Assembly (NCBI GenBank): GCA_943787785.1
Contig: CALSNT010000003.1
Coordinates: 1-64,000 of the forward strand
Direction: 5' to 3'
Origin: an uncultured Paracoccaceae bacterium
GTDB taxonomy: Bacteria > Pseudomonadota > Alphaproteobacteria > Rhodobacterales > Rhodobacteraceae
Length of the DNA stretch: 64,000 bases
Positions 1 to 64,000 of this stretch are shown piece by piece. Under the pieces are notes generated by a model that made no database searches, had not been told where the DNA came from, and saw only the letters and a program-made list of their open reading frames with translations. A program made the translations under genes and the position numbers. Each line of letters begins with the position of its first letter. Positions within the stretch are counted from its first letter, which is position 1.

Positions 1-3
1 TGT

Positions 4-60
4 GCGTCGTCAGAGTTTTTGGAACCAAGAACGGCCTAAACTAAGAGAGAGTCTGGCTCA
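4..60 (+). repeat. IS3 left terminal inverted repeat (imperfect)
   Basis: Aligned with the reverse complement of 1441-1499 it shares CGTCAG, a GG.(A/T)CCAA block and TAAGAGAGAGT at similar spacing. The outermost bases are uncertain because the window starts here. Confidence 0.6.
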
Positions 61-74
61 TCTGATTTCTGTGA

Positions 75-1055
75 TTATGCGGCGCGTTGTCTGTGATGCA
101 AGCGCCGCGTTTCGAGCGTCTTTCGTTTGATCCTTTCTCTTTGTTTTAGAATGGCTTTGTCACGGCCGAAGTAGACGTCGGATGGCGTGACGTTGTTGAG
201 GCTCTCGTGGTACCGCTGATGATTGTAGTGTTCGACGAAGGCTTCGATTTGGGCTTCGAGATCGCCCGGCAAGAAGTAGTTTTCGAGCAAGATGCGGTTC
301 TTCAGGGTTTGATGCCATCGCTCGATCTTGCCCTGAGTCTGCGGATGATACGGCGCACCGCGAGAATGCTTCATGCCTTTGTCCTGCAGCCATTCAGCAA
401 GGTCGCCTGAGACGTAGCTGGAGCCATTATCGCTGAGCAGGCGTGGCTTGTGAACGACGTGGACCTGATCACAGCCGGATGCCTGCAGGGCCAGATCGAG
501 CGTATCTGTCACATCCTCAGCCCGCATGTTCGTGCACAACTTCCACGAGATGATGTACCGGCTGTAATCGTCGAGGATCGTGCTGAGATAAAACCAACCC
601 CAGCCGAGAACTTTGAGGTAGGTGAAGTCGGTTTGCCAAAGCTGATTGATGGCGGTGGTCTTGTCGGTGAACTCGCTCGCTGCCTTGATAACAATGAAGG
701 CGGGGCTGGTGATCAGATCGTGGGCTTTCAGCACTCGGTAGACCGAAGATTCTGAGACAAAGTAGCGGTTCCGATCCGTGAAGGTCACCGCCAGTTCGCG
801 CGGCGACAGCTCCGTTTCCTTCAACGCCAGCTTGACGACCTTGCGGCGCACCGTGTCAGGAATGCGGTTCCAGACGTTTTTTGGCTTGGGGGATTGATCC
901 TGCAGCCCAGCCTCGCCACGCTGCAGATACCGATCATACCAACGGTAAAATGTGGTGCGGGGCAGGCCCATTTTTGCCAACGTCTGACGTGCTGACAGGT
1001 GCGATCCCTCGACCAGCCGGATGATCTCCAGCTTCTCGGATGGGTGATACCTCAT
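75..1055 (-). CDS. IS3-family transposase OrfB (DDE integrase)
   Basis: 326-residue retroviral-integrase-type transposase. The N-terminal third is a helix-turn-helix region. The rve core carries the DDE triad as D143 (WQTDF), D209 (LLSDNGSSY) and E245 (QGKIERW). The 35-residue D-to-E spacing is the classical DD35E of the IS3 group. Its ATG overlaps the OrfA stop as ATGA (1052-1055), so expression can be coupled, and an A7 run upstream could also give an OrfAB fusion. No internal stops or missing catalytic residues, so the enzyme looks intact. Confidence 0.92.
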   Translation of the reverse strand: MRYHPSEKLEIIRLVEGSHLSARQTLAKMGLPRTTFYRWYDRYLQRGEAGLQDQSPKPKNVWNRIPDTVRRKVVKLALKETELSPRELAVTFTDRNRYFVSESSVYRVLKAHDLITSPAFIVIKAASEFTDKTTAINQLWQTDFTYLKVLGWGWFYLSTILDDYSRYIISWKLCTNMRAEDVTDTLDLALQASGCDQVHVVHKPRLLSDNGSSYVSGDLAEWLQDKGMKHSRGAPYHPQTQGKIERWHQTLKNRILLENYFLPGDLEAQIEAFVEHYNHQRYHESLNNVTPSDVYFGRDKAILKQRERIKRKTLETRRLHHRQRAA

Positions 1056-1417
1056 TCTTGGTCGCCCCCATCCCCTGTCATGCTTTTTTTGAGCAAACGG
1101 AGGTCAAGCGTCTGCTCCGCAACGACCTCCTTCAGGTCCCGAGCTTCGCGCCGCAGATCCTTGACCTCGTCGGTCGTCGCAGCACGCGCTGTATCGCCCG
1201 CCAGGCGTCTCTTCCCGGCCTCCATGAAGTCCTTCGACCATTTGTAATAGATGCCCTGTGAGATGCCCTCACGGCGACACAGCTCGGCAATACTGTCCTC
1301 GCCGCGCAGGCCGTCCAGTACGATGCGGATCTTCTCTTCCGATGAATATTGCCTGCGGGTCGCCCGCTTGATGTCTTTGACGATCTTCTCGCCGGCGCTC
1401 TTCGTTGTCTGTCTCAT
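1052..1417 (-). CDS. IS3-family transposase OrfA (HTH protein)
   Basis: About 121 residues from the ATG at 1417, which follows a GAGG-containing ribosome site; an upstream in-frame start at 1465 is possible but less likely. The helix-turn-helix of the IS3 OrfA type (EEKIRIVLDGLRGE, CRREGISQGIYYKWSKDF) is followed by a C-terminal leucine-zipper-like heptad region (VKDLRREARDLKEVVAEQ). OrfA proteins of this family bind the element ends and supply the DNA-binding part of the OrfAB transposase. Confidence 0.9.
   Translation of the reverse strand: MRQTTKSAGEKIVKDIKRATRRQYSSEEKIRIVLDGLRGEDSIAELCRREGISQGIYYKWSKDFMEAGKRRLAGDTARAATTDEVKDLRREARDLKEVVAEQTLDLRLLKKSMTGDGGDQE
1084..1090 (-). other. A7 run, candidate -1 frameshift site in IS3 OrfA
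   Basis: Minus-strand reading is CTC AAA AAA AGC near the 3' end of orfA. The OrfB frame (-1) is open from this run through the OrfB ATG with no stop, so a -1 slip would give an OrfAB fusion, as in most IS3 elements. Slippage itself is inferred, and the ATGA overlap is an alternative way to make OrfB. Confidence 0.45.
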
Positions 1418-1440
1418 GCCCCACTCCTCAGTGGTTACGA

Positions 1441-1499
1441 TGCGCCAACAACTCTCTCTTATCAAATCGCCCTATTTGGACCCATAAGCGCTGACGTCA
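1441..1499 (-). repeat. IS3 right terminal inverted repeat (imperfect)
   Basis: Read on the minus strand it begins TGACGTCAGCG and contains TAAGAGAGAGT (1461-1451), matching the left end. The first three bases, TGA, also act as the stop codon of the neighbouring ORF at 1497-1931. Confidence 0.6.
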
Positions 1500-1931
1500 G
1501 ACAGAGACGTCCTTCATCGCAGCCTGCAAAAGCAGCGCCACGTTCTCGGCGGTAAACTTGTAGCCTTTGCCGTCCGGGATGCGCGCGGCCGAGATTGGGT
1601 ACTTGGGCCGGCGCGGGTCGATGCCTGCGACGCGGAACCGCTCCCGTCCTGTAGAAAATTCCCGGCCGAAGTCATCAGGCGACAAGCCGAACTCTTCGGC
1701 GAGCGCCTCGAATAACATCCGTTCAGGATCCAGCGTCGAGCCATCCGGCAACGGGATCGATACGCGCACGCCGAACTCAAAGTTCCAGCGCAGGTCCATG
1801 GCTTGAACCCCCAGTCCTTCCGCGACAAGACCGTGCTTTGCGGCAACCTCGGCGCAGGCCTTCAGCATTTCAGTTTCGATTGTCTTGCAGAGACCTGGGG
1901 TGAGGTTGCGGGGCGGAGCGATTTCGGACAT
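1497..1931 (-). CDS. Conserved hypothetical protein, possibly truncated by the IS3 element
   Basis: 144 residues from the ATG at 1931, preceded by AAGGA about 10 bases upstream; a longer frame to 2090 overlaps the divergent glycosyltransferase start region and is not preferred. Soluble, with no membrane segment. It resembles small phage-type hypothetical proteins of Rhodobacteraceae that begin with LTP.LC..IE and end with a KYPI.A.R..DGK..KF motif, but I cannot name a function. The stop codon is the first three bases of the IS3 right end, so a few native C-terminal residues may have been lost. Confidence 0.65.
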   Translation of the reverse strand: MSEIAPPRNLTPGLCKTIETEMLKACAEVAAKHGLVAEGLGVQAMDLRWNFEFGVRVSIPLPDGSTLDPERMLFEALAEEFGLSPDDFGREFSTGRERFRVAGIDPRRPKYPISAARIPDGKGYKFTAENVALLLQAAMKDVSV

Positions 1932-2003
1932 TGGCGGTTTTCCTTTTACATGGGGCCAGGATAAAAGGGCGAGACTGGTTTTGCACGTAACAAGGGCGCC
2001 GCC

Positions 2004-3128
2004 ATGCATATTCTGATGACGGTAAATGCCGCCTGGAACATTTTGAACTTTCGCCGTCCCCTCGTCAGGGCCCTTGTGAATTCTGGGCATAGGCTGACCG
2101 TGCTGGCGCCCATTGATGACTCAGTAAAGGACCTTGAGGGAATTGGCTGCCGCGTGCGACCACTCGAGATGAGCGTAAAGGGGCTCAATCCCCTTGAAGA
2201 CATCAAACTCCAGCGGAGATTGACCCAGCTATTCCGGGAAGAACAGCCTGACGCCGTTCTGAGCTACACGATCAAGAACAATATATTTGGAGCCCGCGCG
2301 GCGCGCTCCCATAGTATTCCCTTCGTGCCCAACGTCACGGGGCTTGGCACAGCTTTTCTCTCGGGCCCGCTTTTGCAGACCGTGACAGAGCAGCTCTACC
2401 GCCGCTCCTTCAAAGACCTGCCCATTATATTTTTTCAGAATGTGGATGATCGTGACTTGTTTCTGGAGCGCAAACTTGTGCGCAGCAACCAAGCACGGCT
2501 TTTACCAGGGTCAGGAATCGACCTTCACCATTTTGCGCCCAGACCTAGCCCATCCTCCTCTCAGAAAACCGTGTTCCTGATGATTGCCCGGCTCTTGCGA
2601 GACAAAGGCGTTCTTGAATTCGTGGACGCGGCACGCCGCATCAAAGCCCGACATCCCGACACTTGCTTTCAGCTATTGGGTGCAGTCGGTTCGGAAAACC
2701 GCACAGCCATTGACATGAAAACCGTTCAATCCTGGGTCTCCGAGGGCGTAATTGAGTATCTTGGAACCACGAAAGACGTGCGCCCAGCGATTGCAGCGGC
2801 GTCTTGCGTGGTTCTCCCGTCGTATCGCGAAGGCGCGCCAAGAACACTGATCGAGGCTGCTGCCATGGAACGCCCTCTCATTGCAACCGATGTTCCGGGG
2901 TGCCGGAGCGTCGTCGATCAGGGTGTGAACGGTTTTCTTTGCGCGGTCCACGATGCAGACAGTCTTGCAATGGCGATCGAGCGGTTCATGGCACTTGCTC
3001 CCGAAGACCGTCGCGCAATGGGCCAAGCGGGACGCGCCAAAATGGAGCGTGAATTCGATCAAACGATCGTCGTTGACGCCTATCTCGAGGCCATTTCGCA
3101 TCTTGTGCAGCAATCCGGGGCAGCGTGA
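2004..3128 (+). CDS. GT4-family glycosyltransferase (exopolysaccharide)
   Basis: 374 residues, GT-B fold. The N-terminal half begins with a Rossmann strand (MHILMTVNAAWN) and has a glycosyltransferase-4 type acceptor domain. The C-terminal Glycos_transf_1 domain has ARLLRDKGVLEFVDA and the E-x7-E donor site EGAPRTLIEAAAMERPLIA followed by DVPGCRSVV. It most likely adds one sugar to a lipid-linked polysaccharide repeat at the inner face of the membrane; acceptor and sugar are not readable. It opens a plus-strand pair with the next gene (GTGA overlap) and lies 72 bp from the divergent ORF at 1931. Confidence 0.9.
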   Translation: MHILMTVNAAWNILNFRRPLVRALVNSGHRLTVLAPIDDSVKDLEGIGCRVRPLEMSVKGLNPLEDIKLQRRLTQLFREEQPDAVLSYTIKNNIFGARAARSHSIPFVPNVTGLGTAFLSGPLLQTVTEQLYRRSFKDLPIIFFQNVDDRDLFLERKLVRSNQARLLPGSGIDLHHFAPRPSPSSSQKTVFLMIARLLRDKGVLEFVDAARRIKARHPDTCFQLLGAVGSENRTAIDMKTVQSWVSEGVIEYLGTTKDVRPAIAAASCVVLPSYREGAPRTLIEAAAMERPLIATDVPGCRSVVDQGVNGFLCAVHDADSLAMAIERFMALAPEDRRAMGQAGRAKMEREFDQTIVVDAYLEAISHLVQQSGAA

Positions 3129-3913
3129 TTATGGATACTGTTTTCTTCATCGCTTCGAAACTCATCGGCGCCCTGCTCCGCCCGGACACATGGATCATAC
3201 TTGCCTTGACCAGTCTTGTCCTCGCACTTTTGGCAAAGCGCCAGCGACTGGCCATGTCGATCGCCAGCCTGACATTCTTTATTCTCGTCATCTTGGCCAT
3301 TTTGCCCTTGGGCAATCTATTGCTCCAGCCGATCGAGCGAACCTATCAGACAAATCCCACGTTATCTCAGGTTGATGGCATCGTGGTTCTTGGCGGCGGG
3401 GAGGATATTAGGGCCAGTATTTTTTGGGATCAGATGCAATTCAATGAGGGTGGTGAGCGCTTCACGGCAGGCTTGGAACTGGCCAAACGCTATCCCGACG
3501 CAAAAGTCCTTTTCGCCGGCGGGAGCGGCGCGCTTCGAGACGTGGCAGGGGCCACTGTCTCAGAGGCCTCCCTCGCGGAGCGATTTTTTCTCGACCAAGG
3601 CATCAGCGCAGAGCGTCTTCTACTGGAAGGGCGATCACGGAACACCGCAGAAAACGCGAGGCTCAGTCTTGAACTTGCAACCCCTGCCCCGGACGAAACA
3701 TGGGTTTTGATCACAAGTGCCTTTCACATGCCGCGCGCCATGCGCAGCTTTGAGGCTGCTGGGTGGCAGAATATCATCGCATGGCCTGTCGATTATCGAA
3801 CAGCCCGCTTCATTGATGGCATAGGCTGGGACCTCACCGGACATATGGGGGGACTGACGACGGCTATCCGTGAACAGATTGGGCAATTGGCCTATCGTCT
3901 CAGTGGGCGATGA
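3125..3913 (+). CDS. YdcF/ElyC/SanA-type DUF218 membrane protein
   Basis: 262 residues if the GTG at 3125 is used (GTGA overlap with the upstream glycosyltransferase); an ATG at 3131 is an alternative. Two N-terminal transmembrane segments (about 14-32 and 38-58) precede a DUF218 domain (about 85-250) with GIVVLGGGED, LFAGGSG, EGRSRNTAENARLS and SAFHMPRAMRSF. DUF218 proteins such as ElyC act in envelope polysaccharide and lipid-carrier metabolism; the exact reaction is unsettled. Coupling to a glycosyltransferase in an EPS locus fits that role. Confidence 0.85.
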   Translation: MIMDTVFFIASKLIGALLRPDTWIILALTSLVLALLAKRQRLAMSIASLTFFILVILAILPLGNLLLQPIERTYQTNPTLSQVDGIVVLGGGEDIRASIFWDQMQFNEGGERFTAGLELAKRYPDAKVLFAGGSGALRDVAGATVSEASLAERFFLDQGISAERLLLEGRSRNTAENARLSLELATPAPDETWVLITSAFHMPRAMRSFEAAGWQNIIAWPVDYRTARFIDGIGWDLTGHMGGLTTAIREQIGQLAYRLSGR

Positions 3914-4215
3914 AACCTCACCAATCCGTGCAAATATGTCTCGAGTCCCCAGGTCAGATCGATCAGATACGACGTCACCAGTTTGCGAAATTTCAAGGAT
4001 GACGTTGGCAAGCTTGAAATTGCAGCCGTTTTCGGGAACTGCGATGTCGCCAGTTGCGCCCTGCCCTCACTCTTTCGCCCATGATCCAAATTCGGCTGCC
4101 TCAAGCGACATTGATGTTGCTGAGTTCACCATCAACAGGTGACCAAAGCCCGCGCAAAAGTCCGGCAGGCACGTGCGGCTTGGGTCACAATGTCCAGCCG
4201 ACGGAACTCTGGGCG
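3914..4215. other. Intergenic stretch between convergent genes, no gene supported
   Basis: Lies between the ends of the YdcF-like gene and galU. A 70-codon minus-strand frame (3892-4104) overlaps the end of the YdcF-like gene and matches nothing I recognise. After the galU stop the same frame stays open for about 27 more codons. No hairpin with a T-run was found. Confidence 0.4.
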
Positions 4216-5040
4216 TCACACCAATCCGTCCCGATTGGCCACATGCATAATGGCCTCCAAAAAGCCCTTAACTGAGCCGCAATCAAACCGACGTCCAGAC
4301 AGCGGGACCGCCTGCACACGGCCAGCTGAAGCCTGCGTGTTGATCGCATCGGCGAGTTGGATTTCGCCACCGGCACCGGGCTTTTGCCCACGTAGCATAT
4401 CGAAAATATCTGGCGTCAGAACATACCGGCCAATGGACGCCAGATTCGAGGGCGCCTCTTCAAAGACCGGCTTCTCGATCAAACCAGCCACGCTGCCCTC
4501 TGCGGCTCCCGGCTTCACCACGCCATATTTGGAAATGTCCGCGCCGTCGACCTCCATCACTGAGAGCTGAGTGCAGCCTGATGCCGCGTAGCCCTTGACC
4601 AAATCCGCCGTGATGCCGGCCCCCTCATATGTCAGAAAGTCATCCGCCAGCAAAACCGCAAAAGGGTCCTGCCCGACGGCACGCTCAGCACAAAGGACAG
4701 CATGACCAAGGCCCAATTGTTCCGGTTGGCGCACGAAAATACATTCCACCCCATCGGGCAGGATACTGTGCACCATATCAGCTTGGTCCGATTTGCCTTT
4801 CGCGCGCAGCGCCGCTTCAAGCTCTTGATTGCTGTCAAAATGATCTTCGATCGCCCGCTTGTTTCGCCCCGTCACGAACACCAACGTATCGATCCCAGCA
4901 GCAATCGCTTCTTCAGCGGCATATTGTATGAGCGGCTTGTCCACGATGGGCAAAAGCTCTTTTGGCATAGCCTTGGTTGCGGGCAAAAAACGCGTGCCAA
5001 AACCCGCCACCGGAAAAACAGCTTTACGCACAGGTTTCAT
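4216..5040 (-). CDS. galU: UTP-glucose-1-phosphate uridylyltransferase
   Basis: 274 residues from the ATG at 5040, behind AAAGGA. It makes UDP-glucose from UTP and glucose-1-phosphate in the cytosol, supplying precursors for exopolysaccharide and LPS. The nucleotidyltransferase signature is at the N-terminus (GFGTRFLPATKAMPKELLP, then VDKPLIQYAAEEA), with LLADDFL for metal/nucleotide binding and RRFDCGSVKGFLEA at the end. It ends about 10-20 residues sooner than most bacterial GalU, but all catalytic blocks are present. Adjacent to the NusG-like gene in the EPS locus. Confidence 0.93.
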   Translation of the reverse strand: MKPVRKAVFPVAGFGTRFLPATKAMPKELLPIVDKPLIQYAAEEAIAAGIDTLVFVTGRNKRAIEDHFDSNQELEAALRAKGKSDQADMVHSILPDGVECIFVRQPEQLGLGHAVLCAERAVGQDPFAVLLADDFLTYEGAGITADLVKGYAASGCTQLSVMEVDGADISKYGVVKPGAAEGSVAGLIEKPVFEEAPSNLASIGRYVLTPDIFDMLRGQKPGAGGEIQLADAINTQASAGRVQAVPLSGRRFDCGSVKGFLEAIMHVANRDGLV

Positions 5041-5199
5041 AGATCGTCCTTTCTGACCCTCCGGGAACACGGGGGCTTCGCGACCACGACTGTCCTCGCA
5101 CATTCCGGCGCCCATATCCTGGGCTCAGAATAGAGCGCTCTGTTCCCGCCTCTGTCACAATTGGGGGCAATAATTTTAGACTGGGATGACATGCGCCGA

Positions 5200-5712
5200 T
5201 CATATCGTTTGAAGTTGATCTGGCTCTACGGCAACACGTGTTTGACGTCCCATCAGGTCCATAAGAACCCAGACACGCTGATCCGGTGTTGTTTTCTCAA
5301 CAGTTGCCACAAAATCAGCAAACGGACCGATGGTAAGGCGCACCTCTTCGCCTGGCTGCAGGACTTTTGGAGGCAAGAGCTTGCCATCGGCATCGCATCG
5401 CAACATCAATTGGCTGACAATGTCCAAAGGCACAGCGGCAGGCTCATCGCCGAATGACACAAGGCGTGTCACACCATAGGTGGAATGAATGCTCCGCCAA
5501 AATCCACGCGCAGCTTCGAAGCAGACAAAAATATAGCCCGGGAAAACCGGGCGTAGTCGGGTCACAAATTTGCCCCGTTGTTTCTGCGTCAGCTCTTCCA
5601 AGGGGAGAAAGGTCTCAAACCCCTGACGTTTTAGATTGCGCTCCGCGATCTGGCCGCAGTTGGGCTTCAACTGGGCCAAGAACCAGTTCGCCCCGCGGTC
5701 GTGATAGCTCAT
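5200..5712 (-). CDS. NusG/RfaH-like transcription antiterminator
   Basis: 170 residues from the ATG at 5712, behind GGAGG. The NusG N-terminal domain (about 8-105) shows WFLAQLKPNCGQIAERNL, FETFLPLEE and RLRPVFPGYIFVCFE. The C-terminal KOW-like domain (about 117-165) shows PGEEVRLTIGPFADF and VWVLMDLMGRQTRVAVE. It is a specialised paralogue rather than housekeeping NusG: it is short, stands alone, and sits in a polysaccharide locus. RfaH-type proteins ride RNA polymerase through long surface-polysaccharide operons after loading at an ops-like site; I found no ops/JUMPstart sequence here. Confidence 0.88.
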   Translation of the reverse strand: MSYHDRGANWFLAQLKPNCGQIAERNLKRQGFETFLPLEELTQKQRGKFVTRLRPVFPGYIFVCFEAARGFWRSIHSTYGVTRLVSFGDEPAAVPLDIVSQLMLRCDADGKLLPPKVLQPGEEVRLTIGPFADFVATVEKTTPDQRVWVLMDLMGRQTRVAVEPDQLQTI

Positions 5713-5934
5713 GTTGCCTCCAGTCTTTTCTTTCCTGCCACCATATTGCTCAAATTCGAACAAATACAAGAGACGTTTCGATTTTTCCTTGGAGGTGCTC
5801 CTAAAGTCCACGCCGGGTGGGTGAGTTTAATCCTTCAAGCCTCTGTTTTATATGTATTTTAGAAGAACTCGACTTGATAGAGAGCGGCCTTCACGCAAAC
5901 GTCCCGTCATCTTGAAGACGACACGGAGGGTGAG

Positions 5935-7983
5935 TTGGAAGAGCGTGCTGAACAGACTGAGTTTCGAGCAGCGCAGTATGTGCGCATGTCAACGGAGCAC
6001 CAGCAATATTCCACGCACAACCAATCAGACAAGATCCAAGAATATGCCGAGAAGCGCGGCATTCAAATCGTGCGCACATATGCCGATGACGGCAAAAGCG
6101 GTCTATCAATCGGCGGGCGCGCAGCACTGCAAAAGCTGATCTCGGATGTGGAGTCAGGTCGAGCGGACTTCAATGTCATTCTGGTCTACGACATCAGCCG
6201 CTGGGGGCGCTTCCAGGATGCTGATGAAAGCGCCTATTACGAGTATATCTGCAAGCGCGCCGGCATCCAGGTCGCGTATTGTGCCGAGCAGTTCGAGAAC
6301 GACGGCTCGCCGGTGTCGACCATCGTCAAGGGCGTCAAACGCGCCATGGCCGGCGAATACAGCCGTGAGCTGTCCGTCAAAGTCTTTACCGGGCAATGCC
6401 GGCTCATTGAACTTGGTTTCCGGCAAGGCGGAGCAGCTGGCTTTGGTCTTCGGCGCATTCTGGTCGACGAGCGCGGCACGATCAAAGCGGAGTTGAAGCG
6501 CGGTGAGCACAAATCGCTTCAAACTGATCGGGTGATCTTGATGCCAGGACCCGAGGAAGAGGTTGCCTGGGTCAACAAGATGTACCGCTGGCTTATTGAG
6601 GAGGATTTGACGTTTCGTGAAATCGCCGACCGCTTGAACGACGAAGGTGTTGCCACCGATCTCGAACGGCCATGGACATCAGGCACGGTCCGCACGGTTC
6701 TCACAAACGAAAAATACATTGGCAACAACGTCTACAATCGCAGCTCTTTCAAATTGAAGAAGATGCATGTCGAAAATCCGCCAGACATGTGGGTGCGCAA
6801 GGAAGGCGCCTTCGAAGGCATTGTGCCCTTGGAATTCTTTCTGACAGCACAGGAGATTATCACGGCGCGATCCGCCCGCCTTTCAGACGAAGAACTACTC
6901 GATCATTTGAAACGGCTCTACGCAGATGCCGGCCAATTGTCCGGAATATTGATAGATCAGACACCGGACATTCCCTCCTCGGCCACCTATCGAAATCGCT
7001 TTGGCTCGCTTGCGCGGGCCTATGAATTGATCGGTTTCCGCTCTGACAGGGACCAAGAACGCATTGCGCTCAATAAGCGGCTGCGCGAGCTACATCCGGA
7101 AATCATATCACGCACTGAGGAAGCAATTGCCGAGGTTGACGCCATTGGGCGCATAGTGCGAGGCGGCGATGCCTTGTTCGCTGATGACACACCCGTGAAG
7201 ATGCAAGTACCCGGCACCAAGAAGACCAAGACCGCCAGGGTTTGGACCTACGTTCGGGATGAACGCCCGTGGTCTGGCCAATCTCCGCCCTGCGCTTGGT
7301 ATCAGTTCACCATCGATCGAAAGGGCGCGCATCCTGTGTCCCATCTCTCAGGTTACAAAGGATGGGTGCATGCAGATGGCTATTCCGGCTTCAACGGTGT
7401 GTTCGGCGCCGACAAGGCGCGCGAGATGGCCTGCATGGCCCATGTCAGGCGCAAGTTTGTGGATGTGCACGCGGCGCAAGGTTCCGCCATTGCTGAGGAG
7501 GCCATACGGCGGATCGCCAAGCTCTATGCCGTGGAGAAAGAGGCCCGCGGCAAATCGCCCGTAGAACGCGTCGCCCTGCGACAGGCACTGGCCAAACCCG
7601 TTTTTGATGATCTTGAGGTCTGGCTGCACGCACAACTTCCTAAGATCTCTGGCAAGTCGCCCTTGGCTCAGGCCATCCGTTATGCCCTGGGCCGCATGCC
7701 CAAGGCACGACAATACCTCGATCACGGCTGCCTGGAAGCCGATAACAACACAGCCGAACGCGCTGTCAAACCCGTCGCCATCGGCAGGAAAAATTGGATG
7801 TTTGCCGGTTCACCGCGCGGCGGAAAAGCCATGGCCATTGCCTATACTCTGATCGAGACCGCCAAGCTCAACAATGTCGATCCACAGGCTTGGCTCACAT
7901 CGGTTCTGGCCCAGATCGCTGATCACAAGATCAACAGGATCGACGAACTGATGCCGTGGCGTTACGCTGCTCAGGCAGCGTAA
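5935..7983 (+). CDS. Chimera: serine recombinase fused in frame to IS66 transposase catalytic domain
   Basis: 682 residues from a TTG at 5935 behind GGAGGG; no nearer in-frame ATG precedes the catalytic region. Residues 10-150 are a resolvase domain with catalytic S19 (YVRMSTEHQ) and the [19 protein letters not shown] block. Residues about 170-290 are a Recombinase domain ([27 protein letters not shown]), followed by part of the zinc-ribbon/coiled-coil region to about 400. Near residues 402-412 it switches to the C-terminal half of an IS66 TnpC with a complete DDE set: D417 (FADDTPV), D481 (HADGYSGFN) and E608 (ADNNTAERA). The IS66 tail [11 protein letters not shown] is intact. The recombinase has lost its usual C-terminus and TnpC its N-terminus. 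Whether either half works is unknown. Confidence 0.9.
7147..7983 (+). mobile_element. IS66 tnpC remnant (3' half) within the chimera
   Basis: From about codon 405 of the fused frame the protein is an IS66-type DDE transposase: [34 protein letters not shown] and the C-terminal [11 protein letters not shown]. The element's tnpA, tnpB and the N-terminal half of tnpC are absent. The right end was not identified with confidence; it should lie somewhere in 7984-8100. Confidence 0.8.
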
Positions 7984-8099
7984 ATGGCATCCGTCAAACG
8001 CGACGGGGCGGGTTCAACGGACGGGCACCATTCAGCGCCCCGCGTCTCCCGACTGAATATCGAGAGCACCAAATGCAGAGATGCCGGGAATGCGGTGAC

Positions 8100-8131
8100 A
8101 AACAGAAAAGCCGGCGGCATGTGCCGCCGGC
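8100..8131 (-). terminator. Rho-independent terminator of the EPS export operon
   Basis: A perfect 10-bp inverted repeat (GCCGGCGGCA at 8110-8119, TGCCGCCGGC at 8122-8131, 2-base centre) is followed on the minus strand by TTTTCTGTTT. It lies about 100 bp beyond the autokinase stop, as expected for the end of the operon that starts at 12001. Confidence 0.8.
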
Positions 8132-8233
8132 CTATCCACCAGCTTGGTGACCCGGTATTGATCGCCGAGACGCCTGCCGTCGCCTGTGATTTGACCAATC
8201 AAATAGCGCCGCCAACCACCGGATCGCAGAACG

Positions 8234-10453
8234 CTATTTGGATGCCTTGTCTGTCTTATACGCGTATTTATAGCCACCATAAGAATAGTAATATTTGCCG
8301 CCATAACGGCCATACCGGCTCCGGCTTTCATCATACTGGTTCAGGATGACGCCCGAGAGCTTTACACCCGAAGTTGTTAAAGTTTTGATGGCAGCCTGGA
8401 TGTCTCCTGGCGTCGTGACAAGATGACGGGCCACAAGCATAGACATTCCAACCTTTTGTCCGATAATCGTTGGGTCCGAAACGGAAAGACTGGGCGGCGC
8501 ATCAACAATGACAATGTCGTAAAATTCTTCTGCGGTTGTCAAAAGGTCGTCAAAGTTCGGATTTTCAAGCAATTCAGCAGGATTAGGTGGGAACTGACCA
8601 CTGAACAAAACATCGATCTTTTCTTTCGGAAAATGCTCAATACAATGTTCCGTCGTCCCGCTTAGAAAGTCTGAAAGACCAAGATGCTTCTTTTCAACCT
8701 TGAAGTAACGCCGCAAAAAACCGCGCCGCATGTCCGCGTCAATTAAGAGAACACGCGCACCCATTTGACCGTAAAGCAACGCAAGGTTGAGAGACACGAA
8801 GGATTTCCCGTCTGCAGGAGCACAGGAAGTGATCATGATCGAGTTTGAGCCGGACGAGCCGAGTGCGAATTTCAAACCAGTTCGCAAACCTCGCAAGGCT
8901 TCAACAGCCATATCATTGGGCTGAAACAGCGCGAGACCATATTCAGGAGAACTGGCCGCTTTACCAACCAGAAGCTCGGATTTACCGATTGTTGCAAACA
9001 ACGGGATCCCGAGAGCTTCAATCTCGCGCGCATCCTCAATACCCTGCCGGAAGAAATTCCGGCCAAGAACAAGCGCCACTGCCAACGCCAAACCGATCAC
9101 GGCGCCAAACACAATCGGCATTCGACGATCCGGTCCAGCCCAAGCCGCAACCTCAGCCGGCTCAAGAACCCGGATGTTGCTGACGGTACTGGCTTTCAAT
9201 ATGCCTAATTGCTCCAAACGTGCCAACAGTTGTTGCTCTAACATCTGGGAGCGCTCAACCCGTGCAACCAAGCGTGCCAATTCTTGCTCGAATTCAGGCA
9301 CCACGGACAGCCCGGAAGCTGCCTCCTGCAGTCGTTCTTGGAGACGCGCTTCCTGAACCACTAGTTGCTGAACATCCGGGTGGTTTTCAGTCAAAACCAA
9401 AAGGAGCTGTTCTTTTCGGAACTGAACCTCTTCCAATTGCCCTTCGAGCTCCAGTGCATTTTCGAGAAGTTGTTGTGTGTCTGCGCTCAACTCATTGACT
9501 TGACGGTCTCTGCGAAACTCCGCAAGCGCATCCGTTGCGCGTTTGCTTTCGCGGCGAGACTCATCCAACTGTTCTTCAATGAATTCCAGGCTGTTATCAA
9601 TTTCTTCGGAGCTACGAAGAAGATTTTGGTAAATATACTCTTGAACAATTGCATTCAAAACAACGACCGTTTCTGGGCCATCCAGCCCCGTAAGGCTGAA
9701 ATCTACAATACCTGTATTATCGCGCTCACGAATACCAAGCCGCTCTGCAATACTGGCTACAGTGTTTCGTAAAGGGCTCCTGCTCACGTAGAACATGCGG
9801 CCGGAAGCAGCTTTGAAATCCTCTACCAGGAGGCTTCCACCCCCAGGCAATCCCAAACGTTGCCCAACCTGACCTTGAACTAGATCGTTGTCCGGTGTTT
9901 CGACTGAAAAGACTCCGTCCCCGGTGATGCGCACAATGTAGCGCGCGCCCGCACGCGCATCAGGCACATCAAGTGCAGCCTCAAGAAACTCACCTGGCCG
10001 AGCATACTGCTTGGGTAAAAACTGCGAAACAAAAGGGATATTGCGTTGGTAAAAGACCCCACCCACAAACGGCAACAATTGTGGCGCGACTTCAGTTCTC
10101 AAATCCAAATCATCTATAATGGGCTCCAAAACAATTCGCGAGCGAATGATATGTGCCTCTGTCGCAAGACCACTAGAGCCCGACAAATTGCCCGTCAATA
10201 GATTGCCAATAAGTTCTTCAGGAAGGACGATGCGATCCGCGCGTTGCTCGATTTGCAGCACAGTGCTCGACCGAAAGACACTGGGAGGAATCCGTCCAAC
10301 AAATGTTCCGATAATAGCTGCAACAACCGTGAGCGCGGCAATGAACCAAATCTTAGCCCGGATCTGCGCTAGAAGATCGCGCAGATCAAGTTCAGACTCG
10401 CTGTCATCAGGAGCTTTCGGTTCAGGTACCACGTGCGTTCCGAGCGCCATCAT
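8234..10453 (-). CDS. Wzc/ExoP-like polysaccharide co-polymerase and tyrosine autokinase
   Basis: 739 residues (ATG ATG at 10453/10450). An N-terminal Wzz domain has the first membrane segment at about 33-52 and a long periplasmic coiled-coil region rich in Glu/Gln (about 270-430). The second membrane segment is at about 455-475. The cytoplasmic BY-kinase domain has Walker A (APADGKSFVSLN), Walker A' (VLLIDADMRRG), Walker B (IVIVDAPPS) and a C-terminal cluster of nine tyrosines alternating with Gly and Lys. It controls export and chain length through phosphorylation cycles reversed by the phosphatase encoded just upstream; the two genes overlap by 32 bp. Confidence 0.93.
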   Translation of the reverse strand: MMALGTHVVPEPKAPDDSESELDLRDLLAQIRAKIWFIAALTVVAAIIGTFVGRIPPSVFRSSTVLQIEQRADRIVLPEELIGNLLTGNLSGSSGLATEAHIIRSRIVLEPIIDDLDLRTEVAPQLLPFVGGVFYQRNIPFVSQFLPKQYARPGEFLEAALDVPDARAGARYIVRITGDGVFSVETPDNDLVQGQVGQRLGLPGGGSLLVEDFKAASGRMFYVSRSPLRNTVASIAERLGIRERDNTGIVDFSLTGLDGPETVVVLNAIVQEYIYQNLLRSSEEIDNSLEFIEEQLDESRRESKRATDALAEFRRDRQVNELSADTQQLLENALELEGQLEEVQFRKEQLLLVLTENHPDVQQLVVQEARLQERLQEAASGLSVVPEFEQELARLVARVERSQMLEQQLLARLEQLGILKASTVSNIRVLEPAEVAAWAGPDRRMPIVFGAVIGLALAVALVLGRNFFRQGIEDAREIEALGIPLFATIGKSELLVGKAASSPEYGLALFQPNDMAVEALRGLRTGLKFALGSSGSNSIMITSCAPADGKSFVSLNLALLYGQMGARVLLIDADMRRGFLRRYFKVEKKHLGLSDFLSGTTEHCIEHFPKEKIDVLFSGQFPPNPAELLENPNFDDLLTTAEEFYDIVIVDAPPSLSVSDPTIIGQKVGMSMLVARHLVTTPGDIQAAIKTLTTSGVKLSGVILNQYDESRSRYGRYGGKYYYSYGGYKYAYKTDKASK

Positions 10454-10886
10454 TCCCGCCTAATTCTGAGACCCAACGCCGTACGCTGTCGAGCACTTGT
10501 TCCGCCATATGAAAGTGCATCATAGATCCTTTCTTATAAGGATCCAGAATTTGTTTCCCACCTTCAAAGTGACCCAGCAGGAACGTTTTTCCCATCAAAT
10601 GAGGCCAACGCTGGCCAATTTCGCGCCGATGATCATTTTCCATTACAAGCAGAATATCTGCCTTGGCGCCAAGCTCAGCTGTCAATTGCTGCGCAACGTG
10701 TTGGGAAGGTGCAATTCCAAAATACCGCGCCGCCGCCAAGCTATCGGCATCCATTGAATGCCCAACCAAAGCATGAAGCCCGGCCGAGAAAATATCTCGG
10801 CCAGGCGCCAAAAGCTGCAATGCACCAGCTGCCGTTGGTGATCTGCAGATATTTCCTGTACAGATCGTGGCGATGGTTTGAACCAA
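10422..10886 (-). CDS. Low-molecular-weight protein-tyrosine phosphatase (Wzb-like)
   Basis: 154 residues with a TTG start at 10886, two bases after the stop of the export lipoprotein gene and with GGAG about 11 bases upstream. The active-site loop CTGNICRS (C-x5-R-S) is at the N-terminus and the general acid is in ILDPYKKG. The expected partner and substrate is the tyrosine cluster of the autokinase encoded next; the genes overlap by 32 bp. Gene order lipoprotein-phosphatase-kinase is the classic wza-wzb-wzc order. Confidence 0.92.
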   Translation of the reverse strand: MVQTIATICTGNICRSPTAAGALQLLAPGRDIFSAGLHALVGHSMDADSLAAARYFGIAPSQHVAQQLTAELGAKADILLVMENDHRREIGQRWPHLMGKTFLLGHFEGGKQILDPYKKGSMMHFHMAEQVLDSVRRWVSELGGNDGARNARGT

Positions 10887-10888
10887 AC

Positions 10889-12001
10889 CTATAGCTCCTG
10901 GACAACTGCCCGTGCGCGTACAACCCCAGTGACTGGTGAAATCAACTTACTCACAGTGTCATTCCACTGTGCAATGGGATCCGTCGTGACAAACACCACA
11001 TCCATTGGTGCCATGCTGAATTGAGACGTCAGCATTAACGCAATCGCATCAGAGAGATCAAACTGATACACTGTAAATCCTTTTGCCTGCCCTAGTGGAC
11101 GGCGGAACACGAAGACGCCTTTAGAATTCGCGCGATAAGAGTCAATTCCGCCATGTGAGGCGAGCACTTCTGTCAATGTGCTTTTGCTGGCCCCAAGGGC
11201 AAATTCTCCGGCACCGACGGCTCCAAAGAGGAACACTTTGTTTCCACCCATTGCAGGCACATAAACGAGGTCGTCTGGCATCAAAATCGGGTTGTGACCA
11301 GACGTGCCGTAATCGATGAACGCGCGGAGATTAACCGTGTACGTGGTTCCTTTGCGTCGAATTTCGACGCGCCGCAGGTCGGAGCTGTCATCGGCTCCTG
11401 ACTGATTGATGATGTCCAGCAGGCGCAGCGGAACGTCCGTCACGATAGTCGAGCCAGGCGATCCGACAGCGCCCACAAATGTTACTTTATGTGCGCGGAA
11501 CTCTCGCACGTCCACTTCGACCTGTGGATCGGTGATGTAGGTGACCAAAGCGTTCTCAAGATCGTTCTGGATTTCGGTGACTGTCTTTCCAGCCGCACGC
11601 ACCATACCTACAAACGGATGAAAGAACTCGCCCTTTTCGTTGACAATCGGGCCTTCGGGTATGATCGAGGATTCTGTTAAACTGCGGCGCTCGGGCGTTG
11701 ACCATGTTTGAACGCGCAATTCATCGCCTGGACCCACCAAATATCTGTATGCGGACGGATCACGCGGTGGGCTAGTCACAACAGACGTCACGCTCCGGCC
11801 ATTTGTCTCGCCATGCGCGAGGATATTTTCAGGCGTGATGCGGATAACGTTGATGTCCTGCTCCGCCAAATCATCTTGCGCAGCTTGACCCATCGGAAAA
11901 TTCATAACCCCGCTAGAGCAACCTGACAGAGCAACGGCCCCGACTGACATCATAAAAGCCCGACGCGACGGCGTTTTGCTACCCGCTACATGTCTTACCA
12001 T
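10889..12001 (-). CDS. Polysaccharide export outer-membrane lipoprotein (Wza-like)
   Basis: 370 residues behind a strong AGGAGG site. The N-terminus combines a twin-arginine-like RRAFMMS motif (R13-R14) with a lipobox LSGC, lipidated at C28. The poly-export domain begins near YLVGPGDELRVQTW; SLBB-like repeats follow (VTFVGAVGSPG, VFLFGAVGAGEF), with a C-terminal helix (about 340-365) that could span the outer membrane. Forms the export channel paired with the Wzc-like kinase. First gene of the three-gene minus-strand export operon. Confidence 0.92.
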   Translation of the reverse strand: MVRHVAGSKTPSRRAFMMSVGAVALSGCSSGVMNFPMGQAAQDDLAEQDINVIRITPENILAHGETNGRSVTSVVTSPPRDPSAYRYLVGPGDELRVQTWSTPERRSLTESSIIPEGPIVNEKGEFFHPFVGMVRAAGKTVTEIQNDLENALVTYITDPQVEVDVREFRAHKVTFVGAVGSPGSTIVTDVPLRLLDIINQSGADDSSDLRRVEIRRKGTTYTVNLRAFIDYGTSGHNPILMPDDLVYVPAMGGNKVFLFGAVGAGEFALGASKSTLTEVLASHGGIDSYRANSKGVFVFRRPLGQAKGFTVYQFDLSDAIALMLTSQFSMAPMDVVFVTTDPIAQWNDTVSKLISPVTGVVRARAVVQEL

Positions 12002-12533
12002 GCGTTCTTCCTCCTGTTCGAAGCGCTTCAGCTGCCCACTGCTCTTAGGGCAGGATGCCGCTCATCGTTATAGCCTGGCATGATCGGCGCTTCAGCATCT
12101 ACAGCTCGCACCTTTGAACCAACTTTAACGTCGAGCGCCTCTGCGCTTCATTATGTCTGCCTCATTCAAAGCGAACGTACCGCAAGCAGCCTTACCGAGG
12201 TAGCCGAAAGCGTATGATAGGGCACAACTCAATGGCTTTTGACCATAACTGTTGCATCCCGATGACAGCGCAAATGATGTTGGCGAGGTGTTCCTGGTGT
12301 TTATCATTGAGACACAAATCCAGATGTCGGGACAGCCCCACCATGACACATCAAAATATGGGATTTGAACCTCCAACAACCTCAAACTATCAACAATCAG
12401 GCCCAAAGACAACCCAAGACCGCGAATTTTCCTTTAAAGACGCGATTTGACGCGAGCATCTGCCATAAAGTGATCTGCCGGTCACACACGACACCACTCA
12501 AAAACTGCATCGATTGACAAAACACATAGACGC
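12002..12533. other. AT-rich intergenic region between polymerase and export operon
   Basis: Both flanking genes are on the minus strand. Just before the export gene is AGGAGGAAGAACGC-ATG. A 95-codon minus-strand frame (12125-12412) has no recognisable domain or good ribosome site and is not called. The region probably holds the export operon promoter, but I could not fix a -35/-10 pair, and no ops-like antitermination site was found. Confidence 0.5.
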
Positions 12534-13628
12534 TCAAAGCTCTCCGATAATCGAGAGAGAGAGGCCGAATTTGTATGGCAGCCAGTATTGAGAATGTGTT
12601 GCGAAGTTGAGCCATACAAAAAGTACAGCCGCATAATACCCAATAATACCCGACACGATGGCGGTGTTTTTCCCATTTTTCCGACCCAGCGCATCAGGCA
12701 AGTGAGCAAACACGACCAATTGCAGTGGAATAAAGTAAAGCGCCATCCGATCCAGTGCCGTTGTAAAACCTGTCATGAGCAGCGCGACAAACATCGCGAT
12801 CGAAATCAACGAAATTGCGCGCCACAGCCGATACTCGGACGGCGCCATCAAAAACCTCTTGCCCAAAACCATAAACAACATGGCAGGCACAGCGTTCATC
12901 GCCAATCGAATAAAGGCACCCTGAGAGTCAGTCAGCTGTTGCTCGATATAGACATCAACCAAACGGTCCGTGTGCTCGGCCAACAATCCATCATAGGCGA
13001 TATAGCCAATCAAACCCAGAAGACCGATCCCACGCAACCGCAGGCGATCTGCGGTGAGCGCTGCAACGGGAATGATCAAAACGGCAGACTTGTGGAACAG
13101 TGCGCCCAGAAAGACCCAAATCGCAAAACTGAGATACTTCTGCCGACGCAGGGCTACGAGACCCACCATGACCAGACCAAGAGCGATGCCTTGACGGGTG
13201 TAGCCCATACCAACAACGATCACGAGATAGGGGACGGCACAGGCCAACCCCAACCAAGGCCGCGGCAACGATCGCAGGAAAACGACAAGGCCGAAACCAA
13301 ACAGCATTGCGCCCAAAACGTGAACGCCGGTCATGCCAAAACCGAGGTCCGCAGAAAGGATATTGAGTGCCATGTAGCCCGGATCGTCGACCTCACCGAG
13401 ATCGGCGAAATCAAGCAAACTGCCCTGTGCCAGATACCTGAAGTAGTTGAACCAATCGCCGCCAACCTCGAAGCGAAAACCAACGCCCAGGACCAAAAGG
13501 ACATAAACACCAATCCATGCAAAACTCACCTTGAGGCGTCGGGTCCCATCCGCATTCATCGCCATGACAGGTCGTGATGCGATCGCAACAAGCGCTGGAA
13601 AGAGCAACATGATCCAATAGGGCAGCAT
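12534..13628 (-). CDS. EpsG/Wzy-like polysaccharide polymerase, polytopic membrane protein
   Basis: 364 residues, about ten hydrophobic segments. Features typical of EpsG/Wzy proteins: the N-terminal FRFEVGGDWFNYFRYL block, the VGMGYTRQGIALGLVMVG segment and the periplasmic-type loop before LFHKSAVLIIPVAA. These polymerases join lipid-linked repeat units in the periplasm. The start at 13628 lacks a Shine-Dalgarno sequence (bases before it read ACCCTCCT), so an internal start such as the Met at residue 22 or 24 is possible. Confidence 0.85.
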   Translation of the reverse strand: MLPYWIMLLFPALVAIASRPVMAMNADGTRRLKVSFAWIGVYVLLVLGVGFRFEVGGDWFNYFRYLAQGSLLDFADLGEVDDPGYMALNILSADLGFGMTGVHVLGAMLFGFGLVVFLRSLPRPWLGLACAVPYLVIVVGMGYTRQGIALGLVMVGLVALRRQKYLSFAIWVFLGALFHKSAVLIIPVAALTADRLRLRGIGLLGLIGYIAYDGLLAEHTDRLVDVYIEQQLTDSQGAFIRLAMNAVPAMLFMVLGKRFLMAPSEYRLWRAISLISIAMFVALLMTGFTTALDRMALYFIPLQLVVFAHLPDALGRKNGKNTAIVSGIIGYYAAVLFVWLNFATHSQYWLPYKFGLSLSIIGEL

Positions 13629-13817
13629 AGGAGGGTCTTTCGAGCAGGAAATTGCGATCTTAGCGTCAAGCTAACCGGGGGAATATGTGCAATCAAGCCA
13701 TGCAACGCTGCATGTCGGGAGCGCCACGCTAACCCGTCGTGGACGTATGACGGGTGGTGCCCGCTGTGCGTGTATAAGTGGGTCAATTATCGGGCAAGTA
13801 GTTGGATGTGGCGGAGT

Positions 13818-13835
13818 GCCGGGCTTAAGCCCGGC
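13818..13835 (+). repeat. REP-like palindrome 1
   Basis: Perfect 18-bp palindrome GCCGGGCTTAAGCCCGGC, preceded by T and followed by CTACG. The asymmetric flank (T...CTACG) gives it a forward orientation. Located 50 bp upstream of the RAYT relic. Confidence 0.8.
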
Positions 13836-13885
13836 CTACGGGGTGGTTCAGGGGTTGTTAACTATGTTCCGTCAAGCCTTCCCGC

Positions 13886-14175
13886 ATGTCCGACTACCTG
13901 CGGCCTCGGGTTCCCGGCGCGTCGATTTTCTTTGCGGTGGCGTTGGCGCAGCGTGGCAGCGATTTATTGGTGCGCGAGATCGAGGTCTTGCGCGAAGCGG
14001 TGCGGGAAACGCGGGCGGCGCGACCGTTTCGGATCGACGCATGGGTGGTGTTGCCGGACCATCTGCATTGCGTCTGGACACTGCCGCCGAGGGATAGCGA
14101 CTATTCGGCGCGTTGGGGGCGATCAAGGCGCGTTTTACACGGGCGGTGAATCGTAGGCCGGGGTTCACCCCGGCA
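13886..14175 (+). pseudogene. REP-associated tyrosine transposase (RAYT), frameshifted and truncated
   Basis: The frame starting at 13886 reads as the N-terminal half of a RAYT/Y1 transposase: MSDYLRPRVPGASIFFAV, the RIDAWVVLPDHLHCVW block with the HUH-type His pair, then LPPRDSDYSARWG. At a G5 run (14115-14119) the frame is lost; in the frame one base over, the family continuation AIKARFTRAV resumes, as if one G of a G6 run were missing. Coding similarity then ends in a REP palindrome, so the C-terminal half with the catalytic tyrosine is absent. Two independent lesions make it non-functional. Confidence 0.8.
14157..14174 (-). repeat. REP-like palindrome 2
   Basis: GCCGGGG-TTCA-CCCCGGC, preceded by GTAG and followed by A: the reverse orientation of palindrome 1. 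It marks the end of RAYT similarity. Confidence 0.75.
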
Positions 14176-14201
14176 CGGGTATTATGCCGGGCCGGGGGTA
14201 G

Positions 14202-14219
14202 GCCGGGCTTTAGCCCGGC
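14202..14219 (-). repeat. REP-like palindrome 3
   Basis: GCCGGGCT-TT-AGCCCGGC with GTAG in front and A behind, reverse orientation, 27 bp after palindrome 2. A half-copy (ATGCCGGGCCGGG) lies between them. Confidence 0.75.
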
Positions 14220-14224
14220 ACATC

Positions 14225-15079
14225 CTAGGTGCAGAATGGCGGTTGTGTTTGCGGAGGGGATGCCGGGATGAAGCCCGGCCTACGTGTTCTTCTCGTCGGA
14301 GTTTGGTGCCGGTTTGGCCGCAATCGGTTTCTCGGCGACTTCTGTTTTAGCTTCTGTGATCGCAAGCGTTTTTGCATCTGCTGTATCTTAATTTTTGCAA
14401 ATCGCTGCTCGCGTTTATGTTGTGCCACATACCATTCGTCAAAGAGCGTTTCTATCAATTCAATGAGAAGTTGGGCTTCTTCTGGTTCGACATCGACAAT
14501 AATGTTGATGTCCTTTTCCATATGCGCGCCAATATTGCAAATCTTTCGAACGTGATCGATTGCATCTACGCTTTCTGGCGATACGCCTTTTGGTGCATTT
14601 CCAGAATCAACTCGTTTTCGAAGCTCAGAAATTTCATCGACCAACCTGCCCTTTTTTATTTCACAGAAGTGACGTATCATTCCTTGTAGGCATCGGCGCG
14701 AGAGCGTTGCCGAAGCTTTCGGACTTAAGTCGCGAATGAGGCAAGCTTCCATGTAATCTTGTATTAGCGGAGCGGGTATATGTTCCGGTTGCGGATTGGC
14801 CGCTCCTTCTGGAATAATTCGCCGATCAAAGAGCTCAGTACCTGTTTGTATGCCCCGGAAGTTTCCGAGTGCATCGTGTTTCCTTTTTCCAACAGCCACG
14901 TGAATGACTGGCTGTAGGCAATCTGGATTGGCGCAGCGGGCTGCCTGTACGCTTACGGCCAAATCACCCATAACTGGCTGGTTCATGTCCAGCCTCGCGT
15001 TAAAGGTGGCTATGTCATTCATTGTCGCAGTTTGATGACGCGAGCAATGAGGGCATCTCCAATTTTTTCCCGCTTCCAT
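14225..15079 (-). CDS. DUF4145 protein with zinc-ribbon, tail encoded by a REP
   Basis: 284 residues from the ATG at 15079, six bases after the ettA stop and behind GAGG, so it is probably co-transcribed with ettA. A split zinc ribbon (CPHC at residues 9-12; CANPDC near 49-54) precedes a DUF4145 region (SPKASATLSRRCLQGMIRHF, then HVRKICNIGAHMEKD). DUF4145 occurs alone or in restriction and other defence proteins; its role is unknown. The last 60 residues are very basic (KRLRSQKLKQK, RNRLRPNRHQTPTRRTRR), and the final PGFIPA segment is translated from REP palindrome 4. The native stop may have been replaced by the REP insertion. Confidence 0.75.
   Translation of the reverse strand: MEAGKNWRCPHCSRHQTATMNDIATFNARLDMNQPVMGDLAVSVQAARCANPDCLQPVIHVAVGKRKHDALGNFRGIQTGTELFDRRIIPEGAANPQPEHIPAPLIQDYMEACLIRDLSPKASATLSRRCLQGMIRHFCEIKKGRLVDEISELRKRVDSGNAPKGVSPESVDAIDHVRKICNIGAHMEKDINIIVDVEPEEAQLLIELIETLFDEWYVAQHKREQRFAKIKIQQMQKRLRSQKLKQKSPRNRLRPNRHQTPTRRTRRPGFIPASPPQTQPPFCT
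14262..14279 (+). repeat. REP-like palindrome 4, inside the DUF4145 reading frame
   Basis: GCCGGG-ATGAAG-CCCGGC, preceded by T and followed by CTACG: forward orientation like palindrome 1. On the minus strand it is translated as part of the C-terminal tail of the 14225-15079 ORF. Confidence 0.75.
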
Positions 15080-15085
15080 AAGTTT

Positions 15086-16741
<1,656 letters not shown>

Positions 16742-16812
16742 GTGAGATACTCCCGCGCGAATTCCGATATCCGCGCCCTTTTACGGGCGGCGGCGAGGCG
16801 GGGCAATCGGGG

Positions 16813-17385
16813 TCAGTGGCCCCTGATCCGTCCGCCCAGCCAGATGATCCGGCGCAGGTAGCTGGCGCTGAGGCATTCGGCGTCGGACCCGCAGGAATTG
16901 CGGTCGGCCAGCCAGTCGATTTGGCTTTGATCCGATGGATCGGCGCGGGCGGCGCCATAGACAGCCTCGAGCGCGGCATCGAGGTCCGAGAGGGTGTCGT
17001 TGGTGCAGATGGTGCGCTCGGCGGCGTTCAGGCCGGAGGAGCGACACCATGGGCGCGGTTGGCCAGTCAGGGTGTATGCGGGGGCTTCGGAAACGGGTTC
17101 GTAGGCACGCAGGTAGGCGATCCTATCGACGTAGGATTGCTCGATACATAACAGGCTGGTGCCGCAGGCGTTGCGGTCGTCGCGCAGCCACGCGCGCTGA
17201 TCGTTGCGGATAACCGGTCCGATGTCGTGGGCGAGGGTGGCCATCTCCACATCCAACTGGCGCAGGATGTCGTCGCTACAGATGGTGGCCTCGGTGGGGT
17301 TGAGGTTGGCGGCACTGCACCATGATTGCGCACTCGCGAGACCCGGCCAAAGGGCGCAAGAAGCCATCAGTATGAAAAATCTCAT
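16813..17385 (-). CDS. Exported LprI/DUF1311-like two-repeat protein
   Basis: 190 residues with a cleavable signal peptide (about 1-19, ending ASA). The mature part contains two copies of the same cysteine-bearing unit, at about 22-87 and 112-180: WC..A.LN..E.TIC..D.L..LD, then W...RN.CG....C...Y..RI..L. This is the DUF1311/lysozyme-inhibitor LprI N-terminal pattern, likely disulfide-bonded in the periplasm. A lysozyme-inhibitor role is only an analogy. Stands alone upstream of ettA on the same strand. Confidence 0.8.
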   Translation of the reverse strand: MRFFILMASCALWPGLASAQSWCSAANLNPTEATICSDDILRQLDVEMATLAHDIGPVIRNDQRAWLRDDRNACGTSLLCIEQSYVDRIAYLRAYEPVSEAPAYTLTGQPRPWCRSSGLNAAERTICTNDTLSDLDAALEAVYGAARADPSDQSQIDWLADRNSCGSDAECLSASYLRRIIWLGGRIRGH

Positions 17386-17453
17386 GACGTGTCCTCGTTC
17401 TCGTCTTGTCGAACCTAGCGTGTCATGACGGCGCGCCGCAACTTAACAGAGCG

Positions 17454-17849
17454 TCAAAGCGTGACTGGCTGCCCATGGGGCGTGCGGCGGTACGCCTCTG
17501 CCCACGCGTCTTTGCGGTGGGCTTGTTGGGTCGCGTCGATGCCGGCCTTCGCCGATAGTTTTTCCAGCGCGCCGAGAGCGGCAATGTAGTAGGTGTCCGG
17601 CGTGTCTGGTTGATCCGAGGCTGCCCTGAGGGCAGCTCCCAATGCCTCGGCCCAGTCGATTGCACTGATGTGCCCGGCAGCGATCATCGTGTCGGCCATG
17701 GCCAACACCTGCGCGTGCCAGGGTTCGGCGAAGACCGGAGCGTCCGGGGCCAGTGGGTCGTCTGGGGCGAAGCGCTCGAAGGCGGGATCAGGGGCGGGCA
17801 AAATACGGCTCCCACAGGTCGAGGAGGACTGTGTCGTTGGGGTTTGCAT
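17454..17849 (-). CDS. Nitrile hydratase accessory (activator) protein
   Basis: Up to 131 residues. The ATG at 17849 gives a 62-bp overlap with the beta subunit; a TTG at 17801 gives a 14-bp overlap and a length closer to the family. The core motif is PVFAEPWHAQVLAMADTMIAAGHISAIDWAEALG, followed by YYIAALGALEKL. The family resembles the beta-subunit N-terminus and acts in inserting cobalt into the alpha subunit. Third gene of the alpha-beta-accessory operon. Confidence 0.85.
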   Translation of the reverse strand: MQTPTTQSSSTCGSRILPAPDPAFERFAPDDPLAPDAPVFAEPWHAQVLAMADTMIAAGHISAIDWAEALGAALRAASDQPDTPDTYYIAALGALEKLSAKAGIDATQQAHRKDAWAEAYRRTPHGQPVTL

Positions 17850-18435
17850 TGTCGCCCCAGAGCTCGGGCGCGGTGAATTCGACGGTGTAGAGGTGATGGG
17901 CTGTTTCGATGCCGTGTGCGCCGTCGTCAGGGTAAAGATGCGCGCCGTGGTGGTGTGTGATTGTGCCGGTCGCGCCGCGGGCATAGGCGGGCAGGCGGGT
18001 GTGGCCGGAATGGCCGTGGCGCTGAGTGGTGACGGTGTCACCGACTGCAAAGACCGCTTCGGTTTGGGCCGGGCGGTCAAATCGGACCTCGTTCGAGCTT
18101 AGACGATGTCGCTGGACTTCAAGGTTGCGGACCTCGGCGCGCGGGCCGGTGCGTTTGGTCGTTCCGGAAGTGGCCTCTTCCAAAGTGAATTCGCCTGCGA
18201 GGATAAAATGCGTCAGATCGTTCAGGCACCATTTTTCGAAATAGGGCACCGAGAGATAGGTTTTCGGGTCCATGCGCTCGATCCCATGACGCCAGAAATC
18301 AATGGTTCCGGCAGGTACAGCGAGGTTCTTGGACAGCGCCCACTGGCGGCGTTCCCAGTCGTGGGTGAAGGGCGGGGCGTCGACGTCTACCGCGCCCAAG
18401 CCTTCCATACCGCCAAGATCGTGGATGCCATCCAT
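17788..18435 (-). CDS. nthB: Nitrile hydratase beta subunit
   Basis: 215 residues. The N-terminal domain has MDGIHDLGGMEGLGAV and YFEKWCLNDLTHFIL. The C-terminal SH3-like barrel has F.VGDTV, HTRLPAYARGATGTI and HHLYTVEFTAPELWG. Pairs with the alpha subunit to hydrate nitriles to amides in the cytosol. The start codon overlaps the alpha stop as ATGA, suggesting coupled 1:1 synthesis. Confidence 0.93.
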   Translation of the reverse strand: MDGIHDLGGMEGLGAVDVDAPPFTHDWERRQWALSKNLAVPAGTIDFWRHGIERMDPKTYLSVPYFEKWCLNDLTHFILAGEFTLEEATSGTTKRTGPRAEVRNLEVQRHRLSSNEVRFDRPAQTEAVFAVGDTVTTQRHGHSGHTRLPAYARGATGTITHHHGAHLYPDDGAHGIETAHHLYTVEFTAPELWGDNANPNDTVLLDLWEPYFARP

Positions 18436-19076
18436 CAGCTTGTGCCCTTCAAGTCACGGTCGGTGCCGATCATCGAATTGCGGGTCACCAGCGCGGCGAG
18501 GGCGGCTTCGTCCAAACCGTCGGACCCGGCAGGGCGTTCGGGGATCACGATGTAGCGCAACTCGGCGGTGCTGTCCCAAACGCGGACGGAGATATCCGCT
18601 CCGATATCTACACCAAATTCAGACAAAACCGCGCGGGGTTCGCGCACGGCGCGGGCGCGGTAGGCGACGGATTTGTACCAGGCAGGCGACATGCCGAGGA
18701 TTGAAAACGGGTAACAGGAGCACAGTGTACAGACAACGAGATTGTGAGTTTCCTTTGTATTTTCAACGGCTTTCAAGTGGCCAGTTGCATGACCCTCAAA
18801 ACCGAATTCGCGGATTGCAGCGGCGGCATCATCCAGCAGCCGGGCGCGAAAATCTTCATCGACCCAACTGCGCGCCACTACGGACGCGCCGCGTTTTGGG
18901 CCGATGTGATCGGCATAAAGCTCGACCCAGGCATCAAGAGATTCAGGGGCCACCAAACCGCGTTCCACCGCCAGAGATTCCAATGCCTTCACACGCAGCG
19001 CCGGGTCCGATGGCATGTGGCTGTGCAAATGCCGGTGGGTTTCGGCCGCCTTGTCGCTGTCAAAAGTGCTCATCAT
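18435..19076 (-). CDS. nthA: Nitrile hydratase alpha subunit, cobalt type
   Basis: 213 residues (ATG ATG at 19076/19073). The metal-binding claw is V-C116-T-L-C119-S120-C121. Thr in this motif is typical of Co(III) enzymes, while iron enzymes have Ser there. The two cysteines that become sulfinic/sulfenic acids are present. Other family blocks: ARSWVDEDFRARLL and RVWDSTAELRYIVIPERP. No amidase gene lies beside it, so the fate of the amide is not shown here. Confidence 0.94.
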   Translation of the reverse strand: MMSTFDSDKAAETHRHLHSHMPSDPALRVKALESLAVERGLVAPESLDAWVELYADHIGPKRGASVVARSWVDEDFRARLLDDAAAAIREFGFEGHATGHLKAVENTKETHNLVVCTLCSCYPFSILGMSPAWYKSVAYRARAVREPRAVLSEFGVDIGADISVRVWDSTAELRYIVIPERPAGSDGLDEAALAALVTRNSMIGTDRDLKGTS

Positions 19077-19124
19077 GCGCCTCCGACTGGCAGGGTGCGG
19101 GGCAGATCGGATGTGGTCAAGGGG

Positions 19125-21044
19125 TTACGAGGCGAGCCGTCCCGGATTGGGGTCCTGCGCCGCCGGAACCGGCGTGTATCCACTGGTCTTGATCCAGTCA
19201 ACCAAAGCATCTGCGGGCATTGGTGGTGCGGCGACACGGCCTTGCATCAGCTTGCATCCAAGATTTTGCATCGTCTTGGCCATTGCGTCGTCGTCGACGC
19301 CTTTGGCGATAATGCGGATGTCGAGCGAGTCACACAAAGACACGATGGAATCGAAGATTTTGCGCCGTGAAGGATTACCTGCGATGTTTTGGAGCAGGGT
19401 CGGATCGGTCTTGACCCCATTGAAATCCAGCTGCGCCAGATGGGCCAGCCCCGCATAGCCAACCCCGAAGTCATCAAGGGCGACGCGCACGCCCAATTCT
19501 TTCAGGCGAGCGATGGCCTTTTCGGATTCGCGGATTGCGCCACTGCTGGCGACAATAGCGTTTTCCTGCACTTCGACGGCGATGCTGTCGGGCGGTAATT
19601 CCAGGCGATCCAGCTCCCAGGCGAGGCGGTTCACGAAGCTTTCCTGAGCAAGGGTCTCGGACGAGGCATTGAAGCTGATCACGACGGTTTCCAGTTCTGC
19701 GGCGCGCAGGGTCGCCAGATTGCGCGTGCTCGCATGCATCGCGGCCAGATCAAGTTCGTGCATCAGGTTCATTTCGATTGCCATCGGCAAAAACACGTCG
19801 GGGGAGATCTCGCCAATTTTCGGGTGATGCCAACAGGCGATGGCTTCAAAGCCCAGCAGCTGGGAATTCTCGTAGTCAATCAGAGGCTGAAACCGGAATT
19901 CCATTTCGTTGGCCGACAGCATCACTGCAAATTCGGACTGAAGTTGCTGGCGCGCCTGTTGGCGGCGGTGCAGCCCTTCGTCGTAGGCGGCAACATCGCC
20001 ACGTCCGGCGCGCTTTACTTCGTAGAGAGCCGAGTCCGCCATTGCGATCAGGGCGCGCGGATCCTTCATGTCAGGGGTCGAGATTGCGGCCCCAATGCTG
20101 GCTGCACATTGGATCGTGCCGTCCCCCCATGGCATCGGCGCAGCGAGCGAGGCGATTATTTTCTGCCCCAGCCAATTCAGATCGTCCAGCGCAGTCACTC
20201 CGGGGCAGACCACGACGAATTCGTCGCCCCCGATGCGCCCGACCAGATCGCCCCGTCGAACGGTCTTGGTCAGCACATTGGCGGCGTGTTGCAGCAGGGC
20301 ATCGCCAGCGGCGTGGCCGTGGCGGTCGTTGACCTCCTTGAAGCGGTCGAGGTCCAGATGAAGCAGTCCGGTAGGCTGACCAGAGATGTTGCCCTGCCCC
20401 AGCGCATGGTCTCCGAAATTCAGGACTGCGGAGCGGTTGGCCAAGCCGGTTAACGGGTCATGCGAGGCGGAATGCTCCAAAGCGCGCGAGGCATCTTTCA
20501 GGCGGGCCTCGCGTTCGATTTGTTCGCTGACATCGCGGCAGGAGACCAGAACCGCAGTCTGACCGTCCAGTTCGGCATCTTCGAGGTCAACCAGAGACAT
20601 CGTCAATTGCGCCCAGAATACCTGGCCGTTGGGGCGACTGTTGCGATGGAGCGTGGGTTTGAGGAATTCGTCGGATGTCGGGTCGAACCGGAATGACTCG
20701 ATTTCTGCAACAGATGGGCGGTCATCAGGATGCAGCGCGAAATCCAACGCGCAGTGCCCAATAATCTGTTCGGGCGGTCGCCCCATGATCCTAAAATAGG
20801 CGGGGTTCGCCCAGATAACGCGGGCGTTCATGTCCTGAAGGACGATCCCGTCAGTCGAGCGTTCCGCGGCAATTCGGAATATCCGTGAGCTAATCCGTGA
20901 CGCGCCGGGTGTGAAGCTGGCAAGCACGTTTCGCGCGTTCTGCTGGTTCCTGAACAGCAGACGAACTGCGACGGCTGCCAGCACAAGCAACGTCAGAAAT
21001 CCCAATGTCTGAGGATCGAGGGCGAGCATTCGGACGGCTTCCAA
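19125..21044 (-). CDS. PAS-GGDEF-EAL protein, EAL domain probably inactive
   Basis: 639 residues. One N-terminal membrane helix (about 12-31), a PAS domain (about 55-175), GGDEF (about 190-355) with intact G272-G-D-E-F276, and EAL (about 370-615). The GGDEF half looks competent as a diguanylate cyclase. The EAL half is altered: EAI at 400-402 instead of EAL, and K581 in AKGVD where the catalytic AEGVE glutamate is expected. N459, D524-D525, K545 and Q601 remain. So it is likely a cyclase or a c-di-GMP-binding sensor without phosphodiesterase activity. Ends 48 bp before the nitrile hydratase operon. Confidence 0.9.
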   Translation of the reverse strand: MEAVRMLALDPQTLGFLTLLVLAAVAVRLLFRNQQNARNVLASFTPGASRISSRIFRIAAERSTDGIVLQDMNARVIWANPAYFRIMGRPPEQIIGHCALDFALHPDDRPSVAEIESFRFDPTSDEFLKPTLHRNSRPNGQVFWAQLTMSLVDLEDAELDGQTAVLVSCRDVSEQIEREARLKDASRALEHSASHDPLTGLANRSAVLNFGDHALGQGNISGQPTGLLHLDLDRFKEVNDRHGHAAGDALLQHAANVLTKTVRRGDLVGRIGGDEFVVVCPGVTALDDLNWLGQKIIASLAAPMPWGDGTIQCAASIGAAISTPDMKDPRALIAMADSALYEVKRAGRGDVAAYDEGLHRRQQARQQLQSEFAVMLSANEMEFRFQPLIDYENSQLLGFEAIACWHHPKIGEISPDVFLPMAIEMNLMHELDLAAMHASTRNLATLRAAELETVVISFNASSETLAQESFVNRLAWELDRLELPPDSIAVEVQENAIVASSGAIRESEKAIARLKELGVRVALDDFGVGYAGLAHLAQLDFNGVKTDPTLLQNIAGNPSRRKIFDSIVSLCDSLDIRIIAKGVDDDAMAKTMQNLGCKLMQGRVAAPPMPADALVDWIKTSGYTPVPAAQDPNPGRLAS

Positions 21045-21209
21045 TCTTTACGTTCGCGTCTGTTTCGCATTTCGGTGGTACCGGCGGGTGAACGAATGCA
21101 GGCATAGACAAGGCAAATGCAGACATTTTTCGCGAATTCGGAAAGCGCGGAGCGTCACGGTGTGCCCGGACTTGCATGGCGCGCTGGATTGCGCCTTTAG
21201 TGGCAAGCT

Positions 21210-21872
21210 ATGCGCAGTGGATTTCCAAAGGCGGCACCGGGCCAATCGGTCGGGGTGCTTGGCGGGTCATTTGATCCTCCGCACGCTGGGCATGTTCATA
21301 TTACCCGAACGGCGTTGAAAAGGTTTGGACTGGATCGGGTCTGGTGGCTGGTTTCTCCGGGAAACCCACTGAAAGCGCGGCCTCCGGCACCATTGGATAA
21401 GCGGATCGCGGCGGCGCGGGCGTTGATGCAGCATCCGAGGGTCGAGGTTTCAGATATCGAGGCACACCTGGGGACGCGATATACGGCAGAGACGCTCGCC
21501 GCGTTACAGGCGGTTTATCCCGCAGTTCGGTTTGTCTGGCTGATGGGGGCTGACAATCTGGCAGAATTCCATCGTTGGGAGGATTGGCGCGAGATCTTGC
21601 ATCGCGTGCCGGTCGGAGTTCTCGCGCGGCCCGGATCGGGTATTGCGGCGCGGACCTCACGGGCGGCGCGGATTTTCCATTCGGCGCAAATCCCGGGGCG
21701 GGCCTCGACGCTGCTGGCACGCGCTGATGCGCAGGCCTGGTGTTACGTAAACCTCCCACTTCGGGATATTTCGTCGACGGCGATCCGCGCGAGAGGTGGC
21801 TGGAATGCAACGTCGCCCCAAAAAATGCCACGCAGATCAGTCACGGGCCCGGAGTCGAAAGTGCATAGATAG
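21210..21872 (+). CDS. nadD: Nicotinate-nucleotide adenylyltransferase
   Basis: 220 residues. It adenylates nicotinate mononucleotide in NAD synthesis. The nucleotidyl-transferase fold shows [18 protein letters not shown] (HxGH-type ATP site), [11 protein letters not shown], the substrate loop [10 protein letters not shown] and the C-terminal ISSTAIRAR. The basic tail of about 20 residues after ISSTAIRAR is longer than usual. The dacB gene follows on the same strand. Confidence 0.93.
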
Positions 21873-22016
21873 GGGCGCCTGTGCAGTACGCGTACCCAGA
21901 TGTGGATTGGACGTACATATAGATCCGGTATCGTGGTCTCTCTGACCCTCGAAAATGTGACAACCGCGCTGACGCAATCACTTGCGGGGTTAGGTGGCAG
22001 GCGGTAACTCGCTGAT

Positions 22017-23495
22017 ATGTCGATTTCAATGACCCGGCGGGCCGCTGTTGCAGGCCTCTTTTCCAGTCTTGGTGGCGCAGCGGGTGCCGCACCTCCGAAA
22101 CGCTCGCCCCGGCCTTTGCCGCGACCGGCGGGTGCGCGGGCTGCGCTTGCGCCGCGGGTGGAAGACATTGTTCGGCGCGCGAAACTTGGCGGCAAGGTGA
22201 GTTTCGCGGTTGCGGATGTGAAAACCGGCAAGCTGCTGGAGGTTGCCAATCCGGTTTTGCCAATGCCGCCCGCCAGCACGGCAAAGGCCATTACGGCGCT
22301 TTATGCGCTGGACACGTTGGGTTCGGATTTCCGCTTTGCGACGCGGCTGGTTGCGACCGGGCCGATCAAGGACGGTCGCGTTGATGGTGATCTGGTTCTG
22401 GTTGGCGGTGGCGATCCAACACTTGACACTGACCGGCTGGGCGAAATGGCGAAAATGCTGAAAGAGGCGGGCATTCGAGAGGTCACCGGGCGGTTTCGGG
22501 TGCAGACGAATGCGTTGCCCGCGATCCGGCAAATCGACCCGGAACAGCCAGCACATGTTGGATATAACCCCTCCGTCGGGGGGCTTAACCTGAACTACAA
22601 TCGGGTGCATTTCTCGTGGGAGCGCGCGAACAAGGGATATGCGGTGAAGATGGAGGCGCGCGGCGATCGTTTCCGGCCGGCCGTTACCGTCGCTCATATG
22701 CGGGTCGAGAACCGGAAAGCGCCGATCTATACCTATGCCGACAGCGGCGTGGCGGACGAATGGACGGTCGCGCGCGCGGCCCTTGGCAAGGCCGGGTCGC
22801 GCTGGTTGCCGGTTCGTCGACCCGGGCTTTATACGGCTGAGGTCTTCCTTAGCCTCGCACGGTCTTACGGGATCGCTTTGAAAGGTGACGGGACCGAGGC
22901 GCGCAATGTCGAAGGCACCACGGTGGTGCAGATGAACAGCGCGCCGTTGCGGGATGTTGCGGCTGACATGCTGCGGTTCTCGACCAATCTGACGGCAGAG
23001 GTCCTGGGATTAACGGCAACGCGCAAACTGGGCGCAGGCGCACGCAATCTGGATGCCTCGGCCAAGCGGATGATGGACTGGTTGGACAAAAGCGCGCGGA
23101 CCCGGAAGACGGCGCTGAAGGACCATTCGGGGCTGAATGACGATAGCCGATTGGCGGCGACCGATATGGTCAAGGCGCTGGTGCAGTTGGGGCTGGAGGG
23201 GGCGTTGGCACCGATCTTGAAAGAGGTTGCGCTGAAAGATGCTGCCGGGACGGGTGGTGTTACGGTGCGCGCCAAGACCGGGACGCTGCATTTCGTCAGC
23301 GGATTGGCGGGCTATGCCGATTTGCCAAGTGGTCGGCGGCTGGCGTTTGCGACCTTCGCCGCCGACGTGCCGCGTCGCGAAAAGCTGACACGCGCTCAAA
23401 GGGACAATCCTGAAGGGGCGGGGCCATGGAATGCGCGGGCCAAGAGGTTACAGCGCGAACTGATCGGGCGCTGGGCTACGGCCTACGGTGAATAG
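22017..23495 (+). CDS. dacB: D-alanyl-D-alanine carboxypeptidase/endopeptidase (PBP4 type)
   Basis: 492 residues. A twin-arginine-like signal (TRRAAVAGLFSS, cleavage after about residue 25) directs it to the periplasm. Active-site motifs: S87-T-A-K90 (PASTAKAI), S-T-N (RFSTNLTAEVLGL) and K-T-G (RAKTGTLHF). Peptidase S13 enzymes trim pentapeptide stems or cleave peptidoglycan cross-links. The pairing with nadD is common in Rhodobacterales. Confidence 0.92.
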   Translation: MSISMTRRAAVAGLFSSLGGAAGAAPPKRSPRPLPRPAGARAALAPRVEDIVRRAKLGGKVSFAVADVKTGKLLEVANPVLPMPPASTAKAITALYALDTLGSDFRFATRLVATGPIKDGRVDGDLVLVGGGDPTLDTDRLGEMAKMLKEAGIREVTGRFRVQTNALPAIRQIDPEQPAHVGYNPSVGGLNLNYNRVHFSWERANKGYAVKMEARGDRFRPAVTVAHMRVENRKAPIYTYADSGVADEWTVARAALGKAGSRWLPVRRPGLYTAEVFLSLARSYGIALKGDGTEARNVEGTTVVQMNSAPLRDVAADMLRFSTNLTAEVLGLTATRKLGAGARNLDASAKRMMDWLDKSARTRKTALKDHSGLNDDSRLAATDMVKALVQLGLEGALAPILKEVALKDAAGTGGVTVRAKTGTLHFVSGLAGYADLPSGRRLAFATFAADVPRREKLTRAQRDNPEGAGPWNARAKRLQRELIGRWATAYGE

Positions 23496-23680
23496 GAAAG
23501 CGCGGTCTTGGGCAAATACAGTGCTGCGGGGCAACCACAGCCCGGAATGAGTCCGAAGGACGCAGGGTGAACGCCTGACCTTGGCCGGACGCTGGCTCGT
23601 CTGGTGTTCCGCTTGGAGCAAACTCCGCTCGTGCATGAACCCTAACTGCGCTTATCACGCGAATCTGACGCGCAGTCCGA

Positions 23681-24319
23681 TCAGCCCTTCCGGGCGAAGA
23701 TCATCAGATTATTTGACGGCATGGCGCAGAACTCTGGCGTTGCCAGTCCCGCGTCGGATAGCCTCTCAGTGACCCAGGCGACATCCTTGTACCCCGTCTC
23801 CGGATTGGCGGCGCGCAATGCTGCGTGGAAGTGAGCGTCGCCGTCACTGGTTGCCAGACCATTGCGCAGGAACGGGCCATAGAAGGCCAGCAGACCTCTG
23901 GGTGAGAGTGTTTTTGCCGCTCCGGCAAGACAGGATTCGGCGGCCGCGTCCGAGATCAGGTGCAGAAGGTTGACCGTGACAATCAGGTCCATCGGGTCGA
24001 GCGGGTCGCTCCAGCCATCGGTCGCAACGTTAAGGGTCAATGGGGCGGCTATGTTGGGGGCCTCGGCGCTCCAGGCGGTGATCGAGCGTAGCCGCTCGGT
24101 GTCGATGTCGCTGGGTTGCCAGTGCAGCCCCGGCAGGGCCGTGGCAAAGCGGGCGACTTGTTGACCGGTGCCGCTGGCGATTTCCAGCGCGGCTCCTTTC
24201 ACCGGTGCGCGCGGAGTGAGCTCCGCAAGGATCGCGTCGATGTTGCGGGCCGCACTGGGGGCGGTCATGCGCCCTGCCGTGTCCATGGCGATGTGGGGCG
24301 TGTCGGGTGAGGCTTCCAT
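23681..24319 (-). CDS. DUF938 SAM-dependent methyltransferase-like protein
   Basis: 212 residues from the ATG at 24319, five bases after the stop of the FAD oxidoreductase gene. The class I methyltransferase motif I is ALEIASGTGQQVARFA; PMDLIVTVNLLHLISD is the motif II/post-I region and LLAFYGPFLRNG the next conserved strand. DUF938 proteins have no assigned substrate. Last gene of a three-gene cluster with an aldo/keto reductase and a FAD oxidoreductase. Confidence 0.85.
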   Translation of the reverse strand: MEASPDTPHIAMDTAGRMTAPSAARNIDAILAELTPRAPVKGAALEIASGTGQQVARFATALPGLHWQPSDIDTERLRSITAWSAEAPNIAAPLTLNVATDGWSDPLDPMDLIVTVNLLHLISDAAAESCLAGAAKTLSPRGLLAFYGPFLRNGLATSDGDAHFHAALRAANPETGYKDVAWVTERLSDAGLATPEFCAMPSNNLMIFARKG

Positions 24320-24324
24320 GCCCG

Positions 24325-25395
24325 TCACCTGAAGCGCCTCGGGTTGAGGGCGACGACGGTTTCCGCATCGAGATCTGGCGTCTGGCCAAGCGCCAGTTGT
24401 GCGGTAAGTCGCGCCGCTGCGGGGGCCGTCTGGAAACCATAGCCGCCTTGCCCGGCGCACCAGATGAAGCCGGGATGATCGGGGTCAGGGCCAAGGGCGG
24501 GCACGCCGTCGGGCGGAAAAGTGCGCAGGCCCGCCCACGACGTTTCCACGCGGGTCACCGGCTCGGTCACAATCGCTTCGTAGCGCGCGATGCCGGTCGC
24601 CAGAACCATGTCGTCGGGCCACGCGTCGCAGGGATCAACCGGATCGGCCTCGGATGGCGAGACGATCCAACCGCCTGCATCGGGCTTGGCGTACCAGCCC
24701 TCGTCCACGCCCATCAGCATTGGCCAGCCGGTGACGTCATGGCCACCGGGTGCAGGCAGGCGCGCCATGGATCGGCGTTTGGGTTGCAAGCCAATCGGAG
24801 CGACCCCGGCTAGGGATGCGATTTGATCGGCCCAGGCCCCGGCGGCGTTGATCAGCAGGTTGGCAGTGACCTCGTCGTCGGTTGAGACTGTCCAGCCGTC
24901 GCCGTCGTGTTGGATCGCGCGTACATCGGCCCTGGTGACTATGGTGCCGCCCGCATTGCGGATGCGTCTGGCAGCCCTTTGCAGCACACGGTCGGTATCC
25001 AGATCGCGGGCCGTAGGGCTGAGGGCGGCGTGGGTGACTTTGGCCGCGCTCAGGATCGGGACGCGGGAAATGGCGTCTGCAGGGGGTATTTCGGCCAGGT
25101 TCAGTGCGGCGACATCGGCGTGGAACGCCGCCGCCTGATCCGCGCTACCGACCAGCATTAGCTCGCGTGGCGAAAGGACGCCTGCGGCTATGTGGGCGGT
25201 CTCGGACGCTTCGGTAAGATGCTGCACGGCGGCGGGGCCATAACCCTTTTCGAACATAGCGGCGGAGCGACCGGAGGCGTGGTAGCCGAGCACGGATTCA
25301 CGCTCGAACAATGTCACCAAAAGGCCCCGGTCGGCGAGTTCGGCCCCGGCGGTCAGCCCTGCCACCCCGCCACCGATGACGATTGCGCTAGGCAT
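24325..25395 (-). CDS. FAD-dependent amine/amino-acid oxidoreductase (DAO family)
   Basis: 356 residues from the ATG at 25395. N-terminal dinucleotide-binding motif (IGGGVAGLTAGAELADRG), then SGRSAAMFEKGYGP near the flavin, LLINAAGAWADQIA, and the C-terminal GQGGYGFQTAPAAARL typical of the DadA/glycine-oxidase fold. It probably oxidises an amine or D-amino acid; the substrate is not readable. Six bases after the aldo/keto reductase stop, same operon. Confidence 0.88.
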   Translation of the reverse strand: MPSAIVIGGGVAGLTAGAELADRGLLVTLFERESVLGYHASGRSAAMFEKGYGPAAVQHLTEASETAHIAAGVLSPRELMLVGSADQAAAFHADVAALNLAEIPPADAISRVPILSAAKVTHAALSPTARDLDTDRVLQRAARRIRNAGGTIVTRADVRAIQHDGDGWTVSTDDEVTANLLINAAGAWADQIASLAGVAPIGLQPKRRSMARLPAPGGHDVTGWPMLMGVDEGWYAKPDAGGWIVSPSEADPVDPCDAWPDDMVLATGIARYEAIVTEPVTRVETSWAGLRTFPPDGVPALGPDPDHPGFIWCAGQGGYGFQTAPAAARLTAQLALGQTPDLDAETVVALNPRRFR

Positions 25396-25400
25396 GGCGG

Positions 25401-26336
25401 TCAGATCGCCTCTTCCAGACGATCGGTTGCCGGCGCGGGTGTTGGCGACAAGGCGCTGATCCGCGCGTAGAGGGCGGCGTCCATGTCGAAGGTGGCTGCC
25501 GCCAGGGACGGGGACAGTTGCCTGGCGGACCGCGCGCTGATGATCGGGGCGGTGATGCCGGGGTGGCGTGCGCACCAGGCGATTGCGAGGGTGGCGGGGT
25601 TCACGTCAAGCTCGGCCCCAATCTCGGCAAGTTCGGCGGCGGCATCGTGCATCCAGCGTGGGCCATAGCGGGCCGTGTACATAGCGACGTCATTCAGACG
25701 CCCGGTCGCGCCGCTGGCATATTTGCCGGTCAGCAGGCCTCCGCCAAGGGGAGAGTAGGGCGCAACAGCAATGTCTTCGGAGATCGCCATGGGGAGGATT
25801 TCCACCTCGGCCTGGCGTTTTACGAGGTTGTACATCGGTTGGAGGATCGCGATTTTGAGGCCAAATGTGTCGGCGACGGTTTGCGCTTTCATCACCTGCC
25901 AAGCGGCGTAATTCGACACGCCGATATAGCGTGCGGTTCCGTCCTCGACGTATTTTGCCAGCGCCCCGAAGCTTTCTTCCAGCGGCACTTCGTCGTCCCA
26001 GCGGTGCAGGTAAAGGATGTCGAGCGTGTCCATGCCGAGGCGTTTTCGGCTTTCGTCGACTGAGCGGTGAATTACCTTGGCGGACATGCCGTCGTCGAAA
26101 TTGACTTTGGTGGCGATGATCAGTTTGTCGCGCTCACTCGCAGCCAGCTTGCCAAGCATGGTTTCAGATTTGCCGCCGGTATAGGCGTGGGCAGTGTCGA
26201 AGAAGTTCAGGCCGGCTTTGCGGCAGGCGGCGAACATCTCGGCGGCGGCGTTATCGTCCGCGTTGCTGCCGAATTGCATGGTGCCAAAGCAGAGGGAGGA
26301 GATGAGCGAGCCGTCCGGGGCGGTGATGGCGGTCAT
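25401..26336 (-). CDS. Aldo/keto reductase
   Basis: 311 residues from the ATG at 26336, behind AAAGGA. The (beta/alpha)8 NADPH oxidoreductase carries the tetrad D47, Y52, K77 and H111 (FFDTAHAYTGG, IIATKVN, LYLHRWD). The nucleotide-binding end shows YSPLGGGLLTGKY. Leads the minus-strand cluster with the FAD oxidoreductase and DUF938 protein; substrate unknown. Confidence 0.9.
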   Translation of the reverse strand: MTAITAPDGSLISSLCFGTMQFGSNADDNAAAEMFAACRKAGLNFFDTAHAYTGGKSETMLGKLAASERDKLIIATKVNFDDGMSAKVIHRSVDESRKRLGMDTLDILYLHRWDDEVPLEESFGALAKYVEDGTARYIGVSNYAAWQVMKAQTVADTFGLKIAILQPMYNLVKRQAEVEILPMAISEDIAVAPYSPLGGGLLTGKYASGATGRLNDVAMYTARYGPRWMHDAAAELAEIGAELDVNPATLAIAWCARHPGITAPIISARSARQLSPSLAAATFDMDAALYARISALSPTPAPATDRLEEAI

Positions 26337-26586
26337 GTCGCTGTCCTTTCGCGATCGTTTGCCAAAGGTATCGCGCCGGTGCACGAGCTTGGCAACCGAT
26401 GTGGAAGATTTGTGGGAGATTTATGGGAGGTGGATGTTAGATTCGGGGTGGGCGTAACAATGTCGTTTTGTCTGGAACGGGTCTTACTCAAGACCCAATG
26501 CAAGCCGGGCGAAGTGGCGTTTGGGCCGCCACCGTACCCCGCCAGTCCAGCGCAGAAATACAGAACTCGGAGCGGTCCTCCACATT
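26337..26586. other. Intergenic region upstream of the aldo/keto reductase, no gene seen
   Basis: Should contain the promoter of the minus-strand three-gene cluster. No ORF with a credible ribosome site. The plus-strand hairpin at its right edge has a slightly better T tail on the plus strand, so a small plus-strand RNA ending there cannot be excluded, but nothing else supports one. Confidence 0.4.
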
Positions 26587-26619
26587 AAGAAGGCCCGCGC
26601 ATTGGCGGGCCTTCTTTTT
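26587..26619 (-). terminator. Bidirectional terminator after the xdh-ABC transporter operon
   Basis: Perfect 12-bp inverted repeat AAGAAGGCCCGC (26587-26598) / GCGGGCCTTCTT (26605-26616) with a 6-base loop, then TTT on the plus strand. The A/T ends of the stem provide a U-rich 3' side on the minus strand as well. It lies 18 bp past the stop of the BMP gene. Confidence 0.85.
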
Positions 26620-26636
26620 GTTCGAAGATGTTTGGA

Positions 26637-27713
26637 TTACTGTGGAATGTCGCCGGTCAGTCCTTCGACATAGAAGTCCATGCCAGCCAGCGTTCCATCG
26701 TCTGCGGTCTCTCCTTCAGCCAACCAGACCGAACCGTCCTGTTTGTTGATCGGACCGGTAAAGGGCTGATAGCTGCCGTCGGCGATTGCGTCGCGCAGGG
26801 CTTCGGCCTCGGCCTTGACGTCAGCCGGAACCGCGTCGGAAATCTCACCAATGCCGACCATACCGGCGCCGATGCCGTCCCAGGTGTCAACGCTGGCCCA
26901 GGTTCCGTCCATCACCGCCTTGGTGCGGGCGATGTAGTAAGGTGCCCAGTCGTCGATGATCGAGCTCACGCGCGGCATCGGGGCATATTCGCTCATGTCC
27001 GAAGCCTGCCCGAAGGTGATGACGTTGCCCGCAGACTCAGCCGCCGCTTGAGGCGCGGTCGAGTCGGTGTGTTGTAGGATCACGTCAGCGCCCTGTTCGA
27101 TTAGCGCCGTGGCCGCATCCGCCTCTTTGGCCGGATCAAACCAGGTGAAGGCCCAGACGATCGAGAATTCCACATCCGGGTTTACCTTCTTGGCGTGGAT
27201 ATAGGCCGAGTTGATGCCCCGGATCACTTCGGGGATCGGGAAGGAGGCGATATAGCCGATCTTATTGGTCTTGGTCATGTGACCGGCGATGATGCCCTGC
27301 ACGGCGCGGCCTTCGTAGAAACGGGCCGAATAGGTGCTGACGTTGTCGGCGCGCTTGTAGCCGGTGGCGTGTTCGAACTTCACATCCGGGAACTTGGCGG
27401 CGACGTTGATCGTCGGATCCATGTAGCCAAAGGACGTGGTGAAGATCAGGTCCGCACCTTGCAGCGCCATCTGTGTCATCGCGCGCTCAGCATCGGCCCC
27501 TTCGGGAACGTTTTCCTGATAGACCGTTTCGACCTTGTCGCCGAACTCGGCCTCGACCGCCAGGCGGCCCTTGTCATGTTCGTAGGTCCAGCCGCCGTCG
27601 CCGATCGGGCCGACGTAGATAAAGCCGACCTTCAGCGGTTCGTGACCGGCGGCGAAGGCAGAGCCGCCCATGGCCAGTGCGGCGGCTGCCGCGATGAGTG
27701 TTCTGCGTTTCAT
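26637..27713 (-). CDS. BMP-family ABC transporter substrate-binding protein
   Basis: 358 residues with a signal peptide (MKRRTLIAAAAALAMGGSAFA). PnrA/Bmp fold: LKVGFIYVGPIGDGGWTYEHDKGR, FTTSFGYMD, KIGYIASFPIPEVIRGINS and VILQHTDSTAPQAAAESAG. BMP proteins bind purine nucleosides or related heterocycles. Here it is the last gene of the operon that starts with xdhAB, so its ligand is likely a purine base or nucleoside. Confidence 0.9.
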   Translation of the reverse strand: MKRRTLIAAAAALAMGGSAFAAGHEPLKVGFIYVGPIGDGGWTYEHDKGRLAVEAEFGDKVETVYQENVPEGADAERAMTQMALQGADLIFTTSFGYMDPTINVAAKFPDVKFEHATGYKRADNVSTYSARFYEGRAVQGIIAGHMTKTNKIGYIASFPIPEVIRGINSAYIHAKKVNPDVEFSIVWAFTWFDPAKEADAATALIEQGADVILQHTDSTAPQAAAESAGNVITFGQASDMSEYAPMPRVSSIIDDWAPYYIARTKAVMDGTWASVDTWDGIGAGMVGIGEISDAVPADVKAEAEALRDAIADGSYQPFTGPINKQDGSVWLAEGETADDGTLAGMDFYVEGLTGDIPQ

Positions 27714-27766
27714 TTGATTCTCCCCTGATGGCGCGCGGGTTTGACGCCCGTGTCGCGTATATGCCC

Positions 27767-28699
27767 CTAGTTCGAGGCGTGAAAACTTCGGCCCAGCGAG
27801 GCCGGTGCGCCCAGCGCGGCGCGGGACCGGTCCGCCGACATGATGACCAGCACCAGTATCGTTATCAGATAGGGCGACATGGACAAGTATTCCACCGGCA
27901 CCGCAACCCCGGCTGCCTGTAAATTTAGCTGCAAAACCGTGACGCCGCCGAACAGATAGGCGCCCAGCAGAACGCCGAAGGCGCGCCATGAGGCGAAGAC
28001 GACAATCGCCAGCGCGATCCAGCCCGCACCTGCCGTCATCCCTTCGGTCCATTGCGGGACGCGAACGAGGCTAAGGTACGCACCGCCAAGCCCCGCACAG
28101 GCCCCTCCGAACGCGATCGCAGCAAAGCGGATGACGACGACCTTGTAGCCGAGCGCGTGGGCGGCCTCGTGATTTTCGCCCACCGCTCGCAGGATCAGCC
28201 CGCCGCGCGAGTAGCGCAGGAACCACCAGACGGCGGCGACCAGCGCGAGGCTGAAATAGATCATGTAGTCGTGGTTGAACAGAATCGTGCCGACGACAGG
28301 CAGATCGCTTAGCGGGCCGAAATCCAGTTTCTCGGTCTTGGGTGGCTTGATCCCGACATAGCCCTGACCCAGCAACGCCGAAATCCCCAGGCCGAACAGC
28401 GTCAGGGCCAGGCCAGTTGCCACCTGATTGGACAGCAGCACCTGCGTCAGCACCGCGAAGACCAGCGCCAGCAGCGCCCCACCCGCTGCCGCACCGAAAA
28501 AGCCGACAAGTGGCGATCCGGTTTCGACAGCAACCGCGAACCCGCAGATCGCGCCGAGGATCATCATCCCCTCGACCCCGAGGTTCAGAACCCCGGCTTT
28601 TTCGACCACCAATTCTCCCAAAGCGGCCAGCAGGATCGGGGTGGCGGCGACCATGAGCGAGGCGACCAGAACGGCCCAGTTGATTGCTGACAGATCCAT
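27767..28699 (-). CDS. ABC transporter permease, BMP/nucleoside type (second)
   Basis: 310 residues, about eight membrane segments, BPD_transp_2 family (AGVLNLGVEGMMILGAICGFAVA and LALTLFGLGISALLGQGYVG). Its ATG overlaps the stop of the first permease as ATGA. It forms a heterodimeric channel with that permease and receives substrate from the BMP protein. Confidence 0.92.
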   Translation of the reverse strand: MDLSAINWAVLVASLMVAATPILLAALGELVVEKAGVLNLGVEGMMILGAICGFAVAVETGSPLVGFFGAAAGGALLALVFAVLTQVLLSNQVATGLALTLFGLGISALLGQGYVGIKPPKTEKLDFGPLSDLPVVGTILFNHDYMIYFSLALVAAVWWFLRYSRGGLILRAVGENHEAAHALGYKVVVIRFAAIAFGGACAGLGGAYLSLVRVPQWTEGMTAGAGWIALAIVVFASWRAFGVLLGAYLFGGVTVLQLNLQAAGVAVPVEYLSMSPYLITILVLVIMSADRSRAALGAPASLGRSFHASN

Positions 28700-29790
28700 C
28701 AGGCCACCTCTCCCTTACCGAACCGCAGGCTGTAGTTGGTCAGCACGTCGACCGCGAGCAGGAAGAACAGCAGCATCCCCTGAAACGCCTGGATGGCGGC
28801 TGAGGGAAGGCCAAGGTTCGAAGCCGCCGCCTCTCCGCCGATATAGGTCAGCGCCATAAGCAGACCGGCCAGAAGGATGCCGACAGGGTGCAGGCGGCCC
28901 AGGAAGGCGACGATGATTGCGGTGAAACCATAGCCGACGTTGAAATCGATGCTGATCTGCCCGGCGGGGCCTGCAACCTCGAACAACCCCGCAAGCCCGG
29001 CCAACGCGCCCGATACGCCAAGGCAGAAGATCACCAGTCGGGTCGGTTTGACGCCTCCGAAACGGGCGGCGCGCGGGCTTTCCCCGGTCAAGCGGATCTG
29101 GAAGCCCCACATGTGGCGCGCAAACAGGACGTAGCCGAAGATAACCGCGATCAAGGCCGCAACCACGCCCCAATGCATGCCGCTTCCTGCGATCAACTCC
29201 GGGTTTGACGCACTGGCGTATTGGGACAGGTTGCGCGAGCCGGGAAAGCCCGCGCCGTCAGGGTTCCGGAGCGCGCCGAGCGCCATTTTCGCCAGCAGTT
29301 GCTCAGCCACATAGACCAGCAGCAGCGAGACCAGAATTTCATTGGTGTTGAACCGGGTCTTCAGGATCGCCGGGATCATCGCCCAGGCCCAGCCGCCAAG
29401 CGCGCCCGCGATTATCATTAGCGGAAAGATCAGCCAGCGCGCCTCCATCGGATAGAACGCCAGCCCCACCGCTGCCCCGCAGATCGCGCCGAGGATGTAT
29501 TGTCCTTCGGCCCCGATGTTCCAAATCCCGGCCTTGAAACCAAGCGACAGCCCTACGGCGATCAGGATCAGAGGCGCAGCTTTTACCAGTAACTGGCCGC
29601 GGAAATAGAAGGCAAACTCACCAAATAGCGGGTCCCAGAAGATCGTGCGGATCACCTCGACCGGGTCTTTGCCAAGGGCGGCGAACATCGCGCCCCCGGC
29701 CACCATGGTCATCAGAACCGCCAGCACCGGCGTCGCATAGGACCAGGCGCGCGAGGGCTGTGGGCGTTTGACCAGATGGATCATCGCCAC
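28699..29790 (-). CDS. ABC transporter permease, BMP/nucleoside type (first)
   Basis: 363 residues, polytopic, same family as the next gene but with an extra N-terminal segment. Family blocks: GIWNIGAEGQYILGAICGAAVG, FNTNEILVSLLLVYVAEQLL and FGGVKPTRLVIFCLGVSGALAGL. The start is 54 bp after the ATPase stop; that gap carries a hairpin motif that could tune downstream expression. Confidence 0.92.
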   Translation of the reverse strand: MAMIHLVKRPQPSRAWSYATPVLAVLMTMVAGGAMFAALGKDPVEVIRTIFWDPLFGEFAFYFRGQLLVKAAPLILIAVGLSLGFKAGIWNIGAEGQYILGAICGAAVGLAFYPMEARWLIFPLMIIAGALGGWAWAMIPAILKTRFNTNEILVSLLLVYVAEQLLAKMALGALRNPDGAGFPGSRNLSQYASASNPELIAGSGMHWGVVAALIAVIFGYVLFARHMWGFQIRLTGESPRAARFGGVKPTRLVIFCLGVSGALAGLAGLFEVAGPAGQISIDFNVGYGFTAIIVAFLGRLHPVGILLAGLLMALTYIGGEAAASNLGLPSAAIQAFQGMLLFFLLAVDVLTNYSLRFGKGEVA

Positions 29791-29810
29791 CCCCTAAATT
29801 GCCAGCTCTT

Positions 29811-29837
29811 CTTTTCCCAAATACTCCCGCCGGAGGC
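29811..29837 (-). terminator. GCCTCCGGCGGGAGTAT hairpin element, possible attenuator
   Basis: Minus-strand GCCTCCGGCGGGAGTATTTGGGAAAAG between the ATPase and permease genes. CTCC-GGC-GGGAG can form a short stem followed by a T-containing run. A close relative ends the hisC operon at 59459-59476. I believe such elements are frequent in Rhodobacteraceae intergenic regions. Within an operon it may reduce rather than end transcription. Confidence 0.45.
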
Positions 29838-29844
29838 TCCCGCA

Positions 29845-31374
29845 CTAGGCCACATGCGCCGCCTCCATGTCGTGGGCACCACCCATCATCAGGCCGATCT
29901 CATCAACGGTCAGACCGGCCGCGGGGCGCGGCTTGCTGAGGCGGCCTTCGTTCAGCGCCGCGAAGTTGTCCGAGATTTCCATCAACTCATCCAGGTCCTG
30001 ACTGATGCAGATCACCGCAGCGCCATTCGCCGCCAGATCGAGCAGCGCCTGACGGATATCGGCTGCCGCGCTGGCGTCCACGCCCCAGGTCGGCTGGTTC
30101 ACAACCAGCACATCGGGGCGCTGCAAAATCTCTCGCCCGATAACGAATTTCTGGAGGTTGCCGCCGGACAGCGACCGCGCCGCGTTGCCCGGCCCAGGCG
30201 TGCGCACGTCGAAATCTGCGATCACCTTCTCGGCAAATCCCTTGGCCGCACGCCAGTTCAGGAAACCACGATTGGTCAGGTTTTCGCGGACATGCCCGGT
30301 CAGCATGGCGTTTTCCGTCAGGTTCATATCCGGCGCTGCCGCGTGGCCGAGGCGCTCCTCAGGCGCTGCCAGCAGCCCTTCCGCACGGCGTTCGTTGGGG
30401 CCAAGGTGACCAACAGACTGGCCCTTCAACTGCACCGCGCCCGCGCCCGTCTCGACCTCACCCGACAAAGCCGCCAACAATTCATCCTGACCGTTTCCGG
30501 CAACTCCGCCGATCCCGAATACTTCTCCCTTGCGCACCTCGAAGCTGACATTCTTCAGCGAGGTGCCGAATGGAGAGGCTGACTGAAGGGTCAGATCGTT
30601 AACCTTCAGCGCAACATCGCCCGGTTTGGTGGTTTCGCGGCTGGGCACATGCAGCGTTTGGCCAACCATCATTTCAGCCATGTCACGAGCCGTCGTTGCC
30701 TTGGGATCACATTCGCCCACCACCTTTCCCAATCGCAGGATCGTGGCCGCATCACAGAGGCTGCGTATTTCCTCAAGCTTATGAGAAATATAGAGAATAG
30801 CGGTACCTTCGGCGGACAGTTGGCGCAAGGTCTTGAACAGAATCTCGACCTCTTGCGGGGTCAGAACGCTGGTGGGTTCGTCCATGATCAGCAGCTTGGG
30901 GTCCTGCAGCAGGCAGCGGATGATCTCGACCCGCTGGCGCTCTCCGGCGCTGAGGTCTCCGACCAGCCGCGACGGGTCCAGCGGCAGGCCGTAGGCCTCG
31001 GAAACCTCGGTAATCCGGGCCGCCAGCGCGCGCTGTTTCGGCGGATTTTCCATCCCCAGCGCGATGTTTTCGGCCACATCAAGGGCGTTGAACAAGCTGA
31101 AATGCTGGAACACCATCGCCACGCCAGCATTGCGGGCCGCATGGGGTGTGGCCGGTTCATAGCGACTGCCACGAAAGGCCATTGAGCCGCTGTCCGGGCG
31201 AACCAGCCCATAGATCATCTTAACCAACGTTGACTTGCCAGCCCCGTTTTCACCCAGCAACGCGTGGACCTCTCCCGCGCCAATCTCGAAAGAGACGTCG
31301 GAATTGGCGATGACGCCGGGATAGGCCTTGGTGAGGCCTTTGAGTTTCAGCAAAGGCGCGCGTGCATCGCTCAT
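29845..31374 (-). CDS. ABC transporter ATPase, double-domain BMP/nucleoside type
   Basis: 509 residues from the ATG at 31374 (ATGA overlap with xdhC). Two fused nucleotide-binding domains as in RbsA/YufO. Domain 1 has GENGAGKSTLVKM, signature LSAGERQRVEI and LIMDEPTSVLTPQE. Domain 2 has the degenerate GGVAGNGQDELLAALSG Walker A, LSGGNLQKFVIGRE and LVVNQPTWGVD. It powers the permease pair; the sequence suggests only the first site is fully canonical. Confidence 0.92.
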   Translation of the reverse strand: MSDARAPLLKLKGLTKAYPGVIANSDVSFEIGAGEVHALLGENGAGKSTLVKMIYGLVRPDSGSMAFRGSRYEPATPHAARNAGVAMVFQHFSLFNALDVAENIALGMENPPKQRALAARITEVSEAYGLPLDPSRLVGDLSAGERQRVEIIRCLLQDPKLLIMDEPTSVLTPQEVEILFKTLRQLSAEGTAILYISHKLEEIRSLCDAATILRLGKVVGECDPKATTARDMAEMMVGQTLHVPSRETTKPGDVALKVNDLTLQSASPFGTSLKNVSFEVRKGEVFGIGGVAGNGQDELLAALSGEVETGAGAVQLKGQSVGHLGPNERRAEGLLAAPEERLGHAAAPDMNLTENAMLTGHVRENLTNRGFLNWRAAKGFAEKVIADFDVRTPGPGNAARSLSGGNLQKFVIGREILQRPDVLVVNQPTWGVDASAAADIRQALLDLAANGAAVICISQDLDELMEISDNFAALNEGRLSKPRPAAGLTVDEIGLMMGGAHDMEAAHVA

Positions 31375-32276
31375 CCCGCCAGCTCCGTCAGGTCGACGCC
31401 GCGGCGGCTTGCGCGGCGCAGGATATCCGTGGCCACGCTCAACGCGATGGCTTGTGGATGGCGGCCAAGGGTCGGGTCGCCAATGGGGCAGGTGATCCGG
31501 TCGATTACGGTGTCCGGGTGGCCCAGTTTCTTTAGCCGACTGCGAAACCGCGCCCATTTGGTGCGTGAACCGATTAAACCGGCAAAGGCGAAGCGGTGGT
31601 TCAGAAGGGCGTGGCACAGGTCGAGGTCCAACCCGTGGCTGTAGGTCATCACGAAATGCTGCGCGTTCTCAGGGGATTGCGCAACTAGACGGCTTAGGTC
31701 TTCGGCCCAGAGGTGATCGGCCCCCTCCGGCGCGCCTTCAAACCGATCAGGCCCGGTGTCCACCAGCGTGACCGTGTAATCCGGTAGTGGGATCAGGATA
31801 TTTGCCAATGCGCGACCCACGTGTCCGGCCCCGTAAATCCAGATTGGTGTGGTATGCGGCCTTATGGACTCAGACAGCCAACCTTGGGTCAGTTGCAGCG
31901 CGGTCAGCCCGGTTGGGCAGGGCCCATCACCCGAGACGCGCCGCACATAGTCTGCCGCATCCGTGTCTATCGAAGCCAGCATAGCTGCGTCGAAACGTTC
32001 ATAAACCAGCGTCACCGCGCCGCCGCAGCATTGGCCCATCGCCGGGCCCAGCGGCGCGCGCTGGACCAGCGGGCCATCACCCAGCCCGCGCGCCTTTTCG
32101 GCGGCCTGATATTCCAGCATTCCTCCACCGATGGTGCCGCTTTGCCCATCCGCCCAGACAAGCATTGCCGCCCCGGCCTCTCGCGGGGCAGAGCCCTCGA
32201 CGGATGCTACGACAACCCGGACAACCGGCCCGTGGCGCTCAACCGCGTCGCGAAGCTGGCGCAGGTCCAGCGTCAT
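31371..32276 (-). CDS. xdhC: Xanthine dehydrogenase accessory protein
   Basis: 301 residues. The N-terminal XdhC/CoxI domain (VVRVVVASVEGSAPREAGAAMLVW, GTIGGGMLEYQAAEKA, QCCGGAVTLVYERF) binds molybdenum cofactor. The Rossmann C-terminal domain has IYGAGHVGRALANIL and FAGLIGSRTKWARFRSRLK. XdhC inserts the sulfurated cofactor into XdhB. ATGA overlaps join it to xdhB upstream and the ABC ATPase downstream. Confidence 0.93.
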   Translation of the reverse strand: MTLDLRQLRDAVERHGPVVRVVVASVEGSAPREAGAAMLVWADGQSGTIGGGMLEYQAAEKARGLGDGPLVQRAPLGPAMGQCCGGAVTLVYERFDAAMLASIDTDAADYVRRVSGDGPCPTGLTALQLTQGWLSESIRPHTTPIWIYGAGHVGRALANILIPLPDYTVTLVDTGPDRFEGAPEGADHLWAEDLSRLVAQSPENAQHFVMTYSHGLDLDLCHALLNHRFAFAGLIGSRTKWARFRSRLKKLGHPDTVIDRITCPIGDPTLGRHPQAIALSVATDILRRASRRGVDLTELAG

Positions 32277-34696
32277 TCAGACCGCACCCGGATGATGGCG
32301 TTCATCACCTGTTCGCTGGTCGCAGGCGCATTCAGCGCCGGATAGGTCTTGCCTCCGGTGGCGACCGCATCACTTAGCGCCATCAGCACTGAAATCCCCA
32401 GCATCAAAGGCGGCTCTCCGACGGCTTTCGAGCGGAAAATCGTGTTCTCGCGGTTCAGCCCCTTTTCCCAAAGGGCCACGTTGAACACTTCGGGCCGGTC
32501 CGATGCGGCGGGGATCTTGTAGGTCGAAGGCGCGTGGGTCGTGAGCTTCCCCTTGTCGTCCCAGACCAATTCCTCGGTCGTCAGCCACCCCGCACCCTGC
32601 ACGTAACCGCCCTCGACCTGACCCAGATCAATCGCGGGGTTCAGCGGGGCCCCGGCGTCGTGCAGAATATCCGCGCGCAGAATGCGGTTTTCCCCGGTCA
32701 GCGTGTCGATCACCACTTCGCTAATCGCCGCACCGTAGGCGAAATAAAGGAACGGTCGGCCCTTGCCTGCGACACGGTCCCATTCGACCTTGGGCGTCTT
32801 GTAGAACCCGGTCGCCGACAGACTGACGCGGTTTTCATAGGCGATTCCGGCGGCCGCGGCGAAGGTCAGGCGATTGCCAGCGACTTGCACATGGCCATCC
32901 TCGAACCACACATCCGAGGGCTGTGCCTGATGCAGATCGGCCAGGCAATCGGCGATGCGGTCGCGGATTTCATCACAGGCCGCCTTGACCGCCATGCCGT
33001 TCAGGTCGGTCCCGCTGGAAGCCGCCGTCGCGCTGGTATTGGGCACCTTGGCCGTGTCGGTCGCGGTAATTTTCACCATCTCGATTGGAATGCCGAAGCG
33101 ATCGGCAGCGACCTGCGCCACCTTCTGGAACAGCCCCTGTCCCATCTCGGTCCCGCCGTGGTTCAGGTGCACCGAACCATCGGTGTAGACATGCACCAGC
33201 GCGCCGGCCTGGTTGAGGTGGGTTAGCGTGAAACTGATGCCGAATTTCACCGGAGTGAGGGCGATGCCACGTTTCAGGATCGGACTTTTGGCGTTCCACT
33301 CGGCGATTTCCTTGCGGCGCGCATCGTACTGCGCGGTGCCCGCCAAATCGGCGACGATCTCGTTCACCACACAATCTTCGACGGCCATGCCATAAGGCGT
33401 GGTCTGTACCGCCGGTTCGGTCGTCACAGCGGGCGCGACCGCGGCTTTTTTGGCCTTGCGACGTTCCCGCCAGCCCAGTTTCGCGGGTTCTGGCACAACA
33501 TCGTCTGACTTTTCGCCAGAACCATCCGCGCCGGAAGCTCCGCCCTCACCAATGGCATCGTCATAGAAATTTACACGCCGCACCTCTAGCGGGTCTCTAC
33601 CAAGATCATGAGCGATGTGGTCCATCACCCGCTCGATCCCGACCATGCCTTGCGGACCACCAAAGCCGCGAAAGGCAGTGGCGGATTGCGTGTTGGTCTT
33701 CAGGCGGTGGCTTTCAATTCGCACGGCAGGCAAGTCATAGGCGTTGTCGGCGTGCAGCATGGCACGGTCGGCGACAGGCAGGCTGAGGTCCTGCGACCAG
33801 CCGCAGCGGGCGTATTGGGTGAACTCGACCGCCAGCAACCGTCCGCCCGCACCATATCCGGCGCGATACTTGATACGGAAATCATGGCGCTTGCCGGTGA
33901 TGGTCATATCGTCGTCGCGGTCATAGCGCATCTTGCAGGGACGTCCGGTCTGCGCAGCTGCCACGGCGCAGGCCACGGCCAGCGCGTTGCCCTGACTTTC
34001 CTTGCCGCCAAATCCGCCGCCCATGCGCCGGGTTTCGACCCTGACAGAGTGCATCGGGGTGCCCAGTGCCTCGGCCACTTTGTGCTGCGCTTCGGTCGGG
34101 TGCTGGGTCGAGGAATGGATCAGCAAGTCGCCGTCCTCTCCGGGGATCGCAAGCGCGACCTGGCCTTCGAGGTAGAAGTGTTCCTGGCCGCCGATCTCGA
34201 TTGTGCCTTCCACCGACTTTGGGGCGGTCCGGAATGCGGCTTCGATGTCGCCTTTGGTCCAGATGACCGGGCCACCTTCGAAGCGGCTGTCTTCTTCCAA
34301 CGCTTGGTCAATCGTCAGGATCGGATCCTGAGGGGTAATCACAACCTTGCCAAGGCGCGCGGCTTTGCGGGCGGCCAGATGAGATTCAGCGACCACCAGA
34401 AACAGTGGCTGGCCGAGGTAGTGAACCTCTCCGTCTGCCAACATCGGTTCGTCGTGGACCGAGGGCGAGACATCGTTTGCACCCGGAAGATCATCCGCGG
34501 TGATAACAGCGACCACACCCGGTGCGGCACGCACGGCGTTGAGGTTGGTCGCGGTGATTGTCCCGCGGGCCACGTCCGACAGGCCGAAGGCCAGCGACAG
34601 GCAGCCAGTGGGCGTCGGGATATCATCAAGATACCGCGCTGTGCCGGTGACGTGCAGGCGGGCAGCGTCGTGGGGCAGGGGCTTGGCAACGCTCAT
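32273..34696 (-). CDS. xdhB: Xanthine dehydrogenase molybdopterin-binding subunit
   Basis: 807 residues. Aldehyde oxidase/xanthine dehydrogenase fold: HVTGTARYLDDIPTPTG, RRMGGGFGGKESQ, SATAFRGFGGPQGM, TEMGQGLFQKVAQ and, near the C-terminus, KAVGEPPLML with the catalytic glutamate. It hydroxylates hypoxanthine and xanthine to urate with XdhA. Odd: residues about 381-430 hold a low-complexity Gly/Ser then Lys/Arg/Ala-rich insert (GWRERRKAKKAAVAPAV) between NFYDD and QTTPYG, a spot that is variable in the family. Confidence 0.94.
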   Translation of the reverse strand: MSVAKPLPHDAARLHVTGTARYLDDIPTPTGCLSLAFGLSDVARGTITATNLNAVRAAPGVVAVITADDLPGANDVSPSVHDEPMLADGEVHYLGQPLFLVVAESHLAARKAARLGKVVITPQDPILTIDQALEEDSRFEGGPVIWTKGDIEAAFRTAPKSVEGTIEIGGQEHFYLEGQVALAIPGEDGDLLIHSSTQHPTEAQHKVAEALGTPMHSVRVETRRMGGGFGGKESQGNALAVACAVAAAQTGRPCKMRYDRDDDMTITGKRHDFRIKYRAGYGAGGRLLAVEFTQYARCGWSQDLSLPVADRAMLHADNAYDLPAVRIESHRLKTNTQSATAFRGFGGPQGMVGIERVMDHIAHDLGRDPLEVRRVNFYDDAIGEGGASGADGSGEKSDDVVPEPAKLGWRERRKAKKAAVAPAVTTEPAVQTTPYGMAVEDCVVNEIVADLAGTAQYDARRKEIAEWNAKSPILKRGIALTPVKFGISFTLTHLNQAGALVHVYTDGSVHLNHGGTEMGQGLFQKVAQVAADRFGIPIEMVKITATDTAKVPNTSATAASSGTDLNGMAVKAACDEIRDRIADCLADLHQAQPSDVWFEDGHVQVAGNRLTFAAAAGIAYENRVSLSATGFYKTPKVEWDRVAGKGRPFLYFAYGAAISEVVIDTLTGENRILRADILHDAGAPLNPAIDLGQVEGGYVQGAGWLTTEELVWDDKGKLTTHAPSTYKIPAASDRPEVFNVALWEKGLNRENTIFRSKAVGEPPLMLGISVLMALSDAVATGGKTYPALNAPATSEQVMNAIIRVRSE

Positions 34697-36993
34697 GACT
34701 TATCCTCCGACGGGTCCTTGGGCGGCGGTGGGAGGATGATGGCGACCTCTTCGGGCGGAGTTTCTTCGGGTTTCGATTCGTCCGGGCTGGTCTCGACGTC
34801 TTTGTCAGCGGACGCGTCGTCGCTCACATTGGCTGCGTCTTCGTCCAGAACCGCATCGCGTTTCGCTTCGCCGTCATCGGTCTTCGCGCCGGTTTCAACG
34901 TCCTGCGGGGCGTCTTCAGGCGACTTGGCGGCCTCTGCGTTCTCGGCGACTTGTTCAGATGTCTCGGTCGACTTTTCGACGGCGTCAGAACCGGTGTCCG
35001 GGGTGGCTTCTGCCTCTGACTTTTGCGCTTCGCTGGATGATTCGCCCTGCGTTTCAGCGGGTTGCTCAGACGTGTCTGTCGCTTTGATGTCAGCTTCGGG
35101 CGCAGCATCCTCCTCCCTGGCGGGTGGCGTGGTTTCCTCGCCCGAAGTTGCTGGCTTGGTTTCGTCTGTGGTGGCCGCCGGTGTGTCCTTTTCAGATGCT
35201 GTGCCGGCCGCCTGAGAAGCCTCCTCTGACGGAGTTTCGGCGTCTTTCGTGTTTGATGCGCCTGCGGTTTCTGAGGCATCCGATGGTTCGGCGGATTGGT
35301 CTGGGGGCGAATCCGGCGTCGACTTTTCAGTCGCCTCTGATGGATCCGCCGGCGCTGTATCTTGCCCAGAGGTATCTGATGCAGCAGTCTCAACAGCCTC
35401 AGCCGTCTGTGTGGTCGGCCCCTCCGTACCGTCAGTATCGGCACGTGTAACCGGCGCATCCTCTGAGGGGGCTCCGGCGGCCACTTCGTCGGCTGCTGCG
35501 CTCGCTGCAGCGGCGGCGGCCGCTGCGACTGCCGCCAACTCCGGGTCTGAAGATTTTTGATCGGTGTCTTTGGATTCCGATGCCGTCACGTCGGGCTTAG
35601 GTTCGGTCATCTGGGGCGGCGAAACATCCAGCACCCGGGTCTCAGCCCCAAGATCCTCGAGAAGATAGCGCATCAGCATACCGCGTGCAGCTTCGAGGCG
35701 GTATTCGGCGCTGGCGCGCATGTCGGACATGGGTGCGAAATCCCGCTCGAACGCATCCCACGACCGATCGGCCGCGTTTTCATCCCAGGCCTTGCCGATT
35801 AGCGAGGTCTCGACGGCGCGGGCGCGTTTCGGGATGCCGGCCATGCCACCGAATGCGATCCGGGCCGAGGTCACCACGCCGTGGATCACTCGCACATTGA
35901 AACAACCGAGGACGGCTGAAATATCCTGATCGAAGCGCTTGGACAGCTTGTAGCACTTCAGCCGGTCAGCGGTTCGCGGGAAACTGACGGCCTCGACGAA
36001 CTCGCCGGGAACGCGGTCCTGCTTGCCGTAGTCGATGAAGTAATTCTCCAGCAGCACATCGCGGCGTTCGACGCCGCGGCGCAGATGCAATGTCGCGCCA
36101 AGTGCGATTAGCGCGGGTGGCGTGTCGCCTATGGGTGAGGCGTTGGCGATATTGCCGCCGATGGTCGCTGCGCTGCGCACCTGGGCCGAGCCATATCGGC
36201 GCAGCAGCTCGGCGAAATCGGGAGAAATCGGAGCCAGCGCCTCCATCGCGGCGGCGATGGTTGCAGCTGCGCCGATGCGGACGCGATCGTCGGTGATGTG
36301 GATATCCGTTAGGTCATCGATGCCGTCAAGGAATGCCACCGGCCCGAGGTCTCTAAGGTCTTTTGTCACCCATAGACCGATATCCGTCGCCCCGCCGACC
36401 AGCGTGCCGGTGGGGTGATCCAAATACCATTTGGCCAGTTCGACGGTGGTTTCCGGGCGCGCCCAATCCCCACGCGCCTCGGCAATACCGCTGAGGCGAC
36501 TGAGGTCTTCCTCCATCCAGGCAGGCACGGGCTGGTCCTGGACGGCCTCGGCGGCGCGGATGATTGGCGCGTAACCGGTGCAGCGGCAGAGGTTGCCGGC
36601 CAGTTGGTCGTTGTGGTCCTTGCGCCCGTTTTTGTGCGCGGTCGCCATCGCGGTGATGAAACCGGGGGTGCAGAATCCGCACTGGCTGCCGTGGTGGTCG
36701 ATCATCGCCTGCTGGACCGGGTGCAATTCGCCCTTTGGTCCGCTGATACCTTCGACCGTGCGCACCGCCCGCCCGTGGAGCTGCGGCAGGAGCAGGATGC
36801 AGGCGTTCATCGATTTGCTGCCCGATTTGTCGGTCACGATGACGGTGCAGGCACCGCAATCGCCCTCGTTACAGCCCTCCTTGGTGCCGGTCAGGGCGCG
36901 CTCTTCACGCAACCAGTCGAGCAAGGTGCGTGTCGGGGCGGCGTCCGCGACACGCGTGACCTCTCCGTTCAGCAGAAAGGCAATTTCTGACAT
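34693..36993 (-). CDS. xdhA: Xanthine dehydrogenase small subunit with a 300-residue disordered tail
   Basis: 766 residues from the ATG at 36993. Residues 1-455 are a normal XdhA: [2Fe-2S] domains with C41, C46, C49 (GCNEGDCGACT), C105, C108 and C136, C138 (SQCGFCTP, NLCRCTG), then the FAD domain (TLVGGATDIGLWV, SAATIGGNIANASPIGDTPP). After LEDLGAETRVLDV (about 455) the frame continues for about 306 residues of Glu/Asp/Ala/Ser/Thr/Pro-rich, presumably disordered sequence ending in ILPPPPKDPSEDKS. Usual length is about 450-500 residues. First gene of the seven-gene operon; ATGA overlap with xdhB. Confidence 0.93.
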   Translation of the reverse strand: MSEIAFLLNGEVTRVADAAPTRTLLDWLREERALTGTKEGCNEGDCGACTVIVTDKSGSKSMNACILLLPQLHGRAVRTVEGISGPKGELHPVQQAMIDHHGSQCGFCTPGFITAMATAHKNGRKDHNDQLAGNLCRCTGYAPIIRAAEAVQDQPVPAWMEEDLSRLSGIAEARGDWARPETTVELAKWYLDHPTGTLVGGATDIGLWVTKDLRDLGPVAFLDGIDDLTDIHITDDRVRIGAAATIAAAMEALAPISPDFAELLRRYGSAQVRSAATIGGNIANASPIGDTPPALIALGATLHLRRGVERRDVLLENYFIDYGKQDRVPGEFVEAVSFPRTADRLKCYKLSKRFDQDISAVLGCFNVRVIHGVVTSARIAFGGMAGIPKRARAVETSLIGKAWDENAADRSWDAFERDFAPMSDMRASAEYRLEAARGMLMRYLLEDLGAETRVLDVSPPQMTEPKPDVTASESKDTDQKSSDPELAAVAAAAAAAASAAADEVAAGAPSEDAPVTRADTDGTEGPTTQTAEAVETAASDTSGQDTAPADPSEATEKSTPDSPPDQSAEPSDASETAGASNTKDAETPSEEASQAAGTASEKDTPAATTDETKPATSGEETTPPAREEDAAPEADIKATDTSEQPAETQGESSSEAQKSEAEATPDTGSDAVEKSTETSEQVAENAEAAKSPEDAPQDVETGAKTDDGEAKRDAVLDEDAANVSDDASADKDVETSPDESKPEETPPEEVAIILPPPPKDPSEDKS

Positions 36994-37184
36994 CAGGTAT
37001 TCCGCCGCTTTCTTTGACACCGCGGCGTTGGCGGGGACGCCCGATGCGGCGTAAAGCAGTCCCCACACCGCTTTGCTAGGGCGTAAGGATTGCCGTGTTT
37101 GTCGCGTTTGGCAAGCGGACTTTGGAAATTCATTGAGGCCGGGCAGGTTCCGATCGGACGCACCCGTGCAGGATGTACGGCATG

Positions 37185-37829
37185 CTATGGCTCGGAAAAC
37201 AAAACTGCGGCCAGAGGGACCGGTAGCACGGCCAGAGCCACGGAAGTCAGAAATCCGATGGGGTGGAAACAGCGACTTAGGCCCGCAACAAGTGCGATAC
37301 CGCCTCCGCCGCCCACCACGATATTTCCGGGCGTATTGATCAACAACATCACAACCAGATAACGAAATCTGATAAGCCCGCGCAGAGGGCGCGCAGGCGT
37401 CCCTGACAGGACCGTGTCCAGGATTTGGTCGTTTGGCACGCCATCAAGACGACTCAGCTGGTCAGCCGCCCGGCGTTGACCCAACCGACGCAATATTCGT
37501 GCTGTGGTCGCGATCGGCACCAAGCGTCCCAGCGCGAAGGCCAGCGCCAGGGCCAGCACCGTTGCGACGTATACCGCCGGAGCAATTGCCCCGCCAAAGA
37601 CCGTCAGCAGAGTCAGACCAATCTCAGCCCCTGGCAAAAACGGCAGCGACATCAAAATGAAATAGCAGGCCAGACTGACTATGATGATCTTGTGCATCAA
37701 CGCCTCGTTATGTGGCATGATCTCAAGATCTAGCGCGTCTCGAATTGAGGCGGATATCCAGAATGCGGAGCTGATCAGCGCTATCAGCAATGCTGCCCGA
37801 AAGAAGAGGCCGATGGCTGGCCGGGTCAC
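37185..37829 (-). CDS. Polytopic membrane protein, VTT/DedA-like resemblance
   Basis: About 214 residues from a GTG at 37829 (GTG at 37832 also possible), a few bases after the preceding stop; a longer frame to 37928 would overlap that gene. Four to five hydrophobic segments. The stretch MSLPFLPGAEIGLTLLTVFGG recalls the P-F-x-P-G-x-x-I-G core of VTT (SNARE-associated/DedA) proteins, which handle lipids in bacterial membranes, but the match is short and the assignment weak. Coupled to the exported protein upstream. Confidence 0.65.
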   Translation of the reverse strand: MTRPAIGLFFRAALLIALISSAFWISASIRDALDLEIMPHNEALMHKIIIVSLACYFILMSLPFLPGAEIGLTLLTVFGGAIAPAVYVATVLALALAFALGRLVPIATTARILRRLGQRRAADQLSRLDGVPNDQILDTVLSGTPARPLRGLIRFRYLVVMLLINTPGNIVVGGGGGIALVAGLSRCFHPIGFLTSVALAVLPVPLAAVLFSEP

Positions 37830-37834
37830 CACGT

Positions 37835-38326
37835 TCAGCCTGGCACAAGATCGACGGCTTCGGAAGATAAGCCGCCGCTGAATTCCAAGACCTGGGTGCG
37901 TGACCAATAAAATCTGTTGGTGGTCCACGCCACGGTGCCGCGCACCATGTTGCCGTCGACCAACCCACGCCAGACCATGGTTGTGTCCTTCGTCGGGCGG
38001 AACGCCTCGACCACGAAGGAAATGCCTGCGTCACTCCGTCTCGTGAAGTATGCGCTGGGCGGGTAGTTGCACCGATCAGTGCATTCCTGCGACATGAAAA
38101 GGCCCTGATCGAATTGCACGAAATCCTTCAACTCAGCAGGTTTGCCCTGCACACCCATTTCGGTGTCAAACCGCAACCCATCCAACACGCCTTTGCCCGG
38201 CGGATCAGCGAACGCGGCCAGCATTTCGGGCGACGTCGCGCGGGCATTATCGGTGTCGTCGGGCAACATCCAAACAGCGGCCAACGCCCCACCGGCCAGC
38301 ATGGCAAAAGCAAGAACAATGCGCAT
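37835..38326 (-). CDS. Exported hypothetical protein
   Basis: 163 residues from the ATG at 38326. The N-terminus is a signal peptide or signal anchor (MRIVLAFAMLAGGALAAVWML). The mature part has two cysteines in SQECTDRCNYPPSAYF that could form a disulfide, and no domain I recognise. Divergent from dnaE by about 100 bp and followed within a few bases by the membrane protein gene, so the two may act together at the envelope. Confidence 0.65.
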   Translation of the reverse strand: MRIVLAFAMLAGGALAAVWMLPDDTDNARATSPEMLAAFADPPGKGVLDGLRFDTEMGVQGKPAELKDFVQFDQGLFMSQECTDRCNYPPSAYFTRRSDAGISFVVEAFRPTKDTTMVWRGLVDGNMVRGTVAWTTNRFYWSRTQVLEFSGGLSSEAVDLVPG

Positions 38327-38429
38327 CAAGGAAACTTTCTATTTCCTTTCAAATGCTAACGTTCAACGGCGGGTCTGGTCAGCGAAATGGCGCTTCAATC
38401 ACGGCGTCGGGCTGCTTAAGACTGGCGAC

Positions 38430-41400
38430 ATGCCCGACTCCCCCAAATTCATCCATCTGCGCCTGCACACCGAATACTCGCTACTGGAAGGCGCGGTTCG
38501 GCTGAAAAAACTGCCTGGAATGGCCGCGAAAGCGGGGATGCCTGCCGTCGCAGTGACGGACACGAACAACATGTTCGCCGCGCTGGAGTTTTCGGTTGCG
38601 GCGCAGGAAGCTGGCATCCAGCCGATCATTGGTTGCCAGGTCGATCTGACCTACGATCCGGGTGCGCCAGGAGAGGCGGCGCGTGATCCCGCGCCGCTGG
38701 TCCTGTTGGCGCAGGACGAGGTTGGGTATCTGAACCTGCTGAAGTTGAACTCGGCGCTTTATCTGGATCAGAATGGTGAGTTGCCTCAGGTATCGCTGGA
38801 CGAACTGCTGACCCATGCTGCTGGTTTGATCTGTCTGACAGGTGGGCCGGAAGGGGCGGTGGGGCGGCTGTTGCAGGCTGGCCAGCGACCCAAGGCGCAG
38901 GCGCTGATGGACCGGCTGAAGACCGCATTCGGCGACCGGCTTTATGTCGAATTGCAACGCCATCCGCGCGACGACCAGACCCAGCCCGAGGCCGAACGCC
39001 TGACCGAACGCCCGTTTGTCAAAATGGCCTATGCGATGGACCTGCCGCTGGTCGCGACCAACGATGTCTATTTCCCGAAATCGGATATGTACGAGGCCCA
39101 TGACGCGCTGATCTGTATCGCTGACGGGGCCTACGTCGACCAGCAGGAACCTCGCCGCCGCCTGACCCCGCAGCATTACTTCAAGACGCCGTCCGAAATG
39201 GCGGCGCTGTTCGCGGACCTGCCGGAAGCGATGGACAACACGGTGGAAATCGCGCGGCGCTGTGCTTTTGCCCCGGCGCGCCGTGATCCGATCCTGCCGA
39301 AGTTTGCGGATGATGAGGTTGAGGAGTTACGCCGCCAGGCCGAGGCCGGCCTGAAAGAGCGCCTTGCTGTCATTCCCCATGCCGTATCTGTCGAAGAGTA
39401 CGAAAAACGCCTCGACTTCGAACTGGGCGTGATCGAGGGGATGGGCTTTCCCGGCTATTTCCTGATCGTTGCCGATTTCATCAAATGGGCGAAGGATCAC
39501 GACATTCCGGTGGGGCCGGGGCGGGGGTCTGGCGCGGGCTCGCTGGTCGCCTATGCGCTGACGATCACTGACCTTGATCCGCTGCGCTATAACCTTCTTT
39601 TTGAGCGGTTTCTGAACCCCGAACGCGTCTCGATGCCCGACTTCGACATCGACTTCTGCATGGACCGGCGGGAAGAGGTAATCCGCTACGTTCAGGACAA
39701 ATACGGTCGTGACATGGTCGGCCAGATCATCACCTTCGGCGCGCTGCTGTCAAAGGCAGCAGTGCGGGACATCGGGCGGGTGTTGCAGATGCCTTACGGG
39801 CAGGTGGATCGCCTGTCCAAGATGATCCCGGTCGAGGGCGTCAAACCCGTCAGCATTGAGAAGGCATTGGCCACCGAGGAACGCCTGCGGGCAGAAGCTA
39901 AGGCCGAGGAGGTCGTGCAGCGGTTGCTTGACTATGGCCAGCAGGTGGAGGGGTTGCTGAGGAACGCCTCGACCCACGCCGCCGGGGTGGTGATTGGGGA
40001 TCGGCCCCTGGATCAGCTGGTGCCGCTCTATCAGGACCCGCGCTCTGACATGCCGGCCACCCAGTTCAACATGAAATGGGTCGAACAGGCGGGACTGGTG
40101 AAATACGACTTTCTGGGCCTGAAAACCCTGACGGTAATCCAGAACGCCTTGAATTTGCTGAAGGAACGTGGTGTCGAGATCGACATCAACGCGATCCCGC
40201 TGGATGACGAAAAATCATACCAGCTCTATGCCTCCGCCAAGACCGTCGCCGTGTTCCAGGTGGAAAGCTCGGGCATGATGGACGCACTGCGGCGGATGAA
40301 ACCGACGTGCATTGAGGATATCATCGCCCTCGTCGCACTCTACCGGCCCGGCCCGATGGAGAACATCCCCGCGTTCTGCGAAGTGAAGAACGGGCTGCGC
40401 GAGCGCGAACTCATGCACCCCTCCATCGACCACATCCTGGACGAGACACAGGGCATCATCGTCTATCAGGAACAGGTGATGCAGATCGCGCAGGAAATGG
40501 CTGGATACAGCCTCGGCGGTGCCGACCTGCTGCGCCGCGCCATGGGTAAGAAAATCCAGGCCGAGATGGACAAGGAGAAGCCGAAGTTCCTGAAAGGTTC
40601 AGCGGCTCACGGGGTCGACAAGGCCAAGGCGAACGAGGTTTGGAACCTGCTGGATAAGTTCGCCAACTACGGTTTCAACAAGTCCCACGCGGCGGCCTAT
40701 GCGGTCGTCAGCTATCAGACGGCATGGCTGAAGGCGAACTACCCGGTTGAGTTCATGGCCGGTGTGATGAACTGTGATCTGCACCTGACCGACAAGCTGG
40801 CGGTCTATGCCGAAGAAGTGCGGCGCGGGCTGGAGATTGAGATCGTGCCGCCCTGCGTCAACCGCTCTCAGGCGACGTTCTCGGTCGACGACGGCAAGGT
40901 CGTCTATGCGCTGGGCGCGTTGAAGAACGTCGGCGTTGAAGCGATGAAACTGATCACCGCGGCGCGCACGAACCCCGACGACCCGACGACAGGCAATAAA
41001 CCCTTCGCCACGCTGTTCGATTTGGCCCGCCGGGTGGACTTGAAGCGTGTTGGCAAGCGCCCGCTGGAAATGCTGGCCCGCGCCGGGGCCTTCGACCAAC
41101 TGGATCCGAACCGGGCGCGGGTGTTTCGTAGCCTCGACGCGCTGACGAATTATTCGGCGGCGATCCACGACCAGCGGGCGTCCAATCAGGTGTCGCTGTT
41201 CGGCGAGGCGGGCGACGACCTTCCTGAACCCCGCCTGTCGCCCAGCGATGACTGGCTGCCGAACGAGCGCTTGACCGAGGAACACAAGGCCATCGGCTTC
41301 TATCTGTCGGGCCATCCGCTGGACGACTACATGGGGCCGTTGAAGCGCAAGGACGTGATGACGCTGGCCGAGGTTACCGCCAAGGCCGAACGCCAGCCGC

Positions 41401-41903
41401 TGGTGGCGAAGCTGGCAGGTTCGATCTCCGGCAAGCAGGAACGCAAATCCGCACGCGGCAACCGGTTTGCCTTCGTACAACTGTCGGACCCGACGGGACT
41501 TTATGAGGTGACTGTGTTCTCGGACACTCTGGAGGCCGCGCGCGACGTGATCGAACCGGGCACCAACGTCGTCCTGACGGTCGAGGCGAATATGGAGGCC
41601 GATCAGCTAAAGCTGCTTGCCCGCTCGATCGTACCGATTGATACGATTGCCGCCGGGGCCGGTGGGCTGGCGTTGAAAATCCACATTGATGAGATCTCGG
41701 CCGTCGCCTCGGTCCAGTCCGTTCTGCAACGCATGGCCGATGGCAAGGGCGCGCGCGGCAAGGGACAGATCACCTTCTGCATCGCTGACCGGGACACGGG
41801 TCAGGAGGTGGACGTGACTCCCGAGCAGGATTTTCCGCTAACACCGCAGATCAAGAGCGCATTCAAAAGCTTGCCGGGCGTGGTGCATGTCGAGGATATC
41901 TGA
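38430..41903 (+). CDS. dnaE: DNA polymerase III alpha subunit
   Basis: 1157 residues from the ATG at 38430, a normal length; the frame stays open upstream to 38142, but the PHP domain begins at FIHLRLHTEYSLLEGAV just after this start. The polymerase catalytic aspartates lie in SMPDFDIDFCMDRREEVI; the palm block GRGSGAGSLVAYAL and the finger region follow the C-family order. The C-terminal OB-fold is around residues 985-1065 (VAKLAGSISGKQ, FAFVQLSDPTGLYEVTVFS). The replicative polymerase. Confidence 0.96.
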   Translation: MPDSPKFIHLRLHTEYSLLEGAVRLKKLPGMAAKAGMPAVAVTDTNNMFAALEFSVAAQEAGIQPIIGCQVDLTYDPGAPGEAARDPAPLVLLAQDEVGYLNLLKLNSALYLDQNGELPQVSLDELLTHAAGLICLTGGPEGAVGRLLQAGQRPKAQALMDRLKTAFGDRLYVELQRHPRDDQTQPEAERLTERPFVKMAYAMDLPLVATNDVYFPKSDMYEAHDALICIADGAYVDQQEPRRRLTPQHYFKTPSEMAALFADLPEAMDNTVEIARRCAFAPARRDPILPKFADDEVEELRRQAEAGLKERLAVIPHAVSVEEYEKRLDFELGVIEGMGFPGYFLIVADFIKWAKDHDIPVGPGRGSGAGSLVAYALTITDLDPLRYNLLFERFLNPERVSMPDFDIDFCMDRREEVIRYVQDKYGRDMVGQIITFGALLSKAAVRDIGRVLQMPYGQVDRLSKMIPVEGVKPVSIEKALATEERLRAEAKAEEVVQRLLDYGQQVEGLLRNASTHAAGVVIGDRPLDQLVPLYQDPRSDMPATQFNMKWVEQAGLVKYDFLGLKTLTVIQNALNLLKERGVEIDINAIPLDDEKSYQLYASAKTVAVFQVESSGMMDALRRMKPTCIEDIIALVALYRPGPMENIPAFCEVKNGLRERELMHPSIDHILDETQGIIVYQEQVMQIAQEMAGYSLGGADLLRRAMGKKIQAEMDKEKPKFLKGSAAHGVDKAKANEVWNLLDKFANYGFNKSHAAAYAVVSYQTAWLKANYPVEFMAGVMNCDLHLTDKLAVYAEEVRRGLEIEIVPPCVNRSQATFSVDDGKVVYALGALKNVGVEAMKLITAARTNPDDPTTGNKPFATLFDLARRVDLKRVGKRPLEMLARAGAFDQLDPNRARVFRSLDALTNYSAAIHDQRASNQVSLFGEAGDDLPEPRLSPSDDWLPNERLTEEHKAIGFYLSGHPLDDYMGPLKRKDVMTLAEVTAKAERQPLVAKLAGSISGKQERKSARGNRFAFVQLSDPTGLYEVTVFSDTLEAARDVIEPGTNVVLTVEANMEADQLKLLARSIVPIDTIAAGAGGLALKIHIDEISAVASVQSVLQRMADGKGARGKGQITFCIADRDTGQEVDVTPEQDFPLTPQIKSAFKSLPGVVHVEDI

Positions 41904-41929
41904 CTAACGAAATTGGCAGCCGCAAACTG

Positions 41930-41960
41930 ATTGGCGTGACGTTTGGAACGTCACGCCAAT
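41930..41960. terminator. Strong hairpin between convergent dnaE and 42001 gene
   Basis: Perfect 14-bp arms ATTGGCGTGACGTT / AACGTCACGCCAAT with a 3-base loop, 27 bp after the dnaE stop. No T-run follows on either strand, so it may be a factor-assisted or bidirectional terminator, or an RNA 3'-end stabiliser. Confidence 0.55.
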
Positions 41961-42000
41961 GAACCAGATTGGAAATCGCCAGATTCAATTTGGCAGGTCG

Positions 42001-42504
42001 TTATTTGAATGCTTTCAGGAATGTTGCGCGGCTTAGGTCGACGACAAGTTCTCCGTTTCTGACCCTGGCGTTGCTTGTTTTTATGCAGGCACGGCGTTTG
42101 ACGATTTCGTCATTTCCGAATGGCACGACGGCGATACCGCCGGTACATTTTCCTGCAGCCCTCCCCAGCGCCTTACCGCCAGACCCCCAGATGACGGTGT
42201 TGGTGGTCAACGAGATTGTACCGTCTATGTTGACCTTTACGCCGGATCCGAACCCCCCAGCAGCGTGAGTATTCACATTCGCAATAGCCCCGTTGGCACC
42301 ACTGGTGATCAAAGCCGTTCCCGATACCGTGCTATTTGTAGTGGAAACATTGGCGGACGCGGAAACGCTTTGTCCACCCGATGACTTGGAGGTTGAGGCG
42401 GAAACACCGGACGTGCTGGCGCTGACTTTCGCGCCACCGACTTTGACGTCCAGTGCCAGGGCAGGTGTTGCGATTAATGCGATAACGATAGGAAGTAGTT
42501 TCAT
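42001..42504 (-). CDS. Exported Ser/Thr/Gly-rich repetitive protein
   Basis: 167 residues behind GGAG. A signal peptide (MKLLPIVIALIATPALA) is followed by a low-complexity, probably beta-rich region of about 75 residues with alternating Val/Ser/Thr (KVSASTSGVSASTSKSSGG, VSASANVSTTNS) and then a non-repetitive C-terminal domain with two cysteines (GKCTGGI, RRACIKTS). The pattern resembles small surface or curli-like beta proteins, but I do not recognise a family. Convergent with dnaE. Confidence 0.7.
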   Translation of the reverse strand: MKLLPIVIALIATPALALDVKVGGAKVSASTSGVSASTSKSSGGQSVSASANVSTTNSTVSGTALITSGANGAIANVNTHAAGGFGSGVKVNIDGTISLTTNTVIWGSGGKALGRAAGKCTGGIAVVPFGNDEIVKRRACIKTSNARVRNGELVVDLSRATFLKAFK

Positions 42505-42969
42505 GAACGATACTCCAGAAATTTAGGAGGCCTTTCGAACTCCGTGGTAAGAATTTTCAATGACAAGATTGGTCGCATACCCAACGGCGCAGCAAATTGG
42601 GGCAAGAGTATGAAGGAGAATGCGCCGTTTTTTTCAGTGGCCCCGAGGGAACCTCTACTATCTGCAGTTGCATCTTAGCCAACATATCAACTCTATGGAT
42701 AAAGGAGGGCTGTCCGTTGGATTTGAGGGATTTCGGCAATGAATATATGCATTTGCATGCAACGATTGATCGAAATGTGGAAACGGTTAATTTCCAATTG
42801 CTCAATCGAGCGCCGGCAAATCGAAGCGAAACCGCTCTGGCGTCATTTGCGCGCGGTTAGAGGGATCTGGAGTCCGCGAAATTGATGCCTGAGAGAGATC
42901 GCTTCGACCAAACCTATTGTTTTCTCGGTTGAAAAGTTCTGGTCAGGTGCTCCGGCCCGACATCGGCAA
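42505..42969. other. AT-rich intergenic region, no supported gene
   Basis: Lies between the divergent-side start of the 42001 gene and the end of slyX. It is clearly AT-richer than its surroundings. An 87-codon plus-strand frame (42597-42860) starts only at a TTG and has no recognised domain; it could be a decayed gene but is not called. Confidence 0.4.
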
Positions 42970-43173
42970 TCACCAATGCGGTGGCCGCTCATCTCCGAAC
43001 ACAACGCCGCCACCCGCATCCGCTTCGCGCCCGGCCTCGCGTTCCATCAGCGTTCTGACCCGCGCTTTCAGGCGGTTGATGTCGTCCGCCTGACCCGCTG
43101 CGAGGGCTGACAGCTCTTCCAGCGCGCGCTCAAGATGCGCGATACGTTCTTCAAGGGCATGTGTCGTCGTCAT
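42970..43173 (-). CDS. slyX: SlyX family protein
   Basis: 67 residues. A single coiled coil (LEERIAHLERALEELSALAAGQADDINRL) is followed by the conserved C-terminal ERPPHW (usually PPHY in other bacteria). The molecular function is not established. Divergent from the first GT25 gene. Confidence 0.88.
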   Translation of the reverse strand: MTTTHALEERIAHLERALEELSALAAGQADDINRLKARVRTLMEREAGREADAGGGVVFGDERPPHW

Positions 43174-43259
43174 AGCGTTCGCCTAGCACAGCCCGAGCGT
43201 GGCACCAATCGGGTTGCTGTTCGACTTTATAGATGGTTTGTCCACGATAGTCTGGCGAG

Positions 43260-44081
43260 GTGAAGCATTTGATTGATATCTATTGCATCAATCTGGACGA
43301 ACGAGGCGACCGCTGGGATCACATGCAGTGCGTTGCAGAGGATGCGGGATTTGCCCTCACGCGGATCAGAGCCTTCGGGACAACGGATGTGGCCAGGATG
43401 AGGGCGTCGGGCGAGGCAGCAGACGTGGTCGCGCACGGTCCTCTGTCACTTCAGCAAACCGGCTGCGCACTGTCGCATTTTGCGTGCTGGCAGGCCCTTC
43501 TTGCCTCTGACGAGCAAGCTGCGGTGGTGCTGGAAGACGATGTCATGGTCGCTGAGGGATTTGCGGCGTTTCTTGAGAATGCGCGATGGCCCGAGGACGC
43601 AGATTTGATCCGCATCGAAGCGGCCGAACAGTTCGCGACGCTTGGGAACGTTCAGGAATTCGGAGCCGCCGATGGTCGGCGGATTGGCAGGCTTTTGTCG
43701 GGACAGAGCGGATGTGGTGGTTATATCCTCACACGCAAGGCTGCCAAAAAATTGGTAGAGAATCACAGAAAATTTGACATGCCTGTGGACCTTTATTTGT
43801 GTCACCCCACATTGCGTTGGTTTAAGGATTTGACTATCTATCAAGTTGATCCGGCACCTGTCCGCAAAGGATGCCTGATGCGCGATCATGCGGAGGCGGG
43901 CTGGGCACAGAGCTCGATAGCGCCAGATTTTTTCAATTACGTCCCACGAGACGACGGCGTGGCAGACCAGCATCCAGAAGATACGAGGCGGCCTTATTCA
44001 ATCAGGGAACTCGGCCGACAGGTCCGTGCCGTTGTTCGTTGGCTTCGTCGACGTCGCAAAGTCGAGGTTCGGTTTGGGTAA
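43260..44081 (+). CDS. GT25-family glycosyltransferase, copy 1
   Basis: 273 residues from a GTG at 43260. GT25 (LPS/LOS glycosyltransferase) signature: IYCINLDERGDRWDHM at the N-terminus, LSHFACWQALL, and the metal/nucleotide motif VVLEDDVMVAEGF. The SGQSGCGGYILTRKAAKKLVE block is conserved in the two paralogues that follow. The C-terminal tail is arginine-rich (VRAVVRWLRRRRKVEVRFG). The likely role is sugar addition to LOS or a surface glycan at the inner membrane. Confidence 0.88.
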   Translation: MKHLIDIYCINLDERGDRWDHMQCVAEDAGFALTRIRAFGTTDVARMRASGEAADVVAHGPLSLQQTGCALSHFACWQALLASDEQAAVVLEDDVMVAEGFAAFLENARWPEDADLIRIEAAEQFATLGNVQEFGAADGRRIGRLLSGQSGCGGYILTRKAAKKLVENHRKFDMPVDLYLCHPTLRWFKDLTIYQVDPAPVRKGCLMRDHAEAGWAQSSIAPDFFNYVPRDDGVADQHPEDTRRPYSIRELGRQVRAVVRWLRRRRKVEVRFG

Positions 44082-44153
44082 CGTGTCAACAAATTGCAGA
44101 TGCAGCAGTCACAGGCTGCGACGCCAGCGCGCGCCAGACAGTAGTATGGGCGG

Positions 44154-44987
44154 ATGAAAGGTGCGCCAAAGCCGATACCTGTTTACTGCATCAATCTGGC
44201 CGAGCGACGCGATCGTTGGGATCGGATGCAACAGGTGGCCACCGATGCCGGTGTGTCCCTGATCCGAGTGGATGCCTGCGATGCGGATGATGCTGGGCGA
44301 TTCGAGCCACCCCCAACGAAGTTGAAGACCCAGAGTGGTCGCAAGCTTGCCACTGTGGAAGTTGCATGTGTTCTGTCGCACTGGAAATCATGGCGCATGT
44401 TTATCGAGTCGAATGCTGCGGCCGCCGTAGTCCTGGAAGATGATGTGGTGCTGTCCCCCGATTTCGCCGCCTTGCTGCAGGCTGATTGGATTCCTGCGCA
44501 GGCCGATATTGTTCGCATCGAAGCATCCCGGCGCGATAACGTGTTGGAACATATAAGATCGATACCGGGGCACGACCGCCAATTGGGCCGCATGAAGACA
44601 TCGCAGTACGGGACCGGTGGCTATGCAATCACGCGCAAAGGTGCCGAAAAGTTAATCAATGCACAGGGTGCGATTCTTGATCCGATTGACATGACAATGT
44701 TCAGTCGCCGTTCGCCTTTGTTTCGTAAACTTGTCACGTATCAGATGTTTCCCGCACCGGTCATACAAGGCATGATCGCCTACGGTGCTACCACTGAGGG
44801 TTGGGTGGCCAGCACGATTGGAACTGATCGGGCCCGGCTGGCGAAAACGATGATCCCGCCTGCTAAATACGACGAGCAGGCATTGCCAAACCGAAATCAA
44901 GCAACTCGCCGCCGCCTGCGCCGTTGGATCCGTCTGCCGTTCCGTCGCCTGTCGGGTAGGCGCAAGGAGTGGATCGATTTCAGGTGA
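44154..44987 (+). CDS. GT25-family glycosyltransferase, copy 2
   Basis: 277 residues, a paralogue of its neighbours: VYCINLAERRDRWDRM, LSHWKSWRMF, VVLEDDVVLSPDF, YGTGGYAITRKGAEKLIN, and a closing arginine-rich amphipathic tail (RRRLRRWIRLPFRR). It follows copy 1 after 72 bp and precedes copy 3 by 54 bp. Sequence divergence among the three copies is large, so they probably use different acceptors or donors. Confidence 0.88.
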   Translation: MKGAPKPIPVYCINLAERRDRWDRMQQVATDAGVSLIRVDACDADDAGRFEPPPTKLKTQSGRKLATVEVACVLSHWKSWRMFIESNAAAAVVLEDDVVLSPDFAALLQADWIPAQADIVRIEASRRDNVLEHIRSIPGHDRQLGRMKTSQYGTGGYAITRKGAEKLINAQGAILDPIDMTMFSRRSPLFRKLVTYQMFPAPVIQGMIAYGATTEGWVASTIGTDRARLAKTMIPPAKYDEQALPNRNQATRRRLRRWIRLPFRRLSGRRKEWIDFR

Positions 44988-45041
44988 GCAAGTGCAATCG
45001 TTTTGACGCCGGCCTCGTAGAACCGCCATAGAGAACTTTGA

Positions 45042-45857
45042 ATGTATCCTGTCTATTGCATAAACCTTGCGCGGCGCCCTGACCGCTGGGCTCATATGGA
45101 GGTGTCGGCAAAAGCTGCCGGAATCTCTTTGATCCGCGTAGAGGCGATTGACGCCGAAACCCTGGATCGCACACGCGAAAGTGCTGCCAAAGCGGGCCCG
45201 GTTCTTGGTGCCGAGATTGTCATCGGTGATCTGGCCTGCAGTCTTTCACATCGCAAGGCCTGGTCGATGATGCTTGATGCCGGGCACGCTTCGGCCGCGT
45301 TCCTGGAAGATGACTGTGTGTTTGCCGATGATATTGCCGAGGTCTTTCCACCGGACTGGCTGCCCCGGTCGGCGCAAGTCGTAAAAATTGAGACCGTGCT
45401 GCGCCCCACGCGGATGTCAAAGCCTCACCCCGCAGGGGTTGGCAACCGCAGCCTCGCACGGTTGCGCGCCCGGCACACCGGTACTGCTGGTTATATCTTG
45501 AGGCAAAGCGCTGCCCAGTTATTAGTCGAAAAAACAGAGACTTTCTTGGACCCGGTGGACCAGATCATTTTCAATCCAAAGTCCGCGCTGTTTTCACAAC
45601 TGGCACCGCAGCAACTGCTCCCTGCGCCGATCATTCAGGGCCAATTGGTAGAGCGTAACCAGACTGTACCCTGGGCAGAAAGTTCGATTGACGCGTCGCG
45701 GCTGGACGTGATGCCCGAACTCCGCGATTTGCCAAAACCCCGGATGCTAGGTTCCGCGTTTGAACCAACCGAGGCATCGCTGTTGCTTCGGCGCCGGCTG
45801 CGTCGGCGTCTGCAGCGCATGTTCGGGTTGGAAAAGCGACCGGTGCCGTTCGGCTGA
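45042..45857 (+). CDS. GT25-family glycosyltransferase, copy 3
   Basis: 271 residues: VYCINLARRPDRWAHM, LSHRKAWSMML, AFLEDDCVFADD (the second acidic residue kept, valine changed to cysteine), HTGTAGYILRQSAAQLLVE and the arginine-rich tail (LLRRRLRRRLQRMFG). hisS starts 75 bp downstream on the same strand. It contains the same tail type as copies 1 and 2, suggesting a shared membrane-association mode. Confidence 0.87.
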   Translation: MYPVYCINLARRPDRWAHMEVSAKAAGISLIRVEAIDAETLDRTRESAAKAGPVLGAEIVIGDLACSLSHRKAWSMMLDAGHASAAFLEDDCVFADDIAEVFPPDWLPRSAQVVKIETVLRPTRMSKPHPAGVGNRSLARLRARHTGTAGYILRQSAAQLLVEKTETFLDPVDQIIFNPKSALFSQLAPQQLLPAPIIQGQLVERNQTVPWAESSIDASRLDVMPELRDLPKPRMLGSAFEPTEASLLLRRRLRRRLQRMFGLEKRPVPFG

Positions 45858-45932
45858 CGGACCGCCGCCCGCTTGCCCCCTTTCACCCCATCCGCTATCG
45901 ACGCCCGCGACCTGATCGCCCGGAGCCGCCCC

Positions 45933-47609
45933 ATGGCCAAAGACAAGAAACAGCCCCGCCCTAAGGCCGCCCCGCCCAAGGGGTTCCGCGATTATTTCGG
46001 CCCTGAGGTTGCGGCGCGCGACGCGATGCTGGCCAAGATCGCCGAGGTCTATCACCGCTATGGCTTCGACGCGCTTGAAAGCAGCGCGGTGGAGACGGTC
46101 GAGGCACTGGGCAAGTTCCTTCCCGACGTGGACCGCCCGAACGAGGGTGTGTTCGCATGGCAAGAAGACGCCGAGAAGGACAAATCGGGTGACTGGCTGG
46201 CCCTGCGCTACGACCTGACCGCCCCGCTGGCCCGCGTTTATGCTCAACACCGCAATGATCTGCCGACCCCCTATCGCCGCTATGCGATGGGTCCGGTCTG
46301 GCGCAATGAAAAGCCGGGACCGGGCCGGTTTCGCCAGTTCTATCAATGCGATGCGGATACCGTGGGCACCCCGACGGTTGCGGCCGATGCCGAGATCTGC
46401 GCGATGCTGGCCGACACGCTGGAGGCGGTCGGGATCGAGCGAGGCGACTACATCATCCGGGTGAACAACCGGAAGGTGCTGAACGGGGTGATGGAGGTCG
46501 CGGGCCTGCCCGACACCGAGGAATTCGCCGAGAAACGCGGCATCGTGCTGCGGGCGATTGATAAGCTGGATCGGCTGGGGGTTGAGGGGGTTCGGGCGCT
46601 GCTGGGTGAGGGGCGGGAGGATGAGAGCGGGGATTTTACGGAAGGGGCGATGCTTACTGAATCGCAAGCCATACCGATAATGAATTTTGTCTGCGCAAAC
46701 AATGAAACCGATCGACGCTTGATTGATCAGGCCAAGAATATGGACGGAATTCAAAACTTGATCGCCGGCGCTGCAAAGTTGGTTAGAGACAACTTTCAGA
46801 AAAAGCAATTCGCAGAGTACCCCGAAGTTTTTGCAAGGCGAAATCGCGTGACTACAGAAGTGCTCCTTGACGCTACCACGGGATCGGACATTGGTCGTGA
46901 AGGCGTTAACGAACTCAAACAGATCGCCGACCTCCTCGCCGCCCAGGGCTACGGCCCCGACCGCATCGTCATCGACCCCTCCGTCGTCCGCGGCCTCGGT
47001 TACTACACCGGCCCGGTCTACGAGGCCGAACTCACCTTCGACATCAAAGACGAAAAAGGCCGTCCGCGCCAATTCGGTTCGGTCGCGGGTGGTGGGCGCT
47101 ATGACGACCTCGTCAAGCGCTTTACGGGCCAATCCGTCCCGGCCACCGGAGTTTCCATCGGCGTCGACCGCCTGCTGGCCGCCCTAGACGCCAAAGGACG
47201 CCTAGACGAAAAGGCCACCGGCCCCGTCGTCATCACCGTCATGGATCGCGACCGCATGGCCGACTATCAGGCGATGGCCATGGAATTGCGCAACGCCCTG
47301 ATTGATCCGAACGATCCTTCCAAGGGAAAGATCCGCGCCGAGGTCTATCTCGGCAACCCCAAAAACTTCGGCAACCAGTTGAAATACGCCGATAAACGCG
47401 CCTCACCCATCGCCATTATCCAGGGGCAGGACGAGGCGGACCGCGACGTCGTGCAACTGAAAGATCTCATCCTCGGCGCAAAAATTGCCGAAACCGCCAC
47501 CCACGAGGAATGGAAAGACCAGCCTGCCCAGCGAGAGGTTCCGCGTGCAAATCTGGTTGCCGAGGTCAGTGCAATGCTGGCTGCGAATGAAGACGGGCAA
47601 AATGCCTGA
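45933..47609 (+). CDS. hisS: Histidyl-tRNA synthetase, alphaproteobacterial type
   Basis: 558 residues from the ATG at 45933; most bacterial HisRS are about 420-430. Class II core: motif 1 region near GFRDYFGPE, motif 2 [19 protein letters not shown], histidine site [14 protein letters not shown] and motif 3 [13 protein letters not shown]. The motif 2 loop and the [11 protein letters not shown] variant are those of the divergent alphaproteobacterial HisRS that reads a tRNA-His lacking the usual G-1. Residues about 238-330 form an enlarged insertion encoded by clearly AT-richer DNA (46645-46920). Overlaps hisZ by 8 bp. Confidence 0.93.
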
Positions 47610-48678
47610 CAAACCCGCCGTTCTGGCCGAAGCCGCGCGCCTGCGCGCCCTTTTTGAGGCCGCCGGGGCCGTCCCGGTCGAGGCTGACGTACTGCAACCC
47701 GCCGACACGTTGCTGGACCTCTACGGCGAGGATATCCGCGCGCGCGCCTTCACCACCACCGACCCGTTCCGGGGCGAGGTCATGCTGCGCCCGGACTTCA
47801 CTGTCCCGGTCGTCCAGCGCCACATGGATGGCGGCGCTGAACCGGCGCGCTATACATACGCGGGCGAGGTATTTCGCCGTCAGGAAGACGACCCCGATCG
47901 TCCGGCGGAATTCATTCAGGTCGGCTTCGAGGTCTTCGACCGGACCGACCCGGTGGCGGCGGATACCGAGGTTTTCGCCCTGTTTGCCGATATCTTGGCC
48001 CCGCTCAACCTACGTGCGGCAACCGGCGACATCGGCCTGCTGACCGCCGCCGTGCGCGGCCTTGCCACGTCCGAGCGGCGCAAGACCGCCCTGCTGCGCC
48101 ACATCTGGCGGCCCGCACGTTTTCGAGCGCTTTTGAACCGTTACGCCGGAAACACGCCGGTTCCTGCCGCCCGTGCCGCCCTGTTGGCTGCCGCCGATCC
48201 CTTCGCCGACGCCCCACCCCACATTGGCCTGCGCAGCCGCGCTGAAGTTGCCGCCCGAATTGATGCGCTGCGCGAGGATGCCGCAACCCCACCACTGGGC
48301 GGTGAGGTTGACCTGCTGAACGCACTTTTGGAAATCCGCGTAACCCTGTCCGACGCGCTGGAACCCCTGCGCGACATCTCGGTTGATCTGCCCGCGATCC
48401 AGCCGACACTCGATCTTTTCGAAGCGCGGCTGGCGGCAATGTCAGGACACGGCATCGACCTGTCGGCAATTGATTTTGAGGGGAGTTACGGGCGCACGTC
48501 GCTGGAATATTACGACGGTTTCGTCTTCGGTTTCTACGCGATGTCCCGCCCAGACCTGCCCGCCATCGCCTCGGGCGGACGCTATGACGCACTGACCCAT
48601 GCGCTTGGCAAGGGAACGACCAGCCCCGCGGTTGGCGGCGTAATCCGCCCCGCACTGGCATCGGAGGTCGCCCCATGA
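47602..48678 (+). CDS. hisZ: ATP phosphoribosyltransferase regulatory subunit
   Basis: 358 residues from the ATG at 47602. A HisRS-like class II fold without synthetase activity: [39 protein letters not shown] and [14 protein letters not shown], with the aminoacylation motifs degenerate. It forms a hetero-octamer with short HisG and carries histidine feedback control. Overlaps hisS (8 bp) and hisG (ATGA). Confidence 0.93.
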
Positions 48679-49364
48679 GCCTGAAGATCGCCGTCCCCTC
48701 CAAGGGCCGCCTGATGGAGAAAACCTTTGACTGGTTCTCGGCTCGTGGCCTCGACATGGGGCGCGCGGGGTCAGACCGCCAATACGCCGCACAGGCGGAT
48801 GTCGATGGGATCGAACCAGTCCTGCTCAGCGCCGGGGAAATCCCGCGAGAGCTTGCCGCCGGGCGCGTTCACCTTGGCGTGACCGGAACCGATATGGTGC
48901 GCGAAAAGCTGGCCGGATGGGAGCGCAGCGTTGAAGAAGTGGCTGCCTTGGGGTTCGGCGGCGCTGATCTGGTAATCGCGGTGCCTGCGGCCTGGGTCGA
49001 TGTGGAAACGCTCGACGATCTGGACGCCGTCGCTGCCGCGTTCCGCGCAGCCCACGGGATGCGATTACGGATCGCAACGAAATACCACCGTCTGGTGCGC
49101 GAGTACCTGGGCCATGCCGGTGTCGCCGACTACCAACTGGTCGACAGTCAAGGCGCGACCGAAGGCACGGTTTTAAATGAAACTGCCGAAGCGATTGCCG
49201 ACATCACCTCGACAGGTGAGACGCTGCGGGCCAATCACCTGAAGATCCTGTCCGATGGCCCAATCCTAAAAAGTCAGGCGACGCTGTACCGATCCCGAAC
49301 TGCGGATTGGTCCGGCGCTACTGAAAGCGCCTGGCGCGATCTGGAAGCTAGCATTTCAAATTGA
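48675..49364 (+). CDS. hisG: ATP phosphoribosyltransferase, short form
   Basis: 229 residues, the short form lacking the C-terminal regulatory domain, which fits the presence of hisZ. Catalyses the first step of histidine synthesis (ATP + PRPP). Motifs: KIAVPSKGRLMEKT, GVTGTDMVREKL, RIATKYHRLVREYL and the PRPP site DSQGATEGTVLNE. Convergent with the DUF1489 gene, 7 bp apart. Confidence 0.95.
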   Translation: MSLKIAVPSKGRLMEKTFDWFSARGLDMGRAGSDRQYAAQADVDGIEPVLLSAGEIPRELAAGRVHLGVTGTDMVREKLAGWERSVEEVAALGFGGADLVIAVPAAWVDVETLDDLDAVAAAFRAAHGMRLRIATKYHRLVREYLGHAGVADYQLVDSQGATEGTVLNETAEAIADITSTGETLRANHLKILSDGPILKSQATLYRSRTADWSGATESAWRDLEASISN

Positions 49365-49371
49365 TCTTCAA

Positions 49372-49809
49372 TCAGCGCACGCCGATTTCTGCCAGTGCAG
49401 CGGTCAATTCCGGTGGCAGTTTACTGTCGCCCTGCCTCGCGGCGCGCAGGTCCGGCGGCGCGTCCTCGGCGGCAAGATAGCGCCAGCCTTGGAACGGACG
49501 CCGTCTGGCAGGGGCGACGCGGATAACCTTCGGATCCATCACGATGGCACAGCGGCGAATGCCGTCCTGGCCGATGGCTTCGTTCAGGGCGGTGATCCGT
49601 TGGCGCGCCTGAATGTTGCCCTTGATGACCCAGTAGAGCGAGCCGCCGTCCAGTAACTCATCGGCGCGTTTCGGCCACATGCGGGTGACGTGCTGGCTGA
49701 GCGCCTCCAACCCATTGGGATTGTTGCGGGCGCGCCACGCGATCAGATCTTCGACGCTGTCGATCCCGACGCAGAGTTTTATCAGATTTAGCTGGCCCAT
49801 TTGCTCCAT
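49372..49809 (-). CDS. DUF1489 family protein
   Basis: 145 residues (ATG at 49809; the Met at 49800 is an alternative). Conserved alphaproteobacterial family: LNLIKLCVGIDSVEDLIAW, VTRMWPKRADELLDGGSLYWVIKG and a C-terminal RRRPFQGWRYL block. No function is known. The start region is shared with the nrdJ upstream region, which holds a DnaA-box sequence. Confidence 0.85.
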   Translation of the reverse strand: MEQMGQLNLIKLCVGIDSVEDLIAWRARNNPNGLEALSQHVTRMWPKRADELLDGGSLYWVIKGNIQARQRITALNEAIGQDGIRRCAIVMDPKVIRVAPARRRPFQGWRYLAAEDAPPDLRAARQGDSKLPPELTAALAEIGVR

Positions 49810-49827
49810 CTGGCGTTTGTCGTGGAG

Positions 49828-49836
49828 TTATCCACA
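49828..49836 (+). promoter_or_regulatory. Consensus DnaA box upstream of nrdJ
   Basis: TTATCCACA, a perfect DnaA box, 121 bp upstream of the nrdJ ATG in the divergent region shared with the DUF1489 gene. DnaA control of ribonucleotide reductase genes is known in E. coli (nrdAB). One 9-mer can occur by chance; no second box was seen nearby. Confidence 0.4.
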
Positions 49837-49957
49837 GGATGTGGTATGGTATCGACCCTGCAGCGATTCTGCCAGCCATGCCGCCCGGTTTTGTTGTTTT
49901 CCTTGCGCCGATCCGCGCCCATAAAGCCCTGACCCTTGCCAGAACGGACCCCTTGCC

Positions 49958-52216
49958 ATGACCCGTTTCGCCGCCCCGATTGCCGAACAAATCTGGGACA
50001 TGAAATACCGCCTGAAAGAGGCTGACGGTACACCAATCGACGAAACCGTTGAGGATACATGGCGCCGGGTCGCGGGCGCGCTTGCTGCGGTCGAAGGTGA
50101 TCCCGGCGCTTGGGAAGCGAAGTTCTATGCAGCACTTGAGGATTTCAAATTCCTGCCAGCGGGGCGCATTCTGGCGGGTGCCGGGACCGGGCGCTCCGTC
50201 ACTTTGTTCAACTGCTTCGTCATGGGCACGATCCCCGACAGTCTGGGCGGGATATTCGAGGGTTTGAAAGAGGCCGCGCTGACCATGCAGCAGGGCGGCG
50301 GAATCGGGTATGATTTCTCGACCCTGCGGCCCAAGGGTGCGGGCGTGAAGGGCGTGGCGGCGGATGCTTCTGGCCCGCTCAGCTTCATGGATGTCTGGGA
50401 CGCGATGTGCCGGACAATCATGTCGGCAGGCTCACGACGCGGCGCGATGATGGCGACCATGCGCTGTGACCATCCGGATATCGAGGCTTTCGTAACCGCG
50501 AAATCCGACCCGGCGCGGCTGCGGAATTTCAACGTATCAGTGTTGGTGACCGACCCGTTCATGGACGCGGTGAAATCCGGTGGCGACTGGGATCTAGTGT
50601 TCGACGGCAAGACCTACAAGACGCTGAAGGCGCGCGATCTGTGGGACCAGATCATGCGTTCGACCTATGATTTTGCTGAGCCAGGCGTGATTTTCATCGA
50701 CCGGATTAATCGCATGAATAACTTGGCTTATGTCGAGGATATTGCAGCGACAAATCCCTGCGGAGAGCAGCCGCTGCCACCCTATGGCGCGTGCCTCCTG
50801 GGCTCGATTAATCTGACACGGCTGGTGGAAAATCCATTCTCGGACGCGGCCGCACTGTCCGAAGACGCGCTGAGCGATCTGGTCACGACGGCTGTGCGGA
50901 TGATGGATAACACAGTGGATGCCAGCCGGTTCCCGCTAGAGGCGCAGCGGGCCGAAGCGCAGGCCAAGCGGCGGATCGGGCTGGGGGTCACGGGGCTGGC
51001 CGACGCGCTGGCGATGGTCGGCCTGCGTTACGGCTCGGACGAGGCGGCGCGTCAGACCTCGGACTGGCTGCGCGTGCTCGCCCGCGCCGCGTATCTGGCC
51101 TCGTCGTCTTTGGCAGCCGAGAAGGGGGCGTTTCCACTGTTTGACCGACATGCCTATCTGGCGAGTGGTTCAATGCAGAAGATGGACGAGGATGTCCGCG
51201 CGGCGATTGGCGACAATGGCATCCGCAATGCGTTGCTGACCTCGATCGCGCCGACCGGGACGATCAGCCTCTTCGCGGGCAATGTGTCGTCGGGTATCGA
51301 GCCGGTCTTCGCCCACGCCTACACCCGAAAGGTGCTGCAGAAGGACGGCAGCCGGGTTGAGGAGGAGGTCGAGGATTACGCGGTAAGCCTCTGGCGTGAA
51401 ATCAAAGGTGACGTGCCGCTGCCGGATCATTTCGTTGATGCTCAGTCTCTGGCGCCGATGGATCATGTCGCGATGCAGGCGGCGGCGCAGGAGTGGGTGG
51501 ACAGTTCGATCTCCAAGACCATCAACGTGCCCGAGGATATCGGGTTTGAAGCGTTCAAGGACGTCTACATGGCCGCCTGGGATCAGGGGTGCAAGGGGTG
51601 CACGACGTATCGCCCGAACGCGGTGACGGGGAGTGTGCTGAGTGTTTCTGCGGCGGAAGAAAAACCTGCGGCACCGGCGGATGCGTCAGCAGACGTCGTC
51701 TACATCTCCGACCCGCTTGACCGTCCCCAAGAACTCGAAGGCACAACCTACAAGCTCAAATGGCCGATGTCGGAACATGCGATTTATATCACCATTAACG
51801 ATATCCTGCATGCCGGGCGGCGACAGCCGTTCGAAGTGTTCATCAACTCCAAGAACATGGAGCATTTCGCCTGGACCGTGGCACTGACCCGGATGATCTC
51901 GGCCGTTTTCCGGCGTGGTGGCGACGTGAGTTTCGTGGTCGAAGAGATGAAGGCCGTGTTCGACCCGCGTGGCGGGGCTTGGATCGAGGGGAAGTACATT
52001 CCAAGCATCCTTGCCGCGATTGGTGGGGTGATCGAAAAACACCTGATCGCCATCGGGTTCATCGCGGGTGAGGGCATGGGCCTGAAGGTCGATCCCCATG
52101 CCGAGATCAGTCGGATTGGCCCCGCCAAAGCCTGCGAAAGCTGCGGCAATTACGAGATGCAGATGGTCGAAGGCTGCATGACATGCGCCAGCTGTGGTTA
52201 TTCAAAATGCGGCTGA
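49958..52216 (+). CDS. nrdJ: Adenosylcobalamin-dependent (class II) ribonucleotide reductase
   Basis: 752 residues. Reduces ribonucleotides using coenzyme B12. Active-site cysteines lie in VTLFNCFVMG and NPCGEQPLPPYGACLLGS; the barrel shows QQGGGIGYDFSTLRPKGA and SSGIEPVFAHAYTRKV. The C-terminal part has the NrdJ extension (KNMEHFAWTVALTRMISA) and ends in a four-cysteine zinc-ribbon/redox tail (CESCGNYEMQMVEGCMTC, then CGYSKCG) that likely re-reduces the active site. No cobalamin riboswitch was recognisable upstream. Confidence 0.96.
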   Translation: MTRFAAPIAEQIWDMKYRLKEADGTPIDETVEDTWRRVAGALAAVEGDPGAWEAKFYAALEDFKFLPAGRILAGAGTGRSVTLFNCFVMGTIPDSLGGIFEGLKEAALTMQQGGGIGYDFSTLRPKGAGVKGVAADASGPLSFMDVWDAMCRTIMSAGSRRGAMMATMRCDHPDIEAFVTAKSDPARLRNFNVSVLVTDPFMDAVKSGGDWDLVFDGKTYKTLKARDLWDQIMRSTYDFAEPGVIFIDRINRMNNLAYVEDIAATNPCGEQPLPPYGACLLGSINLTRLVENPFSDAAALSEDALSDLVTTAVRMMDNTVDASRFPLEAQRAEAQAKRRIGLGVTGLADALAMVGLRYGSDEAARQTSDWLRVLARAAYLASSSLAAEKGAFPLFDRHAYLASGSMQKMDEDVRAAIGDNGIRNALLTSIAPTGTISLFAGNVSSGIEPVFAHAYTRKVLQKDGSRVEEEVEDYAVSLWREIKGDVPLPDHFVDAQSLAPMDHVAMQAAAQEWVDSSISKTINVPEDIGFEAFKDVYMAAWDQGCKGCTTYRPNAVTGSVLSVSAAEEKPAAPADASADVVYISDPLDRPQELEGTTYKLKWPMSEHAIYITINDILHAGRRQPFEVFINSKNMEHFAWTVALTRMISAVFRRGGDVSFVVEEMKAVFDPRGGAWIEGKYIPSILAAIGGVIEKHLIAIGFIAGEGMGLKVDPHAEISRIGPAKACESCGNYEMQMVEGCMTCASCGYSKCG

Positions 52217-52324
52217 ATTCGCCGAAACCTCCGGAATGGCTCCGCAAAAGTTGACATTTTGCCATCTCGCACGCGTAAAACGTGCAAAATTGTGGTTTGA
52301 GAGTCACTCAGCGGCGCGCAATTC

Positions 52325-52346
52325 GTTAAATATCTGTTAAATATCT
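52325..52346. repeat. Tandem 11-bp repeat containing a consensus CtrA site
   Basis: GTTAAATATCT occurs twice head to tail, 51 bp before the Hint-domain gene. The copies place two TTAA half-sites seven bases apart. Confidence 0.8.
52326..52340 (+). promoter_or_regulatory. CtrA-type binding site (TTAA-N7-TTAA)
   Basis: TTAA (52326-52329), seven bases, TTAA (52337-52340): the full consensus for the alphaproteobacterial response regulator CtrA, 57 bp upstream of the ATG of the Hint-domain gene. In Rhodobacterales CtrA controls motility, gene transfer agents and quorum-linked genes. Binding is inferred from sequence. Confidence 0.55.
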
Positions 52347-52397
52347 GGTTTAGAACGAAGATCGTGCGCTATCGTCCCGAACAATAAGAAAAAAACG

Positions 52398-53477
52398 ATG
52401 AGCGAGCGGGTGATGTCTTCAAATATCAGGGGCGCATTTGTGCTGGCCTGGTCTCAGACCGAAGTTGATGGTTTGAATCTGGCTCCTGTGTCGGCGCTAA
52501 TTACTGGGGCAACCTGGCGCTGGGGCGGGATGGCGACGCGTGTTGACGGAGCGGACGACCGGCTGGTTCTGAGCGACGCCGCCGGGATGGATGTGCTGCG
52601 TGAGCGCGCATCAAGAACCGTCCGACGCATGTTGCGGGGGCGGATCGCTGACGGCAATCGGCTGTCGCATCTGGATGATTCTGAACCGCTGTTCGAGCGC
52701 AGTTTTTCAATGACAGACGGGCGAAGGGTTTATGCCGCGACGCTGATCGATGTTGCGACCTCGGCGCGCCCTTTGGTGATGTTCACCGATGGGCTTCCAC
52801 CTGCTGACACAGACCTTTGGATCACCCGTTGTCCCGATGGTCTGGGCGCGCTGCGGCTGTCACAGTCGGTGGACAACGTGATGTGTTTCACGCGCGGCAC
52901 CTGGCTGAACACGCCCGATGGCCGTCGCCAGGTCGAAGCGTTGCGCCCCGGTGATCTGGTTTCGACCATGGATGATGGCGCGCAGGAGGTTCGCTGGATC
53001 GGGACGCGGACGATCAGCGGTGCTCGGCTAAAGACATTTCCGGCGCTGCGCCCGGTGTCGATCAAGACCGATGCATTCGGGGCCAGTCATCCGCAGCCTG
53101 ACCTTCTGCTGTCACCTCAGCACCGGGTTCTGGTACGCGGCGCAGAGGCGCGAAATCTGTTCAACACGCCAGAGGTCTTGGTGGCCGCGACCGACCTGCT
53201 CAACGATAACAGCATTCGCCGTATTTCACCCGCCAATGGTGTCACCTACATCCACCTGATGTTTGATCGTCATCAAGTTGTCTGGGCCAACGGCATCCTG
53301 TCGGAAACCTTCCATCCGGCCTCGGCCGATCTGGGGGCTATGGAATCCGCAGAACGTGATGATCTTCTGTCGCTATGCCCGGAGCTTGCGAATGGCGCAT
53401 ACGGTTATGGCGGCACCGCGCGGCGTTCGCTGAGTGCTGCTGAAGCAGCCGTCATGATGCACGGCGCGCGCCGCTAG
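52398..53477 (+). CDS. Hint-domain (Hedgehog/intein-type) protein
   Basis: 359 residues, soluble, with no clear signal peptide. Residues 1-155 are an unassigned N-terminal region. A Hint_2 domain starts at C163 (MCFTRGTWLNTPDGRRQVEA), the expected self-cleavage nucleophile, and continues through ALRPGDLVSTMDDG, LLSPQHRVLVRG and IHLMFDRHQVVWANGILSETFHP. Roseobacters carry several such proteins, often secreted without a classical signal, and the domain can release or cross-link the N-terminal part. Preceded by the CtrA site. Confidence 0.88.
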   Translation: MSERVMSSNIRGAFVLAWSQTEVDGLNLAPVSALITGATWRWGGMATRVDGADDRLVLSDAAGMDVLRERASRTVRRMLRGRIADGNRLSHLDDSEPLFERSFSMTDGRRVYAATLIDVATSARPLVMFTDGLPPADTDLWITRCPDGLGALRLSQSVDNVMCFTRGTWLNTPDGRRQVEALRPGDLVSTMDDGAQEVRWIGTRTISGARLKTFPALRPVSIKTDAFGASHPQPDLLLSPQHRVLVRGAEARNLFNTPEVLVAATDLLNDNSIRRISPANGVTYIHLMFDRHQVVWANGILSETFHPASADLGAMESAERDDLLSLCPELANGAYGYGGTARRSLSAAEAAVMMHGARR

Positions 53478-53510
53478 GCGAATGGCGCATTCACCGTTGC
53501 CCTGCTGGCG

Positions 53511-53538
53511 TTGACACGCCTCGGAACCCTTGTATAAG
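53511..53538 (+). promoter_or_regulatory. Sigma-70-type promoter for rpsD
   Basis: TTGACA (53511-53516), 16-base spacer, TATAAG (53533-53538), giving a leader of about 110 bases before the rpsD start. The leader has GC-rich inverted repeats (for example GTCCCCGCAAGGGGA near 53587) that could fold, but I do not recognise a known S4 autoregulatory leader. Confidence 0.7.
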
Positions 53539-53657
53539 CCCCCAGTCCCGGCCAATCGCGCCGGGGCAATCATTGGTGTTGGTGGTCCCCGCAAGGGGAG
53601 GCCTGTCGGGGCTCCGGCTCAAAGGACAACGCCCTCATTATTAGAGGAGATCAGACG

Positions 53658-54278
53658 GTGACAAAACGCACCTCTGCCAAGTACAAACTCGACCGCCGGA
53701 TGGGCGAAAACATTTGGGGTCGTCCGAAATCCCCGGTCAACCGCCGTGACTATGGCCCCGGCCAGCATGGCCAGCGCCGCAAGGGCAAGCTCAGCGACTT
53801 TGGTCTGCAGCTGCGCGCCAAGCAGAAGCTGAAGGGTCATTATGGTGACCTGACCGAAAAGCAGTTCCGCCGCATCTTTGCTGAGGCTGAGCGGGTTAAA
53901 GGCGACACTGGTGAGAACCTGATTGGTCTGCTGGAGCGTCGCCTGGACGCCGTCGTCTACCGCGCCAAGTTCGTGGCGACGATCTTTGCTGCGCGTCAGT
54001 TCGTGAACCACGGCCACGTCAAGGTGAACGGCAAAAAGGTCAACATCCCGAGCTATCGGGTCAAGGAAGGCGACGTGGTAGAAATCCGCGACCGTTCCAA
54101 GCAGCTGGCTGTCGTGTTGGAGGCCGCTGGCCTGCCGGAACGTGACGTGCCCGATTACATCGACGTGGATCACTCGAAGATGACCGCGACGTTCACCCGC
54201 ACGCCGGGTCTGGGCGATGTGCCGTTTGCGGTGCAGATGGAACCGAATCTGGTCATCGAATATTACGCACAGAACTAA
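53658..54278 (+). CDS. rpsD: 30S ribosomal protein S4
   Basis: 206 residues with a GTG start at 53658 behind AGAGGAG. S4 N-terminal domain ([37 protein letters not shown]) and the S4 RNA-binding domain ([21 protein letters not shown]). Primary 16S rRNA binder. A monocistronic unit with its own promoter and terminator. Confidence 0.97.
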
Positions 54279-54306
54279 GCGGTTCCGTTTCAGGGCGTTA
54301 TTGCAG

Positions 54307-54335
54307 GGGCTGCCTTCGGGTGGCCCTTTGTTGTT
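54307..54335 (+). terminator. Rho-independent terminator of rpsD
   Basis: GGGCTGCC-TTCG-GGTGGCCC, an 8-bp stem with two wobble pairs closed by a stable UUCG tetraloop, followed by TTTGTTGTT, 29 bp after the rpsD stop. Confidence 0.85.
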
Positions 54336-54418
54336 AGACCTCGGCATCATGCCACCGAGCCGCGCTTTGCGGCAGCAGAAACCTTGCATAGCGTTTGAAG
54401 CAGAGGCAAAACGCATCA

Positions 54419-55042
54419 ATGAAATTCGCTGCCCTGACCATTCTGCTGTCTGCAACTTCAGTTCATGCGCACCCTCATGTCTTCGTCGACACCAACGTAG
54501 AGTTCGTCGTCAATTCCAGTCAGTTGACCGCCCTGCGCATCAACTGGCGTTATGACGAGTTCACCAGCCTGGTTCTGTTCGACACCCTCGATCTTGACCC
54601 CGATGGTGACGGCCAATTCGATGATGAGGACCGACAAAAGGTCGTCCGGGGCGAAACGCACTGGGACGACGGTTATGACGGCGACATCCACCTCAGTTCT
54701 GGCGATATGCCTGTGGCAATGGGCAAGCCGCATAGCGGCGAGGCGGAGTTTCGAGAGGGCCGTGTCGCGGTTACGTTCGAACTCCCTCTCGCGCAGCCCA
54801 TCGAGGCGGCAACGGCCACGCTGAAGCTGTTCGATCCGTTCTACTACTATGCCTACAGGGTGCTGGAAGGGTCGGTCGACGGTGACGGCTGCCAGCTGAC
54901 CCTTATACCCTTTGCCGCCGACGCAGCGTCGGCCAAGTTGCAGGATGAGCTGGCGAAGCTCTCACGCGAAGAATTTCCAGATGACGAGAACGTCGGTGAG
55001 CGATTCGCCGATACGCTGCGGTTGTCATGCGCTTCCTCGTAA
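54419..55042 (+). CDS. Periplasmic DUF1007 protein
   Basis: 207 residues from the ATG at 54419. A signal peptide (MKFAALTILLSATSVHA) leaves the mature end HPHVFVDTN, a potential amino-terminal metal site. Acidic DLDPDGDGQFDDEDRQK resembles an EF-hand-like loop. DUF1007 proteins are commonly encoded with NicO transporters and are thought to serve periplasmic metal handling. Overlaps the transporter gene by 16 bp. Confidence 0.85.
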   Translation: MKFAALTILLSATSVHAHPHVFVDTNVEFVVNSSQLTALRINWRYDEFTSLVLFDTLDLDPDGDGQFDDEDRQKVVRGETHWDDGYDGDIHLSSGDMPVAMGKPHSGEAEFREGRVAVTFELPLAQPIEAATATLKLFDPFYYYAYRVLEGSVDGDGCQLTLIPFAADAASAKLQDELAKLSREEFPDDENVGERFADTLRLSCASS

Positions 55043-55896
55043 CGTTTATCGCCCTGGTCGCTGCGCTGCTGATTCTGGGGATTGTCTGGTTCGATGCGCT
55101 GTCAGCGTTCGTCCTCGATGCTCAGCGAACCGCGCAAAACGCAATGGCGCGCGCAGTGCATGCGGTTCGTTCCGGTCAGCCGATGGCGGTTGTCTCGTTA
55201 TGTTTTGTCACGGCAAGCTATGGATTCCTGCATGCACTGGGACCCGGACACGGAAAGGCAGCATTGGGAGCCGCCGCCCTTGGAATGCCTGTGGCCGCAC
55301 GCAGGATCGTTATCGCTACGGTGCTTGCCAGTCTGGCGCAGTCGCTAACGGCGATCGTGATCGTTCTTGCTGTTGTCCTGCTTGTGGAAACTGCCGTTTC
55401 GTCGGCGAGTGCATCGGTCGAGCAGTGGTTGGCCCCCGTTGGTCACCTTGTGCTGGCCATACTCGGGGTCTGGCTACTTGTTCGTGGTGGGCGTTCGCTG
55501 TGGCGACGTGCGACTGGCGCCGAGGCGCACACTTGCCACCACACCCACGGACCAGATGCCGAGGCGGTTGAAAACGCTGCCTCTTGGCGCGCCTTGGCAG
55601 CCGTAATTTTTGCTGTGGCGCTGCGCCCCTGCACCGGAGCCTTGTTCTTGCTCGCAATTGCGTGGCGGTTCGACATCCTGATGGTCGGGGTACTTGGGGT
55701 TCTTGCGATGGGGCTGGGAACAGCCGCGTTCAATGCATCATTTGCCTTGTTCGCGGTGGCTGCGCGGTCCTTTGCGACCAGGCTGACCCCGTCATTCGGG
55801 ATAGGGCTTGTTTTGGTCACAGGCACAATTCAGGTGGTCGTTGGTGCGGGTGTCCTGGCGCTGGGGTTATCTCTGGCGTGGCAGGCGCTGACATGA
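55027..55896 (+). CDS. NicO/RcnA-family nickel/cobalt transporter
   Basis: 289 residues, about seven membrane segments. NicO hallmarks: FLHALGPGHGKAALGAAALG in the second segment region and a cytoplasmic His-containing loop TCHHTHGPDAEAVEN, then ALRPCTGALFLLAIAW. Paired with DUF1007. Direction (uptake or efflux) and metal cannot be settled from sequence; Co demand by the nitrile hydratase and NrdJ in the same window makes cobalt uptake worth considering. Confidence 0.88.
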   Translation: MRFLVTFIALVAALLILGIVWFDALSAFVLDAQRTAQNAMARAVHAVRSGQPMAVVSLCFVTASYGFLHALGPGHGKAALGAAALGMPVAARRIVIATVLASLAQSLTAIVIVLAVVLLVETAVSSASASVEQWLAPVGHLVLAILGVWLLVRGGRSLWRRATGAEAHTCHHTHGPDAEAVENAASWRALAAVIFAVALRPCTGALFLLAIAWRFDILMVGVLGVLAMGLGTAAFNASFALFAVAARSFATRLTPSFGIGLVLVTGTIQVVVGAGVLALGLSLAWQALT

Positions 55897-55902
55897 CTGA
55901 AT

Positions 55903-56529
55903 TCAGGCTCTGCGCGCCACATATCCACGGCTGGTGCGCGATGGTGGCCCTGCGGGAAAGGCGTATTCGAATTCGACGTCAAACCCGGCCTGTTCCAGCA
56001 GGTCCAGCATCTCATCGCGTCTGAAACACCGGTGCCGCCATTGCAGCCAGATAATCGCATTGCACCAATGCGGCTTGGACGCGACCAGCCACAGCCTGCC
56101 TCCGGGGGCCAGTAGGTCACCAAGCTGGCGCAGCGCCTCGACGGGTTCGGGACAGTGTTCGACGATATGGGCAGCGAGCACTGTGGTTGCCGAGGCCGGC
56201 GATACTTGCCCCAGCAGCCCCTCAACCGGGCGGGCTGCCACATCGCGGGCGGCAAGTGCTGCAATGCCCCGGTCCAGCATTCCCGGAGAGGGGTCCACGA
56301 GGGTCAACTGATCCGGCGGACCATTGACGGCGACCCATGCCTCGGCGAAGGCGGCACTTCCGCAGCCCATGTCGATGACGCTCTGATCGGCTGACCGGTC
56401 GATGCTACGCGCCGACAGGAACCCAAGGTAGCCGTCGTAGTACCCCAGCGCCCGCATTTTGTCGCGCCATCGGTTGGCGGCCCCGTCGTAGCGGCTGGTC
56501 AGGAATTCAGGGCGGGTGGCGTCGCTCAT
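55903..56529 (-). CDS. Class I SAM-dependent methyltransferase
   Basis: 208 residues from the ATG at 56529. Methyltransf_11 fold with motif I SVIDMGCGSAAFAEAW, motif II ATTVLAAHIVEHCPEPVEAL and motif III LLAPGGRLWLVASKPHW. Substrate unknown. Convergent with the NicO gene (6 bp apart) and divergent from hisC. Confidence 0.85.
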   Translation of the reverse strand: MSDATRPEFLTSRYDGAANRWRDKMRALGYYDGYLGFLSARSIDRSADQSVIDMGCGSAAFAEAWVAVNGPPDQLTLVDPSPGMLDRGIAALAARDVAARPVEGLLGQVSPASATTVLAAHIVEHCPEPVEALRQLGDLLAPGGRLWLVASKPHWCNAIIWLQWRHRCFRRDEMLDLLEQAGFDVEFEYAFPAGPPSRTSRGYVARRA

Positions 56530-56639
56530 ACGGGGTATTCTGCCACTCTGGCGCGCAATTAGGAAGGTGGCGGCACAGCGCACTGGCCATGCCCCGGACG
56601 CGCCGCTAGAACACGCCCGAACTGAAAGAAACTGGCCCG

Positions 56640-57728
56640 ATGACCCACGCGATCCGCCCGCAACCCGGTATTCTGAATATCTCGCCCTATGTGGGCGGGG
56701 TGTCGCATGCGGCTGGCGTGTCAAATGTCGTGAAGCTGTCGTCCAACGAGAACCCCCTGGGGCCGAGTGAGGCAGCGAAAACGGCATTCAGAAACACGGC
56801 GCAGTCGCTGCACCGCTACCCGGATCAAAGTCACGCCGCCCTGCGCGCCGCTTTGGCCGAGGTGCACGGGCTGGACGCGGAGCGAATTATCTGCGGTGCC
56901 GGTTCGGACGAGATCATTGCCTTTCTCTGCCAGACTTATGCCGGGCCGGGGTCCGAGGTGATCTATACTCAGCACGGCTTTTCCATGTATCGGATTTCAG
57001 CGCTGGCCGCCGGAGCGACGCCGGTGGAGGTGCCGGAACGGGACCGGGTTGTGGACGTCGATGCTATTCTGGCGGGCGTGACCGAACGCACGACGCTGAT
57101 TTTCATCGCCAATCCGGGCAATCCGACCAGCACGATGGTCGACGCGGGCGAGGTGGCGCGGCTGGCGGCGGCGTTGCCGGATCACGTGTTGCTGGTGCTG
57201 GACGGGGCCTATGCCGAATTTGTTGACGGCTTTGACGGCGGAGCCGCGCTAGTCGATGCGCGCGACAATGTCGTGATGACGCGAACATTCTCGAAACTCT
57301 ATGGGCTTGGCGCGCTCAGGGTCGGATGGGGTTATGGACCGGCGCATGTGATTGACGCGCTGAACCGGGTGCGTGGGCCGTTCAACCTGTCTACGACGCA
57401 GCTGGAAACGGCCGAGGCGGCACTGCTGGATCGCGACTGGGTTGACCACTGCCGATCCGAAAATGCGCGGCTGCGTGTCTTGCTGGCCGAGGCATTGGCC
57501 GAGATGGGCGTGCCTTCGGATACCTCCTGCGCAAATTTTATTTTGGCACGGTTCCGGGACGCGGCTGAGGCCACCGCCTGCTATGACCATCTGCAAGCCG
57601 CGGGAGTGCTGGTGCGCAAGGTTGCCAGCTACGGCCTTCCGCACTGCCTGCGGATCACCATCGGGGATCAGGAGTCGTGTAATCGTGTGGCATATCTGAT
57701 TGGAACGTTTCGCGAGGGGCAGTCATGA
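56640..57728 (+). CDS. hisC: Histidinol-phosphate aminotransferase
   Basis: 362 residues. PLP-dependent fold type [30 protein letters not shown], and the Schiff-base lysine in [20 protein letters not shown]. Catalyses the transamination of imidazole acetol-phosphate in histidine synthesis; in organisms with this hisC-tyrC pairing it may also serve phenylalanine/tyrosine transamination. ATGA overlap with tyrC. Confidence 0.9.
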
Positions 57729-58639
57729 ATCAGATATACGATCGAGTTGCTCTGATCGGGCTGGGGCTGATCGCCTCGTCGATGGCCCATGCAATGCGTG
57801 CCCAAGGGTTGGCCGGAGAGATCGTCGGAACCGCCCGCTCCGCCGATACCCGCGCAGTCGCCGCCGAGATTGGGTTTTGCGACCGCATCACCGAAACCGC
57901 GGCCGAAGCCGTGCAGGGGGCTGATCTGGTGGTTCTGGCGACGCCCATTGGCGTGATGGGTGCGATTGCCGCAGACATTGCTCCGCATCTGGCGGCGGGC
58001 GCGACACTCACCGACGTGGGCAGCGTCAAGCGCGCTGTGATCGAGGCTGTCGGGCCGCATGTGCCTGAGGGCGTGCATTTCATACCGGGCCATCCGCTGG
58101 CCGGGACCGAGAAATCCGGACCTCACTCGGGCTTCGCGAGCCTGTTCAAGAACCGTTGGCACCTTCTGGTGCCGGTCGAGGGCACCGACGCAAAGGCGCT
58201 GGCCCGGCTGCGCAGCCTGTGGGAGGCGATGGGCGCGAATGTGGACGTCATGGAGGCTGACCACCACGACTTGGTGTTGGCCGTAACAAGCCATGCGCCG
58301 CACCTGATCGCCTACACGATGGTGGGTGTAGCCGATGATCTGGGTCGTGTGACAGACAGCGAAGTGGTTCAATTCTCGGCGGCCGGTTTCCGCGATTTCA
58401 CCCGGATTGCCGCCAGTGATCCGACAATGTGGCGCGATGTGTTCCTGACCAACAAGGACGCGACGCTTGAGATCTTGGGGCGCTTCACCGAAGAGCTGTT
58501 TGCCCTGCAACGCGCGATCCGCACTGGCGATGGCGATCATCTGTTCGACTATTTCACTCGCACGCGGGCGATCCGGCGCGGCATTGTTGAGGCCGGGCAG
58601 GACACGGATGCAGATAATTTCGGACGGGGTGGCGCGTGA
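57725..58639 (+). CDS. tyrC: Prephenate/arogenate dehydrogenase family protein
   Basis: 304 residues. The NAD(P)-binding motif is [17 protein letters not shown] (the second conserved Gly region reads IASS rather than IGGS). Substrate-domain blocks are [29 protein letters not shown] and [14 protein letters not shown]. Converts prephenate or arogenate to the tyrosine precursor. Coupled to hisC upstream (ATGA) and to the extensin-like gene downstream (GTGA). Confidence 0.9.
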
Positions 58640-59436
58640 TCCGCGCTATGATCATTCTGGCGTTTTTGATGCCCGCCGCACCGGTTCTGGCGCAGTCAAC
58701 TGAGCGGTTTGTTCCCGTTTATACCGGGGCCGCCTTCCGCCCCAAGCCGCGTCCGTGGACACGGGATCGCGCGGCGCGGGTGCGTGCAGCGGTAGATCAG
58801 GCTATGGCTGGCCTCGGACAGTCACCGCGCCCTGCGGGGCGGAGCCTTGAAGTTGTGTCGGCACCACAGTCAAATGGCGTCGTGGCGCGGGCGGTTACGC
58901 GAAACGCTGCCGCTGGTCGTGTGTGCGGTGACAACGGGATCGTCGGAACCTGGATCAAACGGATCAAGGGCAAGCTGAACGGATGCGGGATCGCCAAGCC
59001 GGTCAAGGTCACGGCGGTTGACGGCGTGACGCTCAGCACCCCTGCGACGATGGATTGTCAGACAGCAAAGACGTTGAAAAGCTGGGTGAAGTCAGGCCTG
59101 CGCAAGTCAGTCGGCCGTCGCGGAGGAGGTCCGGCACAACTGAAGGTCGCCGCGAGTTATTCCTGCCGATCACGCAATAACCAGGCAGGGGCAAAGATAT
59201 CGGAACATGGCAGGGGTCACGCCATCGACATTTCGGCGGTGATCTTGCGCGATGGATCGACAATCTCGGTGCTAGAGCATTGGGGCAAGGGCAAACGGGG
59301 ACAAATACTGGCCGCCATGCACAAGCGGGCTTGCGGGCCATTCGGGACTGTTCTGGGGCCGAACTCGGACCGGTTTCACCGGGACCATTTTCATTTTGAC
59401 ACGGCGCGCTATCGCAAGGGCAGCTATTGTCGCTGA
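58636..59436 (+). CDS. Extensin-like C-terminal domain protein (LAS-peptidase fold)
   Basis: 266 residues with a GTG start overlapping the tyrC stop. A signal peptide ([19 protein letters not shown]) is followed by an Arg-rich linker and an extensin-like C-terminal domain with ISEHGRGHAIDIS and DRFHRDHFHFD, the SxHxxGxAxD and HxH metal motifs of LAS-type peptidoglycan peptidases. Cysteines (VCGDNG, GCGI, YSCR, ACGPFG) suggest disulfides. A periplasmic cell-wall role is inferred. Confidence 0.85.
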   Translation: MIRAMIILAFLMPAAPVLAQSTERFVPVYTGAAFRPKPRPWTRDRAARVRAAVDQAMAGLGQSPRPAGRSLEVVSAPQSNGVVARAVTRNAAAGRVCGDNGIVGTWIKRIKGKLNGCGIAKPVKVTAVDGVTLSTPATMDCQTAKTLKSWVKSGLRKSVGRRGGGPAQLKVAASYSCRSRNNQAGAKISEHGRGHAIDISAVILRDGSTISVLEHWGKGKRGQILAAMHKRACGPFGTVLGPNSDRFHRDHFHFDTARYRKGSYCR

Positions 59437-59458
59437 GACCGGGCTGACAAGGTCAATG

Positions 59459-59476
59459 CCTCCGGCGGGGGTTTTT
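59459..59476 (+). terminator. Terminator after the hisC-tyrC-extensin operon
   Basis: CCTCCGGCGGGGG followed by TTTTT, 22 bp after the operon's last stop. Same motif class as the element at 29811-29837. Confidence 0.65.
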
Positions 59477-59505
59477 CTGTACCAATGATGAAGAAATTCG
59501 GTTGA

Positions 59506-59913
59506 TCAGTCTTTGGACCTGGTCTGTCGGTCGGCCTTCTTGCGTACCAGCACCGAGCGCAGGTCGTGCATTGCCAGCAGCAGGCGGTCGGTGACGTTTT
59601 CGAGGTCGCCGTTGCTGGCCTTCGATTGTGCCCAATGAGTTGTCAGGTTCAGATGATCGACGGTGCGGTGAATGTCGTCGATATCCCGGCGGGCGAGCAG
59701 GGCAGTTCGTTCGGTCATCCAGTTATTGATCGCCTTGAGGTCGCCATCCGACAGCGTGCGGTCGCCTTGGGGTTTGACGTCACCCTTCTTGAGATTGACG
59801 ACGGCAATCTGTTCCATCTCGACGCGCAGATTTCGCGCATCGGGGTTGATCCGGAATACGAAGGCGCCGTTGTCACGGATGCGGAAGTAATAGTCGGGTA
59901 ACTCGCCTGCCAT
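59506..59913 (-). CDS. Conserved hypothetical protein downstream of aspC
   Basis: 135 residues with a strong GGAGG site. Soluble and charged: an N-terminal beta-type region (YYFRIRDNGAFVFRINPD, VVNLKKGDVKP) and a helical C-terminus (about 55-125), with no recognised domain. It follows aspC by 13 bp on the same strand, so it is probably co-transcribed. Confidence 0.75.
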   Translation of the reverse strand: MAGELPDYYFRIRDNGAFVFRINPDARNLRVEMEQIAVVNLKKGDVKPQGDRTLSDGDLKAINNWMTERTALLARRDIDDIHRTVDHLNLTTHWAQSKASNGDLENVTDRLLLAMHDLRSVLVRKKADRQTRSKD

Positions 59914-59926
59914 TTCCGCCCTCCGT

Positions 59927-61465
<1,539 letters not shown>

Positions 61466-61560
61466 ACACTGCGAAAATTTTGACGAGTGGTTATTCCTTA
61501 ACTCATTGTTCTTACTTTCCGTCGAATGTTTCCCAACCGAACAATTCGGCGGAGAGCATC

Positions 61561-62058
61561 ATGGCGATTCACCAGACGGTGGGCGCGACACCCGACACGG
61601 GGTTCATGCGGCAGTATCTTGACAGCCTTGCGCTGGTCGAGCGGCTGCATCGTTTGCTCCTGGACGTCATCAAGGACGAATTCGAACGGCTTGGAATGCT
61701 TGAGATCAACTCGGTTCAGGCGCTGCTGCTGTTCAACATCGGCGAGAATGAGGTCACGGCGGGTGAGTTGAAATCGCGCGGCTATTATCAGGGCTCGAAC
61801 GTAAGCTATAACCTCAAGAAGCTGGTCGATGCGGGGTTCATGCACCATCAGCGCTGTGAAATTGATCGGCGCTCGGTCCGGGTACGCCTGACAGAAAAGG
61901 GGCGTGAAGTGCGTGGGATCGTCAATGACCTGTTCGCGCGCCACGCCGAGGGGCTGCAATCGCGCGGTGTACTGGGGCCGGACGGGATCGAGGATATCAA
62001 TGTCTCGCTGCGCCGGGTCGAGCGGTATTGGTCCGATCAGATCCGGTATATCTACTGA
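61561..62058 (+). CDS. MarR-family regulator, LdtR-like
   Basis: 165 residues from the ATG at 61561. Winged helix-turn-helix: NSVQALLLFNIGENEVTAGEL, then the recognition region GYYQGSNVSYNLKKLVDAG and wing RRSVRVRLTEKG. The YYQGSNVSYNLKKL stretch is typical of the LdtR group, regulators of L,D-transpeptidase and stress genes in Rhizobiales. Ends in a 7-bp convergent overlap with the DUF1194 gene. Confidence 0.87.
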   Translation: MAIHQTVGATPDTGFMRQYLDSLALVERLHRLLLDVIKDEFERLGMLEINSVQALLLFNIGENEVTAGELKSRGYYQGSNVSYNLKKLVDAGFMHHQRCEIDRRSVRVRLTEKGREVRGIVNDLFARHAEGLQSRGVLGPDGIEDINVSLRRVERYWSDQIRYIY

Positions 62059-62807
62059 GCGTCTGTTTGGGCGTCGGCAAATCGTCGGCTCGGTGTCGAC
62101 GGCGGCGCGGCGCCCATTGGCAGTGTCTCCAGTTCTCGAAGCAATTTTCGGGCCATCGCGTCGGCGTAGTCTTCGAATCCAAGCGCGGCCTCAAGGAAAG
62201 CATCAGGGCCGTGGAGAATCTCGGCATCGAAATAGGCGGTCAGCTCAGCGATGTGAGATTGGCGCAGATCGTCACTGCGCGTTGTCGCCGTTCCGATGAC
62301 CAGCGCGTTGATCGTCATGTCGCCCAGCTGGCCCGAGGCCCGAACCGTTCGAGGGCGCGGCCAGTCGTTGTTCTTACCGTCGCCCGAAATATCCAGCACC
62401 CGCCGCCAGCAACGTGGCCCGCGGTCCTGCAGCGCGACCGCGAATTCCATCGCTGCGCCAAGTGCTGTGGTTTCCGGTGCGGCGCTGCGTTGCCAGACGC
62501 GCAGACGTGTGGTGACCAATGCGATGTCATTGGCCGAGCCAAGGCTGATCCAGTCCTGAATCAATCGTTGATACGACCCGCCAGACCATTCGAAAATCGC
62601 CAGCGCCACCGGCGTCGCGGGCATATCCAGCAGCGCGGCGCGCACGGCAGGGTCCTCCAGCGCGCGGGCGACGCCCTCAAGTTGCAACACATACTCGCGT
62701 TCATCGACCGAGCCTGAAACATCCAGAGCCAGCACCAGCGACTGGCGGCAAGCGCCCTGTGCCATGCCCGCCCAAAGCGTCAGGGCAAGGGTCAGAGCGC
62801 GGAACAT
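62052..62807 (-). CDS. Exported DUF1194 (VWA-like) protein
   Basis: 251 residues from the ATG at 62807, five bases after the VOC gene stop. The signal peptide ends near MAQGA. A von Willebrand A-type domain follows, with the MIDAS motif LALDVSGSVDEREY and VLDISGDGKNNDW. DUF1194 proteins are common in roseobacters; function unknown. The C-terminal tail (GAAPPSTPSRRFADAQ) is low complexity. Confidence 0.85.
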   Translation of the reverse strand: MFRALTLALTLWAGMAQGACRQSLVLALDVSGSVDEREYVLQLEGVARALEDPAVRAALLDMPATPVALAIFEWSGGSYQRLIQDWISLGSANDIALVTTRLRVWQRSAAPETTALGAAMEFAVALQDRGPRCWRRVLDISGDGKNNDWPRPRTVRASGQLGDMTINALVIGTATTRSDDLRQSHIAELTAYFDAEILHGPDAFLEAALGFEDYADAMARKLLRELETLPMGAAPPSTPSRRFADAQTDAQ

Positions 62808-62811
62808 TCCA

Positions 62812-63240
62812 TCACCAATGACCAGTGTTTTCCATGCTGGCCCACGGCTCGGCGGGCGCCAGTGAGTCACCTTCCTGTAGAAGCTCGACCGAGATGTTGT
62901 CGGGAGAGCGTACGAAGGCCATGTGCCCGTCACGGGGCGGGCGGTTGATGGTGACTCCGTTGTCCATCAGGTGTTGGCAGACCTCGTAGATATTGCCGAC
63001 CCGGTAGGCCAGGTGGCCGAAGTGGCGGCTGTCCGAGGGTAGGCCGTCGTCGCCGTCCCAGTTGTAGGTCAGCTCAACCGGGCATTCCGGCTGACCGGGG
63101 GCTGCCATGAAGACATTGGTATAGCGCCCGCCCTCGCTGTCGTGGCGCTTGGTTTCTTCCAGTCCCAGTAGTTTGAAGAAGGCGATTGTGGCGTCCAGGT
63201 CTTTGGCGCGTACCATCGTGTGGAGGTATTTCAGTGTCAT
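62812..63240 (-). CDS. gloA: VOC-family protein, lactoylglutathione lyase-like
   Basis: 142 residues from the ATG at 63240. Glyoxalase I fold in two beta-alpha-beta-beta-beta modules: YLHTMVRAKDLDATIAFF (metal His), VELTYNWDGDD (metal Glu), HFGHLAYRVGNIYEVCQHL and ISVELLQEGDS. It likely detoxifies methylglyoxal with glutathione; other dioxygenase-fold roles are possible. Four bases before the DUF1194 gene, probably one transcript. Confidence 0.83.
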   Translation of the reverse strand: MTLKYLHTMVRAKDLDATIAFFKLLGLEETKRHDSEGGRYTNVFMAAPGQPECPVELTYNWDGDDGLPSDSRHFGHLAYRVGNIYEVCQHLMDNGVTINRPPRDGHMAFVRSPDNISVELLQEGDSLAPAEPWASMENTGHW

Positions 63241-63274
63241 CGGGTCGGTCTCCGGCTGTTGGTCCGCGGTTAAC

Positions 63275-64000
63275 TTAGGGCAGGCGGCGGGCTTTCGACA
63301 GGGCTGATCGGGACAAAGCTGTGCGACTGAGCGGGTCGCGGACGACGAGCGTGACGGTGACGAAGGCGACAAACAGCAGCAGATACCACGACCCCATCTT
63401 GGCAAAACTGACCAGTTGGAACTGGCTTTGCCCCGTATAGACCCAGGTGCCGGTCAGCGTACCGACATTCTCGGCAACCCAAAGCGCGATACTGGCTAGA
63501 AATGCGGCGACAGGCAGGGACATCCAGCGTGGCGTATCACCGATGAAGTACCAGATGCGGGTGCGAGCGAACATCAGGATTGTGGCTGCGAACAGGCCGA
63601 GGCGAATGTCGGGCAGGTAGTGATGGGCAAAGAAATTTATGTAGATTGCGCACGCCAATAGCAGGGTTGCCCAGAACGGCGGGTAGGGGGCGAAGCGCAT
63701 CTCGAAGATGCGGATCACGCGGGCCATGTAGCTGCCGACTGAAGCGTACATGAAGCCCGAAAACAGTGGCACCCCGGCAAGTTTGATCAGACCGGGTTCG
63801 GGGTAAGCCCAGCTTCCGGCTGCGATTTTGAAGATCTCCATCGCCGTGCCGGTCAGGTGAAACAGCAGGATCACCCGCGCCTCGGCCCAGGTCTCCAGTT
63901 TAAGCGCCAGGAATGTGACTTGGGTGGCAAGTGCGAAGAGGAACAGAAAGTCGTAGCGGCGCAAGGGCCAGCCGTCCTGCCAAAACGCCGAGGTCAGAAT
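63275..64000 (-). CDS. DUF817 integral membrane protein (5' end outside the window)
   Basis: At least 241 residues. The frame is open to the window edge with TSAFWQDGWPLRRYDFLFLF, so the start lies beyond 64000. About seven to eight membrane segments; family blocks ILLFHLTGTAMEIFKIAAGSW, GVPLFSGFMYASVGSYMARV and NFFAHHYLPDIR (His pair). DUF817 is of unknown function. The C-terminal tail is basic (SRTALSRSALSKARRLP). Confidence 0.85.
   Translation of the reverse strand: MLTSAFWQDGWPLRRYDFLFLFALATQVTFLALKLETWAEARVILLFHLTGTAMEIFKIAAGSWAYPEPGLIKLAGVPLFSGFMYASVGSYMARVIRIFEMRFAPYPPFWATLLLACAIYINFFAHHYLPDIRLGLFAATILMFARTRIWYFIGDTPRWMSLPVAAFLASIALWVAENVGTLTGTWVYTGQSQFQLVSFAKMGSWYLLLFVAFVTVTLVVRDPLSRTALSRSALSKARRLP

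Follow-up and report, generated by a model that had tools for sequence, protein, structure and literature searches.

A broken RAYT gene lying among REP-like palindromes raises two questions: whether it still belongs to a working system, and what it looked like before it broke. We addressed them in a 64 kb stretch of DNA (hereafter the window) from an assembly of 4.02 Mb in 24 contigs that is 96% complete (G000). A sequence-only reading of the window had proposed a decayed REP/RAYT unit at 13818-14279 with four REP-like palindromes in forward, reverse, reverse, forward order. All four were found as GTAG-tagged palindromes without a mismatch to GTAGGCCGGGNTNNANCCCGGCA (Table 1), and their order agrees when read by the CTACG flank; the palindromes lie where they had been placed, and the tagged units extend a few bases beyond that span, over 13817-14283. 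With up to three mismatches allowed, the 64 kb window held five matches to the REP pattern, the fifth being a three-mismatch overlap of the last REP, and the same search in 100 dinucleotide shuffles of the window gave a mean of 0.02 matches and never more than one. The nearest relatives point to a genome of Rhodobacteraceae type and to a decayed REPtron whose class is already known.

Table 1. Features at the RAYT remnant and its surroundings, in window coordinates.
Feature	Position	Strand	Evidence
REP 1, 5' flanking REP	13817..13839	- (GTAG tag on - strand)	0 mismatches to REP pattern
RAYT remnant, N-terminal (HUH) half	13886..14131	+	NF047646 and own N-lobe profile, 139.7 bits
HUH motif (HLH) of RAYT remnant	14060-14068	+	read in sequence
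G run GGGGG, break of RAYT reading frame	14115..14119	+	frame alignment
HUH-half end in second frame, GAIKARFTRAVNRR	14116..14152	+	agrees with IKARFTxx in related RAYTs
REP 2, inside RAYT coding sequence in the ancestor, to judge by relatives	14153..14175	+	0 mismatches; relatives' linkers
TATGCCGGGC, probable remaining arm of internal partner REP, left deletion side	14183..14192	+	inference, by-eye comparison
REP 3, 3' flanking REP	14198..14220	+	0 mismatches; same place as L048 3' REP
REP 4, inverted partner of REP 3	14261..14283	-	0 mismatches
DUF4145-domain gene, 3' end reads through REP 4	14225..15079	-	PF13643, 31.9 bits; ORF
ettA, convergent neighbour of many related RAYTs	15086..16741	-	TIGR03719, 943.7 bits; synteny

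The remnant carries its HUH motif in a RAYT-type N-terminal half, as the earlier reading had claimed. The frame at 13886-14149 scored 82.6 bits against the NCBIfam profile NF047646 (REP-associated tyrosine transposase), above the equivalog cut-off of 80 but over profile positions 2-80 of 146 only; a Pfam search of this frame gave no match at E 0.001. At the G run, where a frameshift had been suspected, the frame indeed leaves the RAYT alignment, which resumes in the next frame (14113-14271) as GAIKARFTRAVNRR. The catalytic Tyr half, reported missing, was found neither in the 3.3 kb around the remnant nor in the whole assembly (family profile, E up to 10). The window RAYT is thus a relic and not a working member of its family, and no re-reading of the G run gives a full-length RAYT frame, as the Tyr half is absent; the idea that a corrected G run might restore the gene falls away. 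A further reading would treat the 87 aa frame as a retained half-protein, domesticated as a repressor that binds REPs without cutting them. The N-terminal half has no stop besides the frameshift, has kept its HUH motif and is 78% identical to the related RAYT L048 in the alignment; yet the break in the frame comes before the HUH half is complete, the 87-aa product ends out of frame, and the other Tyr-less remnants examined end differently, so that we regard this reading as hardly credible.

REPs were also said to bracket the remnant. This holds for REPs 1, 3 and 4, which are tagged and flank the gene, while REP 2, by comparison with related RAYTs, would have lain inside it; the picture of four clean flanking REPs was dropped, as these relatives have their linker where REP 2 stands. 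Within the same family, 124 of 394 genomes gave a RAYT match. Our first set was drawn from the matches listed, with nine left out (three that lie on a short contig or at the end of one, and six of the weakest), and four loci without a RAYT match (L033-L035 and L040) were also omitted. Removing three duplicates, L030 and L032, and ten loci without both halves in one frame brought 149 RAYT loci down to 134 (a locus counts as having both halves when its two linker anchors fall in a single open frame; L120 and L126, which are included, are split by a later stop). A second, named set consisted of the best 80 of 571 matches, with titles mostly from genera of Rhodobacteraceae or Rhodobacterales and a few from other groups; six were partial and 74 were used. 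Merged without duplicates, the two sets comprise 193 RAYT loci.

In these relatives, REPs or inverted REP pairs lie in frame between the HUH and Tyr halves. The linker, measured from IKxRFS to IWQRRFW, spans 9-23 aa in 71 of the 134 two-half ORFs and at least 24 aa in the other 63. Palindromes (stem of at least 7, loop of up to 4, G+C of at least 0.6) were found in 50 of the 63 long linkers, 30 of which have two or more, and in 1 of the 71 short ones; segments of the same length on either side of the linker had them in 4/134 and 3/134 cases, and synonymous reshuffling predicted 6.5 of the 63 long linkers. Some of the 13 long linkers without a called palindrome (L037, L101, L112 and L114 among them) have one below the G+C limit. 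In the named set, which overlaps the first and was scanned with looser settings, 26/27 long and 2/47 short linkers contained a palindrome. REP types vary between loci, and the internal arm equals a flanking arm of its own locus in 33 of 41 cases (permutation mean 5.4, largest 11). Where two internal palindromes could be compared, they mirror each other's central bases at 32 of 54 loci (mean 6.7, largest 14); both permutations leave the kinship among loci in place. Four RAYTs with GGTGGGTT REPs (L037, L069, L083 and L103) have their internal pair in the opposite order to most, with tags inward. In L048, L059 and L149, the reverse internal REP alone is of the window type, the forward one being GGCGGG.

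By this comparison, REP 2 of the window would have lain inside the RAYT coding sequence, in frame. Its second-frame reading, RRPGFTPA, resembles the RRPGFSPA of L104, and 14116-14192 can be aligned with the linkers of L048 and L104, and REPs 3 and 4 with the 3' end of L048. L048, 80% identical to the remnant over 85 columns, runs from the internal REP through a spacer and TATGCCGGGC... to the Tyr half, the stop, a GTAG-REP and an inverted REP. In the window, REP 2 is followed by a short spacer and TATGCCGGGC, and then by REP 3, tag included, and REP 4; the Tyr half is therefore missing between the apparent internal partner arm and the 3' REP. The stretch at 14183-14192, compared by eye with the linkers of L048, L059, L104, L108 and L149, is probably an arm of that internal partner REP. 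It should be noted that this arm has only 10 bases and differs from L104 in phase and spacer, which calls either for several events or for another arrangement inside the gene. REP 2 and REP 3 are direct repeats, but a simple crossover between them was rejected, as both copies and their tags are retained.

The locus is probably a decayed REPtron of the TnpA-REP class with internal REPs, in which one or more deletions took the Tyr half and the frameshift at the G run broke the front. We infer an intact ancestor that would have consisted of a 5' REP, the HUH half, an in-frame inverted REP pair as linker, the Tyr half and a 3' inverted pair, convergent with ettA. A deletion, or a short series of them, would then have begun within the internal reverse REP and ended shortly before the 3' REP, on its 5' side, so that the catalytic Tyr half was lost; besides this, the frameshift would have broken the front half, in whichever order these events may have come, and the REPs would have been left as relics without a transposase. 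The decay may have been recent, and the deletion could have been made by the RAYT or by slipped replication. Alternatively, the RAYT may have lost its Tyr half in an unrelated deletion, with REPs inserted later at or beside the broken end, in which case the REP at 14153 was never internal. REPs are known inside and beside many genes, as described in PMC3733652, and the supposed partner arm is short; however, REP 2 sits at the relatives' internal-REP position with nearly the linker reading of L104, and mobility of a REP presumably depends on a working RAYT, of which no other was found in the assembly. We consider late insertion unlikely.

Other broken loci were compared with the proposed decay of an element with internal REPs. 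Fourteen partial loci were examined, of which four lie at contig ends and four still have a Tyr half (in another frame in L181, L193 and L227, behind a stop in L095), and six were kept as Tyr-less remnants away from contig ends: the window, L047, L119, L153, L159 and L224. L039 and L041 are remnants with the Tyr half only and stand outside this count. A REP-like palindrome follows soon after the HUH half in five of the six, the exception being L047, in a count that is small and was collected after the window had been seen. Only in the window and L159 did the scan, which allowed loops of up to 5, pick up a REP palindrome close by; those of L119, L153 and L224 (with a loop of 6, or imperfect) were judged by eye. 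No strain with an intact RAYT at exactly the window's place was found.

The earlier reading left it open whether the REPs of this genome are orphaned or served by another RAYT copy. The REP core occurs at 25 places in the assembly at no more than one mismatch (16 exact; reversed control 1), and the GTAG-tagged REP in 18 copies (12 exact; reversed control 0). Fourteen tagged copies lie away from the locus, at nine sites, so the palindromes are dispersed, as in a REP family, and are not unique to this place. Two REPs inverted at short spacing, the arrangement of a REPIN, are present as REPs 3 and 4 and at five of the nine other sites. A RAYT profile search of the whole assembly (E up to 10) returned a single match, the window remnant; no intact RAYT turned up elsewhere, and service by another copy gained no support in this 96%-complete assembly. 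With 18 tagged copies present and the sole RAYT match a remnant, the REPs of this genome look orphaned, without a transposase. IS200/IS605 insertion sequences are complete elements, bounded by left and right ends of their own, and as a rule occur in several copies; here, one RAYT-profile match stands in the genome with REPs around it.

Across the 394 genomes, the tagged pattern was found in 67 at no more than one mismatch, a REP tagged on both sides counting twice. Seven genomes have at least 16 matches (G090 48, G399 25, G095 25, G068 24, G301 23, G000 18 and G407 16), and six of them encode a two-half RAYT ORF with at least one internal REP of the window type (L108, L048, L059, L104, L149 and L088), the exception being the window genome. 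In G357 (14 matches) the RAYT is split by a stop (L120), and G019 (12 matches) has a RAYT with another REP type (L020). No RAYT was seen in G193 (10 matches) or G001 (8) among the matches listed in this survey. The window-type REP thus often coexists with a matching RAYT and can outlive it.

G001, a genus mate of the window species that is 99% complete, has REPs and gave no RAYT match in a genome search, so that both assemblies now lack a matching transposase. Two REP sites are common to the two species: at one, in a gap that by its peptide ends we take to be tuf-rpsJ, both flanks are alike; at the other, on the 3' side of what is presumably lepA, the right flank is alike and the left has changed. 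At least these REPs therefore predate the species split. The REPs could still be mobilised by a RAYT missing from the assembly or by a distant Y1 transposase, as the assembly is 96% complete and in 24 contigs; against this, the family profile found no second match at E up to 10, the nearly complete G001 likewise combines REPs with the absence of a RAYT match, and the two shared sites fit old, fixed copies. Continued mobilisation is accordingly very unlikely in our view.

The decayed locus also shares an address with many of its relatives. Among the 193 non-duplicate RAYT loci, drawn in part from the best 80 of 571 matches, 39 have ettA in their flank, a lower bound, as the flanks are short; it is convergent with the RAYT, at no more than 916 bases, in 38 of them and on the same strand in one. 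In L048, it follows 916 bases downstream. Long linkers occur in 32/39 loci with ettA vs 52/154 without it (Fisher p 5e-8, a value that is too small, as the rows are related). Where loci of the first set are linked to ettA and have tagged REPs both inside and beside the gene, the internal REP agrees with its own flank in 17/21 (permutation mean 3.1, largest 10), over several REP types; at the other loci of that set the figure was 16/20 (mean 2.7, largest 7). The window remnant points at ettA as well, with the DUF4145 gene between them. This gene had no match in four relatives or in the RAYT loci examined, so that the gene order here departs from the usual one. The REP through which the DUF4145 gene reads, REP 4, encodes part of the C-terminal tail (RRPGFIPASP). 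There may be a few other conserved addresses of RAYTs, if comparison of flanks by eye is a guide: the Tyr-less remnants L119 and L153 share one kind of 3' neighbour, which looks to us like the 3' end of lepA, and L159 and L224 a second.

The RAYT tree was of little use. Only 17 of its 191 branches are well supported, which force at least three changes between long and short linkers, and the window remnant shares no well-supported branch with any relative. Over the whole tree, long and short linkers required 29 changes vs a shuffled mean of 62.8 (lowest 55), and REP types 28 vs 44.2 (lowest 38). The RAYT of Roseovarius confluentis (L250), modelled with AlphaFold2 from 23 sequences, had an overall pLDDT of 61.9, with a confident HUH half (block means 86-93, residues 11-90), values of 69-79 for the Tyr half in blocks 121-150 and values below 50 in the linker insert, at residues 95-103 and 106-112. 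This agrees with, and does not prove, a flexible loop formed by the linker insert.

Internal REPs are not an undescribed phenomenon. Quentin et al. 2018 (PMC6006769) describe tnpA-REP genes of subclass 2.4 that contain in-frame REPs, as a rule located between the HUH and Tyr motifs; they term these internal REPs a unique feature of that subclass and suggest that they may affect activity little; the group 4 RAYT sequences of Bertels et al. 2017 are assigned to subclass 2.4, which is abundant in Cyanobacteria and Bacteroidetes and scattered over other phyla. The loci studied here resemble that description in having an HUH/Tyr gene flanked by REPs with further in-frame REPs inside, and REP 14153 lies at the corresponding linker position. 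Unlike it, the window copy is dead, with a frameshift and no Tyr half, and our set is mainly from Rhodobacteraceae; we tentatively relate the window copy to subclass 2.4 by its internal REP and overall likeness. REPs 3 and 4 and the pairs at five of nine other sites are inverted as in REPINs (PMC3116915), whereas only 18 tagged copies occur in the window genome. As with the REPs inside unrelated protein genes described in PMC3733652, the palindromes are read in frame as short peptides; in contrast to them, the gene that hosts the REPs in our relatives encodes the REP transposase, and the internal type is mostly that of the flanks of the same gene.

The present analysis adds the match between internal and flanking arms, the convergent ettA address and the two REP sites shared with a RAYT-less sister species. 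Neither the arm match nor the ettA address was found in the literature, which was searched only in part, so that we claim no priority; among the papers searched by text, none names RAYT and EttA together. An internal matching REP pair ties a RAYT and its REPs physically, which bears on how the two change sequence together, and the Rhodobacteraceae set offers many natural replicates, of which a good number share one address. Tentatively, and with considerable doubt, the internal pair might be a copy of the transposase's own target carried within the gene, changing along with its specificity in a gene fixed beside ettA and making the element self-limiting, and the window would be the fossil of a death by deletion. 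If so, the RAYT enzyme could cut its own coding sequence, and deletion from the internal to the 3' REP would be a built-in route to death. The locus itself is instructive as a relic, but its kind is known and it does not constitute a new system; it represents an end state in which the transposase is lost and the REPs are in place, some of them common to the sister species.

In G001, no RAYT follows ettA within the 8 kb examined, and a synteny search by way of EpsG and DUF4145 gave no matches, an empty result that proves little. Its ettA (L271, G001:C1:974500-982500) is split near the 3' end by about 1.2 kb with transposase-like frames, presumably of an IS630-like element, and 7 bases of ettA are common to both aligned pieces. 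In the window genome, the 93 kb contig C8 (2.3% of the genome) holds four of the nine other REP sites (binomial 3e-5), at 9877, 30586, 34037/34080 and 50902/50945 (L262-L264); from their peptide ends, we take three of these gaps to be rpoB-rpoC, tuf-rpsJ and rpoA-rplQ.
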